Assembly: GCA_027082955.1 (NCBI GenBank)
Contig: JALWTA010000011.1
Span: 25,202 to 89,201, forward strand
Length of the DNA stretch: 64,000 nucleotides
From: Sulfurovum sp.
GTDB lineage: Bacteria; Campylobacterota; Campylobacteria; Campylobacterales; Sulfurovaceae
Direction of reading: 5' to 3'
Within the stretch, counting starts at the first letter, position 1, and the number at the start of each line of letters is the position of its first letter. Positions 1 through 64,000 of this stretch are shown here, in pieces. Both the position numbers and the translations under genes were made by a program. The notes below the pieces were generated by a model. It worked only from the letters and a program-made list of their open reading frames with translations. It did not search any database and was not told where the DNA came from.

Positions 1-34
1 ATTATATACAGGGATCAAGATACTTACAAGCGGA

Positions 35-1057
35 CTATCTACCATTGGTCAACCACGCAATCATTTTTTTTATGCCCTCTTCTTTTGATACTTTGGGCTC
101 CCATCCAATCATAGCTGTGATTTTCCGAATATCTGCAACAAAGACTTTCTGATCTGATTCCCGCACCGGAATCATGCGATAGTGCATAACAATATCCAAC
201 TCCGTTTCAAGAAAATCAAATAGCTCTAAAAGAGAAAAAGAGTTTTGCATCCCACCACCGACATTAAATACTTCTCCTTTAATGCATTCGATGTTATCTG
301 CTGCTTTCAAATAAAGCGCAATCATATCACTGGCATACACAATATCTCTGACCTGTTTTCCGTTACCTGAAATGGTGAATGGCTCCTGAAGTACCCCCTG
401 TTGTATCTCAATCGCTTTTTGTGTAAACCACCCTATCCATCCTTGATCATAAGTTGCAAACTGCCGTCCACCATACATGGATGAATGCCTGAAAACGACT
501 GTCTTCAACCCATATATCCTGGCAAAGTCAAGCATATACTGATCAGCACTGCCTTTTGAAGTACCATATGGAGAATGAAAATCAAGAGGTACATTCTCGT
601 CAAAACCATGTGGTTTTTCAAGACAGCGGTATCTGGTAGATGTCTCTTCATAGCTATAACGCTCAAGATCACCATAAACCTTATTTGTGGAAGAGTAGAT
701 CACTGCGGTATCGGGACAGTACTTTCGTACTGCATCAAGCAGGTTAAAACTCCCAATAACATTAACCTCCATATCCATCCTCGGGTCTGTGATAGAAGTT
801 GTCATAGCAACCTGTCCTGCCAAATGGAAAACAACATCAGGTCTATTCTCTTTGATTAAATTATCAACATCATTTGTATTTCGGATATCTCCATGTATAA
901 ACTTGAATGTCCCGCGCTTTTTTAGCCATTCCAAATTTTCGGCACTGCCGTTTCGGTAAAGGTTATCAAAAATTATCAGATCTTCTCCTCGATTCAAAAT
1001 CTCATCTGCCAAGTTTGTACCGAGAAAACCGCACCCGCCTGTAATAAGATATTTCAT
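35..1057 (-). CDS. rfbE: CDP-paratose 2-epimerase (CDP-tyvelose epimerase), NAD-dependent epimerase/dehydratase
   Basis: ITGGCGFLGTNLA Rossmann motif; long stretches recalled from RfbE family (HLAGQVAMTTSI, SSTNKVYGDLE, DFHSPYGTSKGSADQYMLD, RHSSMYGGRQFATYDQGW). Confidence 0.9.
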   Translation of the reverse strand: MKYLITGGCGFLGTNLADEILNRGEDLIIFDNLYRNGSAENLEWLKKRGTFKFIHGDIRNTNDVDNLIKENRPDVVFHLAGQVAMTTSITDPRMDMEVNVIGSFNLLDAVRKYCPDTAVIYSSTNKVYGDLERYSYEETSTRYRCLEKPHGFDENVPLDFHSPYGTSKGSADQYMLDFARIYGLKTVVFRHSSMYGGRQFATYDQGWIGWFTQKAIEIQQGVLQEPFTISGNGKQVRDIVYASDMIALYLKAADNIECIKGEVFNVGGGMQNSFSLLELFDFLETELDIVMHYRMIPVRESDQKVFVADIRKITAMIGWEPKVSKEEGIKKMIAWLTNGR

Positions 1058-2388
1058 TTCCTACCCTTCATAAACACATGGAGTTTTTCAATAATATAGT
1101 CGATTGCACTGTTATCTATCCCTGGATATACGCCTACCCAAAAACTGTCATGCATAATTTTATCCGTATTTACCAGTTCACCTACTTTTCTATAGTCTCG
1201 TTTTTCAACCATCTTTTCAAATAATGGATGCTTGAGTATATTGCCGGCAAACAGGTTTCTCGTTTGGATATGGTTTTTTTCCAGAAACATAACAATTTCA
1301 TTTCTATCAAACCCAACACCATCTTTTAAAGTCATTAAAAAACCAAACCAACTTGGTTCAGAATTCACCTGAGGCATGGGTAAAATAAACGACTCAATAT
1401 CTTTTATACCATGGTAAAGTCTATTAAAATTTTCTTGTCTTTTAGCTATAAACATCGGTAGTTTTTCTAATTGCGCAACACCTATTGCTGCTTGCATATC
1501 GGTGGCTTTAAGATTAAATCCAAAATGGCTGTAAACATACTTATGGTCATAACCTGTCGGCAAACTACCAAAATGCATTTCAAAACGTTTGCCACAGGTA
1601 TTGTCTACACCGCTGTCACACCAGCAGTCCCGCCCCCAATCTCGCATAGAGAGCAAAATCTTTTTAAGTAACGGATTATCGGTGTATACTGCACCGCCTT
1701 CTCCCATAGTAATATGATGCGGAGGATAAAAACTGCTTGTACCAATGTCCCCCCATGTACCTGTTAATTTCCCATTATAAATTGATCCCAGTGAATCACA
1801 ATTATCCTCAATAAGCCAGAGGTTATACTTGTCACAAAACGCTTTTACAGCTTTAATGTTAAAAGGATTGCCTAACGTATGTGCAATCATGACTGCTTTT
1901 GTCTTTTTGCTTATCGCATCTTCCAACTGATCAGTATCAATATTAAAATGGGTTAGTTCCATATCAACAAATACTGGTACTGCTCCATACTGTACAATAG
2001 GTGCTACTGTTGTAGGAAAACCTGCCGCAACGGTAATAACCTCATCACCTCTTTTAATCTGTCTTTCTTTTAATAGAGGGGATGTAAGTGCAAAAAATGC
2101 CAAAAGATTGGCTGAACTTCCACTATTAACCAAAAATGCCCACCGCACACCGAGATATGTGGCAAGCTGCTTTTCAAACTCTTTGGAGTAATCACCATAA
2201 GTCAACCAAAAATCCAATGCACTGTCGACAAGATACTGCATTTCAGTTTCATCAAAAATACGACCGGCATAATTGATACGGGATTTCCCTGCAAAAAAGG
2301 GTGTAGGCTGTTGTTTTTTATGTACTAACGCATAATACTCTTTGGTCTTTTCCAGTATCTCCTGCTTTAACTGTTCCTGTTTATCCAT
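1054..2388 (-). CDS. rfbH: CDP-4-keto-6-deoxy-D-glucose-3-dehydrase (E1), PLP aminotransferase-fold
   Basis: DegT/DnrJ/EryC1-like fold with RfbH-type motifs (GDEVITVAAGFPTTVAPIVQYGAVPVFVD, TSSFYPPHHITMGEGGAVYT); sits in the dideoxyhexose cassette. Confidence 0.92.
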   Translation of the reverse strand: MDKQEQLKQEILEKTKEYYALVHKKQQPTPFFAGKSRINYAGRIFDETEMQYLVDSALDFWLTYGDYSKEFEKQLATYLGVRWAFLVNSGSSANLLAFFALTSPLLKERQIKRGDEVITVAAGFPTTVAPIVQYGAVPVFVDMELTHFNIDTDQLEDAISKKTKAVMIAHTLGNPFNIKAVKAFCDKYNLWLIEDNCDSLGSIYNGKLTGTWGDIGTSSFYPPHHITMGEGGAVYTDNPLLKKILLSMRDWGRDCWCDSGVDNTCGKRFEMHFGSLPTGYDHKYVYSHFGFNLKATDMQAAIGVAQLEKLPMFIAKRQENFNRLYHGIKDIESFILPMPQVNSEPSWFGFLMTLKDGVGFDRNEIVMFLEKNHIQTRNLFAGNILKHPLFEKMVEKRDYRKVGELVNTDKIMHDSFWVGVYPGIDNSAIDYIIEKLHVFMKGRK

Positions 2389-2389
2389 A

Positions 2390-3253
2390 TTACATATCCA
2401 CCATTCTTTGCAGCCCTTCTTCCATATTTACTTTTGGATACCAGCCTAAATGATTTAATTTCGAGATATCTGCTTCCATATGCATATTTTCACCATTTCT
2501 ATATGCTATTGCCCCGAAATTCAATTTTGAAGAGATATTGCTTTGTTGTTTTATCGTTTCAAACAAAAACACAACTATCTGCCTCAACTCTCTTGCTACT
2601 CCATATCCTACCTCAAACTCTTCATACATTTCAAGAGACAAACAATTTTGCATAACAAGCATATAGGCATCTACAACATCATCAATATATACAAAGTCTC
2701 GTTTTTGGGTTCCTTCTGTCAAATCTATCACCGGACTATTCTCTCTCATCTGCTCTATCAACCATGGAATAAATTGATCTTTACGCTGTGTTGGTCCATA
2801 CATATATTCTATCTTCATATTGATCACACGAAGTTTTTGTGAAACAAAATACAGCCACTCTCTAGCATGTTTTTTAGAAAGGGCATAAGAACTTACTTCA
2901 CATGGCAACAGTGTATCAGTATTGACAAAACATTGTACGCCATAACGTTGTGCACACTCATACAGTTCAATCGTAAATAGAAGATTTGTGCTGATCAAAG
3001 GAAGAATGGATTCATTCTCATTGCCATAATCTGTTGCAGTATGCACAACAATATCTATCATATGTTCCGCAAAAATATCTTCCAGTGCTATAGTATCAAT
3101 ATCATATAAAACAATGTCCGATATGAAAGAAGCGATTTGCTCAGTATCTGAACTTGATCGTTTGAGCGCAATAACCTGAATATTTTCATGAACAAAACGC
3201 TTCAGAAGAGCGCTTCCCAAGAATCCCGTTGCTCCACTGAGAAGTACTGTCAT
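2390..3253 (-). CDS. NAD-dependent epimerase/dehydratase, probable CDP-paratose/abequose synthase
   Basis: MTVLLSGATGFLGSALLKRF start; extended SDR; ATG overlaps rfbG stop; cassette position suggests rfbS/rfbJ-type reductase. Confidence 0.75.
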   Translation of the reverse strand: MTVLLSGATGFLGSALLKRFVHENIQVIALKRSSSDTEQIASFISDIVLYDIDTIALEDIFAEHMIDIVVHTATDYGNENESILPLISTNLLFTIELYECAQRYGVQCFVNTDTLLPCEVSSYALSKKHAREWLYFVSQKLRVINMKIEYMYGPTQRKDQFIPWLIEQMRENSPVIDLTEGTQKRDFVYIDDVVDAYMLVMQNCLSLEMYEEFEVGYGVARELRQIVVFLFETIKQQSNISSKLNFGAIAYRNGENMHMEADISKLNHLGWYPKVNMEEGLQRMVDM

Positions 3254-4350
3254 CAGACATTCACCGCCCAAAAAATTTTTTTCATTTTTGCCGCTTCTAT
3301 ATATGCACATAAATCATGATATGTATTGACATATGCATTTTCATAAAATGCTTGATACCATTTTGTCACTTTTTCAATCGTGGTTTGTAAATCCCACACA
3401 TCCCTCCAGCGCAGTTGAGTGTGTGCTTTTGAGCAATCCAGTTTAAGCATCTTCGCTTCATGAGGATGTCCTTCGCCGTCTATCTCATATTCAATTTTGC
3501 TCCAATAAAAACGGGCAGATTCAACTACTTCTTGCACTCTGACGGCATCATCAGAAGGACCGAAATTCCACCCTTGTGCAAACCTTCTCTCTCCTTCAAG
3601 AAGTTTCCATCCAAGATGAAGATAGCCGCTTAATGGCTCAAGTACATGCTGCCATGGTCTTATCGCATCGGGGTTTCTCAAAGATACTTTTTTCTCACTG
3701 CTCGCCGCTATCATGATATCCGGTATAAGTCTATCCTTTCCCCAATCTCCCCCACCTATCACATTTCCCGCTCTGCAGCTTGCCAACAAAACATGATGAT
3801 CTTTATCATATTTCTCTATATTAAAATAAGATCTTCTGTAACTTGAGGTCACAAGTTCTGCACACCCTTTTGATGCACTATAGGGATCATACCCTCCCAT
3901 CGGATCTATTTCCCGATACCCCCAAACCCATTCTTTGTTCTCATATGCTTTATCACTTGTAATATTGACAATGGCCCTGACACTTTCACTTTGACGGCAT
4001 GCTTCAAACACTTTAAGTGTTCCTATCACATTAACCTCATATGTTTCTACCGGATTGATATATGAATAGCGAACAAGAGGCTGTGCCGCCAGATGAAATA
4101 CAATATCTGGCTTATAGCTTTCAAAAACACTATTTAATTTATGTTGATCACGTATATCTCCTTCTATCGATATGATATTCATATCGAGCAATTCAATGTG
4201 ACTTGGATTGGTAGGGATATTTAGAGAATAACCGATAACATTTGCCCCAAGCTTCTGAAGCCAATAGGACAACCACGAACCTTTAAACCCTGTATGCCCG
4301 GTAACAAGAACTGTTTTCCCATTATATATGCCTCCGAAGAGTGTTTTCAT
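3253..4350 (-). CDS. rfbG: CDP-glucose 4,6-dehydratase
   Basis: Start taken at MKTLFGGIYNGKTVLVTGHTGFKGSWLSYWL; RfbG-type motifs HLAAQPLVRYSY, NITSDKAYENKEW, RPWQHVLEPLSGYLHLGWKL. Confidence 0.92.
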   Translation of the reverse strand: MKTLFGGIYNGKTVLVTGHTGFKGSWLSYWLQKLGANVIGYSLNIPTNPSHIELLDMNIISIEGDIRDQHKLNSVFESYKPDIVFHLAAQPLVRYSYINPVETYEVNVIGTLKVFEACRQSESVRAIVNITSDKAYENKEWVWGYREIDPMGGYDPYSASKGCAELVTSSYRRSYFNIEKYDKDHHVLLASCRAGNVIGGGDWGKDRLIPDIMIAASSEKKVSLRNPDAIRPWQHVLEPLSGYLHLGWKLLEGERRFAQGWNFGPSDDAVRVQEVVESARFYWSKIEYEIDGEGHPHEAKMLKLDCSKAHTQLRWRDVWDLQTTIEKVTKWYQAFYENAYVNTYHDLCAYIEAAKMKKIFWAVNV

Positions 4351-4351
4351 G

Positions 4352-5125
4352 TTACCAAACCTTCCATAATGCTCGACCAGATTCCCACATCTGTTGAAGT
4401 TGTATTTTATCACGCAACGTATCCATTGGTTTCCAAAACCCATGATGTTTAAAAGTATATATCTCTCCATCCTCCGCTAAATGCTGAATTGGAGTATCCT
4501 CAAATACAACATGATCTCCTTCGTCAATATAATCAAATATTTTTGGTTCGCACACAAAAAACCCTGCATTAATCCAAGCCCCATCCCCTTTTGGCTTCTC
4601 TTTAAAACTAACAACTCGATTTTCTTTATCAATATCCAACGCCCCAAAACGACCCTCTGGCTGAGCAGCACTCATTGTCATTGCTTTCCCATGCATGGTA
4701 TGAAATTTTAATAGTTCATGTATATTAATATTGCTTACACCATCACCATATGTCAACATAAACGTTTCATTGCCGATATAGTTTTGAATTTTTTTAATAC
4801 GGCTCCCAGTCATACTATTGATTCCAGTATCTAACAGAGTTACTTTCCACGGTTCGCTCGTATTGTTCAAAACTTCCATTTGCCCATTGGCCATATCGAT
4901 AGTAACATCACTTTGATGAAGCATATAATTTGCAAAATACTCTTTAATAACATATCCTTTGTATCCCAACAATACAACAAATTCATTAAACCCATAGTGT
5001 GAATATATTTTCATGATATGCCACAGAATCGGTTTCCCACCAATTTCCACCATCGGTTTTGGACGGATATCTGTCTCTTCACTTAACCGTGTACCGTAAC
5101 CGCCTGCTAACAATACCACTTTCAT
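4352..5125 (-). CDS. rfbF: Glucose-1-phosphate cytidylyltransferase
   Basis: MKVVLLAGGYGTRLSEETDIRPKPMVEIGGKPILWHIMKIYSHYG nucleotidyltransferase signature. Confidence 0.95.
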   Translation of the reverse strand: MKVVLLAGGYGTRLSEETDIRPKPMVEIGGKPILWHIMKIYSHYGFNEFVVLLGYKGYVIKEYFANYMLHQSDVTIDMANGQMEVLNNTSEPWKVTLLDTGINSMTGSRIKKIQNYIGNETFMLTYGDGVSNINIHELLKFHTMHGKAMTMSAAQPEGRFGALDIDKENRVVSFKEKPKGDGAWINAGFFVCEPKIFDYIDEGDHVVFEDTPIQHLAEDGEIYTFKHHGFWKPMDTLRDKIQLQQMWESGRALWKVW

Positions 5126-5163
5126 AAATACTTCCTCTCTTTATCTCTCATGTCTATTTCCTA

Positions 5164-6456
5164 TCAAAAGTTTTCCCATGCTATAACAGGTGCCAACATC
5201 CCTGCTCTTTTCCCCATCCAAAACGGCGAATTACTCAATCCCCCTTGTATTTCAAAAAAGATTGCCGGAGCATCCTCCATAGGTGTTACCAACCACTCCT
5301 TGTTATGCAAAACAGCAACAACTTCAAGTCTATATCGCCCCTCATTGAGTAATCTCTTCGGAATTTGCGTTCTAAGTCGGTTGGGACCTTGTCTTATTAT
5401 TGGCCATGATGCCTCTTCGGTATCATTAAACATCGAATAAAATAACATCGTGTTGGATTCATCATACAAAGCATATCCGACTACCAAAGATTTGTCTATC
5501 TTTTTCACTTCACCCTCAAGTATTATAAAAGGTGTTTCGTTATTCTTTACCACTCCTTTAAGAGGGGTATTCGTTTCATCTACAACTGCAAAAAACGTTG
5601 GTTTAAAATATACATTGTCAAATGCATTGTCATGGTTTTTCCAAAATGCATCTTTCTTCTCTCCGCTGCTCTCGGTATTAAGATATTGTCGGATCAATGA
5701 CGCCACATTATAGCCAAACGCCTTAAGCTCCCCATGCTCCATTAACAACGCAGTATCACACAACTGCTCAATCGCATTCATATTATGGCTGACAAATATA
5801 ACTGTTCGCCCCTCTTCGCTCACTTCGCCCATTTTGCCAAGACACTTTTTTTGAAATTCAGCATCACCGACAGCCAACACCTCATCCACCACTAAAATTT
5901 CCGGCTCCAGATGCGCCGCCACTGAAAAAGCCAAACGCACATACATCCCGCTGGAGTAGCGTTTAACCGGAGTGTCCAGAAATTTTTCTACCTCAGCAAA
6001 AGCGACAATTTCGTCGAACTTCGCTTTTATCTCGGCTCGGCTCATCCCCAAAATGGCGCCGTTGAGAAAGATGTTTTCCCGCCCAGTAAGCTCAGGGTGA
6101 AATCCGGTACCTACTTCCAGAAGACTGGCGATGCGACCGTTGATGTGGATCTTACCTGTCGTCGGTTCGGTGATGCGGGACAGGACTTTAAGCAGGGTGG
6201 ATTTCCCCGCACCGTTACGGCCGATGATACCTACTTTGTCACCCTTGTTGATCTCGAAGTTTACATCCTTTAGTGCCCAGAACTCCTCGGTGGTTTCATC
6301 TTCGATCGTTTTTTCCCTAAAAGGGTTAAGGGAAGTGATGATCTTTTTCCCACTATTGAGTAACACATCCTGAAACGTCTTGTAAGGCTCCTGCTTTTCA
6401 TGTTTGATGGTGTACTTTTTCCCTAGCCCTTCTACTTTTATGGCGATATTATTCAC
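5164..6456 (-). CDS. wzt: ABC transporter ATP-binding protein with C-terminal polysaccharide-recognition domain (Wzt type)
   Basis: Walker A GRNGAGKST, signature YSSGMYVRLAFSVAAHLEPEILVVDEVLAVGD; about 170 aa C-terminal extension. Confidence 0.9.
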   Translation of the reverse strand: MNNIAIKVEGLGKKYTIKHEKQEPYKTFQDVLLNSGKKIITSLNPFREKTIEDETTEEFWALKDVNFEINKGDKVGIIGRNGAGKSTLLKVLSRITEPTTGKIHINGRIASLLEVGTGFHPELTGRENIFLNGAILGMSRAEIKAKFDEIVAFAEVEKFLDTPVKRYSSGMYVRLAFSVAAHLEPEILVVDEVLAVGDAEFQKKCLGKMGEVSEEGRTVIFVSHNMNAIEQLCDTALLMEHGELKAFGYNVASLIRQYLNTESSGEKKDAFWKNHDNAFDNVYFKPTFFAVVDETNTPLKGVVKNNETPFIILEGEVKKIDKSLVVGYALYDESNTMLFYSMFNDTEEASWPIIRQGPNRLRTQIPKRLLNEGRYRLEVVAVLHNKEWLVTPMEDAPAIFFEIQGGLSNSPFWMGKRAGMLAPVIAWENF

Positions 6457-6860
6457 TATTTTATATCTCCATGGTCAATATTCAGCTTCTCTAAAACATT
6501 ATTAAAAAACTGATTTGCAAACACTAAAACTTCTTTAATCTCTTCTCGTTCAGGCAAACTTCTGTCAAACTGCGGATAGGATTCTCTGATATGATATTCT
6601 GTCGCAATAATTAACAACTCTATCTCATCCTCGTCAAACTTCAGATAATTTTGAGTATATTTATACAATTCAATCAAATCATGCGTTTTGGGTATTTTTT
6701 TGTTTTCGTATGCTAAAAACGCCTTGAAAGACTTTTCAATAGCATAATGTATTTCAACGGCTACAATGTCTGTATAGTGCTCGACATCATAGAGCAGTTG
6801 CGCACTGGAAAGATTATGCCATGCTTTTTTCAGCCACTCCTTAGCTGAACTCTCGTTCAT
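6456..6860 (-). CDS. HEPN domain protein
   Basis: Start taken at MNESSAKEWLKKAWHNLSSAQLLYD; HEPN-like pattern AIEKSFKAFLAYENKKIPKTHDLIELYK; paired with MNT nucleotidyltransferase. Confidence 0.8.
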   Translation of the reverse strand: MNESSAKEWLKKAWHNLSSAQLLYDVEHYTDIVAVEIHYAIEKSFKAFLAYENKKIPKTHDLIELYKYTQNYLKFDEDEIELLIIATEYHIRESYPQFDRSLPEREEIKEVLVFANQFFNNVLEKLNIDHGDIK

Positions 6861-7179
6861 ACCACACCTTTCCTTTCTCCAGCAGTTCAACCTTATAGAA
6901 ATAATCATCGCTTTTTTCAACAAACGCAGTAGGGGCGGATAAAATATCTATACCATTCGTTTTGTATTTGAACATCAAATCAATCAAACTTTTTTTTGCT
7001 TTCCGCTCATATTCCCTTGTCTCTTCTGCCTTTAGGTCTTCTTTCAATAAAAAAAGATCGATATCGCTCTCTTCTGTCGGTTTGCCATACGCATAGCTGC
7101 CAAACAAAATAATTTTATCAGGATCCAGCCCCTTTAATCTTTCAACGACCTCACCTTTAATTTCGTCAATATCAACCAC
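6841..7179 (-). CDS. MNT-type minimal nucleotidyltransferase
   Basis: Motif ILFGSYAYGKPTEESDIDLFLL (GSx10DxD); overlaps HEPN gene by about 20 nt. Confidence 0.88.
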   Translation of the reverse strand: MVDIDEIKGEVVERLKGLDPDKIILFGSYAYGKPTEESDIDLFLLKEDLKAEETREYERKAKKSLIDLMFKYKTNGIDILSAPTAFVEKSDDYFYKVELLEKGKVWYEREFS

Positions 7180-7235
7180 CTATACTCCTTTTACCAATCG
7201 TTACAGTTTCCATTCACCTATTATACCAAACTTCA

Positions 7236-8069
7236 TCAAATCACATCCGCAAAGGTTTTTTCGGTTTTTCTAAAATGGTAAATTCCCAAAATACAGAGAA
7301 AGGTTATCATCACAACAGAAATGATTAATTCGGTCATATCAAATGCTGTCCGTCCGCCGCTGATCGCCCACCTGAATCCGTCGATTACCCCTACCATCGG
7401 ATTGAGGTAATAAAGCATACGATACTGTTCAGGCACAATTGTCGTACTGAAACCCACAGGTGAAATATAGAGCCCAAGCTGTACGATGAAAGGCACGACA
7501 AATCTAAAATCACGATACTTTACATTCAGTGCGGCGACATACAATCCAGTACCAAGTGCCGCAAAAAATGCCATGAGCAAAAAAAGCGGAAGCGTTAAAA
7601 TATGCCAGTCCGGCATATAGTGGTACCATGCCATCAAACCGAGCAGTATGACAAAAGAGATCAAAAAATCTACCCCTGCTACAATCACAGATGCTGCCGG
7701 AATAATAAGTCGGGGGAAATAGACTTTTGAGATAAGGTTGCTGTTGCCTATAAGGCTGTTACTGGCATCGGAAAATGCTGTTGCAAAAAATGTCCAGGGA
7801 AGCATGGCAGCAAAAACGAAAATTGGATATGGTACCCCTTCGCTGGGAAGCTTGGCGATCTTGCCAAAAACGACAACAAAAATGATCATTGTCAACAAGG
7901 GACGCAATACCGCCCATGCTACCCCGATGATGGTCTGTTTGTAGCGTACAGCAATATCACGCCATGCCAAAATGTAAAAAAGCTCCCTGTACCGCCACAA
8001 GTCCATCCAATAATGGCGTTCCGACTTCCCCGCTTCTATGGTAAATTCAAACATACTTTTTTCGTTCAT
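7236..8069 (-). CDS. wzm: ABC-2 type polysaccharide export permease (Wzm type)
   Basis: LWRYRELFYILAWRDIAVRYKQTIIGVAWAVLRPLLTMIIF start, six-helix permease, typical NPMVGVIDGFRWAI motif. Confidence 0.92.
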   Translation of the reverse strand: MNEKSMFEFTIEAGKSERHYWMDLWRYRELFYILAWRDIAVRYKQTIIGVAWAVLRPLLTMIIFVVVFGKIAKLPSEGVPYPIFVFAAMLPWTFFATAFSDASNSLIGNSNLISKVYFPRLIIPAASVIVAGVDFLISFVILLGLMAWYHYMPDWHILTLPLFLLMAFFAALGTGLYVAALNVKYRDFRFVVPFIVQLGLYISPVGFSTTIVPEQYRMLYYLNPMVGVIDGFRWAISGGRTAFDMTELIISVVMITFLCILGIYHFRKTEKTFADVI

Positions 8070-8127
8070 CTATCTCTTTCATACAGCACTATAATACAAA
8101 ACATTATAGCCAAAAGTCATCTTTGTC

Positions 8128-9291
8128 TCAATGACACACTGCAATGTTTGTTTCAAGATACCATCGATACAGTTTCTCTATTCCCTCTTCAAGTTCTATA
8201 TTGTGCCGCCATCCCAATGTATGCAATTTCGAAGGATCTGTCAACTTGACAGACGTGCCGTCCGGTTTTTCCGAATTAAAATGCAGTTCACCATTATAGC
8301 CGATAATCTTTTTGATCATAAAAGCCAGATCTTTGATACTGATATCATCCCCCGTACCGATATTGATATGGGTATTACGAATTTCACGGTTCTGAGTCGG
8401 GACATCGGTTTGTTTATTGACAATATCTTTAAAACCAATATTTTCCATAACAAATACGCATGCATCCGCCATATCCTCTGACCAAAGGAATTCTCTTCTT
8501 GGATTACCTGTGCCCCAAATTTCTATCGAGACGGAGCAAGTAGCAGGTAGCGGGTAGCAGGTAGATTTTTTTGCATCGGTTGACTGTATAGCAATGCCAT
8601 ATTTGTTTAAAATATTTAAAATTACTGCTTGAGGCATATTACTATCGATCCCTTCAATTGGATATTTATCCAAATCATTTCGTATCGTTTCCCAGTCATT
8701 CTCTTCCAAACATTTTCCAAGATGCATCTTTCGCATCAGTGCTGGAAGCACATGCGAGGTTTCCAAGTCGAAATTGTCGTTAGGTCCGTAGAGATTGGTA
8801 GGCATCACGCTGATAAAGTTCGTGCCATACTGAAGATTGTAGGATTCGCACATCTTGATACCTGCTATTTTAGCTATGGCATAAGGTTCGTTAGTGTATT
8901 CAAGCTCACCTGTAAGCAGGTACTCCTCTTTCATCGGTTGCGGTGCATGCTTGGGATAGATGCAGGTACTCCCAAGAAAAAGAAGCTTCTTAACACCGTT
9001 TAGATAGCTTTGATGGATGACATTGTTTTGAATCTGGAGATTTTCGTAGATAAAGTCCGCTCTATAGATATTGTTCGCCACGATGCCGCCTACCTTCGCT
9101 GCGGCAAGAAAAACGTACTCCGGTTTTTCTGACGCGAAAAAGTCGGCGACTGCCTGTTGATTTGTCAGATCAAGCTCCGCATGGCTTCTTGTAACAATGT
9201 TGTCATAACCTTTGGATTGCAAAGCTTTGACGATCGCACTGCCCACCAACCCGTTATGTCCTGCCACATATATTTTACTTTGCTTTTTCAT
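8128..9291 (-). CDS. fcl: GDP-L-fucose synthase
   Basis: [74 protein letters not shown]. Confidence 0.95.
8541..8565. repeat. Heptamer array TAGCAGG-TAGCGGG-TAGCAGG-TAGA inside fcl
   Basis: Exact 7-nt period read directly; translated in frame as [10 protein letters not shown]. Confidence 0.85.
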
Positions 9292-9299
9292 CTCTATCG

Positions 9300-10451
9300 C
9301 TACTCAAAATAGTTCATGATCGTATAGCCGCCGGCTTTGAGATATTCGTCTTTTTTCATAAGTTTCAAATCACTCTGCATCATCTCATGTACAAGCTCTT
9401 CAAGTGTATGCTCCGGCACCCATCCGAGTTTCTCCTTCGCTTTGGTCGCATCGCCTATCAGCATATCTACTTCTGTAGGTCTGAAGTAGCGTGGATCGAC
9501 AGCGACAACAACCTTTCCTGTTAGATCTTGAATGTTAAATTTTGAATTTTGAATAAGAGATTTTGCTTTGTCAACATCTACTGATGTTACAATACCGACC
9601 TCATCAACCCCTTCTCCTCTAAACTCAAGCTCCATACCGACATACCCAAACGCCATCTTTACAAAGTCACGTACACTTGTGGTTTTGCCTGTTGCAATCA
9701 CCCAGTCTTCGGGTTCGTCCGCTTGTAAGATCATCCACATCATACGCACATAGTCTTTGGCATGCCCCCAGTCCCGTTTGGCATCAAGGTTGCCAAGATA
9801 AAGCTTCTCCTGTAAACCCAATGCGATTTTGCTCGCCGCACGCGTGATCTTTCTCGTAACGAAGGTCTCTCCCCTTACCGGGCTTTCATGGTTGAAGAGG
9901 ATACCGTTGCAGGCAAACATCCCGTATGCTTCGCGATAATTGACTGTGATCCAGTAAGCGTACATCTTCGCCACCGCATAAGGGCTGCGCGGATAAAAAG
10001 GAGTCTTTTCATTTTGCGGTACCTCTTGCACTTTTCCGTAAAGCTCGCTGGTACTTGCCTGATAGATCCTTGTTCTCTTCTCCAAGCCCAAAAGACGCAC
10101 CGCCTCAAGGATGCGAAGTGTGCCTGTTCCGTCTGCATTGGCGACATATTCGGGCTCTTCGAAACTGACCGCCACATGGCTCATTGCTGCGAGGTTGTAG
10201 ATCTCATCAGGTTGCGTCTCCTGAATGATACGCGTTAAGTTCATACTGTCGGTCATATCACCGTAATGAAGGATGAAGTTTCTGTTATCCACATGTGGGT
10301 CTTGATAGAGGTGGTCTATCCTGTCTGTGTTAAAAAGCGAGCTTCGGCGTTTGATGCCGTGTACGACATACCCCTTTTTTAAAAGCAGTTCACTCAAGTA
10401 GGCACCATCCTGTCCTGTCACCCCCGTGATCAACGCAACTTTTTTACTCAT
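9300..10451 (-). CDS. gmd: GDP-mannose 4,6-dehydratase
   Basis: [70 protein letters not shown]. Confidence 0.96.
9520..9554. repeat. Degenerate heptamer array (GTTAGAT CTTGAAT GTTAAAT TTTGAAT TTTGAAT) inside gmd
   Basis: Five consecutive 7-nt units; translated in frame as approximately [12 protein letters not shown]. Confidence 0.8.
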
Positions 10452-11785
10452 TCAAATATCCTTTTGTAGTCATCTTCAAGCCTCACAATGTCATCCTCAC
10501 CCGTATATTCACCCACCTGTACCTCGATGATGACAAGCGGCAGTCTGCCTTGGTTCTCCAGCCTGTGCACCTCTCCCGCTTTGATATAGGTCGATTCGTT
10601 CGGATTGACGATGTAGCTCTTCTCCCCTACCGTGACCGTCGCGCTGCCGCTGAGCACTACCCAATGTTCATTACGGTGGTAATGCTTTTGCAGGCTCAGG
10701 CGTTTGCCTGGCTTGACCTCGATGCGTTTGATCTTGTAGCCGTCATTTTCATCAAGTATCGTGTAGGTGCCCCACGGACGGTAGCCGGTGGTATGTACAT
10801 CGGGCAGTGTAGAGCCCTCCTTTTTAAGCCTCTGCACAACCTCTCTAACCTTTTGAGAACTCCCTTTTTTAGCAATAAGCAGCGCATCGGGAGTATCGAC
10901 GACGATCAGATCCTCCACATCGACGAGTGCCGTCTCCTTGTTGGAGAGTATCAGGTTGCCTGCTTCATCGTTGGGCATCTGCTTGGCAAGTGCATCGAAA
11001 CTGCCCATATCCGACCATCCCATATCGGCAGGAACCACTTTGACATTTTTGGCTTTTTCCATAACGGCATAGTCGATGCTCTTAGAGGGAATATGCGCCA
11101 TATCTTCATGTAAAATGCGTATGGTGTCAGCTTTTTTCGCATTGACAAAAGCGCGATGCGAAGCTTCATAGATATCAGGGGCATGCATCTTTAATGCTTC
11201 CAGATAGACTCCTGCTTTAAAACAGAACATACCGGAGTTCCAGTAGTAGTTGCCCGCATCAACATACGCCTGCGCGCTTGCTGCATCGGGTTTTTCACGG
11301 AAGCTTACAACATCGTTGCCTTGCGCTTCAATGTAGCCAAATCCCGTCTCGGCATACTCAGGGACGATGCCGAATGTCACCAGCATATCTTTTTGGGCAA
11401 ACGTTTTTGCCTGCCTCACAGCATCTGCGTAGGCAGTTTCATCTTTGATGAGGTGATCAGAAGGGGTTACCAGCACGCTCTCCTTGGCATCCAAGGCAAA
11501 ACAGGCAAGTGCGATCGCCGGTGCGGTGTTGCGTCCCAGAGGTTCCAAAATATAGGTATCTGCTTTTGTGCCCATCTCCTCTATCTGGTCAAGCGCCAAA
11601 AAGTACTGTTCGGTGTTGGAGACGATCACTGTTTTGTCACACACATCAGCATTTCTCTGTACTGTTAGCTGAAACAGCGATCTGTCTCCAAAAAGCTTGA
11701 CAAACTGCTTGGGCATCAGCGTACGAGAAAGCGGCCAAAGCCTTGTTCCGCTGCCACCGCATAAAATGATATTGGTCACCTTCAT
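10448..11785 (-). CDS. manC: Mannose-1-phosphate guanylyltransferase/mannose-6-phosphate isomerase
   Basis: [21 protein letters not shown]-terminal cupin [45 protein letters not shown]. Confidence 0.95.
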
Positions 11786-11800
11786 TCTCCTCTATTCTCT

Positions 11801-14185
11801 CTACTTGCGTTTTCTTCTAAACCACCAGAATACAATACCGCCTAGCAGGATCAAACCTGCACCTATTTGTGCCCATGCACTTACTAGTACCGTTTTATGC
11901 ACAATCTCATTGTGTTTTTTTCTGTCAATTTTGATACCTGCCATTTGGGCAATATGGGTCATGGCAGAGACTGCCAGGCTTTGGCTTGGGATCTCTTTGT
12001 GGCAAGAGAGACAGACACCGCGACGGTCAAGTTTGCTGCGCTGTGCATTGGAGAGCGGTGCGGCAAGATTCCAATGATTATCGACTGTTTGCAGCCAGGT
12101 ACCGTTCTCATCTACAAAACGGCTCCAGTCAATGCCAAAGTTGTCAATTTTTGGTTTTTGTGTCACAAATTTGTCAGGGATCATTCTCCCATCTGCCGTT
12201 TTCAAGCCGACATTCCAGTCCTTCGTCTGGTTTCCAAAGAGTTTTCCCCCTTCAATACCATACCCCATCGCCTGAGGATTGGTATGACAGCTTTCACATG
12301 CTCTTGCCTTTTTTTGTACCGTATGTGAGTGCACTGCCGCCATCACGATACCGGGCAGTTTTCGCTTGGAGTCTGGATGTTTATAGTCTGGCATCATATT
12401 GACATGGTTCTGCTGTACTGCCTTCCCGTCTTTGCCGATGACGGTAATGACCACCTGACATCCGGGCATCGCAGGAGAAATGCGCCCTTCACCGTTTTGC
12501 ACAAGCGGCGGATTCTCCCATCGAAGATAACTGCGGGTTTCAGTGACTTTCCCGTCGATAAGATACTGCTTGAGAGTACCCTGCATCTGTGCCGTACGTC
12601 CATGCATATCATGGGCATGTGCACTCGCCAGCCAGTCCACACTTTTTTTGCCTTTTGAGTAGTCGATCTTGACATGGCAACCGTAACACTGAGGCACCCA
12701 TGTATCATGACAGGTATAGCACTCCATCCTGTCGTTATGCATCCCAATACGATCCATCGCCAGCAGACCTTGTGCAGAAAGTTTCTTTTCCTGTTTAAGC
12801 TTTTTGAGCGGATGAAGCGTCAAATCTTTGCCGCTGGCAAGATGCACCACAACATCATTGCCTTTGCGAACGACATTTTTGTAAGCATTGCCCCGCGCAG
12901 TCCGAAGATACCCGTCCATAGGCGGATAGTGTGTCCCTTTTTTGAGGTAGTCCGCCAGTGTCTTGGCAACACCTCTTGCTTTGCCTGATGCCGGCTTGGT
13001 CGCAAATTCATCTCCATATCCCAGAGGCAGTTCCCACGGATATTTTTTGGTCGTACCATGACAATCCTGACACTCAATCTCTACCGGTGCGAGTGTCGCA
13101 CCGCTGATGAAGCCGTCACCGTGAAGGTCACGGGTTGTATGACAATCCTGACAGAGCATCCCTTTTTTACGGTGCACATCCTCTTTAAGGTGTATATAGT
13201 GCTTGGTATGCAGCTTGGGCTGTCCCTTTCCTGTATCGTCAAACGTCGGACTGTAGTTGGTTTCCATCAGCCCTTCATAACTCACCCCGATGCGTTTCCC
13301 GCGGTTATGGCAGGTAGAGCAGGTCTTGGTCGGTACTCCGGTATAATTGATGTCATTAACATGTACCACCGCATTGCGCGATGCCTGTATCTCATGTACA
13401 AGCAGGTGTCCGGGTTTGTTTTTGGGAATGGTCGGGTCTTTTCCTTCGTAAAAGCCGCTGTTGGAGTAGGGAATATGGCATGCTGAACACCCTATGCCAC
13501 GGTAATCTCCCCGTTTCTGCCTTCCTTTGCTGCCGGTATGGCAACGCAGACACTGGTTTCGCAAATAGGTATAGGCGGCCAATTCGGGATGCTTTGTTGC
13601 CTCTTCCGCCGTCGGTGCAGGAGGAATCTGCCTGTTAGCCTTCGGATAGACCTGAGGATTGAGTTTTGCCAGTTTCTGCATATATTTTTTATAGACTTCC
13701 GTCCCCAGTCTTGCATGCGGATCGGAAGGGTTTTGGGTATTGTAGTTCGCCATGGTATGCCTGTAGCCTTCCAATCCGCCAAAACTGTAGAGCACTCCGT
13801 GAATCTTGCCCTGTTCTGTCATCATAAGGCTGTTAAACTGTGCAGCTACCTGCTCCTTGTGGCACATCCCGCAGGTATTGCGGTTGATCCATGGGCTTCC
13901 CGGATCCGGATAAAATGTTTTGGGACCTTCGTGTGCAGCAAAATAGGCTGCCGTTCCGCTGTGAGCTGCCGATTTTTCTGTTGCTTCAGGGTTTCCTCCG
14001 TGGCAGACAATACAACTGTTTTGCGCATACCCTGCCTTTGCCGCTTTTTTGGCAATGGCTTTTGCCATACCGGTATCAGGCTGCCGGATATGCTCGATAC
14101 CGCCGTGGCATGCCAAACAGTTATTTCCTGCCGAGGCGAGCAAATAGCCTGTGAGAGCGCACACAAGAAGAAATCCCTTGAGCAT
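11801..14185 (-). CDS. Dodecaheme c-type cytochrome (12 CxxCH), signal peptide and C-terminal TM anchor
   Basis: Twelve CxxCH motifs counted (CLACH, CIVCH, CGMCH, CLRCH, CSACH, CSTCH, CQDCH x2, CYTCH, CYGCH, CESCH, CLSCH); C-terminal LVSAWAQIGAGLILLGGIVFWWFRRKRK. Confidence 0.9.
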   Translation of the reverse strand: MLKGFLLVCALTGYLLASAGNNCLACHGGIEHIRQPDTGMAKAIAKKAAKAGYAQNSCIVCHGGNPEATEKSAAHSGTAAYFAAHEGPKTFYPDPGSPWINRNTCGMCHKEQVAAQFNSLMMTEQGKIHGVLYSFGGLEGYRHTMANYNTQNPSDPHARLGTEVYKKYMQKLAKLNPQVYPKANRQIPPAPTAEEATKHPELAAYTYLRNQCLRCHTGSKGRQKRGDYRGIGCSACHIPYSNSGFYEGKDPTIPKNKPGHLLVHEIQASRNAVVHVNDINYTGVPTKTCSTCHNRGKRIGVSYEGLMETNYSPTFDDTGKGQPKLHTKHYIHLKEDVHRKKGMLCQDCHTTRDLHGDGFISGATLAPVEIECQDCHGTTKKYPWELPLGYGDEFATKPASGKARGVAKTLADYLKKGTHYPPMDGYLRTARGNAYKNVVRKGNDVVVHLASGKDLTLHPLKKLKQEKKLSAQGLLAMDRIGMHNDRMECYTCHDTWVPQCYGCHVKIDYSKGKKSVDWLASAHAHDMHGRTAQMQGTLKQYLIDGKVTETRSYLRWENPPLVQNGEGRISPAMPGCQVVITVIGKDGKAVQQNHVNMMPDYKHPDSKRKLPGIVMAAVHSHTVQKKARACESCHTNPQAMGYGIEGGKLFGNQTKDWNVGLKTADGRMIPDKFVTQKPKIDNFGIDWSRFVDENGTWLQTVDNHWNLAAPLSNAQRSKLDRRGVCLSCHKEIPSQSLAVSAMTHIAQMAGIKIDRKKHNEIVHKTVLVSAWAQIGAGLILLGGIVFWWFRRKRK

Positions 14186-14292
14186 GTTCTATCCTTTTGT
14201 GGAATATTGGGAGATTATTATACCCAAAAACCTTACTCTGTCCATCCTTATGCTATAATTTTTGAAATTTGACAAGAATTGGAAGATTGAGA

Positions 14293-15111
14293 ATGAAACA
14301 ATCCATATTTTTACTTTTGTTTATAGTAACAGGTATTCTCCATGCCAAACCGGTTGATGCCATTGCACTCATTGTCGAGGGAGAGCCTGTCACAACTGCC
14401 GAGATACGGGCTGTAGAACAGCAGACGGGGACCTCTCACAAAGAGGCTGTAGACCTGCTCATTCAGGACAGACTCCAGAAAGCAGCAATGAAAAATATTA
14501 TGGTTCCTGAAAGTGACATTGACAATGAGATCGACCGCATTGCAAAACAAAACGGTATCAGTGTCAAAAAAATGCAGCAGGTACTCAAACAGCAAGGGAC
14601 TTCATGGACAAAATACAGAGAGGCGATCCGGAACGGATTGAAAAAAAGAAAATTCTTTCAGGAAAAGGTCGCCAAAACCCTGCCAGCGCCGACAGAGGAT
14701 GAGCTGAAACTTTACTACCAGAATCATAAAGCACAATTTATACTCCCCTCAGTCATTAAAGCCGTTGAATATACAGCTCCGACCAAAGCCAAGATTGAAG
14801 CCTTTATCCACGGCAAACAACACAGCGGCGTTCATCACAAAAATGTATCAAAACAGACAGCACATCTTAATCCTGCTCTGCTCTCTATGCTGATGCAGAC
14901 CCCCAACGGTGCGTTTACTGCACCGATCAATGCCGGAGACCACTATGTCGTCTACAAGGTAAAAACAAAAGAGGGGCGCAGAGAAATGCCGTTTGAAACA
15001 GCAAAAAACGCTGTTGCCGCACGCTGGAGACAGAACCAGCAGCAACAGGCGCTCAAAGACTATTTTAAAAAAATGAAAACCGAAGCCGATATACGAATCA
15101 TCAGACAATAA
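14293..15111 (+). CDS. Periplasmic peptidyl-prolyl cis-trans isomerase, SurA/parvulin-like
   Basis: Start taken at MKQSIFLLLFIVTGILHA signal peptide; VDAIALIVEGEPVTTAEI SurA_N-like region. Confidence 0.72.
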   Translation: MKQSIFLLLFIVTGILHAKPVDAIALIVEGEPVTTAEIRAVEQQTGTSHKEAVDLLIQDRLQKAAMKNIMVPESDIDNEIDRIAKQNGISVKKMQQVLKQQGTSWTKYREAIRNGLKKRKFFQEKVAKTLPAPTEDELKLYYQNHKAQFILPSVIKAVEYTAPTKAKIEAFIHGKQHSGVHHKNVSKQTAHLNPALLSMLMQTPNGAFTAPINAGDHYVVYKVKTKEGRREMPFETAKNAVAARWRQNQQQQALKDYFKKMKTEADIRIIRQ

Positions 15112-15120
15112 AGAGGAAAC

Positions 15121-15690
15121 ATGGGATTGAAATCAGACAAATGGATACGTGAAAAATCACTCAATGAGGAGATGATCTCTCCCTTTGTAGAAGGACTGGT
15201 CGGAGAGGGAGTTGTCAGCTACGGGTTAAGCTCTTACGGGTACGACATCCGTGTCAGTGACGAGTTCAAGATCTTTACCAACATCAATGCAGAAGTGGTA
15301 GACCCCAAGGATTTCAACGAAAATAATGTGGTCGATTTCAAAGGGGATATCTGCATTGTGCCGCCAAACTCCTTTGCACTGGCACGTACTATCGAGTACT
15401 TCAAAATGCCAAAAGATACCCTTGCGATCTGTTTGGGTAAAAGCACCTATGCACGCTGCGGTATCATCGTCAATGTCACCCCTTTTGAACCGGGCTTTGA
15501 AGGGCATATCACCATCGAGATATCCAATACTACCCCGCTTCCAGCAAAGATCTACGCCAATGAAGGGATCGCACAGGTACTCTTTTTGCAAGGAGATGAA
15601 CAGTGTGAAACGACCTACTCTGACCGCAAAGGGAAATACCAGAGCCAAACCGGCATCACACTGCCGCGCATTCTGAAACAAAAGGCGTAA
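15121..15690 (+). CDS. dcd: dCTP deaminase
   Basis: [71 protein letters not shown]. Confidence 0.96.
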
Positions 15691-15695
15691 CAGCC

Positions 15696-16859
15696 TTACC
15701 GCTCTTCTTTTGAAGCATACAAACCAACCCCAAAGATCCCAGCCAATATCGCTGTACCCGTAAGCGAAAACAGCAACGCACTCTGCATACCCAAGTGCTC
15801 CCAGATCATACCGCTCACATAGGCACCTACAGCACTAAAGAGTGCGACACCGGCATAAAAAACACCATAGACAGACCCCCGGTTGTCGGCACGCTGGGAG
15901 ATGAAAGCCCGGTTAGCATTGAGAGAAGCTACAGTAAAAAGCCCCAAAAAGGCATAGGCAATCCATGTGTAGATCGGTTCTTGCAGATAGAGCAACCCCT
16001 GAGCAATGATCCCGCAGAAATACGCAAACAGCAACATACGTTCAGCACCGAACCTGTCAATGAACAGTCCGAACCCGTAACTGGTCAATGTCTGTACGCC
16101 GGCAGAAACTGCAAAAAGCAGCGGGATTGTCGCTATGGAGATTCCTATATTTTTTGCCTGCATTGTAAAAAAAGCGTCACTAAACATAAAGAGCAGAAAA
16201 AGAAAATAGAACAGAAGCGACCCAATACTCTTTTTGTCCTTCTCTGTCAGCACGAAATGTTCTCTGGATACTGCTTCGGGTTTTGCAACATCTTTGACAA
16301 AGAATGCAACAAGGACAACCCCAATGATGCCTGGCAGCAAGGTCGCATAGAAGAGTGTCCGGATCACCGTTTCATTTTGACCGAAGAACCACAAAATGCC
16401 AAAAAGGATCAATATACCGCTAAGCTCTCCGGCGATATCCATCGTTTTGTGAAAGCCAAAGGTTTTCCCCGAAGCATTGGCTTTACTGTATTTAGAGATC
16501 ATCAGATCTTTGGGAGCTGAACGCAACCCTTTTCCCAAACGTTCAAAGGCTTTGAGTGCGGCTACACTTTTATAGCCGTGCGTCATACCTATGAGTGGCT
16601 TGCTCAGGGCAGAAAGCGCATACCCGCCGACAACAAGCGGCTTAACAATACCATAGCGGTCGGAAACATATCCTGAGAACAGACGCAGTGCATAGGAAAC
16701 GAAGGTAGCAAGGGCAACGATGATCCCCAGCTTGTCCATCCCTTCATGGAGTACCACCACAACAAAAATAGGCAGAATGGGGTTGATCATAGCTGACGCC
16801 ATATCGGTAAAAAAGCTCACCCAGCCAAGCATCACCACATTTTTGTCAATCGTTTTCAT
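15696..16859 (-). CDS. MFS transporter
   Basis: 12-TM MFS pattern; SGYVSDRYGIVKPLVVGGYALSALSKP. Confidence 0.85.
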   Translation of the reverse strand: MKTIDKNVVMLGWVSFFTDMASAMINPILPIFVVVVLHEGMDKLGIIVALATFVSYALRLFSGYVSDRYGIVKPLVVGGYALSALSKPLIGMTHGYKSVAALKAFERLGKGLRSAPKDLMISKYSKANASGKTFGFHKTMDIAGELSGILILFGILWFFGQNETVIRTLFYATLLPGIIGVVLVAFFVKDVAKPEAVSREHFVLTEKDKKSIGSLLFYFLFLLFMFSDAFFTMQAKNIGISIATIPLLFAVSAGVQTLTSYGFGLFIDRFGAERMLLFAYFCGIIAQGLLYLQEPIYTWIAYAFLGLFTVASLNANRAFISQRADNRGSVYGVFYAGVALFSAVGAYVSGMIWEHLGMQSALLFSLTGTAILAGIFGVGLYASKEER

Positions 16860-16918
16860 GCTACCTGCATCCTATTTGAACATTTCGCCGATTTGCTGCC
16901 GCAGAAAAGATGCATCAT

Positions 16919-19900
16919 TCACTCCTCTATCTTCCCTTCATACCACTTTCGAAGCCATCTGTCCATCGGGCTGATCATACGGTAGATCACGGGCACGACC
17001 AGCAGCGTCAATACCATCGAGCTTAAAAGTCCGCCAATGACTGCGATCGCCATCGGTGCTTTGGTCTCACTTCCCAAAGAATTGCTCAATGCCAAAGGCA
17101 GCATAGCAAAGATCATCGCGATAGTGGTCATCAAAATAGGGCGAAGACGCTTTTCTCCCGCTTCAAGCAAAGCGGCATTTGCATCTTTCCCTCTGGCTAC
17201 CGCTTCATTGGCAAAATCCACCAGCAACACTGCATTCTTGCCTACCATTCCCATAAGCAGCATAAAGCCGATCATCACAAAAAGGCTGAAGTGCTGCCCG
17301 GTGAGAAGGAGCGCAACCATGACCCCGATGATACTCAACGGCAACGCCACCATAATAATGACAGGCTGAATGAGCGACTCATACAAGATCGCCAAAATAA
17401 TGAACATCAAAATAACAGAAAGTCCCAATGCTGCACCGAATGCCTTGTTGGTCTTGACCATCTCATCGGCAAAACCGGTGAACTTGTAATGCACACTAGG
17501 CGGCAGGAGTTTGTCTATCCCTTGTTTGGTGTATTTCACTGCACCGCCAAGGTCCAGTCCGAACAGGTCTGCATAGACCGTCACCTGACGCTGCCTGTCA
17601 AAATGGTAGATCGCCGCGATCGATTTGGTTTTAACAAATCTGACCAGACCGTCAAGATAGACCAGTTGCCCATTGGCGGCTCTGAGCTGAATTTTTTTAA
17701 GGTCATCAAGGCTTACCCTGTGTGCATCATCAAAACGCAGTGTAATGTTGTACTGCTTCCCTTTTTCTTCAAAATAGGAGATCTCCAGATCACTCGAGAA
17801 AGCAATGGAGATCGCCTGTGCAATCTGAGAAGCAGAGATCCCGAGACGGTTGGCATTCTCTCTAAGAATATTGATATCGATCTGCGGTTTTCCCTCATCC
17901 ATATTGGTGTCTATATCGACAAAGCCTTTTTTCTTGGAAAGATAGGCAACAAGTCTCTTCTTTGCCACTTTTAGATCATTGAACGAATCGGACTTCAACA
18001 CGATCTGATACGGGACTGAGACACCGGCACCCTTGATGCTCGGAATAGCCGCTGCCGTAATATACATCTTCTTCTGATACGGTTTAAGCTTTTCCCGGAA
18101 ATTCTGAATAATCTGTTCCTGTCTGATGCTTCTTTTGCTCTTGGGAGTCAGTTTAACATAGATAAGGGCTTTGTTCTTCTCTTTGACCGAGTTGTAGCCG
18201 ACACTCAATGTAGTAAAAAGGACATTTTTGTCTTTTCTGACCATATCTTCAATGGTTTTGGATTCCCTGATCATCTCTGCAAGCGAAATACCCGGCTGTG
18301 CACGCATCTTGATTTCAAATTCCGCTTTGTCCTCTTTGGGGATAAAATCCATCCCTATCTTCGGGAAAAGGCTCAAAGAACCTACAAAGACTGCCAAAAC
18401 AAGGATCAGTGTACTGACCTTAAAACGCAATACCAGTTTCAGCAGCAAATCATACACCCTCTCCATTGCTTTGAAGAACGGCTCTGTAGCAGAATAGAAC
18501 CAGCTCTCTTTTTTATGCAGCACCCTTGCACTCAGACTCGGCATAAAGGTCATTGCTACCGTATAGGATATCACCACGGCAAAACCGACCGTCATAGCGA
18601 AACTCTCAAAGAACTTACCAACGATCCCGCTCATATTGGCAACAGGGATGAAGACAGCAAGCAACATTGCAGAGATCGCAAAAATAGCAAATGCCATCTC
18701 TTTTACCCCGTCGACCGCTGCTTCAAACCTGCCCATTCCCGCTTCCATTTTCTTGTAAATATTTTCAAGTACAACAATAGCATCATCAATGATGATACCA
18801 ATCGAGAGCGTCAGCCCGATCAGTGTCATTTTGTTCAGATCGAACCCCATAAAGTTCATCAATGCAATCGTGCCCAGAATAGAGATGGGGATGGAGAGTG
18901 CAGAAACCACAGTAATGGTAAAGTTTCTCAGAAAGCCAAAAATAATGATGACTGCCAGGAAAGCACCATAGATCAGGTCAAACTCCACATCTTTTAGCGA
19001 ATGGATAATAAACGGTGTGGTATCCTGAAGGATCTGTACACCGTATTTGTCGCCTGCCATGTTCCGAAGAGTTGGAACAGCCTCTTTCACACGTTTGACA
19101 ATATCAAGCGTATTGGTTCCCGAAATTTTCTGCACCTCGAGCATGACACCCGGTACTCCGTTATAAGAGGCATAACTGTCAGGATCACTGAGCGTATCTT
19201 CAACCTTTGCGACATCTTTAAGACGGATATCATCTTTGATAATAATATTTTTAAGCGCTTCCACATTCAAAGCATCCGCTTTGGTCTTGAGAATGAACTC
19301 CTTGCTCTTTGTAATGAGCTTTCCGCCGCCGATTTTGACATTCTCTCTCTTAACGATACTGTTAAGCTCGCGTACCGTAATGCCAAACTTGTTCAGTTGT
19401 CTAATATCAGGGAATATCTTGATCTCCCTGTCACGATAACCGATAATATTGATTGAGCCCACACCGTTGATCTTTTGCAGCGATGGCTTCACCTTCTCGT
19501 CTGCAAAAAGCATGAGGTTGTTAAGTGTATCGTTTTTGGCGGTCAAAAAGACATTGACCACCGGTGCCCCGCCGATGTCCAGTTTGCTTACCAAGGGTGT
19601 CTTGGCATCTTTTGGAAGGACAACGGCAGAGACTTTGTCTCGCACATCGTTAGTCGCCTCATTGATATCACGCTCCAAAAAGAACTTCACCATCACGACC
19701 GATGCGCCCTCGGAGCTTGTAGAGGTGATAGTATCCACACCGCCAATGCGCGAAATCGCCTCTTCTATCTTGTCGGTTACCTGCGATTCTACCGTACTTG
19801 CTTCCGCACCTGGGTAGATGGTCTTGATCGTCACTATTGGAAAATCTACATTGGGGAAAAGTGCCGAGGGCATGCTTTTGAAACTGAGCCATCCAAAGAT

Positions 19901-19960
19901 CACCAGTGTAAAAGCATACATCAGTGTCGCAATGGGTCTGTTTATGGCTAACTTATACAT
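16919..19960 (-). CDS. RND efflux transporter permease (AcrB/MexF-like)
   Basis: 1013 aa; VDFPIVTIKTIYPGAEASTVESQVTDKIE; IIIDDAIVVLENIYK; GMVGKNAVLLVDFANEA. Confidence 0.95.
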   Translation of the reverse strand: MYKLAINRPIATLMYAFTLVIFGWLSFKSMPSALFPNVDFPIVTIKTIYPGAEASTVESQVTDKIEEAISRIGGVDTITSTSSEGASVVMVKFFLERDINEATNDVRDKVSAVVLPKDAKTPLVSKLDIGGAPVVNVFLTAKNDTLNNLMLFADEKVKPSLQKINGVGSINIIGYRDREIKIFPDIRQLNKFGITVRELNSIVKRENVKIGGGKLITKSKEFILKTKADALNVEALKNIIIKDDIRLKDVAKVEDTLSDPDSYASYNGVPGVMLEVQKISGTNTLDIVKRVKEAVPTLRNMAGDKYGVQILQDTTPFIIHSLKDVEFDLIYGAFLAVIIIFGFLRNFTITVVSALSIPISILGTIALMNFMGFDLNKMTLIGLTLSIGIIIDDAIVVLENIYKKMEAGMGRFEAAVDGVKEMAFAIFAISAMLLAVFIPVANMSGIVGKFFESFAMTVGFAVVISYTVAMTFMPSLSARVLHKKESWFYSATEPFFKAMERVYDLLLKLVLRFKVSTLILVLAVFVGSLSLFPKIGMDFIPKEDKAEFEIKMRAQPGISLAEMIRESKTIEDMVRKDKNVLFTTLSVGYNSVKEKNKALIYVKLTPKSKRSIRQEQIIQNFREKLKPYQKKMYITAAAIPSIKGAGVSVPYQIVLKSDSFNDLKVAKKRLVAYLSKKKGFVDIDTNMDEGKPQIDINILRENANRLGISASQIAQAISIAFSSDLEISYFEEKGKQYNITLRFDDAHRVSLDDLKKIQLRAANGQLVYLDGLVRFVKTKSIAAIYHFDRQRQVTVYADLFGLDLGGAVKYTKQGIDKLLPPSVHYKFTGFADEMVKTNKAFGAALGLSVILMFIILAILYESLIQPVIIMVALPLSIIGVMVALLLTGQHFSLFVMIGFMLLMGMVGKNAVLLVDFANEAVARGKDANAALLEAGEKRLRPILMTTIAMIFAMLPLALSNSLGSETKAPMAIAVIGGLLSSMVLTLLVVPVIYRMISPMDRWLRKWYEGKIEE

Positions 19961-19969
19961 CTGTCTGTC

Positions 19970-20680
19970 CTACTTCGCATCAGGGAGGATGATCACACCG
20001 TCTCCGAAAAGACCGGGCGCAAATCCTTTGGCTTCCACCTCTGCTCTGATCTTTCTGTTGGCACTGTTCGCATAAGGGTACACTTTGCTAATCTTGCCTG
20101 TGTAAACGGTTTTATCTCCATCCACACTGTACTTGAATGTCAAACCAGGCTTTAACACTCTCCAGTACTTTTGATCGACCGCTAACACCAGTTTTCTTCT
20201 TTTTAGACTCTGTATCTTCATGACCGTCCTGATCATTGCACCAGAAACCACATCTCCAACCTCAACGCTTTTTGCATAGATAACACCGTCAAAGGGCGCC
20301 TTGATCTGTGTTTTGTCCAGCAACGCCTGCTGATAGGCTACCTGCGCTTTGCTCTGTTCATATTTGAAAGCATAGGCATCAAACTTTGAAGCATCCACCA
20401 GCGTCTTGACCTTCAACTGCCTATCATAATCTCTCTTTGCATACTTCATGGCTATTTGCGCAATATCCAGCGCCGCTTTCAGATCGGCATTGTTCAGTTC
20501 TGCAAGAATATCTCCTTTTTTCACAACCGAAGCCACATCGACATTTACCTTTCCCACTGTCCCGCTGGATGTAAATGCCAGATCGGCATGCTGAGCCGCC
20601 TCCACATTGAATGTTGCATATATCTCTTCTGCTCTCAGGCTCATTATTGCCAATAACAGGCTCAATACAATCTTTTTCAT
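19970..20680 (-). CDS. RND efflux periplasmic adaptor (membrane fusion protein)
   Basis: Barrel-sandwich hybrid motifs GTVGKVNVDVASVVKKGDILAELNNADLK and IKAPFDGVIYAKSVEVGDVVSG. Confidence 0.9.
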   Translation of the reverse strand: MKKIVLSLLLAIMSLRAEEIYATFNVEAAQHADLAFTSSGTVGKVNVDVASVVKKGDILAELNNADLKAALDIAQIAMKYAKRDYDRQLKVKTLVDASKFDAYAFKYEQSKAQVAYQQALLDKTQIKAPFDGVIYAKSVEVGDVVSGAMIRTVMKIQSLKRRKLVLAVDQKYWRVLKPGLTFKYSVDGDKTVYTGKISKVYPYANSANRKIRAEVEAKGFAPGLFGDGVIILPDAK

Positions 20681-21936
20681 TTCACAAACTCCCTTGGGTC
20701 TTTGCCCGCATAGTAATAATAGAGTGACTTTTTGATCTCATAGTCATACAGTGTCTCTTTGTAGCGTGCTTCAGCCAGTGTCTGATCCGCCAATGCATCA
20801 AGATAGGCGATATCATCCACCAGTCCGGCTTCAAATTTTTTGCGTATGCTTCGATAGGTACTCTCTGCAGCCCTCAATGCGCTTTTGGCACTTCTCATCT
20901 TTGCACGTGTCGTTCTCAGTGTTTCATCCGCCAGCTTAAACTGCATCAACTGCTCTTTTTTCGCATGTTCAAGATTGCTAAGCAGGGCAAGCTTTTGCAG
21001 CCGTACCGCTTCACTCTCATGCTTCATTCGCCCTTTGTCAAAAAGCCTCATATTGAGCGATATCTTCACTTCATTCTGATGATCAACAAGGAAAGCTGCA
21101 CTTCCTCCCGGACCAAACTGGGGAGGCAATGTTCCTATCTCCTGAAAGTTGGAACGGTGATAGGTATCACTCACACCGATCTGGGGCAGATAGTTCGCAT
21201 CGACAGCTTTGGCATTCTCACCGATCGCTTTTGCCTGTGCCTGCATGGTCTTAATGGTATCGAACCACCCAAAATGTACGTCGTGCGGTGCAACAAAAGT
21301 ACTGTTCCCAAGCCGGGTTGCATCCAGACCGCTAAGCAGCTTCAGGTTCTCCCTTGCCGTTTGGATATTGAGCTTGACACTTTCGATCAGATAATGGTTG
21401 CTGTCATAGACAGACTGCAGTTTGTCTACCTCTTCCTGAGTAGCAAGCCCTGTCATCTTAAAACGTTTGACGCGCACGATCTGTGCCGCCAGTTCCCTGG
21501 AACGTTCCCGAAGCGCATGCAAATTTGCCTGAAGCTGTTTAATGGTGTAGTAATGCCGTACAATCTGCAGCGTCACACTCTTTGAGAAGGCTTCTTTCTC
21601 AAAAACCGAAGCCTCTTTGCTGTATGCTTTTGCCTTTAGCATTGCTGCCTTTCTTCCACCGTCGTAGAGTTCCAGATGTACCCTTGCATACGCAGTTGCC
21701 GTACGCCCCGGCTCTACAATGGATGTTGGGCTCACATCCTGATAACTGCCTCCAATATCGAGTGTAGGCCAGTAGGCACTTTGTGCCGATGCGACCTCCT
21801 GCGCTTTTGCCTCGACGGTAATCTCTTTGGCTTTGATCTGTTTGTTATATTTTTGCGCATGATCGATAAACACTCCCAATCCCCCTGCATACGTCACGCT
21901 TATCCACATGACAGACATACTTAACAGTCGCTTCAT
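20677..21936 (-). CDS. TolC-family outer membrane efflux protein
   Basis: OEP-type helical repeats, signal peptide, operon with RND/MFP. Confidence 0.9.
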   Translation of the reverse strand: MKRLLSMSVMWISVTYAGGLGVFIDHAQKYNKQIKAKEITVEAKAQEVASAQSAYWPTLDIGGSYQDVSPTSIVEPGRTATAYARVHLELYDGGRKAAMLKAKAYSKEASVFEKEAFSKSVTLQIVRHYYTIKQLQANLHALRERSRELAAQIVRVKRFKMTGLATQEEVDKLQSVYDSNHYLIESVKLNIQTARENLKLLSGLDATRLGNSTFVAPHDVHFGWFDTIKTMQAQAKAIGENAKAVDANYLPQIGVSDTYHRSNFQEIGTLPPQFGPGGSAAFLVDHQNEVKISLNMRLFDKGRMKHESEAVRLQKLALLSNLEHAKKEQLMQFKLADETLRTTRAKMRSAKSALRAAESTYRSIRKKFEAGLVDDIAYLDALADQTLAEARYKETLYDYEIKKSLYYYYAGKDPREFVK

Positions 21937-22538
21937 CTCTCTTCTCCTTCATAAGCCAACAGTGCCATCAGCGTATCTACATAGGAATGGATCTCATGTT
22001 TAAGATCACGGTTGCGTTCCGTTGTCTGGGAAATGATGAACATCCCCTTTGCCGTGGCAAAAATTGCGCCGGTCATCTGCCGGGTCACCGGTTTAAGTTC
22101 TTGAGAGATGATGCCTTCTTCTATAATTTTTTCAAACCATGTATAATAGTAGTCAAAACATTCTGTCTGGAAGGCTGTCATCTCCTTTTGGGGAGAAAGC
22201 AGCGAAATACCCGTAAACATTTTATAAAGCTCCCGAAGCTCACTGCTCTTTGCATCATAGAAAAAATCGGCAAAAATTTTGATCTTGTCTGCCGTTCGCT
22301 CAGCAAGTTCCAGCTCTGCTTCTATGCGTACATTGTGGGCATGCATCAAAATCTCTACCAACTCGAACAGCAACGCTTCTTTGCTTTTGAAATATTCGTA
22401 GAACGTCCCTTTACCTATACCGGCATTTTTCGCGATGGCGGCAATGGTCAAATTCTGAATCCCCTTTTCAAGAATGAGTGCTTTGGAAGCGAGCGCAATA
22501 TCCCGGCGTTTTTGTGCTTTGTCTACAATAATAGCCAT
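21933..22538 (-). CDS. TetR-family transcriptional regulator
   Basis: N-terminal HTH ILEKGIQNLTIAAIAKNAGIGKGTFYEYFKSKEALL. Confidence 0.93.
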   Translation of the reverse strand: MAIIVDKAQKRRDIALASKALILEKGIQNLTIAAIAKNAGIGKGTFYEYFKSKEALLFELVEILMHAHNVRIEAELELAERTADKIKIFADFFYDAKSSELRELYKMFTGISLLSPQKEMTAFQTECFDYYYTWFEKIIEEGIISQELKPVTRQMTGAIFATAKGMFIISQTTERNRDLKHEIHSYVDTLMALLAYEGEER

Positions 22539-22561
22539 ATATCCCTCTATGTAAAAATGAC

Positions 22562-22574
22562 TGACCGTCGGTCA
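22562..22574. promoter_or_regulatory. Candidate TetR operator TGACCG-T-CGGTCA
   Basis: Perfect 6+1+6 palindrome 24 nt upstream of tetR start, just downstream of a minus-strand TATAAT (22582-22587). Confidence 0.75.
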
Positions 22575-22598
22575 ATTAAAAATTATAGTCTATTTTCC

Positions 22599-22635
22599 TT
22601 AAGAGCACCTCCTACAACCCAGGAAGTGCCCTTAA
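22599..22635 (-). terminator. Candidate hairpin downstream of the amidohydrolase gene
   Basis: TTAAG-A-GCAC-C-TCCT / ACAACCC / AGGA-A-GTGC-C-CTTAA imperfect inverted repeat between the amidohydrolase 3' end and tetR. Confidence 0.4.
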
Positions 22636-22685
22636 TGCATACGACCAGTTTCCCAACAACGACTGACACTGCAAACAAGACATTA

Positions 22686-24479
22686 TCACTTTTCAGCATT
22701 TCTGCGGTAGATTGTTTTACCCTCCTTGATCGTCTCAAGCACATGGATATTGCGGATGTGCTTTTTGTCTACTTTGAGCGGATTTTGCGATAAAATAACC
22801 ATATCAGCCATTTTCCCTGCTTCAAGGGTGCCCTTTTGTTTCTCTTCAAAATGCTGTCTTGCCGCATTGATCGTCACTGCCTTAAGCGCATCATACACAC
22901 TGATTTCCTGTTCTTTTCCCAATACTTTCCCGCCGATTGTGGTGCGATCGACAGCAAACTGAATCACATCAAGAATACGCGAAGGAGTAACCGGTTCATC
23001 TGCGTGAATGGTCAAGTTGATACCGCGTTTGAGCGCACTTTGCATCGGATCAAGCCTTTGGGCGCGTCTTGGTCCCAAAAAAAGTTTGGCGTGACGGTCG
23101 CCCCAGTAGTAGATGTGCCCTGGGAACATCGAGAGGTACATCCCCAGTGCCTTCACACGGTCAAGCTGCGCCTCACTGATCACCTGGGCATGGATAATGG
23201 TACTGCGATGGTCTTTTCGCGGTGAAGCTGCCAGTGCCTTTTGCATCGCATTCAGATACATTTCTACCGCGGCATCACCGTTACAGTGTACCAGCAGATG
23301 CCACCGATGATGTAGCGCCTTTGCCACCAGTGCATCCAACTCTGCCTGCGTATAGTTCGGTTTACCGACATACCCGGACTGCTGTTGTTTGTGTGCATGG
23401 GTATTATTGCTATCCAAAAAGAGATCTCCCGCGACCCCTGCACGACAGCGCGAAGGTTCAGGCTGGAGTGACTTTGGCAGCGAGAAGTAGGGTTTGCTCA
23501 AATATGCCGTATATCCCTGAATGGAGCCGTCAAGAATGATCTTCAGCCCGCCCATACGCAGTCTGTTATGATATACCTTGTCTTTTTCATACTGCTTGAG
23601 CATTCCGGCAAAATCTGCACTGGGATAACAGAGCACATCGACAGGAAGTTCTTTTGCTCCAGCCATACTCTGCAGCAGTTTCCACAGCGGCGGTGTGAGA
23701 GTACCCGCCTCCTGTACCGTGGTGATCCCCTCTTTAACATACTTCTCTTTGAGTGTTTTTCGCAAATACTTTTTAGCAACTTTGGCACTTGGCTGCGGAA
23801 TCTTTTGCATAAACGGCATCATCCCCGCACCCTCTTCGACCACACCGCTCAAATGCCCCTGAGCATCTCTTCTAAAATGTCCCCCTTTAGGGTCTTTGCT
23901 CGCATCGCTCAGACCCGCTTGGGCAATGGCTTTGGAGTTTACTGCAGCAAGATGACTGGAGATATGCAGCAAAAAAATGGGATTAGTAGTAGAGACAGCA
24001 TCAAGGTCTTGGCGTGTAGGATGGCGTTTCTCTTTGAGCAGTGTATCATCATAATTCATTCCGATGATCCACTCACCGGGCTTGGGATGCCGGGTCTTGA
24101 TATAGTTTTTCAATACATCTTGAAGCTTTGCTATGGAGTCGACCTTACCGATGGGCGGCGCGCTAAGATCTAGATAGGCAACCGAAAGTGTGGTCATAAA
24201 CAGATGTCCGTGCGGGTCAAAAAAGCCCGGCATCAAAGTCGAACCGTTAAGATCGACCACTTTTGCATCCGGATAGCGTTTGTGTGCCTCATCCAGCTTT
24301 CCCGTAAACACAATAGTACCATTCTCTTCTGCGAGTGCTTCGACATAATGCGGCACCTTTCCCTCCATGGTCAAAATATCACCATGTGTGTAAAGAAGCG
24401 GTGAGGCATACACCACGGTACCCACACACAATAACATATACCGGAATACTCGGATCGTCGTATCATATATCTGTTTCAT
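22686..24479 (-). CDS. Amidohydrolase family protein (YtcJ-like)
   Basis: DLNGSTLMPGFFDPHGHLF; ADEPVTPSRILDVIQFAVDR; signal-like N-terminus. Confidence 0.88.
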   Translation of the reverse strand: MKQIYDTTIRVFRYMLLCVGTVVYASPLLYTHGDILTMEGKVPHYVEALAEENGTIVFTGKLDEAHKRYPDAKVVDLNGSTLMPGFFDPHGHLFMTTLSVAYLDLSAPPIGKVDSIAKLQDVLKNYIKTRHPKPGEWIIGMNYDDTLLKEKRHPTRQDLDAVSTTNPIFLLHISSHLAAVNSKAIAQAGLSDASKDPKGGHFRRDAQGHLSGVVEEGAGMMPFMQKIPQPSAKVAKKYLRKTLKEKYVKEGITTVQEAGTLTPPLWKLLQSMAGAKELPVDVLCYPSADFAGMLKQYEKDKVYHNRLRMGGLKIILDGSIQGYTAYLSKPYFSLPKSLQPEPSRCRAGVAGDLFLDSNNTHAHKQQQSGYVGKPNYTQAELDALVAKALHHRWHLLVHCNGDAAVEMYLNAMQKALAASPRKDHRSTIIHAQVISEAQLDRVKALGMYLSMFPGHIYYWGDRHAKLFLGPRRAQRLDPMQSALKRGINLTIHADEPVTPSRILDVIQFAVDRTTIGGKVLGKEQEISVYDALKAVTINAARQHFEEKQKGTLEAGKMADMVILSQNPLKVDKKHIRNIHVLETIKEGKTIYRRNAEK

Positions 24480-24656
24480 TGCACTATCCTTCCTGCTTTC
24501 TATTGCATATCATAACACATAAACCTCTATAAAATATAGATACCATCTTGCTTTATTTTCCCGCTGCTCTTCATGAAATTTTCAAAATACCATTCGATTT
24601 TGCGTACAATTGTGTTACAATGCCAAAAAATTTTGCTCTATTTAAAGTAAGTATCT

Positions 24657-26855
24657 ATGAAAAACCTAATTATCGTCGAGTCACCGGCAAAGGCCCGGAC
24701 CATTACCAACTTCCTTGGCAAAGGCTACAAAGTAATTGCCTCCAAAGGACACATTCGAGACCTTCCCAAAAGCACATTTGGCATCACGATTGATGACAAA
24801 ACCGGAGATTTAGTACCCAAATACTCCATTCCACGTGATGCAAGCGCCACGGTCAAAGAACTGAAAAAGCTTGCCAAAGAGGCAGAGACTGTCTATATCG
24901 CGACCGATGAGGACCGCGAGGGAGAAGCCATAGGCTACCATATTGCAAAGGCGATTGGCAAAGACCCCGAAGCACTGCCACGTATTGTCTTTCATGAAAT
25001 TACCAAAAGTGCCATACAACACGCTTTGGAAAACCCGAGAAAAGTCGATATGGACTCCGTTGATGCACAACAGACACGCAGGCTCCTTGACCGTATTGTC
25101 GGATACAAGCTCTCACCTCTGCTTGCCAGCAAAATCCAAAAGGGGCTGAGTGCAGGACGCGTACAGAGTGCCACACTGAAACTTGTTGTTGACCGGGAAC
25201 GGGAGATCAAAGCCTTCAAACCTGAAGAGTACTGGACGATTGACGGCATATTTGAAAAGACCATTGATGCAAGTATCTATGACTATAATGGACTCAAAAT
25301 TGAAAAACTGACCATCAAAACAGAGGCGGATGCCGAAGAGATCGTCAATGCGGCAAAAAGCGAGTCGTTTGTTGTCTTCTCTATCGAGAAAACACAGCGC
25401 AAGACAAAAACACCGCCGCCATTCATGACCTCAACCCTTCAGCAAGCAGCCTCAACACAGCTTGGCTTCTCTCCCAAAAAGACCATGATGGTTGCCCAAA
25501 AACTTTATGAGGGTGTCAAAACTGACAAAGGAGTGATGGGGGTCATCACCTATATGCGTACCGACTCGCTCAATCTGGCCAAAGAGGCAGTTTTTGCGGC
25601 ACGCGACTTCATTCAATCCTCCTATGGCGACAAATATCTACCCAACAAACCAAAATTTTATGCCAGCAAATCCAAAGGGGCACAGGAGGCACACGAAGCG
25701 ATCCGCCCCACACGTGTCGATTTCGATCCGCAAAAAGCAGCCGGATTCCTGACCGCTGACGAGCTTAAACTCTATCGACTCATCTATAACCGTTTTCTTG
25801 CCTGCCAGATGACTGAGGCAGTACTTGAATCGCAAACGATCCTGTTTAAAGGGGACAAATGTACCTTCAAGGCAAGTGGACGCAAACTGATCTTTGACGG
25901 TTTTTACAAAGTAACCGGCTACGCAGAAAAAGACAAACTGCTTCCTGAGCTCAAAGAGGGTACTGCCGTATCACTTGATGAGATCAAAAAAGAACAGCAC
26001 TTTACTGAACCGCCGGCGCGCTACAACGAAGCAAGCCTCATTAAAAAACTTGAAAGTCTCGGCATAGGGCGTCCAAGTACCTATGCGCCTACCATTACCA
26101 TTTTGCAGCAGCGAAAATATATTGAACTGGTCAAAAAACGCATCCATCCGACCGAAATTGCCTTTACCGTCATTGAACTGTTGGAAAAACACTTCCCGGA
26201 GATCGTCGACAGCAACTTTACCGCACAGATGGAGGAGACCCTCGACAAAGTTGCCAGCGGAGAAGCGAACTGGCAAAAGATATTGAAAGATTTCTACACT
26301 CCGTTCATGCAGAAGATTGAAGAGGGCAAAAAGAGTATTAAAAGCCAGAAAGTCGCCATACCGACTGGAGAGAACTGTCCAAAATGCGGTGCGGAACTGC
26401 TGCTGAGAAAAGGCCGCTACGGTGAGTTCATCGCCTGTTCCAACTTTCCCAAGTGTAAATATACAAAAAACACCGACGGGACAGAACCTGAAGAGCCCGA
26501 AGAGACCGATGAGAAGTGTGAAAAGTGTGGCTCTCCTATGGTCATTAAAAACTCCAGACGCGGCAAGTTCCTTGCCTGTTCGGCATACCCAAAATGTAAA
26601 AATGCCAAATCACTCACGCCGCCCAAAACACTTGAAGTACCCTGCCCTGAATGTGGTGGTAAACTTCAGGAACGTGAAGGCAGACGCGGTAAATTCTACG
26701 GTTGTACCAACTACCCCAAGTGCAAATTTATTGCCAACTTTGAACCGGTTGACAAAAAATGTTCTGAATGCGGCTACCTGATGGGAAAGAAGACACTCCG
26801 AGGCAAAGAGGTCTACGAGTGCTTTAAATGCAAACACAAAGAAGAAGTGAAATAG
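24657..26855 (+). CDS. topA: DNA topoisomerase I
   Basis: IVESPAKARTITNFLGKGYKVIASKGHIRDLP; four C-terminal zinc ribbons. Confidence 0.97.
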   Translation: MKNLIIVESPAKARTITNFLGKGYKVIASKGHIRDLPKSTFGITIDDKTGDLVPKYSIPRDASATVKELKKLAKEAETVYIATDEDREGEAIGYHIAKAIGKDPEALPRIVFHEITKSAIQHALENPRKVDMDSVDAQQTRRLLDRIVGYKLSPLLASKIQKGLSAGRVQSATLKLVVDREREIKAFKPEEYWTIDGIFEKTIDASIYDYNGLKIEKLTIKTEADAEEIVNAAKSESFVVFSIEKTQRKTKTPPPFMTSTLQQAASTQLGFSPKKTMMVAQKLYEGVKTDKGVMGVITYMRTDSLNLAKEAVFAARDFIQSSYGDKYLPNKPKFYASKSKGAQEAHEAIRPTRVDFDPQKAAGFLTADELKLYRLIYNRFLACQMTEAVLESQTILFKGDKCTFKASGRKLIFDGFYKVTGYAEKDKLLPELKEGTAVSLDEIKKEQHFTEPPARYNEASLIKKLESLGIGRPSTYAPTITILQQRKYIELVKKRIHPTEIAFTVIELLEKHFPEIVDSNFTAQMEETLDKVASGEANWQKILKDFYTPFMQKIEEGKKSIKSQKVAIPTGENCPKCGAELLLRKGRYGEFIACSNFPKCKYTKNTDGTEPEEPEETDEKCEKCGSPMVIKNSRRGKFLACSAYPKCKNAKSLTPPKTLEVPCPECGGKLQEREGRRGKFYGCTNYPKCKFIANFEPVDKKCSECGYLMGKKTLRGKEVYECFKCKHKEEVK

Positions 26856-27704
26856 ATGAGACCGATATTCCTCTGTGCCATCAACAACATCCTCAGCGGT
26901 ACCTGCAAAGAGGACTGCAAGTTCTGCACACAGAGTGTGCGTTACCATGCCGACATCGAACGCTACAGCTACAAAGCGATCGATCAGATCGTAGCAGAGG
27001 CAAAACAGGCCAAAGCCAACGGTGCACTTGGCTACTGCCTCGTCACGGCTGGTAAAGGGCTCGATGAAAAAAAGACAGACTTCGTTGCCCGTGCAGCACA
27101 GGCGGTGAAAGCTGAAGTAGAGGGGCTCAACCTCATCGCCTGTAACGGTACGGCGACCAAAGAGCAGCTTCTGTACCTCAAGCAGCACGGCATTGACAGC
27201 TACAACCACAATCTTGAAACCTCGGAGCGATACTATCCGGATATCTGCCAAACACATGGGTGGCAAGAGCGCTACATAACCTGCGAGAACGTCAAATCTG
27301 TCGGACTGGCACTCTGCAGCGGCGGTATTTTTGGGATGGGAGAGCGTGACGAGGACAGAGATGCCCTGCTTAATGCCATTGTTTCTCTGCAACCCGAGTC
27401 TGTACCACTGAACTTTTATCATCCAAACCCTGCACTGCCCATCAAGACACGCAACATTAATCAGGATGAAGCGGTTGAGATCATCAAAAAAGCACGCAGA
27501 CTGCTGGGTGAAGAGCGTCTGCTGATGGTTGCGGGCGGCAGGGAGCTGCTCTTTAGCGGGGAAGAGGCAAAAATGTTTCAGGCTGGAGCCAATGCTATCG
27601 TAATCGGTAACTATCTAACCACAGCGGGAGAAGCACCGGATAAAGACAGAGCAATGTTAAGATCCCTTGGCTATGAGGTAGCTGTAAGCTGTGATACACA
27701 CTGA
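26856..27704 (+). CDS. bioB: Biotin synthase
   Basis: Radical SAM motif CKEDCKFCTQS; NHNLETSERYYPDICQTH; ATG immediately follows topA stop. Confidence 0.93.
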   Translation: MRPIFLCAINNILSGTCKEDCKFCTQSVRYHADIERYSYKAIDQIVAEAKQAKANGALGYCLVTAGKGLDEKKTDFVARAAQAVKAEVEGLNLIACNGTATKEQLLYLKQHGIDSYNHNLETSERYYPDICQTHGWQERYITCENVKSVGLALCSGGIFGMGERDEDRDALLNAIVSLQPESVPLNFYHPNPALPIKTRNINQDEAVEIIKKARRLLGEERLLMVAGGRELLFSGEEAKMFQAGANAIVIGNYLTTAGEAPDKDRAMLRSLGYEVAVSCDTH

Positions 27705-28854
27705 CATTACCTTGATTCTAACACTCTCTGTACTTATTTGGGGCAGTCCTTTTGCGGCTAAACTTTTACGGCTTCCCATCCCCGCAATCGAGATCATTCT
27801 TGGTGCGCTCTTTGGCTTTTGGGGGCTTATTGGGCACAATACATACTTCGACCTTATTGCTGAGGTTGGCTTCCTCTATCTTATGTTCTTGGCGGGCATG
27901 GAGGTCGATCTTAAACAGCTTTCCGGCATCTCACCCATAATCTTGCGACGCAGTATACTGTTTCTTCTCATTATGGCATTTTTTTCGGTCATCTCCGGAC
28001 TTCTCTTTGGGCTCAACACCATTGTCATCATTTCTATGCCGCTTATCTCCATTGGACTGCTAGCTTCCCTTTCCAAAACCTATGGCAAAAATACCCCATG
28101 GATCAAACTTGCATTTACCGCCGGTGTACTCGGAGAGATTATCTCTATAGCCATCCTCACCGTTTTCGATGCGGCAAGCACTACCGGTATGCACCTGTCA
28201 CTTCTGGTCAAGATAGGCTATTTGGCATTGTTTGTCATTGCTGTCTATATCCTCTACCGCATGCTGCATCTGCTCTTTTGGTGGTTCCCTGAACTGAAGC
28301 GTACATTGGTACCCAAATTCGATACATCTGATCAAGATATCCGTCTTGCCATGGCACTCTTTTTTATTCTGATATCTGTCATGCTCGCGCTAGATCTCGA
28401 ACTGGCATTGGGATCGTTTATCGCAGGTATGGCAATCTCCGCATTCTTTCACCATGAAAAAGCGCTGGAAACGAAAATGTCGAGTCTTGGATTCGGGTTT
28501 TTGGTGCCACTCTTTTTCATACATGTAGGCGCATCATTCGATGTTCGTTCTCTTGCCATTGACGGGGTCATCAGTGGGGCTTTGCTGATCACAGCACTGA
28601 TGATCGGTTCCAGGCTGCTAGGTGCCATCGCACTAAAACATATTAACGGCTCACGGGATGCACTCCTTGTCGGGCTTTCCCTCTCCATGCCGCTGACACT
28701 GCTCATTGCAGTTGCTACCATCGGATATGAAACGAAGCTTTTGGATCTTTTACACTATTATCAATTGATTTTGGCGAGTATTTTCGAGATCTTGATCGTT
28801 ATGATTACGATCAAGATACTTCAAAAAGGATATGAGAGGAAACAGACAGATTAG
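27691..28854 (+). CDS. Cation:proton antiporter (CPA2 family)
   Basis: Multi-TM Na+/H+ exchanger pattern; LALDLELALGSFIAGMAISAF. Confidence 0.85.
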   Translation: MIHTDITLILTLSVLIWGSPFAAKLLRLPIPAIEIILGALFGFWGLIGHNTYFDLIAEVGFLYLMFLAGMEVDLKQLSGISPIILRRSILFLLIMAFFSVISGLLFGLNTIVIISMPLISIGLLASLSKTYGKNTPWIKLAFTAGVLGEIISIAILTVFDAASTTGMHLSLLVKIGYLALFVIAVYILYRMLHLLFWWFPELKRTLVPKFDTSDQDIRLAMALFFILISVMLALDLELALGSFIAGMAISAFFHHEKALETKMSSLGFGFLVPLFFIHVGASFDVRSLAIDGVISGALLITALMIGSRLLGAIALKHINGSRDALLVGLSLSMPLTLLIAVATIGYETKLLDLLHYYQLILASIFEILIVMITIKILQKGYERKQTD

Positions 28855-29687
28855 TTCTCAGCATCGACCTCACGTATGGCTTCCTGAAGCAGTTTGTCTG
28901 CTTTTTGTTTTGCTTCCAGTTCTTCTTGTGTAATATTGATATCTACCCCTGATGCTTGTTTGACTGCTGCCGCTTTTGCCGCTGCTTCTTTTTCAAGCTT
29001 TGCTTTTTCGGCTTTCAGGCGGGCAAGTTCCGCCTCCTGTGCCCGTTTTCTGGCAGCTTTCTGCTCTGCTGCCAGTTTTTCCGCACGCGCCTTTTCGGCT
29101 GCTGCTTTGGCTTTGGCTTCTTCCTCTGCCTTCTTTTTTGCCGCTGCTTCCGCTTCTGCCTTTGCTTTTGCCTCAGCTTCCGCTTTTTTGGCTGCTGCTT
29201 CTGCTGCAGCTTTGGCTTTGGCTTCTTCTTGGGCTTTTTTACGGTCTGCTTCTTCTTGGGCTTTGAGTTTGTCTACCTCTACGGTCTCTTCAGGTTTCTC
29301 TTCCGGTTGAGATACTTCATCCTCGGAAGCGGCAGGGGCACTGTCTGCTTCCTGCTGTGCCTGAACATCATCCGCAGCTTCTTGCTCCGCTGCTTTTTCA
29401 GGTACTTTGACAACCTCAACGTCTGCAGTATTGTCCTCTTCTGCATCTGCGGACTCTGTATCATCTGCTGCAGGCTCGTCCTCATCGATATCAGCATCGA
29501 TCGCAGCATCATCTTCAGCATCCTGCAGTGCCTCTTGCTCATCAGCGATCTTTTTAAGTCCCTTAAGGAGAGAATCTTGTTCCTGTTCTATCGTCTGAAA
29601 GTTCTCTTTCAACTCAAACGGATTGTCTGAGGCATTTATCCCTGCCGTTGTTGCTACTATCGCCGCGATCCATACATATCGTTTCAT
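28851..29687 (-). CDS. Secreted Ala/Glu/Lys-rich coiled-coil protein (TolA-like composition)
   Basis: Signal peptide; long low-complexity AEAKAKAEAEAAAKKKAEEEAKAKAA region. Confidence 0.6.
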   Translation of the reverse strand: MKRYVWIAAIVATTAGINASDNPFELKENFQTIEQEQDSLLKGLKKIADEQEALQDAEDDAAIDADIDEDEPAADDTESADAEEDNTADVEVVKVPEKAAEQEAADDVQAQQEADSAPAASEDEVSQPEEKPEETVEVDKLKAQEEADRKKAQEEAKAKAAAEAAAKKAEAEAKAKAEAEAAAKKKAEEEAKAKAAAEKARAEKLAAEQKAARKRAQEAELARLKAEKAKLEKEAAAKAAAVKQASGVDINITQEELEAKQKADKLLQEAIREVDAEN

Positions 29688-29689
29688 TT

Positions 29690-29944
29690 TTACTCCTTAG
29701 GTTCTAATTGTTTCAACTCAAAATACGCCTTCTGAAGCCGCTGATTTTCGGACTTTAGGATACGCGCTTCTTGCTTCAAGGATGCCTTTTCGGTTTTCAA
29801 ATGCCCAAGCACGGTAAGCGAATTCTCTCCGTAAATTAACACACCGACATATATACCGAAGAGCAAAATCGCAATGGTCGCTGCCAGCAGAGTCTTGACT
29901 GAAAGCCCTGCCAAGGTAGCTACTTCATGGGAATTTGCCAACAA
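29690..29944 (-). CDS. Small membrane coiled-coil protein (FtsB/DivIC-like)
   Basis: Single TM then coiled coil; immediately downstream of eno. Confidence 0.6.
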   Translation of the reverse strand: MLANSHEVATLAGLSVKTLLAATIAILLFGIYVGVLIYGENSLTVLGHLKTEKASLKQEARILKSENQRLQKAYFELKQLEPKE

Positions 29945-29952
29945 ACTACTCC

Positions 29953-31242
<1,290 letters not shown>

Positions 31243-31316
31243 TTATATTCAAATGATACCTATTTTATCAAAATTTACCCTATACTTAAATGAGAACGTT
31301 TTGCCCAAACTCAAAA

Positions 31317-31955
31317 TCAGTATACATCCGGCATGTGAGGCTTGACCGGTACCATCGTACGCAAATAGGCTTTGATATAGGCTGGGGTTTGTGCATTTTC
31401 CTTGTAACCGCTTTTTTTCAGGTCGTAATAGACAAACGGCAGGTAGTGTTCTCTGGTAACTACAACCTTTGTTTTGCCTTTCTGCGCCCATTTAAACATA
31501 GTAGCGGCACCCTTTTCTCCTACGTGAATACATCCATGCGACATGGCATCACTGTTACCCATATGAATGGCATGTCCCTGATGGGTAAACCATAAAGAGA
31601 AGTCCATATTGTTCACCCCGTTGGGATCAGGATGTGCTTTGGACATATAGAAACGCTCTTTGCGCCAAACGGTAAAGATACCCGAAGGGGTCTCATGCCC
31701 TTTGGCTCCGGATGAGATCACCGCTGCCCACCACACAACACCGTCACTGTCTATCGCATAGGCAAGTCCATCCGCACCCTGCTCACGCAAGGAGACAACA
31801 ATATAGTCCTGCCCAGAGAGATCAACAATATTCTCTTTACCTTTATCAACAACCGCAAATCGGCTCTTGCTCAACGGGAATACTTTACTGCTTGCATCTG
31901 CCGCATAAAGCAGTGCAATACTGAAACATAGTATAAAAAGATAGCGGTGCAGCAT
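31317..31955 (-). CDS. L,D-transpeptidase (YkuD) family protein
   Basis: HMGNSDAMSHGCIHVGEKGA catalytic motif; signal peptide. Confidence 0.88.
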   Translation of the reverse strand: MLHRYLFILCFSIALLYAADASSKVFPLSKSRFAVVDKGKENIVDLSGQDYIVVSLREQGADGLAYAIDSDGVVWWAAVISSGAKGHETPSGIFTVWRKERFYMSKAHPDPNGVNNMDFSLWFTHQGHAIHMGNSDAMSHGCIHVGEKGAATMFKWAQKGKTKVVVTREHYLPFVYYDLKKSGYKENAQTPAYIKAYLRTMVPVKPHMPDVY

Positions 31956-32085
31956 AAAAATCCTATTTTATTTACTTATATTCAAAAAATTTACTTTATT
32001 ATATTCACAATATCTGAAAATTATCATTAAGAAACCTCTTTTTTGTTATACTCCTTTTATAAATGATCACCAAAAAGGCACAAGT

Positions 32086-32322
32086 ATGCAACATTTTATC
32101 CTTGGTTTTGCTACAGCAGGTATGTTCTTTCTCTTAAGCGGATGCGGAAGCACTGCTCCCGTCATGAAAAGCCCTTCATTCCAACAAGGCGAACAGGACG
32201 GCTGTCAAACAGCCCGTGGCGAGTACACCAAATCAAGCGAACTTTTCAGAACAGACCCCGATTATGAAAACGGATGGTTTGCCGGAAGAAGAGCATGTAA
32301 CCCTGCATTCCACAGAAAGTAG
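32086..32322 (+). CDS. Small putative lipoprotein
   Basis: Lipobox FFLLSGCGS; 78 aa. Confidence 0.6.
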   Translation: MQHFILGFATAGMFFLLSGCGSTAPVMKSPSFQQGEQDGCQTARGEYTKSSELFRTDPDYENGWFAGRRACNPAFHRK

Positions 32323-32352
32323 CCAACTGGCTATAAACTATCGTTTTTCTTT

Positions 32353-33345
32353 TCAATAGTCAAACACATGTTCCAGCTTCATCGCCTTGTCCGGAGGTAG
32401 AAAAGCGTCATACAGCCGGTAGTCTCCGTTGCGAAGCGTTTGTGCCAGTCCGCCGATACTGCTTTCAAACAGACAGCGGTAGTAACCCGGCTGGCTTAAA
32501 ACCCTACTTTCAAGCAGACAGTGCCTTGCTTCTATTTTCTTTTTATCGTTACTAACCACACTCAAAAGAATCGGTATATCGGCACCGTTGCCTGCAATCT
32601 CATCAATATCGTACCCCGATTTTGCTACAGCAAGGATGTGATCCTTGAACGGATCATATCTGGGCAGGAAACGTATCTCTTTTTGTGTACCTTTGTGCAT
32701 CACGACACGGGTTTGCATAGAGGGTGCCTCATAGCCAATAGCGGTAAAGAATCCGATGACCTTTGCATAGATATATTTGATACCATACTCAATACTCAAC
32801 GCAAGTTTCCGTTCACACTTGCGGATAAAATCTGGGCCGAAAAAATCATTTTGGGTATATATACCGATGAGCTTTTCGCCAAAATCAAATAGATACCACG
32901 GTTTCTGCTTGATAAAGTCAACATACTCCTGCGCGACTTTGGCGCCATACTCCTGTTCACTGGTACGCCCATGGGTCTGTGTCAATGCGGCAAGACGCCC
33001 GATACTGTTGCCGTAAAGTGACTTTATTGTGTACTCCACAGTGGTACTCGTCCCGATGACCATTACCATAATATGGTAACCTGTATTGAACGGGTAGTGA
33101 TGCTTGACAGTCTGGTCATACATTGCCTTGTACCCCTGCCAAAACTGTGCGATATGCCCAAAATATGGAAAGTCGTACGACGGATGTGTTTTAAGAAACG
33201 CCGCATACTCTTCAGGGCTGAAAACCAGAAACCACTCTGGATAGGTCAGATAGGTCTGATCGGCCGGACGCTTGTACGCCTCTGCCATATGTGCGCCCAC
33301 TGCAATAGAGAAGAGCAGCAGGGCTGCAACAATCCACCGTTTCAT
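32353..33345 (-). CDS. Hypothetical exported/membrane protein
   Basis: Signal-like N-terminus; ATGA overlap with upstream FAD oxidase gene. Confidence 0.75.
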   Translation of the reverse strand: MKRWIVAALLLFSIAVGAHMAEAYKRPADQTYLTYPEWFLVFSPEEYAAFLKTHPSYDFPYFGHIAQFWQGYKAMYDQTVKHHYPFNTGYHIMVMVIGTSTTVEYTIKSLYGNSIGRLAALTQTHGRTSEQEYGAKVAQEYVDFIKQKPWYLFDFGEKLIGIYTQNDFFGPDFIRKCERKLALSIEYGIKYIYAKVIGFFTAIGYEAPSMQTRVVMHKGTQKEIRFLPRYDPFKDHILAVAKSGYDIDEIAGNGADIPILLSVVSNDKKKIEARHCLLESRVLSQPGYYRCLFESSIGGLAQTLRNGDYRLYDAFLPPDKAMKLEHVFDY

Positions 33346-35516
33346 CTATGCTCCTTTTTGACAAACCCAAGCAGGATATTCTCACTCGGATCACCTTGCT
33401 GTCTCAGACGGTATTCCATATCTTCAAATCCTTTTGCTTCAATGTCCCGCACGATCTGCTCAACCGGTTCAAACTCCCGTACCTCATGCTCCTCTGTCTC
33501 CCATGTTTCGTTGGTCACGGCATTGAATACCGAATGGATAAGAGAGACAAAATCGAACATCATACTCTCTTTGACATCATGTTCTCTAATGATGAAAACC
33601 CCTCCGGGCTTCAAAATGCGCCGTATCGCTTCATGCACATGTCCTCGCTCCCGCTTTGGCAGGTGGTGCAACCCACCATATACAGTGACCACATCCATCT
33701 GCGCATCGCCTATCTTTTCAAGCATCGTAAGCAGTGATCCGGCACCTATACGATACTTCGCATGCGCCTTTTTTGTTCCCATAAGTCTAAAGATGGAGGA
33801 GAGCGCAATACCGGAACTCTCCCTGTAGTGCCTGCTTGGCTTAGCAGTATCGGTCGGTTCAAGTACCAGCATATCGTGTACGTTCCTCCCCTGAAGTATC
33901 TCTGTGCTCTGTTCCAACAGTACACGGTTTTGTGTTCGCAGTTGACGATACACGTTCCACAGGGTACGGGGAGAGCGCAGACTTTTGACACCAAGCGCAC
34001 AGGTATTCTGTATCTGAGTGTAGATCTCCTGCTCACTCCGGTATGACTCTCTGGTCTGACACACTGCTGCAAAAACCCGCTTTTCATCGGTACGGAACAC
34101 AAACCGCAAAAAATCATACAGTCTGTCACGGTACCGTGCATCAGCCAGTACATCATAGTGGTGACGTGACGGTGCCAATGCCTCGGGATAGATATACTTT
34201 TCAAAGAGTGCATTTTTGAATTTATAGTACGGATCAAGCTCTTTTTTCAGTGTTTCAAAGCGTTTGAAGTTCGGATATGCCGCGCACAGCTGTGCTTTGG
34301 TGGCATGCGGCTGATAGGGCAGATAGTACGCACCCCCACAGGCAATGGCAGCATCGATCGCTTTGCGTGTCCAGACAGAAACTGCCTGGCGCTCCTCATA
34401 GGAGGTGCCCTGATGGTAGTAGACCACAAACGCGAGCACCTCATCTCTGCTCCAGGAGAGCAGTGCCGTCTCATCGGCAATGGAGTGCCGGATGGAGATA
34501 TTGATAATATTGGCACCGTAGGTTCTAAACACCTCTCCTGCCATCTGTACAAAACGTTCGGCATTGGCTACAGGGATGAAATACTCCTGAAGCACATAGG
34601 TCGACCGCTTTCGGCTCAACGGCTCAAGCTCTGCTACATCGTAGCTTGCTTCATAGTTGCGTGTATGTACCCGCTTCTTCGAGAAAATCAGCGGATCGTA
34701 GAGGTACTCCCTGCGCCATTTGCCAAAAGGTGTTTTGGCAATCGCCCACAACGCATACTTCTCAAGTGCGTAAAAATGTTTTACCCTTTGCAGCGGCTCG
34801 GTATGTGTAGGGGGCTCGTCTGTCTCTATCCAGGTGACCGCATTGACCCTGGTATAGTGCGGCGGATAGATATCGGCATTGTGAAACACCGCCTTTGTAT
34901 TGCCGGTGATCTCTTTGAGCCTGCCTATATACTTAGAAAGCGGCATCTTCTCACTCTGCTGCATCACATTGGTATTGTCTGTCAGCTTCAGCGTAGCTTC
35001 AGTGATGATACCTATGGCACCATACCCTCCCACAAGCATTGAAAACGCTTCCGCATTCTCCTCTGGGCTTGCATACTTTATATTGCCAAAAGCATCGACA
35101 TACTGCAAACCAAGCAGCGAAATCGCCAAGGGACCTGCTCCTACGTATCTGCCGTGCACATTGACACTGATGCTTCCCCCTACTGTAAAGTTGGCATAGG
35201 TTTGCATCACCTTGACCGAAAGACCGTGAGGCTCTATATAGGCCTGCATTGCCTTCCATGTCATGCCTGCCTGTACAGTAATTGTCTTGCCTACAGGGTC
35301 GAACTGCACCACTTCCTTCATGTTCCGTAGATCTATATGGACTGTCTCCTCATGGGCAGTCTGCTTTCCCATACTGTAATGCCCGCCGCCAATGGAGATG
35401 GCATCGCAGTGCTTTACAGCCTCGCATACCTCTGTTGTGCTTTTGGGGTAGAGTATGCCATTAACCTCTACGGGGTTGAGTCCTGTGACATCATTGATGA
35501 TATTGTGCATCTGCAT
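33342..35516 (-). CDS. FAD-binding oxidase (FAD_binding_4-like) fused to a C-terminal SAM-methyltransferase-like domain
   Basis: N-term SIGGGHYSMGKQ, ITVQAGMTWKAMQAYIEPHGLSVKVMQTYANFTVGGSISVNVHG; C-term DVVTVYGGLHHLPKRERGHVHEAIRRILKPGGVFIIREHD; start taken at MQMHN. Confidence 0.82.
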   Translation of the reverse strand: MQMHNIINDVTGLNPVEVNGILYPKSTTEVCEAVKHCDAISIGGGHYSMGKQTAHEETVHIDLRNMKEVVQFDPVGKTITVQAGMTWKAMQAYIEPHGLSVKVMQTYANFTVGGSISVNVHGRYVGAGPLAISLLGLQYVDAFGNIKYASPEENAEAFSMLVGGYGAIGIITEATLKLTDNTNVMQQSEKMPLSKYIGRLKEITGNTKAVFHNADIYPPHYTRVNAVTWIETDEPPTHTEPLQRVKHFYALEKYALWAIAKTPFGKWRREYLYDPLIFSKKRVHTRNYEASYDVAELEPLSRKRSTYVLQEYFIPVANAERFVQMAGEVFRTYGANIINISIRHSIADETALLSWSRDEVLAFVVYYHQGTSYEERQAVSVWTRKAIDAAIACGGAYYLPYQPHATKAQLCAAYPNFKRFETLKKELDPYYKFKNALFEKYIYPEALAPSRHHYDVLADARYRDRLYDFLRFVFRTDEKRVFAAVCQTRESYRSEQEIYTQIQNTCALGVKSLRSPRTLWNVYRQLRTQNRVLLEQSTEILQGRNVHDMLVLEPTDTAKPSRHYRESSGIALSSIFRLMGTKKAHAKYRIGAGSLLTMLEKIGDAQMDVVTVYGGLHHLPKRERGHVHEAIRRILKPGGVFIIREHDVKESMMFDFVSLIHSVFNAVTNETWETEEHEVREFEPVEQIVRDIEAKGFEDMEYRLRQQGDPSENILLGFVKKEHR

Positions 35517-35572
35517 GATAGATCCTTTCTGTATGGATAGTGCTATCATAACAGAATAAAACTTAAAGCATA

Positions 35573-35595
35573 AAGTGACACTTTACACTTTTTAT
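35573..35595 (-). promoter_or_regulatory. Candidate regulatory site (copy 2), upstream of the FAD oxidase fusion gene
   Basis: AAGTGACACTTTACACTTTTTAT; 22/23 match to 39786-39808; contains 7+1+7 palindrome TAAAGTG-A-CACTTTA (35571-35585). Confidence 0.65.
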
Positions 35596-38500
35596 GTATT
35601 CTTTTCAAGCGCTATTGCCAACTGTTTCGCACCTTTAAAATCCGCTTTCCCCGTACCCAGTACCGGAATGGCATCGACCTTGTAGGCTTTGGAGGGGACA
35701 AAGAGCGGGTTGAGATTCAGTGTACCCACCTGCGCCAGCACCTCATCGATCTCACGCTCTCCCTCAAAAAGCAGCACGACCGCCTCACCCTTTTTGGCAT
35801 CCGGAACCGCTGTGACGGCGATCTTCTCATCCGGCTGCAGCAGCTTGCCGATCTCCTGTTCGACCATACCAAGGCTCACCATCTCGCCGCCAATCTTCGC
35901 AAAACGGCTGTAGCGGTCGACAATGGCCAAAAAGCCGTCCTCGTCCAAGCGTCCTTTATCCCCCGTAACATACCAGCGAATTCCGTCGATCTCTTTGATG
36001 ACCGTAGCAGTCTTTTCAGGGTCTTTAAGGTAGCCCTTCATGATCTGCGTACCCCCGATGAGGATCATCCCCTCCTCTCCTATGGACAGCTCTTCAAAGC
36101 GCTCCGGATCAACAATGCGGAAACTGCTTCCGGGTACGGGCAGTCCTACTGTTCCGGGTTTGTTCCCAATCTGCGGTTTCCATGTATCAAACAGCAGCAC
36201 ATCAGGAATGTTGACCGATGCAACAGGGGTGGTCTCTGTCGCACCGTACCCTTCAAATATCTCTTTGTTGAACTTCTCCATAAACTCTCTGCGTATCTCA
36301 CTAGAGAGCTTCTCTGCACCGGCAATGATCAGGCGCAGGCTCTTGAACATCAGCGGATGCACCTTTCTGTTACGTGTATACAGACGCAGGAAGGTCGCTG
36401 TTGCAAACAGCATCGTTGCCTCATAACGGGCAGCTATCTTCCCGATGCCTACCCCGTCAGTCGGATCCGGATGGCATACCACCGGTATCCCCTCGATCAG
36501 CGGCAGCAGGGTTGTAACCGTCAGCCCGAAGGAGTGAAATACCGGCAGAGTACCAAGCATCACATCCTCATCCGTCGGATTGATCAGTGTGATCATCTGT
36601 TTGATGTTACCCATAATATTTTTATGGCTTAGTGCAATCCCTTTGGGATTCCCCTCGCTTCCGCTTGAGAAGAGGATCGCCGCTGTCGATTCGGTATCAC
36701 TTTTGCGAACAAAGAACAATTCAAGCAGCGATGTCGGCAGCACTTTTACCGTTGCGAGCATCATCACACTCTCGACCTTTCCTATCTCCTCTTTGATATC
36801 CTCCAGATAGACCACATGCACAAGTGAGAGCACCTCTTCAAGGTCAAACCCTTTTGCTTTCAGTTTTGTTACAAACTGTCTCGATGCGACGATGGTATCG
36901 ATATCTGCCGTTTTCAGGGCATGTTTCAGACTCTCTGTACCGCTGGAGTAGTTGAGGTTGACAATGCTTTTGCCAAGTACAAGCACAGCCATATTTGCCA
37001 AAGAACCGCCCGCAGACGTAGGCACAATCAGCCCAATATGCTGTGACTGACCCAGTTTTGGCTTCAACTTTCGCGCCATCAGCAGTGTCCCTGCAATAAA
37101 CCGGTGTGCATTGAGCTCTACTCCGGTTGAGTCCGCAATACAGAGACTGCTTCCACTCTCTTTGGCAGTCCTCAGCCATGCACTTTGCAGCGGCGGTAGA
37201 TGCTCTGCGTATGCCTTCCAGCTGAGAATGGAAAGATCAAAGACCGCCTTTTTCACCTCCTGTGCACGGGCATGGATGGGAAGCGGTTTACCAAATGTCA
37301 CACTGATATCTTTGCTGCGTTTGCGCTTCATCTTGTTGGAGGCATGAGAGAAGTTGTCTTCCCACAGCCCCCGCAGATAAAACGGAACGATTGTTGCCTC
37401 TTCAACATCCTTACACGCCATTTCAAAGCCGCGCTGGAACGTACCGAGGTGTCCGTTTCGTGAGATGTGCCCCTCCGGGAACAGCGCAACGGTCTCTCCC
37501 CGATTAAGTGCTTCAGTCACCAGATGCAGTGCACTTTTGCTGCCCCTGCTGGAAATGGGGATGACCCCGAAAAACTTGAAAAAGGGCTTGAGGTACCATA
37601 TCTCATAATAGCTGCGTTCCATGACAAAGCGTATCTGCTTGGGGTATGCCATCTGCAAAATCGCCCAATCCAGAAAAGAGATGTGGTTACCAAGAAGCAG
37701 TACCCCTTTACGTGTATCGATATGTTTAAGTCCCTCAACAGTAAGGCTGTACTTGAAGCTGATAATGCGCAGTACCAGATACCGCACAAAAGACTGCGGC
37801 ATCTTCACCAACGTATAACCCATGCCCAAAAATGCGATCACGGCGATAAGATAGAAAAGCCCTGTCGAAGAGACGTGAAAGTAGCCAAAAAGCGCAGTAA
37901 GCAGCAGTGCGATCAACATACCGATATTTTGCATGAAGTTGTTACCTGCAAGCACTTTTCCAAGACTTTTAAGCGGCGTGGCAAACTGTATCATGGCATT
38001 GAGCGGTACCACCAAGAGTCCGCTGAAAAAGCCAAAGGCAAAGAGTGCACTTCCCAGCCAAAAAAGATGAGACAGAGAAGGGATCAGATAGAGCGCAAGT
38101 GTCACACCGGCAGCACCAAGCGGGATGATCCCCGTCTCAATGTAGTTTCGACTCGCACGCCCCGCATAGACCGACCCGGCAATCATCCCTACACCCATCA
38201 ACGACAAAAGCCCCTGCGCCGTAACAGTGTCGGTAATGCCCAGTTTCCCTTTAAGATACTCTCCAAAGATCGCTACAAGCACCTGAGAGATCCCCCACAG
38301 GATACTCAGCCCTACAATACTCAACCATACGATCTGCTCGCGCTGCAATACACCAAGATTGGCTTTCAGGTAGTGAAGCGATGCATACTCATCTACCTCA
38401 AAATGCATCTGCTCATCTGTCTTTCTGGCACGGAATATCTTTGCCAGTCTGCGCGCAAACAGAAACTCTACGGTACTTGCAGCCACCAGCAAAAACCCTA

Positions 38501-39047
38501 CAGGGGCAATGTAGTGTAAAATCTGCGACGGGTGGGTACTTCTGTCTTGCAGCAGTGCTTCAAAAAATACCGAATAGATCACTGCTCCAGAGAGGATCGC
38601 AACCACTGTTACCGCCTGCACCAGTGCATTGGCCTGTGCCAGCTTTTCGTTTCCGACCATCTCTTTGATAAGACCATACTTTGCCGGTGAGTAGATCGCA
38701 CTCTGCGCTGCAAGGATAAAGGTCAGTCCAAATGCTGCCCAGAACCAGCCCATATAGTAGGAGAAGGTGATCAGGAGTGTGATCACAATTGCCAATGCCG
38801 AAGCATACTCGATCACTTTTGTCTTGGGGTATTTGTCGCTGATAAAGCCCGCTGGCGAAAAGAGAAAGATAAACGGCAGCAAAATCAAAGCATTGACCAG
38901 CGCTGTCAGTACGATCAGCTCACTTCCCTCATAGGCTTTGAAGATAGTGTTTTGCAAAATGATCTTGTGTCCAAGGTCGGTCATGGCATTAAGCAGCATA
39001 ATAGTAATGTATGAGGCAAAGCCTGCTATGGAAAAGAGCGCTTTCAT
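35592..39047 (-). CDS. aas: MFS (LplT-like) - PlsC acyltransferase - acyl-ACP/AMP ligase fusion (Aas-like acyl-[ACP]-phospholipid O-acyltransferase)
   Basis: N-term MFS helices; PlsC motifs GNHISFLDWA and FPEGHISRNG; AMP-binding ILFSSGSEGNPKGIALSHKNI and GYGATETTPVASVN. Confidence 0.9.
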   Translation of the reverse strand: MKALFSIAGFASYITIMLLNAMTDLGHKIILQNTIFKAYEGSELIVLTALVNALILLPFIFLFSPAGFISDKYPKTKVIEYASALAIVITLLITFSYYMGWFWAAFGLTFILAAQSAIYSPAKYGLIKEMVGNEKLAQANALVQAVTVVAILSGAVIYSVFFEALLQDRSTHPSQILHYIAPVGFLLVAASTVEFLFARRLAKIFRARKTDEQMHFEVDEYASLHYLKANLGVLQREQIVWLSIVGLSILWGISQVLVAIFGEYLKGKLGITDTVTAQGLLSLMGVGMIAGSVYAGRASRNYIETGIIPLGAAGVTLALYLIPSLSHLFWLGSALFAFGFFSGLLVVPLNAMIQFATPLKSLGKVLAGNNFMQNIGMLIALLLTALFGYFHVSSTGLFYLIAVIAFLGMGYTLVKMPQSFVRYLVLRIISFKYSLTVEGLKHIDTRKGVLLLGNHISFLDWAILQMAYPKQIRFVMERSYYEIWYLKPFFKFFGVIPISSRGSKSALHLVTEALNRGETVALFPEGHISRNGHLGTFQRGFEMACKDVEEATIVPFYLRGLWEDNFSHASNKMKRKRSKDISVTFGKPLPIHARAQEVKKAVFDLSILSWKAYAEHLPPLQSAWLRTAKESGSSLCIADSTGVELNAHRFIAGTLLMARKLKPKLGQSQHIGLIVPTSAGGSLANMAVLVLGKSIVNLNYSSGTESLKHALKTADIDTIVASRQFVTKLKAKGFDLEEVLSLVHVVYLEDIKEEIGKVESVMMLATVKVLPTSLLELFFVRKSDTESTAAILFSSGSEGNPKGIALSHKNIMGNIKQMITLINPTDEDVMLGTLPVFHSFGLTVTTLLPLIEGIPVVCHPDPTDGVGIGKIAARYEATMLFATATFLRLYTRNRKVHPLMFKSLRLIIAGAEKLSSEIRREFMEKFNKEIFEGYGATETTPVASVNIPDVLLFDTWKPQIGNKPGTVGLPVPGSSFRIVDPERFEELSIGEEGMILIGGTQIMKGYLKDPEKTATVIKEIDGIRWYVTGDKGRLDEDGFLAIVDRYSRFAKIGGEMVSLGMVEQEIGKLLQPDEKIAVTAVPDAKKGEAVVLLFEGEREIDEVLAQVGTLNLNPLFVPSKAYKVDAIPVLGTGKADFKGAKQLAIALEKNT

Positions 39048-39718
39048 GACTGTTCCTTATCTTCCTGTGCATACTGCTTGCGATACTCAGCCACCGTATG
39101 CATATTGAACAGGTAAGGTTTCAGTGTAAGGATGAGATCGAAAAAGAGCGCATACTGCTGCGTGTGGGCACCAGGATGTTTTTTCATGATCTCTGCACCA
39201 CTTTCAAACTCCTTTTTTGCCAACATTTTGGCACTCTGTACATAGGTTTCGATCAAAGAAAAGTCAAGTCCAAGATTTTTGGCTTCTGTCAAAATGCGTA
39301 CGATCTCCACCTCTTTGGAACCAAACCCGTAGGCACGCTCAAACAGTACACCCGATGCAAGATAGGTTTCAAGTGTTTTTTCGTCTATGCCTGTTATTTC
39401 CAGAAAGTCTTCTCTGCTGTACTGGACATCTTCTTTCGATCCGGAGATCAACTCCAGTGCATTGACCATCATTTTAAAACTCTCAGTGTTTTCAAAACGG
39501 TTCTGCGCAAAGATCGCCTTGATCTCCGAGATCGAATAGGAGAAGTTGTGCTGAAGATATTTGATCAGTTTGATGATCTTCACCGCACTCTCATCATACA
39601 GGTGTACATTGGGTTTGGGTTTGGAGGGCTCGGGAAGCAGTCCTTCCTTGACGTAGTAGAGTATGGTCGATTTACTCTCACCGCTGCGGAGCATCAACTC
39701 TTTCATTTTCAGTGCCAT
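39044..39718 (-). CDS. MerR-family transcriptional regulator
   Basis: Start taken at MALKMKELMLRSGESKSTILYYVKEGLLPEPSKPKPNVHLYDESAVKIIKLIKYLQ; the ORF-track start (39787) would overlap the promoter -35. Confidence 0.88.
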   Translation of the reverse strand: MALKMKELMLRSGESKSTILYYVKEGLLPEPSKPKPNVHLYDESAVKIIKLIKYLQHNFSYSISEIKAIFAQNRFENTESFKMMVNALELISGSKEDVQYSREDFLEITGIDEKTLETYLASGVLFERAYGFGSKEVEIVRILTEAKNLGLDFSLIETYVQSAKMLAKKEFESGAEIMKKHPGAHTQQYALFFDLILTLKPYLFNMHTVAEYRKQYAQEDKEQS

Positions 39719-39758
39719 CACAGATCCTTTGTATGTATTGTTTACTTGGATATGTGAC

Positions 39759-39808
39759 AGTATAGCAGTTTTATAGAAAAGTGTCAAGTGACACTTTTCA
39801 CTTTTTAT
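39759..39808 (-). promoter_or_regulatory. Promoter and operator of the merR-aas operon
   Basis: Minus strand TTGACA (39782-39787) - 17 bp - TATACT (39759-39764); 11+2+11 palindrome GAAAAGTGTCA-AG-TGACACTTTTC at 39776-39799 overlaps the -35; 23-bp element at 39786-39808. Confidence 0.8.
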
Positions 39809-39832
39809 TTTATTGCCTGACTAAGCATTTAT

Positions 39833-40882
39833 TTACGCATCACTCCCCTCTATATCTTCCTGCTTCATAGCAAGCCCTTCACCGAAACCAAGCGCCTCTT
39901 TGATCTTCTGTTCTATCTCTGCTTTGAGTTCGGGGTTCTCTTTGATGGTCTGCTTGGCATTCTCTTTCCCTTGTCCCAGTTTCTCGGCACCATAGCTGAA
40001 CCATGCACCGGACTTGTCGATGATGTCAAGCTTTACACCATAGTCGATAAGTTCACCCTCAAAGCTGATACCCTCACCAAACATAATGTCAAACTCCGCC
40101 TGTCTAAACGGTGGTGCGACTTTGTTCTTGACCACTTTGGCTTTGACACGGTTACCGATCTGGTTTTCTCCCTGCTTGAGCGTTGCTATACGACGCACAT
40201 CAATACGTACCGAACAGTAGAACTTCAGCGCATTCCCTCCTGTGGTAGTCTCCGGTGAGCCATACCCCATCGTACCGATCTTCATACGTATCTGGTTGAT
40301 GAAGATAACGGTAGTGTTGGTCTTGTGCAGCAGTCCTGTCAGCTTACGCAGCGCCTGTGACATCAAACGCGCCTGCAACCCCACATGCTGATCGCCCATA
40401 TCGCCTTCAATCTCGGTTTTGGGTGTCAGTGCCGCCACAGAGTCAACAATGATCAGATCTACCGCACCCGAACGCGCCAGTGTCTCAAGTACATCAAGCG
40501 CCTGCTCACCAAAGTCCGGCTGGGAGACAAGCAGATTGTCTGTATCTACCCCAAGGTTTTTTGCGTAAACCACATCAAGCGCATGCTCCGCATCGATAAA
40601 GGCACACACCATATCTTTTTTCTGTGCTGACGCAATGGTCTGCAGCGCAAGCGTCGTTTTCCCTGAAGATTCAGGACCATACACCTCCACAATACGCCCC
40701 TGCGGGATACCGCCGATACCCAGTGCCATGTCAAGCCCCAATGACCCGGTAGAGATAGATTCAATGGGCTCAAACTCTTTGTCCCCAAGACGCATCAGTG
40801 TCCCTTTGCCAAACGCTTTGTCAATCTGTTTGATCGCCATATCCAGTGCTTTTTGCTTCTGTGCATCCATTGCCATTGTCAT
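39833..40882 (-). CDS. recA: Recombinase RecA
   Basis: [53 protein letters not shown]. Confidence 0.98.
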
Positions 40883-41061
40883 ATCCTTATTCCTTTTTTG
40901 CTATGTGAATTTTATCTAAATAAAGATAATTTATTTAGTCATAGTGGCAGTCTATAGCATTTTCAGGAACAAGTTTGAAAATATGTCAAATTGTCATATT
41001 TTAAGAATAAGTTATTGATTTTTTTATTATAATTTCCCATCAAAATTTAAAAGGAAAGAAA

Positions 41062-41613
41062 ATGAAATATCTCCTGCTGGGATTTATGGTACTTGTTGCC
41101 ACTTTAGGATTGAGTGGCTGTGCCAATAAAGTACAAACATATGCGGTATCAACAGAAAATTTACTTGCACTCAAAGGAATAGCTACTAAAGCCAAGAAAG
41201 TAAATGTAGGAAACTTTACAGATTCAGGTAAAAATGAAAAAGAAGTAATGTGTCGTTTAGCTGCACCAGTTGGTACACCACAGGGACAAACTTTTGCATC
41301 CTATATTCAAGATGCTTTCAAAAAAGAACTGATTATCGCAAATATGTATGATACTAATGCAAAAAATACTATTTCCATGAATCTTAATGATATATACGGT
41401 AGTACCGTATTGGGTGATGCATATTGGTCATTTGATGTAACAGTAAAATCAACAAATGGAAAAAGTTACAATGTCAAGTCAAAATATGATTATGAATCAA
41501 GCTTCTCGGCAATGTCTGCATGTAGTGAAATGCAAAGATCTTTCCCTTTAGCTGTACAACAACTCATAGGAAGAATTATTCATCATCCAAAATTTGTCCA
41601 GCTAACAAAATAG
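41062..41613 (+). CDS. Putative lipoprotein
   Basis: LGLSGCANK lipobox; full-length ORF with GGAAAG-like RBS. Confidence 0.7.
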   Translation: MKYLLLGFMVLVATLGLSGCANKVQTYAVSTENLLALKGIATKAKKVNVGNFTDSGKNEKEVMCRLAAPVGTPQGQTFASYIQDAFKKELIIANMYDTNAKNTISMNLNDIYGSTVLGDAYWSFDVTVKSTNGKSYNVKSKYDYESSFSAMSACSEMQRSFPLAVQQLIGRIIHHPKFVQLTK

Positions 41614-41815
41614 CAAATTATTTTGAAGTGAATAGCCGAAAGCTGTTCGCTTCACAAACTACTTTTTTATTATTCATGAGCATATAAACCTCATTTTGAT
41701 AATAAAATATATACCCTTAAACGATCAATTAGCAAGTCGTTTCCTACAAAAACACTTAGTATCCTCTATGCCCCCTTATGTTAAAATACACCTACTACAA
41801 AACAAGGTTAAACAG

Positions 41816-42682
41816 ATGCCAAATCCCATTCAACTCGCCCACTCTCCCGATGCAGACGATATCTTTATGTACTACGCCATCAAATTCGGTTGGGTCGATA
41901 CCAAAGGTCTTACTTTTGAGAACATCGGTCTGGACATCGAAACACTTAATGTCGAAGCACTCAAAGGCACCTATGATGTCAGTGCCATCAGTTTCGGGAT
42001 GTATCCACTCATTAAAGATGACTATGCACTGCTGCGTACCGCGGTTAGCTTCGGAGAGGGGTATGGTCCAAAACTCATCAAACGCAAAGGCGAGAAGCTA
42101 AAACGCCGCTTCAAAGTAGCACTTTCCGGACGCTACACCACCAATGCCATGCTCTTTCGCCTCTACTACCCTGAGGCTCGTCCGGTCTATATGGACTTCC
42201 TTGAGATCGAACAGGCAGTAGTCAATGGTGATGTCGATGCGGGGGTACTCATCCATGAATCCATCCTCGACTTTGACGAGAGCCTAGAAGTGGAAAAAGA
42301 GATCTGGGATATCTGGGTAGAACTCGCAGGCGAGGGGCTTCCCCTGCCGCTTGGCGGTATGGCGATCCGCCGAAGCCTGCCGCTAAACCGTGCCATTGAC
42401 ATCGAGAACATCCTCATAGACGGTGTCAAAGTCGCCAATGCACGCAAAGAAGAGCTTTGCACCAAACTGGAAAACGAAAAACTCGTACGCATCAGCGATG
42501 CCATGCTTACGAAATATCTTGACATGTACGCCTCAGAAGAGTCGGTAGAACTCAGCCCTCTGCAACTCAAAGCCCTCGACAAACTCTACGAAATAGGCTT
42601 TGAACACGGCATGTGGGAGTGCCCGATCAAAACGGAGGACTATTTGATACCTAAAGAATATAGCAATCTGCGGTCGAAGTAG
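41816..42682 (+). CDS. mqnD: 1,4-dihydroxy-6-naphthoate synthase (MqnD), futalosine menaquinone pathway
   Basis: Start taken at MPNPIQLAHSPDADDIFMYYAIKFG; MqnA/MqnD periplasmic-binding-like fold. Confidence 0.82.
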   Translation: MPNPIQLAHSPDADDIFMYYAIKFGWVDTKGLTFENIGLDIETLNVEALKGTYDVSAISFGMYPLIKDDYALLRTAVSFGEGYGPKLIKRKGEKLKRRFKVALSGRYTTNAMLFRLYYPEARPVYMDFLEIEQAVVNGDVDAGVLIHESILDFDESLEVEKEIWDIWVELAGEGLPLPLGGMAIRRSLPLNRAIDIENILIDGVKVANARKEELCTKLENEKLVRISDAMLTKYLDMYASEESVELSPLQLKALDKLYEIGFEHGMWECPIKTEDYLIPKEYSNLRSK

Positions 42683-42824
42683 GAAGTAGGAAGTAGGAAG
42701 TAGGAATGATAACAATATATGAATTTATGTCAAACTTAGCAAAACAGGCTTTCGCCGCATTCAATAAAAGCATTGCACAGCAATGCATACCGCAACTCCT
42801 ACCTCCTACCTTCTACCTCCTACC
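42679..42824. repeat. Inverted pair of heptamer arrays: (GTAGGAA)x4 - 90 bp - (TCCTACC-type)x4, with central hairpin
   Basis: 42679-42706 four perfect GTAGGAA units; 42797-42824 TCCTACC TCCTACC TTCTACC TCCTACC; hairpin GCATTGC-ACA-GCAATGC at 42770-42786. Confidence 0.9.
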
Positions 42825-42841
42825 TAAACAAGGAGCATTCC

Positions 42842-43621
42842 TTGTTTTTTAAAACCATCGACTTCTCCAAATACAGCAGCATCAAGATCGGTCAACCCGA
42901 GAAAGTGCTCATGATCGAAAAAGGAGATGCCGTCCCTTCTGACAGATACCTCATCGGCGGGGCGAACAATCTGCTCATCTCCCCGACACCTCCACCGCTG
43001 ATGATGCTCTCTAAGGATTTTGCCTACATCACACCGCGTGCAAACGGACTGCTTGAGATCGGTGCGGCGATACCTACGGGGCGTATCGTATCTTATGCGA
43101 AGAAGCATAACATAGGCGGTTTTGAGTTTTGCAGCAAACTGCCCGGCACCCTTGGCGGCATGCTGGCGATGAATGCCGGGGTCAAGGCGTATGAGATATT
43201 CAACATCCTTCACAGTATAGAGATCGATGGCAAATGGATAGACAAAAACGAGATTGTACACGGGTACAGATTTGCCAAACTCGGCGGGGTTGCAACGGCT
43301 GCCAGGTTTAAGATGCAGCAGGGGTTTTCAGAGGATCTGCTGCAAACACTGCTCTCTTTACGTACCAACCAGCCCCATGATCCCAGTGCCGGTTCGGCAT
43401 TTAAAAACCCGCCAAACGATGCAGCGGGGAGGCTAATCGAAGCCGTAGGACTAAAAGGATACCGCATCGGCAACATGGCATGGAGTGAGATACACGCAAA
43501 TTTTCTAGTGAATCTTGGCGGAGGCGTATATGAAGATGCTATGCAACTCATTGCACTGGCAAAAGCGCGTGTGGCGCAAGAGTTCAATATTCTCCTCGAA
43601 GAGGAGATCATACTGCTTTAA
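42842..43621 (+). CDS. murB: UDP-N-acetylenolpyruvoylglucosamine reductase
   Basis: IGGANNLLISP, FEFCSKLPGTLGGMLAMNAGVKAYEIF, NQPHDPSAGSAFKNP; TTG start preceded by AAGGAG proposed because residues encoded upstream derive from the repeat. Confidence 0.88.
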   Translation: MFFKTIDFSKYSSIKIGQPEKVLMIEKGDAVPSDRYLIGGANNLLISPTPPPLMMLSKDFAYITPRANGLLEIGAAIPTGRIVSYAKKHNIGGFEFCSKLPGTLGGMLAMNAGVKAYEIFNILHSIEIDGKWIDKNEIVHGYRFAKLGGVATAARFKMQQGFSEDLLQTLLSLRTNQPHDPSAGSAFKNPPNDAAGRLIEAVGLKGYRIGNMAWSEIHANFLVNLGGGVYEDAMQLIALAKARVAQEFNILLEEEIILL

Positions 43622-43625
43622 CGTA

Positions 43626-44138
43626 CTACTGCTTCTCTGCGCAGCGTACACAGCGGATATAGTTTGATTCCCGTCCATTGCGTTTATACCTGTAGGCATC
43701 TGCAGGATAAACCACATAATATCGCCCATCTACCGCCGGCGTAGATGTCCAAAAATCTCTATCTCTTGAATAGGTGAAATTTTCACCGAAATAGTGATGC
43801 ACAGCCATCAATTCATCTGCGGTGGGAAGTCTCCAGTCATTATATCCGGCATAGTTCAGATTTTGGCAGTACCGTACAGCATACGGCATAGAACCGGCTT
43901 TTCCAAAAGAACGGTTCTTAGCAAATGCACCATCTTCAGCATCGGTATACGGTGCATCCTGCCACATCAACCCGGTCTTCTTGTCCAAATAGATTTTCCC
44001 TGCTGTACAAGGGGCTTTTACCGGTGCAACTGCTGGCAATGCAGGTGCGAGATTGCCTCCTGCTGTCAATAAAAGGGTTGAGAGCGCTATGCCTAAACTG
44101 ATCGCCGCTTTTTTCATTCTTTGCTCCTTATAGTCCAA
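43626..44138 (-). CDS. DUF1566 / Lcl C-terminal domain protein
   Basis: KTGLMWQDAPY ... NYAGYNDWRLPTADELMAVHHY ... DFWTSTP pattern; signal peptide. Confidence 0.82.
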   Translation of the reverse strand: MDYKEQRMKKAAISLGIALSTLLLTAGGNLAPALPAVAPVKAPCTAGKIYLDKKTGLMWQDAPYTDAEDGAFAKNRSFGKAGSMPYAVRYCQNLNYAGYNDWRLPTADELMAVHHYFGENFTYSRDRDFWTSTPAVDGRYYVVYPADAYRYKRNGRESNYIRCVRCAEKQ

Positions 44139-44203
44139 TATTATTCAATATCATAATATAACCTTTCTAAACTATAGCTAAAATTTCCTGATGCGCGGTG
44201 TAA

Positions 44204-44794
44204 TTACGGATGAATTGTAATAGGAACACCATTGCGTACTCCTGCCCAGAGTCTATCCATAGCCTTGTTGGGTACTGCCATACATCCCTCTGTCCAGTCA
44301 TGCGCCAATGTATACGCATCTCCCCTGCCATCGGCATTCCACTTAGGCTGTCCGTGAATGGTAATGTATCCGCCGGGGCACAACCCTTTCGCTTTGCATC
44401 GTGCAAGATCTTCTTTGTTCGGATAGGAGACCATCAATGACCGATACAGTCTTGGATCACACTTTTTCCTCACAATCCGATAGTTCCCTTCCGGTGTTTT
44501 GTAGTCACCTGCTTCCATTTTTGGTCCCTTGTCGCCATTCTTTCCAAGAGACATACGGGATTCAAAAACCTTTTTGCCCTCTCTATAGCCTTCAAGAATA
44601 CGTTTGGATTTGTAGGCAACCAGCCGATCAATGATCATATCCTGCCTGATTTCAGACCCGTTAGCCAGCTGACGCAGACATGTACGTATGTCATACGGCG
44701 TCTTGTCAACTTTTCCATAATAGGTAGGTGTACCGCACCCTCCAATAAACAGTGCTATCGCAATCCCGGCAAATCCCAAAAATTTCATCTTCAT
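44204..44794 (-). CDS. L,D-transpeptidase/YafK-like lipoprotein
   Basis: Lipobox IGGCGTP; ITIHGQPKWN ... LAHDWTEGCMAVPNKAMDRLW. Confidence 0.85.
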   Translation of the reverse strand: MKMKFLGFAGIAIALFIGGCGTPTYYGKVDKTPYDIRTCLRQLANGSEIRQDMIIDRLVAYKSKRILEGYREGKKVFESRMSLGKNGDKGPKMEAGDYKTPEGNYRIVRKKCDPRLYRSLMVSYPNKEDLARCKAKGLCPGGYITIHGQPKWNADGRGDAYTLAHDWTEGCMAVPNKAMDRLWAGVRNGVPITIHP

Positions 44795-44824
44795 ACTCTC
44801 TCCTGTGCGTTCAATGTCATCATA

Positions 44825-45163
44825 TTAACCCCAATCTTCATGCTGCGCTTTTCTTTTATGTTTCTCTTTCTTGTAAGAAGTTGCGTTTTTAAGCTTCTGC
44901 AATCGGTTCAGATTGCTCATTTCCGCTTCTCTGATATCATCCAGCATGCCGTCATCAAAATCCTCACCGGTACATGTCTCACCATACAACCGTTCAACAT
45001 ACGCTTTAAGCCGCTGATGGTATTCGGACTCAAGCAGCACATCTTCACGCTGGTCCAGTTTCTCTTTGAGCTGTTTTAATTTTGCAACGAACTGCTTTGC
45101 TGTACACTCATTATCACGAAACATGCGAAAAAGATTTTTCCCTATCTTCTCCAGTTCCGTCAT
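44825..45163 (-). CDS. Hypothetical protein
   Basis: 112 aa ORF, same strand between two L,D-transpeptidase genes. Confidence 0.5.
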   Translation of the reverse strand: MTELEKIGKNLFRMFRDNECTAKQFVAKLKQLKEKLDQREDVLLESEYHQRLKAYVERLYGETCTGEDFDDGMLDDIREAEMSNLNRLQKLKNATSYKKEKHKRKAQHEDWG

Positions 45164-45224
45164 ATACTTTTGCCGGTTAAATTTGTCAATCTGTTTTTGC
45201 GTATATCGGGTAATGGTACATCCT

Positions 45225-45803
45225 CTACTTTATAATGACAGGAACGCCTTCCCTGACGGCATACCACAACTGCTTCATGGCACTGTTTGTCACAGCCACA
45301 CAGCCGTGTGTCCAATTGTGTGCCAGCGTATAGTCATCACCATGTCCGTCAGCATTCCATGTAGGCTGGGCATGGATCGTAATGTCGCCTCCCGGGTCAA
45401 CACCCCGTTTTTTTGCCGAAGCGATATCCTCAGGTCGGGGGTAGGAGATGCACAAAGACCTGTAATATTTGGGAGAACAGAGCTTTCGGTGTATCCAAAA
45501 GGTACCTTCCGGTGTTCTGCAATCACCTTTTTCCCGTTTTTGTCCTACTGGATTTTTTCCCAAAGAGACAGGGAAACTGCTCTGTATTTTACCATCTCTA
45601 TACAGGTACAGAGTACGTTCTTTTTTAACAACCACAATCTTGTCTATCTTTTCACTTTCATCAAAATCTTTTGCAGCCAGCAATTCTTTTTGACACTCTT
45701 TTAGTGAATAGTGATCCCCCTCAACTTCAGGTGAGGCGCATCCCATGATTGCTAGATACAAGCAAAACAGTACAAAAGTAGACAGACGTTGCATATTTAA
45801 CAT
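45225..45803 (-). CDS. L,D-transpeptidase/YafK-like lipoprotein
   Basis: Lipobox AIMGCASP; ITIHAQPTWNADGHGDDYTLAHNWTHGCVAVTNSAM; start taken at MLNMQRLSTF. Confidence 0.85.
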   Translation of the reverse strand: MLNMQRLSTFVLFCLYLAIMGCASPEVEGDHYSLKECQKELLAAKDFDESEKIDKIVVVKKERTLYLYRDGKIQSSFPVSLGKNPVGQKREKGDCRTPEGTFWIHRKLCSPKYYRSLCISYPRPEDIASAKKRGVDPGGDITIHAQPTWNADGHGDDYTLAHNWTHGCVAVTNSAMKQLWYAVREGVPVIIK

Positions 45804-45915
45804 GATGGATTGTATCAAAATTACGATTATGCTGTCATAATAGATAAGTATAGTTAGGGTAACGAAATAAAAGAGAGAAGGGAAACAAACAAAATGCCCC
45901 AAGAGGGGCACAGCA

Positions 45916-46437
45916 TTACGCGTTGGCAGCCGCTTTTGCAGCTTCGATCGCCTCTTCGTAGTTTGGCTCTTGCGTAATTTCAGGAACAACCTGTTTGTAC
46001 GTTACTTTGCCGTCTTTGCCGATCACAAAGATCACACGTGCAAGTACACCTGCAAGTGGTCCGTCTGCAAGCAGTACGCCGTATGCATTACCAAAGTCTT
46101 TGTTTCTAAAGTCAGAACATACTTTAATGTTTTCGATGCCTGCTGCACCACACCATCTTGCTGCTGCAAAAGGAAGGTCCATAGAGACTGTGATCACCTC
46201 TACACCCTCAAGATCAGCTGCTTCTTGGTTAAATCTTCTTGTCTCAGCGTCACATACACCAGTGTCAAGTGAAGGAACAGCGATAACAAGCTGCACTTTC
46301 CCTTCTCCGCCTACCTGCTCATCCTGGAGCATTGGGTTGGAGTTTACCACTGTTACTACCGGAGCTGTATCTCCAACGTTTACTTCATTACCTGCGAGGT
46401 TACATACGATGTCGTTTTTAAATGTTACTGTTGCCAT
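45916..46437 (-). CDS. tpx: Thiol peroxidase
   Basis: FNQEAADLEGVEVITVSMDLPFAAARWCGAAGIENIKVCSDFRNKDFGNAYGVLL; VPSLDTGVCDAETRRF. Confidence 0.95.
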   Translation of the reverse strand: MATVTFKNDIVCNLAGNEVNVGDTAPVVTVVNSNPMLQDEQVGGEGKVQLVIAVPSLDTGVCDAETRRFNQEAADLEGVEVITVSMDLPFAAARWCGAAGIENIKVCSDFRNKDFGNAYGVLLADGPLAGVLARVIFVIGKDGKVTYKQVVPEITQEPNYEEAIEAAKAAANA

Positions 46438-46566
46438 TTAATATCCTTTTATTTAAGTTTGATAGTCGTAGTATGGCTTAATTAGGATAAAATTACTCTT
46501 AATTAAAAGGAGACGATCTCATCATTCAAAAGAATTGATGAAGTGTTACTAAATGACACATAAAAG

Positions 46567-47736
46567 TTAGAGTCCTGGAATTCTTGGTATTCTTCCCAGC
46601 TTGCTATTGCGGCAGTACCAGCCCCAGCCCTTTTTCATCCAGTGTCCCACCACCGGCATAGGGATCATCTTCCCGCCTTTACTGTCACGATAGACAAAGG
46701 CTGCTCCGTTGCCTGTATCCATCACACACAAAATGTTTAGATGATCCATATAGCTCTCTTTGGAATCGATGTGCTGAATATCCATCCAGATATTGTGTGC
46801 CGTATTACGTGCCATCACTTCAGCGACATGCCCCTGTTTCGCACGCCACTTCGGTCCTATCAACGATGCAGAATCCCCAATGGCATAAATGCCGTCAAAA
46901 CCTTCGACCTCATTGTATTCATTGGTCACGACAAATCCTGCATCACTCAGAGGCAGTCCAGACGCTTTCAAGACACTATGCCCTGTTCCGGCAGCAATGA
47001 ACATTGTCAGATCCGATACGATCTTCTCTCCATCTTCAAAAAGTATCCCATCTTCAACAAATTCAGTGATTTTAGAGCCGATTTTTGTTTTCACATCTGT
47101 CATTTTGAACATTTTGTCCATCATTTCCAGTGCTTTCTCGCCCATCTTCTGACCCGGCTTTGCCATAGGAGCGAAGAAGATCAGTTCAAACCTGTCGCGC
47201 ACTCCCTTTTTCTTGAGGTAATTGTGCACATTGAAAAGCACTTCAAAGGCAGGACCGCCGCGCACGGCAGAGGTATCTTTGGGGTTTCCGCCAAACCCGA
47301 AAGCAAGTTTGCCGCTTCCCTTCTGCACCAAAGCATCCAGACGCTCATACAGTGCTGTTGCCTCTTCTGGTTTTCCACAAATAGAGAGTGTATGTTCCAT
47401 ACCTTTATGCATGATCTTATCCTGACCCATCGCCACAACGACATAATCATACCCCTCCAGCACACGACCGCTTGCAAGCGTGGTACGTTTTGTCTTGGGG
47501 TCAAAGGCAGTAACAGGATCGACAATCACTTTAAATCCATGCGCAAATGCCAGCTTGTCCAAAGGCACGCTGACATCCTCCATAGTCGCATCACCGGTAG
47601 GTATCCAGATCGAGGTTGGGTAAATATAGAAAAAGTCCCGATCACTTACAAGCGTCACATCGAGATCATGTTTTCTAAGGGAGATCGCCGCCTCTACACC
47701 TGCAAATCCGCCTCCAAGCACCAATACTCTCGCCAT
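46567..47736 (-). CDS. sqr: FAD-dependent oxidoreductase, sulfide:quinone oxidoreductase family
   Basis: MARVLVLGGGFAGVEAAISLRKHDLDVTLVSDRDFFYIYPTSIWIP; SQR/FCC-like fold; C-terminal MKKGWGWYCRNSKLGRIPRIPG. Confidence 0.8.
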   Translation of the reverse strand: MARVLVLGGGFAGVEAAISLRKHDLDVTLVSDRDFFYIYPTSIWIPTGDATMEDVSVPLDKLAFAHGFKVIVDPVTAFDPKTKRTTLASGRVLEGYDYVVVAMGQDKIMHKGMEHTLSICGKPEEATALYERLDALVQKGSGKLAFGFGGNPKDTSAVRGGPAFEVLFNVHNYLKKKGVRDRFELIFFAPMAKPGQKMGEKALEMMDKMFKMTDVKTKIGSKITEFVEDGILFEDGEKIVSDLTMFIAAGTGHSVLKASGLPLSDAGFVVTNEYNEVEGFDGIYAIGDSASLIGPKWRAKQGHVAEVMARNTAHNIWMDIQHIDSKESYMDHLNILCVMDTGNGAAFVYRDSKGGKMIPMPVVGHWMKKGWGWYCRNSKLGRIPRIPGL

Positions 47737-47746
47737 GATGACTCCT

Positions 47747-47941
47747 TTAGTATTTGACAATATCCGCTTTTACCGGCAGAGCATCACTGACACTGCCGTG
47801 TGCCTGGGCAAAAGCATACAATGCTCCTACCAACAGTCCAGACAGCACAACAATCCATACAGTCAACCGTTTTTGCACCCCTGCTGGAGCACTGTAATCC
47901 TCTATCTGCTCCAGTGCAGGCTCATAGTCATATCTACCCAT
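47747..47941 (-). CDS. Small single-TM protein between ccoG and sqr
   Basis: 64 aa, TM segment WIVVLSGLLVGALYAFAQAHG; tight spacing to both neighbours. Confidence 0.6.
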   Translation of the reverse strand: MGRYDYEPALEQIEDYSAPAGVQKRLTVWIVVLSGLLVGALYAFAQAHGSVSDALPVKADIVKY

Positions 47942-47942
47942 T

Positions 47943-49403
47943 TTACTGCTTCTTCAGAAGGTCGGCACGAGGATAGACGAATACAGTATGTCGTATCACT
48001 TCTATCTTCTTCTTGTCATCAACCGCATATGCTTTGATGGTTACAGGGATAGGCACATCTTTACGTGTACTGTCTGCCAATTTTGCATCAGTTCTCAATA
48101 CAACGACTTTTTTACGTTTTTTTCCTGCCGCGATAGAAAAGCTCTCTTTGGGTCTTACGATCTTGAGCTTTTTACCGAGATCACCTTCCACTTCAAAATA
48201 ATAGGTGTGTCGTTTACTGTCTGTGTTGGCAAACAGGAATACATAATCATTTTCCACTCCGCCATCATCAAGTATTTTATACAGTCTGGTTGTTTTGTTA
48301 ATATTTAGCAGCATATGCTCTTTCTTGCTTCCCATCGTAAAGAGTGCGACCAGAACAATAGTCAGTACCGTAAAGTAGGCAATCACTTTCGGTCTGAATA
48401 TCTTGGTCTTTCTCTCATGCTTTTCTGTCTCAACCACACTTGACCACTGCACAAGGCTCGGCTTCCCAAGGGCACCCATGACCTGCGTACAGGCATCGAC
48501 ACACTCAAGACAGTTGATGCACTCAAGTTGCAACCCTTTACGAATATCGATGTGGGTTGGACAGACAGTTACACAGCTTTCACAGGTTGTACATTCCGCT
48601 TCAGGATTGACAGCTTTAAGCTCCTTTTGCTTCTTGAAGACTTTGTGTCTGTCGTTACCATGCCCTTCATAAATCTCTCCACCACGGATCGGGTCGTAGA
48701 TAGCCATCAGAGTATCATCATCATAAAGTACCGACTGTACACGGCTGTAAGGACAAATATAGACACAGAAATCCTCTTTAATAAAGACCACATCCAAAAT
48801 CAAAAAGAGTGCAACGCCCGCAACAAATCCAATCATGATCATATGATCCGCTGGATGCTGCAGATATTTAAAGAAATCTTCCGGCGGAACAAAGTACCAC
48901 ATGAAATCCGCTGCAGCAATCACAGCCAGTACAGACCAGAGCAAAATAGCAATAAGCTTTTTGACCTTGTTCTCCGGTTTGCTCATATCCGGCTCCTGCT
49001 GCTTGTTCTTGATACGCTTTCTCAATCCAAGCAGTTTGGTCTCAATAAGATCCCGATAGACCACACGGAAGATCGTCTGGGGACATGCCCAGCCACACCA
49101 TGCACGCCCGCCTACTGCCGTAACTGCAAAAATTCCCAAAAAGAGAAGCATCAACATAAACGGCATCAGATAGAGCTCCTGCATATCAAACGCCACGCCT
49201 GCAAGATGCAGTTTTTTATGGTCAAAACTGAGCAGGAACAGATGGTTGCCGTTAATCGTGATCCACGGCATTCCCAATGATATGATGGTTGCTGCCACAT
49301 ACATCCAGTAACGTTTAATACGGTAAGGCACCCATCCTTTCAAATACTCCTTCGCCATGTTTTTCTTTGGTTTTTTCATCTCTTGCTGTACTGCTGCTTC
49401 CAT
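47943..49403 (-). CDS. ccoG: Cytochrome c oxidase accessory protein CcoG (polyferredoxin)
   Basis: GGRAWCGWACPQTIFR; CTTCESCVTVCPTHIDIRKGLQLECINCLECVDAC. Confidence 0.93.
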   Translation of the reverse strand: MEAAVQQEMKKPKKNMAKEYLKGWVPYRIKRYWMYVAATIISLGMPWITINGNHLFLLSFDHKKLHLAGVAFDMQELYLMPFMLMLLFLGIFAVTAVGGRAWCGWACPQTIFRVVYRDLIETKLLGLRKRIKNKQQEPDMSKPENKVKKLIAILLWSVLAVIAAADFMWYFVPPEDFFKYLQHPADHMIMIGFVAGVALFLILDVVFIKEDFCVYICPYSRVQSVLYDDDTLMAIYDPIRGGEIYEGHGNDRHKVFKKQKELKAVNPEAECTTCESCVTVCPTHIDIRKGLQLECINCLECVDACTQVMGALGKPSLVQWSSVVETEKHERKTKIFRPKVIAYFTVLTIVLVALFTMGSKKEHMLLNINKTTRLYKILDDGGVENDYVFLFANTDSKRHTYYFEVEGDLGKKLKIVRPKESFSIAAGKKRKKVVVLRTDAKLADSTRKDVPIPVTIKAYAVDDKKKIEVIRHTVFVYPRADLLKKQ

Positions 49404-49404
49404 G

Positions 49405-50079
49405 TTACGATATCCTTTCTTTTTGATTGTACTCCTGTTGTTCAAAAGGGCAAATAAGTACGGTATTGTCCGCGCCACCGATCTGCTGTGGTGATGCAAT
49501 CTCCATCCATGCTCCCTTAATCAACTCTCTTATTCCGCGTGATTCAATATAATCCTTCAGCGAACTGCGACTTACATTTAACTCTCTTGCAATCGCACTG
49601 ACGTTCATCCCCTCTTTCAAAAGTTCGATAATACGTCCCTGGTGCACATCGAATTTGGAAGAGGAACGGCTCCCTTTCGGGCGACCGATCTGACCTGTTT
49701 TTGCCTTTTGGGCCTCCCTTAGGTCATTCAACAGAGGGAAAACATCTACCAGTGGTGATGTTTTCGTTACCGTTGTACCCGATCCGGCAATATAAAGTGT
49801 GATCCCGCGACTGAGCATACAGTTGATCACCTTGACCACCTCCTCTACAACATCGCTGAGGATCGCAAGGTGTTCTACGACTATTCCGTCCCCTTCCTTT
49901 AAAGAGTGTAAAAATTTTTCAAACTCTTTGCGCTCTTCTATCGGTCGGCTTTTTGTACTGTACTCGATCACCTCTTTCTCGATCTGAAGTCCCTGTGCCA
50001 ATGCAAAAGAGAGCATCGTGCGCTGTTGCTGCGACAAATTGCTGTGATTTGGCATCTGTCGTAAATATGCGTATGTCAT
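49405..50079 (-). CDS. Serine-recombinase-like protein lacking catalytic residues, probable transcriptional regulator
   Basis: Resolvase-like N-terminal fold, GRPKGSRSSSKFD linker, C-terminal HTH NVSAIARELNVSRSSLKDYI; RVS and DRLGRS catalytic motifs absent. Confidence 0.75.
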   Translation of the reverse strand: MTYAYLRQMPNHSNLSQQQRTMLSFALAQGLQIEKEVIEYSTKSRPIEERKEFEKFLHSLKEGDGIVVEHLAILSDVVEEVVKVINCMLSRGITLYIAGSGTTVTKTSPLVDVFPLLNDLREAQKAKTGQIGRPKGSRSSSKFDVHQGRIIELLKEGMNVSAIARELNVSRSSLKDYIESRGIRELIKGAWMEIASPQQIGGADNTVLICPFEQQEYNQKERIS

Positions 50080-50140
50080 AACTCTCCTTTATCATTTTCA
50101 TTATCTTACTAAATCAGATGTTAAAAATAAATAAATTTGG

Positions 50141-50200
50141 ATGTTTTTACGTCATATATTATCTTTTTTCGTCATAGTAGTTTTATTTTCGTCAACAATT
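50141..50200. repeat. Three direct repeats TTTTTWCGTCA at exact 20-bp period
   Basis: atgtttttacgtcatatatt / atcttttttcgtcatagtag / ttttattttcgtcaacaatt. Confidence 0.85.
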
Positions 50201-50237
50201 ATGATAAAATGCATCAAAAAAACACAAGGATACCTTC

Positions 50238-50717
50238 GTGAACCTTACCCATCTTGATGAACAGAACAAACCAAAAATGGTTGATGTCTCAGACAAAACA
50301 GACACAACCCGTATCGCCACTGCCAGCGGTATTATAGAGGTAAGCCAAGAAGCATACGATGCTGTCATGACCAATACGGCAAAAAAAGGTCCCGTTTTGC
50401 AAACAGCGGTCATTGCTGCCATTCAAGGTACCAAGCAAACCAGTACGCTGATACCTATGTGCCATCCGCTGATGCTTACCTCCGTCAAAACAGATATTGA
50501 AGAACTTCCCGAAATACCGGGCTTCAAACTGACTGTTACTGCCAAACTTACCGGTAAAACCGGTGTAGAGATGGAGGCACTTACCGGAGTGAGTATCGGT
50601 TTACTGACGATCTACGATATGCTCAAAGCGATTGACAAAGGTATGGTGATCAAAAATGTACAGCTTGAGCACAAAAGCGGTGGAAAGTCAGGTGATTTTA
50701 ACCGAGAAGACCAATAA
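50238..50717 (+). CDS. moaC: Cyclic pyranopterin monophosphate synthase
   Basis: [62 protein letters not shown]. Confidence 0.96.
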
Positions 50718-50788
50718 AAGCAACCTCGGTTGCATCACTGTTACACGGTTTGTTATATAATAGTAAAAAACATAGCAAGGAGTCTGCC

Positions 50789-51058
50789 ATGATTCTTGAC
50801 AGCCATACCACAGAAAAACCGACCATAGAGTATCCCACAAACTGGGGGTTTAAAATCATCGGTAGAGACGAAGAAAAACTTAAAGCATGCATCAAAGAGG
50901 TGATGGGAGAGAAGGAACACCTTTGCTCACTAGGCAACCGTTCCAGAACTGGTAAGTTCACAACCTACAACGCCTCCTGTACGGTCGAAAGCCAGGAAGA
51001 GAGAGACAGGATCTTCAAGTGTTTTCAGGATCATGATGATGTTGAAATGGTTATCTGA
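50789..51058 (+). CDS. DUF493 (YbeD-like) protein
   Basis: Start taken at MILDSHTTEKPTIEYPTNWGFKIIGRDEEKL; about 90 aa ferredoxin-like YbeD pattern. Confidence 0.75.
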   Translation: MILDSHTTEKPTIEYPTNWGFKIIGRDEEKLKACIKEVMGEKEHLCSLGNRSRTGKFTTYNASCTVESQEERDRIFKCFQDHDDVEMVI

Positions 51059-51120
51059 GTTTTACTTCACCACCCTTTTGGCTCTCTGCACATACTCCAA
51101 AGGGTTGTGCTAAAGTGTTT

Positions 51121-51942
51121 TTATGCTGTTTGCTTCCTGTGCAGCATTTTATCTGCTGACAGGCTTACCAGCATCGACACAATCACATATGTCAAAAAGA
51201 AGTATAGTCCAGACTCTGCTTCTGCCCGGCTTACATCACCTTTGTCTGCCGTCAAATAGACAAGAAATGTTGCGACCACAAAGACATCGACCATCGACCA
51301 CTTTCCGATCATTTTGAAAAATGCTACCATACCATGGGCGAACCTGTTCCTCAAAAAGAGTGCAACAAACATCAAAGCAAACGTTTTGACCAGCGGAATC
51401 AACACAGAAAAAAGCAACACGACTATGGCAACCGTCACATCTCCGTTCTCATACAGCTTGACCAACGACCCCATAATGCTTTTTGATTCAAAGGAAAGCA
51501 CCACATCGCCCAAATAATCTATATGTTTATGTATCGTAACCATCAATATCGGTGTTATCAAGCCAAAAAAAAGCATCATAGCGGCACCAAGCGCACCAAT
51601 AAAGGTAAAGGTACGCAGCGAAACCAAATATGCACTTCCACATAGAAGCAATAAAACAAACAAAGCCTTTAGCACATAATGCTTACTCTCTCGTCTATGC
51701 GTTTCCCGCACCTTTTGCAATCGCTGCAAAATCTGTTTCTCCCCATTCCTGTAATACCCCAAAGAGAGTGTCTCTGCCCACTCTTTCAGGCGGTACTCCG
51801 CCAACGACTTTGGGTTCATCTTTGCAATCTGCTGTGCAGTCGCATCTTCATATGATTTAGCCTCACCATAGGCACGCACTGAAAAAAACAGCAATGCCGC
51901 TACAAGAGCAGTTAACCACACATATACCAGTAGACGCATCAC
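51121..51942 (-). CDS. Paraquat-inducible protein A-like membrane protein
   Basis: PqiA-like region GLITPILMVTIHK ... FSVLIPLVKTFALMF ... KMIGKWSMVDVFVVATFLVYLT. Confidence 0.8.
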   Translation of the reverse strand: MMRLLVYVWLTALVAALLFFSVRAYGEAKSYEDATAQQIAKMNPKSLAEYRLKEWAETLSLGYYRNGEKQILQRLQKVRETHRRESKHYVLKALFVLLLLCGSAYLVSLRTFTFIGALGAAMMLFFGLITPILMVTIHKHIDYLGDVVLSFESKSIMGSLVKLYENGDVTVAIVVLLFSVLIPLVKTFALMFVALFLRNRFAHGMVAFFKMIGKWSMVDVFVVATFLVYLTADKGDVSRAEAESGLYFFLTYVIVSMLVSLSADKMLHRKQTA

Positions 51943-52880
51943 GGCTTTACCTCAAAATAGACAAGCAGTGTTTTTTGAAAAAAATTGTCATTGTCATCGC
52001 TCACCATCAAATAACGGTCTTTTCCAACACGCGCCAACCCCTCAAAATTATCGATATTCCACCCCTTATGCGTATTCATCTTGACAAGCACCCTGCTTTT
52101 GCACCATCCATGGCTGCATGCATCAAGATAAACTTTCTTGAGCGTGACGACAAATGGTTCAAAAAGCCCTTTGTAGGAGCGTTCAAGCACCAGAAGGTTC
52201 CCGTCATCCATCACCTCGATGGCAGATACACCGCTTCTTGCTTCCGGTTCTGCACGAAAGTGCCATCTCTTTCCGTGCAACGCATACACAGTCTGAGACT
52301 TTTTATTGTCTTTCTTGAGCGGCCACTCCGCTACGGTTAAGATACCATATTTCGGATGCCATGCCAATGCTTCAAGCGATTTGTTCTTGCTTCTATAGGA
52401 TTTTGGATCACGCAATTCCGAAGGCAGTGTATATTTCTTGATCCGCTCTCCCAGTCTTTCCCTCTCCAGCGAAAAACTGCCTATTTTGGCTTTCCCTTCA
52501 AAAGAGATGAGTAGATGACCCTCGCCATCCAGGGTCATCCCTTCAGTATCACGTGCCCATTTTTTAAACTGCTTTCCATTGTGCTTTCTCACCTTGGCAG
52601 CAGCAATAGGGATCAACTTCTCTATCCTCTCCGACAATCCTGTCCTAAAAACAAAAAGCTTTCCCTCGTCACTCACCAGATACAACCGGGCACTCTTTGG
52701 ATCATACGCTAGATCTGAGATTTCTGAAAAACGGATGCCCTGGATACGATCAAAATCAAGTTCCTTCTGATCCAGTATCCTGATATGCATGTGTGGTGCC
52801 ACTTTGGGAACGATATTCACAGGGATCATCTCTGCAAAAAGCCCAATACATGTAACAATGTAGCACCATACGATACGCAT
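51939..52880 (-). CDS. Esterase-like activity of phytase family protein
   Basis: FSEISDLAYDPKSARLYLVSDEG; KWARDTEGMTLDGEGHLLISFEG; WNIDNFEGLARVGKDRYLMVSDDN. Confidence 0.75.
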   Translation of the reverse strand: MRIVWCYIVTCIGLFAEMIPVNIVPKVAPHMHIRILDQKELDFDRIQGIRFSEISDLAYDPKSARLYLVSDEGKLFVFRTGLSERIEKLIPIAAAKVRKHNGKQFKKWARDTEGMTLDGEGHLLISFEGKAKIGSFSLERERLGERIKKYTLPSELRDPKSYRSKNKSLEALAWHPKYGILTVAEWPLKKDNKKSQTVYALHGKRWHFRAEPEARSGVSAIEVMDDGNLLVLERSYKGLFEPFVVTLKKVYLDACSHGWCKSRVLVKMNTHKGWNIDNFEGLARVGKDRYLMVSDDNDNFFQKTLLVYFEVKP

Positions 52881-53326
52881 CAGCGTTCAGCACTTTTCGA
52901 GGAAAAATATGCCATTGCCAACATCAACACTATCCCTGCATCAATTGAAACATCAGCAAAATTGAACACTGCAAAATCAAAACCGCAATGCCATGCGACA
53001 TAGTCCACCACAGCACCATGCACAAACCTGTCATATAGGTTGCCCATAGCACCGCCTATCAACAACCCCGATGGCAACGCATATCGTCTCAGATATCCTC
53101 CATGCAGAAGATAATACAGTACGCCTCCAATGAGTATGAGTTGAACCCACTTTAAAGCATCTCCCAAAAAGGCAAACAGTGAAAAAGCAACCCCTTTGTT
53201 CATATGAAGCACCAGATCAATACAACTTCCCTGACGGTAATAGCCTTCCAAAAAAAGTGTTTTAATACTTTGGTCAATGATAAAAATACCAATAGCAGAG
53301 AAGAGGAATACGGCAAATATACGCAT
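52880..53326 (-). CDS. lspA: Lipoprotein signal peptidase
   Basis: GGAMGNLYDRFVHGAVVDYVAWHCGFDFAVFNFADVSIDAGI. Confidence 0.95.
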   Translation of the reverse strand: MRIFAVFLFSAIGIFIIDQSIKTLFLEGYYRQGSCIDLVLHMNKGVAFSLFAFLGDALKWVQLILIGGVLYYLLHGGYLRRYALPSGLLIGGAMGNLYDRFVHGAVVDYVAWHCGFDFAVFNFADVSIDAGIVLMLAMAYFSSKSAER

Positions 53327-54663
53327 TAAACCAGCACACCTTTAAAGAAACTTACGCACTCCTCCATCATTGCATCGAGCGCTTTTTCATCTTTACCTTC
53401 AAGCAGCAGCCGGATCTTTTTTTCTGTTCCTGAATATCGGAAAAGATGACGCATACCTTTTGATTCAACTGTACGCTTCAGCGCATCCAACCCTTCAATC
53501 TCATCAAAAGGACGTTTCTCCTCCACAAGCAGGTTTACCAGCTTTTGTGGATACGATTCATACGGGTTAAATACTTCACTGGCCGGCAGCCCAACTGTAA
53601 CTAGATATGCCAATGCCTGCAATGCACTCGAAATGCCGTCTCCTGTCTTTGCATAATCACTGAAAATGATGTGCCCGCTTTGCTCCCCACCGAAGTTGAT
53701 TCCCTTCGCCTGCATGAGTTTCACAACATTTTTGTCCCCAACATCGGAGCGATACAACTTCAGCCCATGCGATGCCAAATACTCATCAAGTCCCTGATTG
53801 CTCATGACTGTCGCGACCATCCCGTCACCCTTAAGCTCTCCCTGCTGTTTCAAATGTACAGCAAGTACGGCCATCAGTTTATCTCCGTCAACCACTTCAC
53901 CTTTTTCATCTACCATTACCAACCTGTCTGCATCACCATCCAAAGCGATCCCGATGTCTGCACGCTTGTCAAGCACTACTTTTGCCAGATGTTCCGGATG
54001 CATGGCACCGCACCCTTCATTGATATTAAAGCCATCGGGCGTATTGCCAATGACGAATACCTCGGCGCCAAGCTCCTGAAGAATGGTCGGTCCTACAATA
54101 TACCCCGCACCGTTTGCACAATCAATCACAATACGTTTTCCCGCCAGGGTAAGCCGTTTTGGAAATGAGTTTTTAATATGCACGATATAGCGTCCGATCA
54201 CATCATCGATACGCTTGGATTTTCCAATATGCTTGCCTGTTGCTTGAGCCGTCTCAAGCATCTCGTCATCTGCATAGATCTCTTCGATCTTCTCCTCTTC
54301 TTCCCTGTTGAGCTTATTGCCATCTGCATCAAAGAACTTGATTCCATTGTCGTAGTACGGATTATGGCTCGCAGAAATCATGATACCTGCATCACATCGC
54401 ATATTTTCTGTCAAGAAAGCAATTGCAGGTGTTGGCATTGGACCGATCTGGACAACATCGAAGCCCACTGCTGTCAATCCAGACACCAGTGCATTCTCAA
54501 TCATATAGCCACTGCGTCTTGTATCTTTCCCCACCAATATCTTGTTTGTCTTCGCAAACTGCTTGAAGTAGATTCCTGTTGCCATAGCAAGACGAAGCGT
54601 ATTGCTCGCACTTACCTTTTTCCCGGCTTCACCCCGTACACCATCTGTACCAAAAAGTCTCAA
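53326..54663 (-). CDS. glmM: Phosphoglucosamine mutase
   Basis: [44 protein letters not shown]. Confidence 0.97.
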
Positions 54664-54828
54664 AATGTTCCCCCTATCCTTTATTTCGTAGCTTAATTTT
54701 ACCCAAACATCATTAACTTCAGAAACTTTTCAATTAATTATTCTTTAATCTTATTTTGGATATTATTCGCGAACTATTTTCACTCTCTAAAGTATTGAGT
54801 GATAACAACAACTCCAAAAAGGAATCCT

Positions 54829-55098
54829 ATGGCACACCATAAGTCAGCAAAAAAGCGTATTTTGCAAACGGCGAAGAGAACAGAGCGAAACAGATATTAC
54901 AGAACACGTTTCAAAAATATTGTCAAGGCGGTACATGCAGCCGTTGAAGCTGGAGATAAAGCAGCTGCGATGGAGGCATTCAAGGTCGCTAACAAAAAGA
55001 TCCATGCACTTGTCAGCAAAGGATTCATCAAAAAGCAGACAGCATCCAGAAAAGTAAGCCGCCTGCACAAAATGGTCAACAAACTCGAAGCTGCCTAA
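54829..55098 (+). CDS. rpsT: 30S ribosomal protein S20
   Basis: [35 protein letters not shown]. Confidence 0.97.
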
Positions 55099-55156
55099 GC
55101 AGTTTCGTCCCCCTCTTTACAACTCCTTTTAAATTAATTTAACACAAAGAACGCCT

Positions 55157-56224
55157 ATGTTCAAAGAGAAACTTCAACCCTTCATCAACCGATACAATGA
55201 GATCAGCGAACTGCTAAGTTCACCCGACATTGCCAGTGACATTGGCCGCATGACGGAACTCAGCAAAGAACAGTCTGGGCTTGGAGAACTTGTAGAAAAA
55301 GCAAAAATCTATCTTGAGACGGCAGAAGCCATCGAGGAGAACAAAGAATTGCTTGGAGATCCTGAGCTTGGAGACTTGGCAAAAGAGGAACTCTCCGAAC
55401 TTGAACCCATGCTGCCAAAGCTTGAAGAAGAGATCAAAGTACTCATGATCCCCAAAGACAAGAACGACGACAAGAATATCTACCTTGAACTGCGCGCCGG
55501 TGCCGGAGGAGACGAGAGTGCCCTTTTCGTTGCCGATGTCTTTAGAATGTATTCGCGTTATGCCGAACAGATGGGCTGGAGAGTAGAGATTGTCAGCTCA
55601 AATGATGGCACTGCCGGCGGTTACAAAGAGCTTATCGCCCTGATTAAAGGCGAGAGTGTCTATTCAAAGCTCAAATACGAAGCCGGTACCCACCGAGTAC
55701 AGCGTGTCCCAGATACAGAAACACAAGGACGTGTACACACCTCTGCCATCACCGTAGCGGTCATACCAGAAGTTGACGATGTCGAAGTTGACATCAAACC
55801 AAATGAGATCAAAATGGATGTCTACCGCTCCAGCGGATGTGGCGGGCAGTCAGTCAACACCACTGACTCTGCGGTACGTTTGACACACATCCCAACAGGT
55901 ATCGTCGTTGCCATTCAGGATGAAAAGTCCCAGCACAAAAACCGAGATAAAGCCATGAAAGTACTCAAAGCACGTGTCTATGAAGCCGAACTGCAAAAAC
56001 AACTCGATGAGACTGCCGGACAGCGTAAACTGCAGGTTGGTTCCGGGGATCGTTCTGAAAAGATCAGAACCTACAACTATCCGCAAAACCGTATCACCGA
56101 CCACCGTATCGGATTGACACTCTATGCGCTCGATGATGTGATGAACAACGGGAACCTCAACCTCGTTGTTGACCCACTCATCGCCCATGCACAGGCAGAG
56201 GCAATACAGGAAGCAGGGCTCTAA
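55157..56224 (+). CDS. prfA: Peptide chain release factor 1
   Basis: [42 protein letters not shown]. Confidence 0.98.
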
Positions 56225-56297
56225 CCTGCCGCTTCTTTCGTAATCAAACTTCATCTGCTATAATATCTCCCATATTTTTCACAAGGGAGAACAACCC

Positions 56298-56765
56298 ATG
56301 CAAACATTCCAACACATACCAAATGACACCCCCATACATGAGGTGGTTCTTGCAGCTTTTGATACCAAGATGGATATTGAAGGAGGTTGGGGCTACAGCA
56401 AAGAAGAGGCAACCCGTTTTACCGCCAATCCGCAAGACCTTCCCGCGTCACAGCTTGAACATATGCTCGCCTCTATGCGTGTCTACCTCGAAATGAATAT
56501 GACACTGCCTAAAGAGAAACGCTATGGCAGCATCAATGTCAATGAAAGAACACGAGAAGAAATCAACGAAGAGGGCAGACTGTTGCACCATGTTACCTAT
56601 GAGGTTACTGGCATGAAAGAGAGTGATTACGCTGCTTTTATCAATGAGTACAAAGAGGGGTACGGAAAAGAGGAGTTCGATATGGAATCACACTTCAGAC
56701 GCAGAAAAGAGGCGACACTGACCAGAACAGTATCGCACTGGTTCGATGTGACACAGATAGATTAA
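56298..56765 (+). CDS. Hypothetical protein
   Basis: 155 aa ORF with GGGAGA RBS-like sequence upstream. Confidence 0.65.
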   Translation: MQTFQHIPNDTPIHEVVLAAFDTKMDIEGGWGYSKEEATRFTANPQDLPASQLEHMLASMRVYLEMNMTLPKEKRYGSINVNERTREEINEEGRLLHHVTYEVTGMKESDYAAFINEYKEGYGKEEFDMESHFRRRKEATLTRTVSHWFDVTQID

Positions 56766-56791
56766 ACAATCCTCAGATCACTTAATCCATC

Positions 56792-56810
56792 TGTCTGCCG
56801 AAGGCAGACA
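56792..56810. terminator. Hairpin TGTCTGCC-GAA-GGCAGACA between convergent genes
   Basis: Perfect 8-bp stem; no clear U-tract. Confidence 0.4.
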
Positions 56811-56825
56811 TGCAAAAGCAGAAGC

Positions 56826-57128
56826 TTACTTGATCTTCTTGCTTTCTGTAACCGTTTTTCCGGAAAGATCTACCCATGTAATAGTAAGATCATCACCTTT
56901 TTTACCGGCTTTTGCTTTAAACTTGATCATAGGGTTTTTAGAGAGGAACTGGCTTGTTGATGCATCATATACAATTGTATCACCTACTTTTGCAGTGATA
57001 TGTGTAATGAAGTTAGGCTCTTTCCCTTTCTTTTTTGCCTGATCATATGTCAACATTGGATGTTTGATCAACGCTTTTACCTTAAGAACACCGTCTTTCT
57101 CTTTTGCTTTAATTTTCATATTACCCAT
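56826..57128 (-). CDS. soxZ: Thiosulfate oxidation carrier complex protein SoxZ
   Basis: IKHPMLTYDQAKKKGKEPNFITHITAKVGDTIVYDASTSQFLSKNPMIKFKAK. Confidence 0.94.
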   Translation of the reverse strand: MGNMKIKAKEKDGVLKVKALIKHPMLTYDQAKKKGKEPNFITHITAKVGDTIVYDASTSQFLSKNPMIKFKAKAGKKGDDLTITWVDLSGKTVTESKKIK

Positions 57129-57174
57129 AGTGTGTATTCCTTTTTTCTTTTTCTCTTAAATGATATGCGGAGGA

Positions 57175-57648
57175 TTACCCTTCACATCCGCCTTTAGCAA
57201 CCTGAAGCTTAGTTTTACCTACATAGAATTTACCATCTTTGCCTTCAACGATCGCAGTAAGTTCACCGTTACCACCATTCGCATCTGTTGCCTTCAGTTT
57301 GATCTTGAGGAAATAATCTACGATACCTACATCAGGTACATTCCATACAGTTACCGCACTTTCAGGGTCCATATCCTGGAAAAATGCTACCGTTTTAGCT
57401 GGAATATCAGACTTGATAGTTACAGGTACAGCACCACCGTTACTTGCAACTTTTGGTGCTTTTACTGTCACACCTTTATTTTCCGGTTTGATATCACCAT
57501 ACAATGCTTTAATAGCATCCTGCACTGTTTTTGCCTTCCATGTTGCAGGCTTTGTCGCTCTGAAATCAATGCTGCTGAATGCGCTCAATGCCGCTGGCAG
57601 TGCTGCCATCGCCAACACTCCAAAACCAATAAAATTTCTTCTGTTCAT
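57175..57648 (-). CDS. soxY: Thiosulfate oxidation carrier protein SoxY
   Basis: MNRRNFIGFGVLAMAALPA Tat-like signal; swinging-arm C-terminus GGCEG; adjacent soxZ. Confidence 0.92.
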   Translation of the reverse strand: MNRRNFIGFGVLAMAALPAALSAFSSIDFRATKPATWKAKTVQDAIKALYGDIKPENKGVTVKAPKVASNGGAVPVTIKSDIPAKTVAFFQDMDPESAVTVWNVPDVGIVDYFLKIKLKATDANGGNGELTAIVEGKDGKFYVGKTKLQVAKGGCEG

Positions 57649-57734
57649 ACTGTTTCCTTTTTTGTTAAATTATCAGTACACAAGGTAAAACCTCATGTAC
57701 CATTATACACTATAAATTGTGAAGCAAATGTGAA

Positions 57735-58865
57735 TTATTTCGCTTTGCTAACCATATAGTCTACAACTTCTTTGATCTTCGCATCTGGAAGAGAAGTTCC
57801 ACCTTTTGGAGGCATACCATTCAGCCCATGAATTGCATGGTCATACAAGGTATCCATTCCTTGTTTAATACGTGGTGCCCATGCTTTTTTGTCTCCAAGC
57901 ATTGGAGCACCCATCGCATCGGTACCATGACAGACTGCACAAGAAGCATCATAAACTTTTTTACCTGGATGCTCTGCTGCACCGCCTGCCTTTTTCTTAG
58001 GCAGTTCTTTCTTCTCTGAAATTGGAGGTTGGTAGTCGCTGATACCTGTTCCACTGATACGTGCAAGTACCGGTTTCCCTTTAAAGCAGTTTTTCATACA
58101 ACGTGTACCGTTACCGTAGTTCTTGAAGTCATTGAAGAATTTACGTGCATTCTCAACACCGTTTTTGCCATCTATCTTTGGTATAAATCCATCTTTGTTT
58201 GGCATAACGATTTTCAAGAACTTCTTACGGTTCAACTCATAGTCATCATCCAGCTCTTCACCATCTATTTTAATTTCATTGATAGAGACAATGTATGCAC
58301 ACAATGCATAAACTTCATTATCTGTCAATGACATAGGATGTGGATGAGGCATACCCGTTTTAATATACCACCACAATGTACTTGCATGCGGCCAGTAGGT
58401 ACCAAAGACTCTGATAGGACCTTCATCATTCCCATCAACACGCTGGTTTGTCAAAGACTTTTGACCTTCATAGGCGTTTCCTTTTTGAAGTGCAGGATAA
58501 CCTGCACCACCTGTACCAAAGTCCGCATGACAACTAGAACACTTTTCATCATACAGGGCATCACCTTCTTCTACTGTTCCATGACCTTCAGGCAGTCCGG
58601 TTCCATCAGGCATTACATCGATATTCCATGCATTGATCTCATCTTTTGTAGCTGATCTTCCGAGCTTAAAAGATGTTTTATGTGCTTTTTCATTAACATG
58701 GTAAAGCGAAGTCATACCTTTTTTAACCGGGTATGTTGAACCCCCATCAATGACTTTTTTCCCATTTGCATACGTACGTGATGCATCACTACCTGCAAAC
58801 AATGTTGTCGATGCAGCCGCTACAACGACTGCTGACAGCAACATATTACGATAAGACTTGAACAT
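57735..58865 (-). CDS. soxD: Diheme c-type cytochrome, SoxD-like sulfur dehydrogenase subunit
   Basis: CSSCH and CAVCH motifs; overlaps soxC by about 20 nt. Confidence 0.88.
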   Translation of the reverse strand: MFKSYRNMLLSAVVVAAASTTLFAGSDASRTYANGKKVIDGGSTYPVKKGMTSLYHVNEKAHKTSFKLGRSATKDEINAWNIDVMPDGTGLPEGHGTVEEGDALYDEKCSSCHADFGTGGAGYPALQKGNAYEGQKSLTNQRVDGNDEGPIRVFGTYWPHASTLWWYIKTGMPHPHPMSLTDNEVYALCAYIVSINEIKIDGEELDDDYELNRKKFLKIVMPNKDGFIPKIDGKNGVENARKFFNDFKNYGNGTRCMKNCFKGKPVLARISGTGISDYQPPISEKKELPKKKAGGAAEHPGKKVYDASCAVCHGTDAMGAPMLGDKKAWAPRIKQGMDTLYDHAIHGLNGMPPKGGTSLPDAKIKEVVDYMVSKAK

Positions 58866-60168
58866 TGTTCACCTCCCCTTTTGCTGTAACTTCCCAAGTG
58901 AAAATACCATTTCTGTGGTACACCGATTCGACACCCATTACATCTCTTTCATGCTTAACTGTAGGCTGAATATGCCCAGCATCATCTCTTGCGCGACTTG
59001 AGAGCAGCAATGGTTTTCCTTCATACTTGTAGATATAGCTGAATCGTGTCCACGCTTTTGGCAGTACAAGACCCTTCAGACTTGCTTCTACCCAGTTCTT
59101 ACCACCATCAAAGGAGATATCGACACCTTCAATCGTTCCCATACCAGACCACGCAAGCCCTTCAATCTCAACAATATCACCTTTTTTAAGGTGTGTCCAC
59201 GGTTTTTCAGGACATGGCGAAGTAATCACAGAGTTGACCTCATTCGCATAGAAGTGCTGGATTGCTTTACCGGACTTTTTCAATGCCGTATATTTCGCTG
59301 TTTCCTCTTTTGCATACCATGGTTCAGAAGCGAACTCAAGTCTTGCAAGCCACTTGACACAAAGGTTTCCTTCCCATCCTGGAACAAGCAGTCTGATTGG
59401 ATACCCTTGCTCAGGTCTAAGTGCTTCACCATTTTGTGCCCATACGATCATTGCATCATCAAGCACTTTGTCGATAGGTACAGTTCTTCCCATATGAGAG
59501 CTGTCCCCGCCTTCTGCCAACATCCAGCGTGCATTTGGCTTCAATCCAAGATCTTTGATGATATCTTTAACATATACCCCTGTCCACTCTGCACAACTCA
59601 TCATACCTTTTGCAAACTGCAGTGCAGGGAACTGAGGTCCACGCCACTCTGGTCCGCCGTTGGCAGGACACTCAATGAAGTGAATGCGGCTTACACTTGG
59701 ATAACGTTTTAGCTCATCCATCGTCAACACAATTGGCTTTTCAACCAAACCGTGGATCATGAGTCTATGCTCATTTGGATCAATCTCGGCAACACCACCA
59801 TGACAGCGGCTGAAGAAAAGACCGTTTGGTGTGATAATCCCTTCCAAATCTTGAATTGGACACATCGCAATTGATGCATAGTAATTTCCAGATGAGAGAA
59901 GCTTGGTGTTTCTTCTTGTTACATGGTGCTCATAGGGTGATGGTTGCCCATACAGGTTATGTGTCACCGGATATCCAAGTTTTGTTGCCCATGGCTGCTC
60001 TTCAAGAATCGCAGGATCACCTTTGAGTTCTTTTGCATCTATTTTCACCGGTGCCATTACGCTTGCAGCCGCCATGGCACTGACAGAAAATGCTGCCGAT
60101 TTCCTAAAAAAGTCTCTTCTGCTTGACTGAACGCTTTCAGTTTCAGAAGCTTTACTTATCTTAGTCAT
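58846..60168 (-). CDS. soxC: Sulfane dehydrogenase molybdopterin subunit SoxC
   Basis: Tat signal SSRRDFFRKSAAFSVSAMAAA; oxidoreductase Mo-binding fold HFIECPANGGPEWRGPQ ... YPIRLLVPGWEGNLCVKWL. Confidence 0.93.
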   Translation of the reverse strand: MTKISKASETESVQSSRRDFFRKSAAFSVSAMAAASVMAPVKIDAKELKGDPAILEEQPWATKLGYPVTHNLYGQPSPYEHHVTRRNTKLLSSGNYYASIAMCPIQDLEGIITPNGLFFSRCHGGVAEIDPNEHRLMIHGLVEKPIVLTMDELKRYPSVSRIHFIECPANGGPEWRGPQFPALQFAKGMMSCAEWTGVYVKDIIKDLGLKPNARWMLAEGGDSSHMGRTVPIDKVLDDAMIVWAQNGEALRPEQGYPIRLLVPGWEGNLCVKWLARLEFASEPWYAKEETAKYTALKKSGKAIQHFYANEVNSVITSPCPEKPWTHLKKGDIVEIEGLAWSGMGTIEGVDISFDGGKNWVEASLKGLVLPKAWTRFSYIYKYEGKPLLLSSRARDDAGHIQPTVKHERDVMGVESVYHRNGIFTWEVTAKGEVNNVQVLS

Positions 60169-60447
60169 ATTACCTCCTTATTTTATTACGTAGCACTCGT
60201 TACTCTAGGGGGAGCAGAGACACTATTGTCTTTGATTGTAATCGAAATTAAATTAAAATGTCAAGCAATACAATAAATATTTTCCTTTCTGTATAGATAT
60301 TTGCCAAATAGATACAAATTATTAGATATTCCAATAAATAATCAAAAAAATATCTCTTTTTCATCAAAAATATAGAAGAGTAAGAAAGCTTTACTGCAAT
60401 TATATAAATTATGGTAGAATACGCTATTTCAATTCAGGATAATATCC

Positions 60448-60882
60448 ATGCAAAATGTGGGCACAGTCAAAGCACTTTTCTTCACGTCCAAAGAGAGCAA
60501 GGAAACAATACGGCAGACAACACTTCATATAGACCCAAAAGGGATCTTAGGAGACAAACATTATGGCGGTATGCCAGAACGCAGTATACTTATCTCATCG
60601 CTTGAGAGTTATGCCATCACAGAAAAATTTGGTATTCAAATGCCCTATGGCTATCTCGGAGAAAATATTCTCATGGACTACAACCCTTACCACCTTCCTG
60701 TAGGTACACATCTGCACATTGGAGAGTGCACGTTCGAAATTACCCAAAACTGCACACTCTGCAACCATCTTGCAGCCATTGATAAGCGTATTCCAGATCT
60801 ATTAAAGCACGATCGCGGTATTTTTGCAAAAGCACTTACCTTAGGCATACTCCGAGAAGGAGATGCCATTACACTTGACTAG
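60448..60882 (+). CDS. MOSC domain protein
   Basis: DPKGILGDKHYGG; GYLGENILMDY; CTLCNHLAAIDKRIPDLLKHDRGIFAKAL. Confidence 0.85.
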   Translation: MQNVGTVKALFFTSKESKETIRQTTLHIDPKGILGDKHYGGMPERSILISSLESYAITEKFGIQMPYGYLGENILMDYNPYHLPVGTHLHIGECTFEITQNCTLCNHLAAIDKRIPDLLKHDRGIFAKALTLGILREGDAITLD

Positions 60883-60906
60883 CCGCAGCATCTGACAGAT
60901 GAGCGC

Positions 60907-61836
60907 TTATTTTGCACCGATCTTTTTCAAAATATTTTCAAATTTCTTTTGCGCATCGAGCAGTACATCGCGTGACGGTTTATCCTGAATATTCAGTGCA
61001 CTGAACCATTTATAGACTGTTGGAAATGCCATGTGGATCACATGCTCATCTTTTTTCATGTAAAGATACATGGTACATGGTGCCAAAGCCCCAGCTTCAG
61101 GATGTTTTTGTGAAACAGTGTAAATTACTGGGATTTTACAGATAGAGTAAGCATCGAAAAACTTGTATGCATCAATATCATGCTCATCAAGATCATAGTT
61201 CAAATCAACAAATGCCGGAGAGACAAACCCATTGGGAGCAAGTTCTCCCTCAAATGCCATTTCCAGATCATCTTTGGCATCTTCCCAATCTCCTTTAACA
61301 GCAAAACTGACCTCATGTACCAATGGTCCTTCTGCTTTTATCATCTTGTATGGCATTTTTCGGAATTTTCCATTGGGCATGGCACGCTTCAGTGCTTTTT
61401 CTATCTTCTTACCAAGCGTCACCAATGCAGGTTCATTGGCAGGTATGCCTGTCATTTGGGCAATACCTTCCGGAGAGAGCGAAGAAACATTAATTGTTGT
61501 TGCATCCTTTTCGGTATAGATAGACATACTAAGCGGTGTAAAGAGCGCAATCTTTGGATATTTTACACCCAAAGCACGAAAGGTCTCTTTATCCCATAGG
61601 ATCATAAGATTGTAAACCTTATGATGCAGCACTTTGAAATCTCTTTTAAACGGTGTGAGCATATCATTGTTCGCTTCCACCATAAACCCCTCTTTCTCAA
61701 AGGCTGCCTGTATCGTTTTCGGTGTGATCTTCCCATCGCTGTTCTCTGATGCAAATACTCTCACATGATTTGCCTCTGCGGCACTCAGTCCTATGGTCAC
61801 AACACAAAGTGTTACCAATATCTTAATGAATCTCAT
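60907..61836 (-). CDS. DUF302 domain protein (two apparent copies)
   Basis: LWDKETFRALGVKYPKIALFTPLSMSIYTEKD and ICKIPVIYTVSQKHPEAGALAPCTMYLYMKKDEHVIHMAFPTV. Confidence 0.75.
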   Translation of the reverse strand: MRFIKILVTLCVVTIGLSAAEANHVRVFASENSDGKITPKTIQAAFEKEGFMVEANNDMLTPFKRDFKVLHHKVYNLMILWDKETFRALGVKYPKIALFTPLSMSIYTEKDATTINVSSLSPEGIAQMTGIPANEPALVTLGKKIEKALKRAMPNGKFRKMPYKMIKAEGPLVHEVSFAVKGDWEDAKDDLEMAFEGELAPNGFVSPAFVDLNYDLDEHDIDAYKFFDAYSICKIPVIYTVSQKHPEAGALAPCTMYLYMKKDEHVIHMAFPTVYKWFSALNIQDKPSRDVLLDAQKKFENILKKIGAK

Positions 61837-62023
61837 TCTCTTCCTTTACAATGAATTTATGGCAGTGCAGTGCCATCTTCCGGTTGTATACCGGTGTACA
61901 GGTGTTTATTATAGCTATAATTATTTTAATAAAACGTAAAAAAAATCATAACTAATTGTAAATCTATGGATTTTGTAGAGTTTTTATACAGAAAGTACTG
62001 TGCAGTATATTCATTTGCTTACC

Positions 62024-62047
62024 CGAAAAAGACAGTTGTCTTTTTCG
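62024..62047. terminator. Perfect hairpin CGAAAAAGACA-GT-TGTCTTTTTCG downstream of porin-like gene
   Basis: 11+2+11 inverted repeat 10 nt after the stop of the 62057-63607 gene. Confidence 0.6.
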
Positions 62048-62056
62048 AGGTGTTCA

Positions 62057-63607
62057 CTAAAATCTATATCGGATATAAAATCTTAGATCTTGTGCAGACT
62101 CAACAATACTTGGGAGATAGGCTGCAGCCATACCAAGCTGTTTTGCTGTCGCTTCAGCCTGTGCCTGGGACATACCGCCAGCAATCAAATTGCCTACGAC
62201 AGTCGCAGCTGATGCAGGATCGGATGTTCCCCCAAGCTGTGTCCACTGTGCAGCCCCTTGCTTCACATCGTCAATTTTCATTGCAGCACCGCTTGTGTTA
62301 CCAAAGAAGCCGTTACTACCCGTATAGTCATAGTTTATCTTTGTATATCTTATCTGTGCAGAAATCGCATCGGTCAACTGATAGGTAAAATACGCTTCCC
62401 ATGCATTACCGCGTGCAGCAAGTTTGGAGCCGATCATTGTATCTTCTGCATAGTTAAACGGTCTCCAGTACTGTGAACCGTGATTATACTCAAGTCCAAG
62501 TTTCCCATCTTCAGTTACAGGAAGCTGTGTACCAAACCAATAAGAGGTACCTGTTTCACTGTTAGATGATCCTAGCATTGATTTGCCAGCTTCCGGGAGA
62601 GTTTTGCTCCACGCAAACGAACCAAAAAGTTTTGCATCTGCAAAATATCCCTCTTCAGTAAGTCCGTCAATCAACACAGAAAAGGCTGCACCTTCCATAT
62701 CTCCATATTGTCTAAATCCAAGTTCAGGCCTACCGTCAGGGTATTGTCCTACAACCTCCATACCCGGTAGATCAAATGCCCTGAACCATGTTGCTTTTGT
62801 AATAATCTGTCCGTCATTGTAGGGTTCAAAGATGAATCCAGCCAAACGAATATCTGCAAGATGCTTCCCATCATTCGCATACGGCGTAGACGATTCAAAC
62901 AGAGGCTGCGCATTCGTGGATCCCTGCCCCATACAGATCTTAAAACTCATCCCGGCTATACCCGTAATGTTGGAAAGATCCAACTTGGAGCTAAGTCCAT
63001 CAAACTCAACATTGATAATATGTCCCAGTGGAGACTGAGCGGGATCATCCTCTCTGAGGTTTGCCAGGAATCCGCCTGTTGAAGGGCGGCGCCCAATAGA
63101 GAATGTCCACGGCATGTCTAATCCAAATGCATTATCTCCAAGATAAAGCCAATATGCCTGTCTAACCTTCACAGAATTGTCAGTCAAAGCCTCATTAGCT
63201 GTCCAGTCAAATGATCCACCAAGACTCATAGCACGATTATGCCCGTCAACAAGCGGGTTATAGAAATCTGCACCAAATGCTTTGTTCATGGAAAGCTGAC
63301 CTTTAAAGACATTATGATTGTCTGGTGCATATGCCATGTTGAGCCATAAACGCATTGACATCAAGTCATTTTTGCTTGCAGAGTTCCCATCCGCCAAATC
63401 ATAGTTCACACTGTCAAGTGCCGTTCTGAAGTCAACACCCCACTTAATATTGTCATTAGCAGACTGGGCATTAACCTTTCCCAGTTTTACCTTCAAACGA
63501 TCTATCTGCTTCTGAAGATGTGCTATCTCATCAGCAGTAGAAGTATAGTCACCACCTGCCAATGCAACAGACGCAGCAATCAGCGACATACCAAGAATTT
63601 TTCTCAT
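62057..63607 (-). CDS. DUF3373/porin-like outer membrane protein
   Basis: Signal peptide, N-terminal coiled coil IAHLQKQIDRLKVKLGKV, beta-rich body, C-terminal aromatic residue (FYIRYRF). Confidence 0.8.
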   Translation of the reverse strand: MRKILGMSLIAASVALAGGDYTSTADEIAHLQKQIDRLKVKLGKVNAQSANDNIKWGVDFRTALDSVNYDLADGNSASKNDLMSMRLWLNMAYAPDNHNVFKGQLSMNKAFGADFYNPLVDGHNRAMSLGGSFDWTANEALTDNSVKVRQAYWLYLGDNAFGLDMPWTFSIGRRPSTGGFLANLREDDPAQSPLGHIINVEFDGLSSKLDLSNITGIAGMSFKICMGQGSTNAQPLFESSTPYANDGKHLADIRLAGFIFEPYNDGQIITKATWFRAFDLPGMEVVGQYPDGRPELGFRQYGDMEGAAFSVLIDGLTEEGYFADAKLFGSFAWSKTLPEAGKSMLGSSNSETGTSYWFGTQLPVTEDGKLGLEYNHGSQYWRPFNYAEDTMIGSKLAARGNAWEAYFTYQLTDAISAQIRYTKINYDYTGSNGFFGNTSGAAMKIDDVKQGAAQWTQLGGTSDPASAATVVGNLIAGGMSQAQAEATAKQLGMAAAYLPSIVESAQDLRFYIRYRF

Positions 63608-63882
63608 GTTTTACTCCTTTTCTAAATTTGTCCAAAAACATGTGTAAATAGTTTAGAGCAGTAATGCTAATTCTCTACTTAAATAAACAAATAATGGAGC
63701 GTTATCCAAGATAGTTAATATGGTATTATATTTTTAATAATGATAAATGGCAATTTAGTGTTATATTATAAGCGAAAAATTAGATTTTAATAAGCATTAA
63801 AAATCAAGGAAATCAAAGAAAAAAATTGAAAAGTAAAAAGACATGATGAAAAAAGAAGTAGATAAACGAAGGAAAAACTCAA

Positions 63883-63998
63883 AGTGGCAGCGACCTACAT
63901 TCCCACCAGGGGACCCGGCAGTATTATCGGCGATGGGAGGCTTGACTTCCAGGTTCGGAATGGAGCTGGGTATGACCCTCCCTCTAACCCCACCACTA
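63883..63998 (-). rRNA. rrf: 5S ribosomal RNA (near-complete, at window edge)
   Basis: Reverse complement AGTGGTGGGG...CCCAGCTCCATTCCGAACCTGGAAGTCAAGCCTCCCATCGCCGATAATACTGCCGGG...GGGAATGTAGGTCGCTGCCACT; terminal stem pairs. Confidence 0.95.
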
Positions 63999-64000
63999 AG

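Follow-up and report, generated by a model that had tools for sequence, protein, structure and literature searches.

Half-sites within res combine a short G/C-containing core with A/T positions, like the boxes described here. The Tn3 resolvase TnpR, acting at the divergent promoters within res, represses both its own gene and the divergent tnpA (PMC7157771), and subunits of the serine recombinase Sin bind the head-to-tail repeats of its site II in a catalytically inactive state (PMC2428073). At the level of function, a further system of reference is SqrR, a persulfide-sensing local repressor with two conserved cysteines that controls sqr (PMC9995734).

Here we describe a locus in a 64,000-nucleotide stretch of Sulfurovum sp. 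DNA (hereafter, the window) where an array of short repeats separates moaC from the gene of a catalytically dead serine recombinase followed by ccoG. Our search of the open-access literature turned up neither this regulator family nor any account of ccoG control in the order. The array is likely to be the autoregulatory operator of the adjacent dead recombinase, controlling regulator and ccoG and often also sqr and tpx. Operator architecture, co-occurrence with the regulator, catalytic loss, invariant cysteines and gene order are read from the sequence; binding, repression rather than activation, and a thiol switch with its signal are what we infer.

TnpR of Tn3 and gamma-delta shares the fold and helix-turn-helix (HTH) of the regulator, is among its nearest relatives in both sequence and structure searches, and autoregulates, as the regulator is predicted to, at a site flanked by divergent genes (PMC7157771). 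As far as the sequence tells, the half-sites of the regulator overlap the promoter of its own gene, as in TnpR. In contrast with TnpR, the regulator is not carried by a transposon with tnpA and res but has ccoG, sqr, tpx and moaC as neighbours; it has lost the catalytic residues, has two invariant cysteines and a C-terminal tail, and is linked to ccoG; and its half-sites are one to three direct ones plus one inverted, instead of the three dimer sites of the TnpR res. Among natural proteins in the PDB, Sin (2r0q) matches the regulator best in sequence. It is catalytically active, however, at its site I in plasmid resolution, whereas the regulator is catalytically dead, and Sin site II holds two half-sites in a 29-bp duplex, whereas the copies here are 20 bp apart and number up to three. 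Since Tn3 resolvase is an autorepressor and Sin is inactive on a head-to-tail repeat, a dead relative would most simply be an autorepressor as well. The likeness to SqrR lies in the two conserved cysteines and is a functional analogy in which sensing is predicted; SqrR, BigR and CstR have ArsR or CsoR folds instead of a serine recombinase fold, and the invariant neighbour of the regulator is ccoG, not sqr.

A catalytically dead serine recombinase linked to ccoG

The genes concerned lie in the window as follows.

49405 to 50079, minus strand: regulator gene (224 aa), a catalytically dead serine recombinase with Resolvase and HTH_7 domains and invariant Cys87 and Cys210
47943 to 49427, minus strand: ccoG, cbb3 oxidase accessory protein
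46567 to 47739, minus strand: sqr, sulfide:quinone-reductase-like flavoprotein
45916 to 46437, minus strand: tpx, thiol peroxidase, closing the conserved series in Sulfurovaceae
50238 to 50717, plus strand: moaC, the divergent neighbour

Both the N-terminal Resolvase domain and the C-terminal HTH_7 of the window regulator score above the curated Pfam cut-offs, and Sin and gamma-delta resolvase are the nearest solved structures in a PDB profile search and in a fold search with the predicted model (mean pLDDT 78, with low confidence for the tail bearing Cys210). Among 110 orthologs, the arm GRPKGSxSxSKFD and the HTH are conserved, whereas the catalytic serine position varies and both active-site arginines of the LDRLGR motif have been lost. 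Residues Ser10, Arg68 and Arg71, in gamma-delta numbering, are not conserved across these orthologs and are missing from the window protein, while true recombinases of the same order (L076 to L078) retain the catalytic serine and arginines in the same alignment. The "dead-recombinase" regulator of the original prediction is therefore borne out. Cys87 is present in 110/110 orthologs and Cys210, in the C-terminal tail, in 109/110, with no further conserved cysteine and no conserved histidine among the 110. This lack of other conserved cysteines and histidines would favor a two-cysteine switch over a four-ligand metal site within one chain. The protein is best read as a serine recombinase domesticated into a local autorepressor; it is probably thiol-switched, with conservation suggesting that the switch consists of the two cysteines.

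A regulator homolog occurs in 70 of 100 relatives, the weakest matches being true recombinases, and profile matches among 298 genomes of the class fall into two groups with a clean gap between them, orthologs (E < 1e-49) and recombinases (E > 1e-24). Named records with the regulator are Sulfurovum, Nitratifractor and Hydrogenimonas. Its neighbour in nearly all orthologs, and in 46/46 of an out-of-sample set, is ccoG, which encodes the cupric reductase for cbb3 oxidase maturation, the loss of which halves oxidase activity in Campylobacter jejuni (PMC8267372). The gene order in Sulfurovaceae is regulator-ccoG-sqr-tpx; some deeper families have sqr, and none of them showed tpx within the stretches examined. 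The presence of sqr and tpx in the same series would make thiol oxidation or persulfidation the most natural signal, as in SqrR.

Several variations surround this gene series. At L055 (genome G040) and L195, sqr directly follows the regulator and ccoG is missing; the same contig of G040 additionally carries another copy of the regulator, which is shorter. In two distant families (L067 and L074), a gene named from sequence as a TehA/SLAC1-like anion channel accompanies the regulator locus, placed downstream of ccoG in the one family and in divergent orientation in the other. The product of the gene that follows tpx in the window (45225 to 45860, minus strand) weakly matches the YafK/DpaA-type peptidoglycan family.

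A probable operator conserved with the regulator

CGTCA occurs three times between the regulator and moaC (50150 to 50154, 50170 to 50174 and 50190 to 50194) with a period of exactly 20 bp, where the original prediction had placed it. Allowing at most one mismatch, TTCGTCA-N13-TTCGTCA has two matches in the window, both at the array, against 0.02 expected. The pair TGACGNNAA-N11-TGACGNNAA matches exactly only at the array in its own genome; with up to two mismatches there are 15 other matches, compared with 27 in the reversed control, and nothing beyond the array stands out. The repeats had thus been correctly recognized, but their informative orientation is that of the minus strand, where they read as 11-bp boxes of TGACG followed by six A/T positions, oriented toward the regulator gene and resembling resolvase half-sites, and there is a fourth, inverted copy, which falls inside the promoter of the regulator itself. 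The elements of the intergenic region are the following.

50184 to 50194, minus strand: direct box 1, TGACGAAAATA, outermost, beside the moaC promoter
50164 to 50174, minus strand: direct box 2, TGACGAAAAAA, 20 bp from box 1
50144 to 50154, minus strand: direct box 3, TGACGTAAAAA, the closest to the regulator promoter and the most conserved
50116 to 50126, plus strand: fourth half-site, inverted and degenerate, AGATGTTAAAA, aligned by position to the conserved element
50126 to 50131, minus strand: putative -35 of the regulator-ccoG promoter, TTTATT, by positional alignment
50103 to 50108, minus strand: putative -10 of the same promoter, TAAGAT, 17 nt from the -35
50202 to 50210, plus strand: extended -10 of moaC, TGATAAAAT, conserved in relatives

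The outer ends of the inverted half-site and box 3 lie 39 bp apart in the window. In relatives the inverted half-site reads TGATGTTAAAA or TGACGATAAAA and the -35 is mostly TTGACT, versus TTTATT in the window, where both elements are degenerate and a consensus promoter scan calls no regulator-ccoG promoter. An innermost direct box with an inverted partner, their outer ends 38–39 bp apart, is found in 134 of 147 distinct regulator upstreams from several families of the order, the out-of-sample set included, and most of the 13 without the strict pattern retain a near form. Aligned upstreams place the inverted partner in the spacer of the regulator-ccoG promoter, between -35 and -10; in orthologs this promoter has the form TTGACTTTTATCRTCA-N7-TATAAT, the inverted box being the TTTTATCRTCA within it; most of these promoters are near-consensus at both hexamers. 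The conservation of repeat sequence and spacing, on which the original prediction had been staked, is clear: TGACG occurs in 103/106 distinct upstreams (8.7 in shuffles) and TGACG pairs at 19–22 bp in 63/106 (0.03 in shuffles), counts that are inflated by relatedness and not independent, the loci being related to one another. The six positions after TGACG are nearly free of G/C in the 106 upstreams, and TGACG is also present in 42/46 out-of-sample orthologs. Tandem direct boxes range from one to three; on a tree of the 106 regulators their number is clustered, with one in nearly all deep families and one to three in Sulfurovaceae and relatives. Three loci (L062, L272 and L296) have the same change in both half-sites (TGGCG and CGCCA), which is only mild evidence of covariation because single-sided changes are commoner. 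As the regulator is a dead recombinase and the operator travels with it, the predicted autoregulation appears very likely.

In some members of one family (f16; L268, L278, L281, L284 and others), an extra TGACG overlaps the -10 (TATAATGACGATGAAA), about 40 bp before the regulator start and 51–52 bp from the first box.

The regulator might instead be an activator: bound at the direct boxes, upstream of the -35, it would bring RNA polymerase to the regulator-ccoG promoter. The direct boxes are indeed just upstream of the -35, in the position of class I/II activators, and the window -35 is poor, as at activated promoters. We consider this unlikely: the inverted box occupies the spacer between the -35 and the -10, most of the promoters are near-consensus at both elements, and in some members a further box overlies the -10, a placement that fits repression.

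Under autorepression, the regulator HTH would read TGACG in the major groove and the GRPKGSxSxSKFD arm would lie in the adjoining A/T-rich minor groove, as in resolvase half-sites. One pair of subunits is predicted to bridge the innermost direct box and the inverted box, shutting the regulator-ccoG promoter, while in Sulfurovaceae and Hydrogenimonadaceae one or two extra direct boxes, in 20-bp steps (about two helical turns), would add subunits on the same face. The functions under control would be copper delivery to the cbb3 oxidase, sulfide oxidation and peroxide removal, with release probably occurring when the two invariant cysteines are oxidised or persulfidated.

The divergent moaC gene

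According to the original prediction, the array was a joint operator of regulator and moaC that coupled molybdopterin synthesis to the ccoG-sqr operon, and its third copy abutted a -10-like TATGAT facing moaC. This hexamer is present (50200 to 50205), but a better candidate for the moaC -10 is the extended form TGATAAAAT at 50202 to 50210, which in relatives reads ATTTTAGCATA on the opposite strand. A joint operator gains some credit from the 21 loci of the three-box clade, where the outermost box is 9–10 nt from this conserved extended -10, the same relation as that of the inverted box to the regulator -10, and from the divergent, adjacent position of moaC in Sulfurovaceae and in the family of G063, G082 and G098. 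This position of moaC is seen only in Sulfurovaceae and a Hydrogenimonas-like family, and in most loci outside the three-box clade the distance from outer box to moaC -10 is at least 25 nt. The boxes nearest moaC are those that vary or are lost among clades, insertions part box 1 from moaC in L016, L018 and L023 and leave the array intact, and none of 15 genomes with moaC located elsewhere has paired boxes at that gene, whereas in the same families the operator is retained at the regulator-ccoG promoter. A joint operator is thus improbable. Coupling to moaC is confined at best to the three-box clade, where a side effect is possible, and does not account for the conservation of the operator.

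Specificity and origin of the proposed operator

Across 100 genomes, the double-box pattern has 33 matches, compared with 3 for the reversed control, and all but a few are at the regulator; none of the 20 testable ccoG genes of regulator-less genomes has the operator. Together with its absence at distant moaC genes, this assigns the operator to the regulator-ccoG promoter. TGACG resembles half-sites of unrelated factors, and another protein, for instance a global regulator, might bind it next to a recombinase-like gene that is a mere neighbour; since operator and regulator are present together and absent together, and the pattern occurs at about one place per genome, unlike the sites of a global regulator, we regard this as very improbable. 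Still less credit is due to phased A-tracts forming a purely curved upstream element without any protein, for which the A/T-rich stretches at two-turn spacing would speak, because it is TGACG that is conserved while the A/T positions vary, and the inverted copy shares this core. A res or att site of a still active recombinase, for all the likeness of the boxes to resolvase half-sites and the direct half-site repeats of Sin site II (PMC2428073), is already contradicted by the loss of the catalytic serine and arginines across orthologs and by a chromosomal position and gene order conserved over the order, and we give it virtually no weight.

Domestication of the recombinase into a dedicated thiol-switch transcription factor may tentatively be placed early in the order, with catalysis lost, two cysteines gained and res-type half-sites turned into a promoter switch that ties the copper supply of the cbb3 oxidase through ccoG, as well as sulfide oxidation through sqr and tpx, to redox or sulfane-sulfur state. 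If autorepression by the regulator is correct, the locus would clearly exemplify the conversion of a recombinase into a host transcription factor, one that has an operator predictable from sequence, nearly a single target per genome and a cysteine pair, and would give an entry point to the way in which sulfur-oxidising Campylobacterota adjust oxygen respiration to sulfide. The evolution of the operator is visible as well, from one direct box in deep families to up to three in Sulfurovum.

Looser searches were of little use: a single-copy motif scan was uninformative (10 matches against 9 in the control), the spacer motif TTGACTTNNNNCRTCA by itself matched often by chance, and away from the regulator locus the 39-bp pattern matched mostly inside genes in a chance-like manner. 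Among its matches, a palindromic one in G063 coincides with a start codon that has a promoter-like stretch upstream of it, and those in G089 and G093 have other contexts. A perfect copy of the operator-promoter (TGACGAAAAAAATATAAAATATCTTGACTTTTATCGTCA) is found in G076 (L250, 1645 to 1683) before two genes (1726 to 2217 and 2409 to 3938), a small protein gene and, as named from sequence, a cydA-like bd oxidase subunit gene; it looks like a real second target. The regulator relative of G076 has neither Cys87 nor the tail, and so neither cysteine, and no ccoG lies beside its gene; this single case is in line with a respiratory role and with joint loss of the cysteines. In G028 (L303), a genome of the same genus where the regulator was undetected, ccoG is directly preceded, at a distance of about 100 bp, by an apparent inverted box and -10 (TTTATATCGTCAAAACTGATACAAT), as though the operon had lost its regulator gene.
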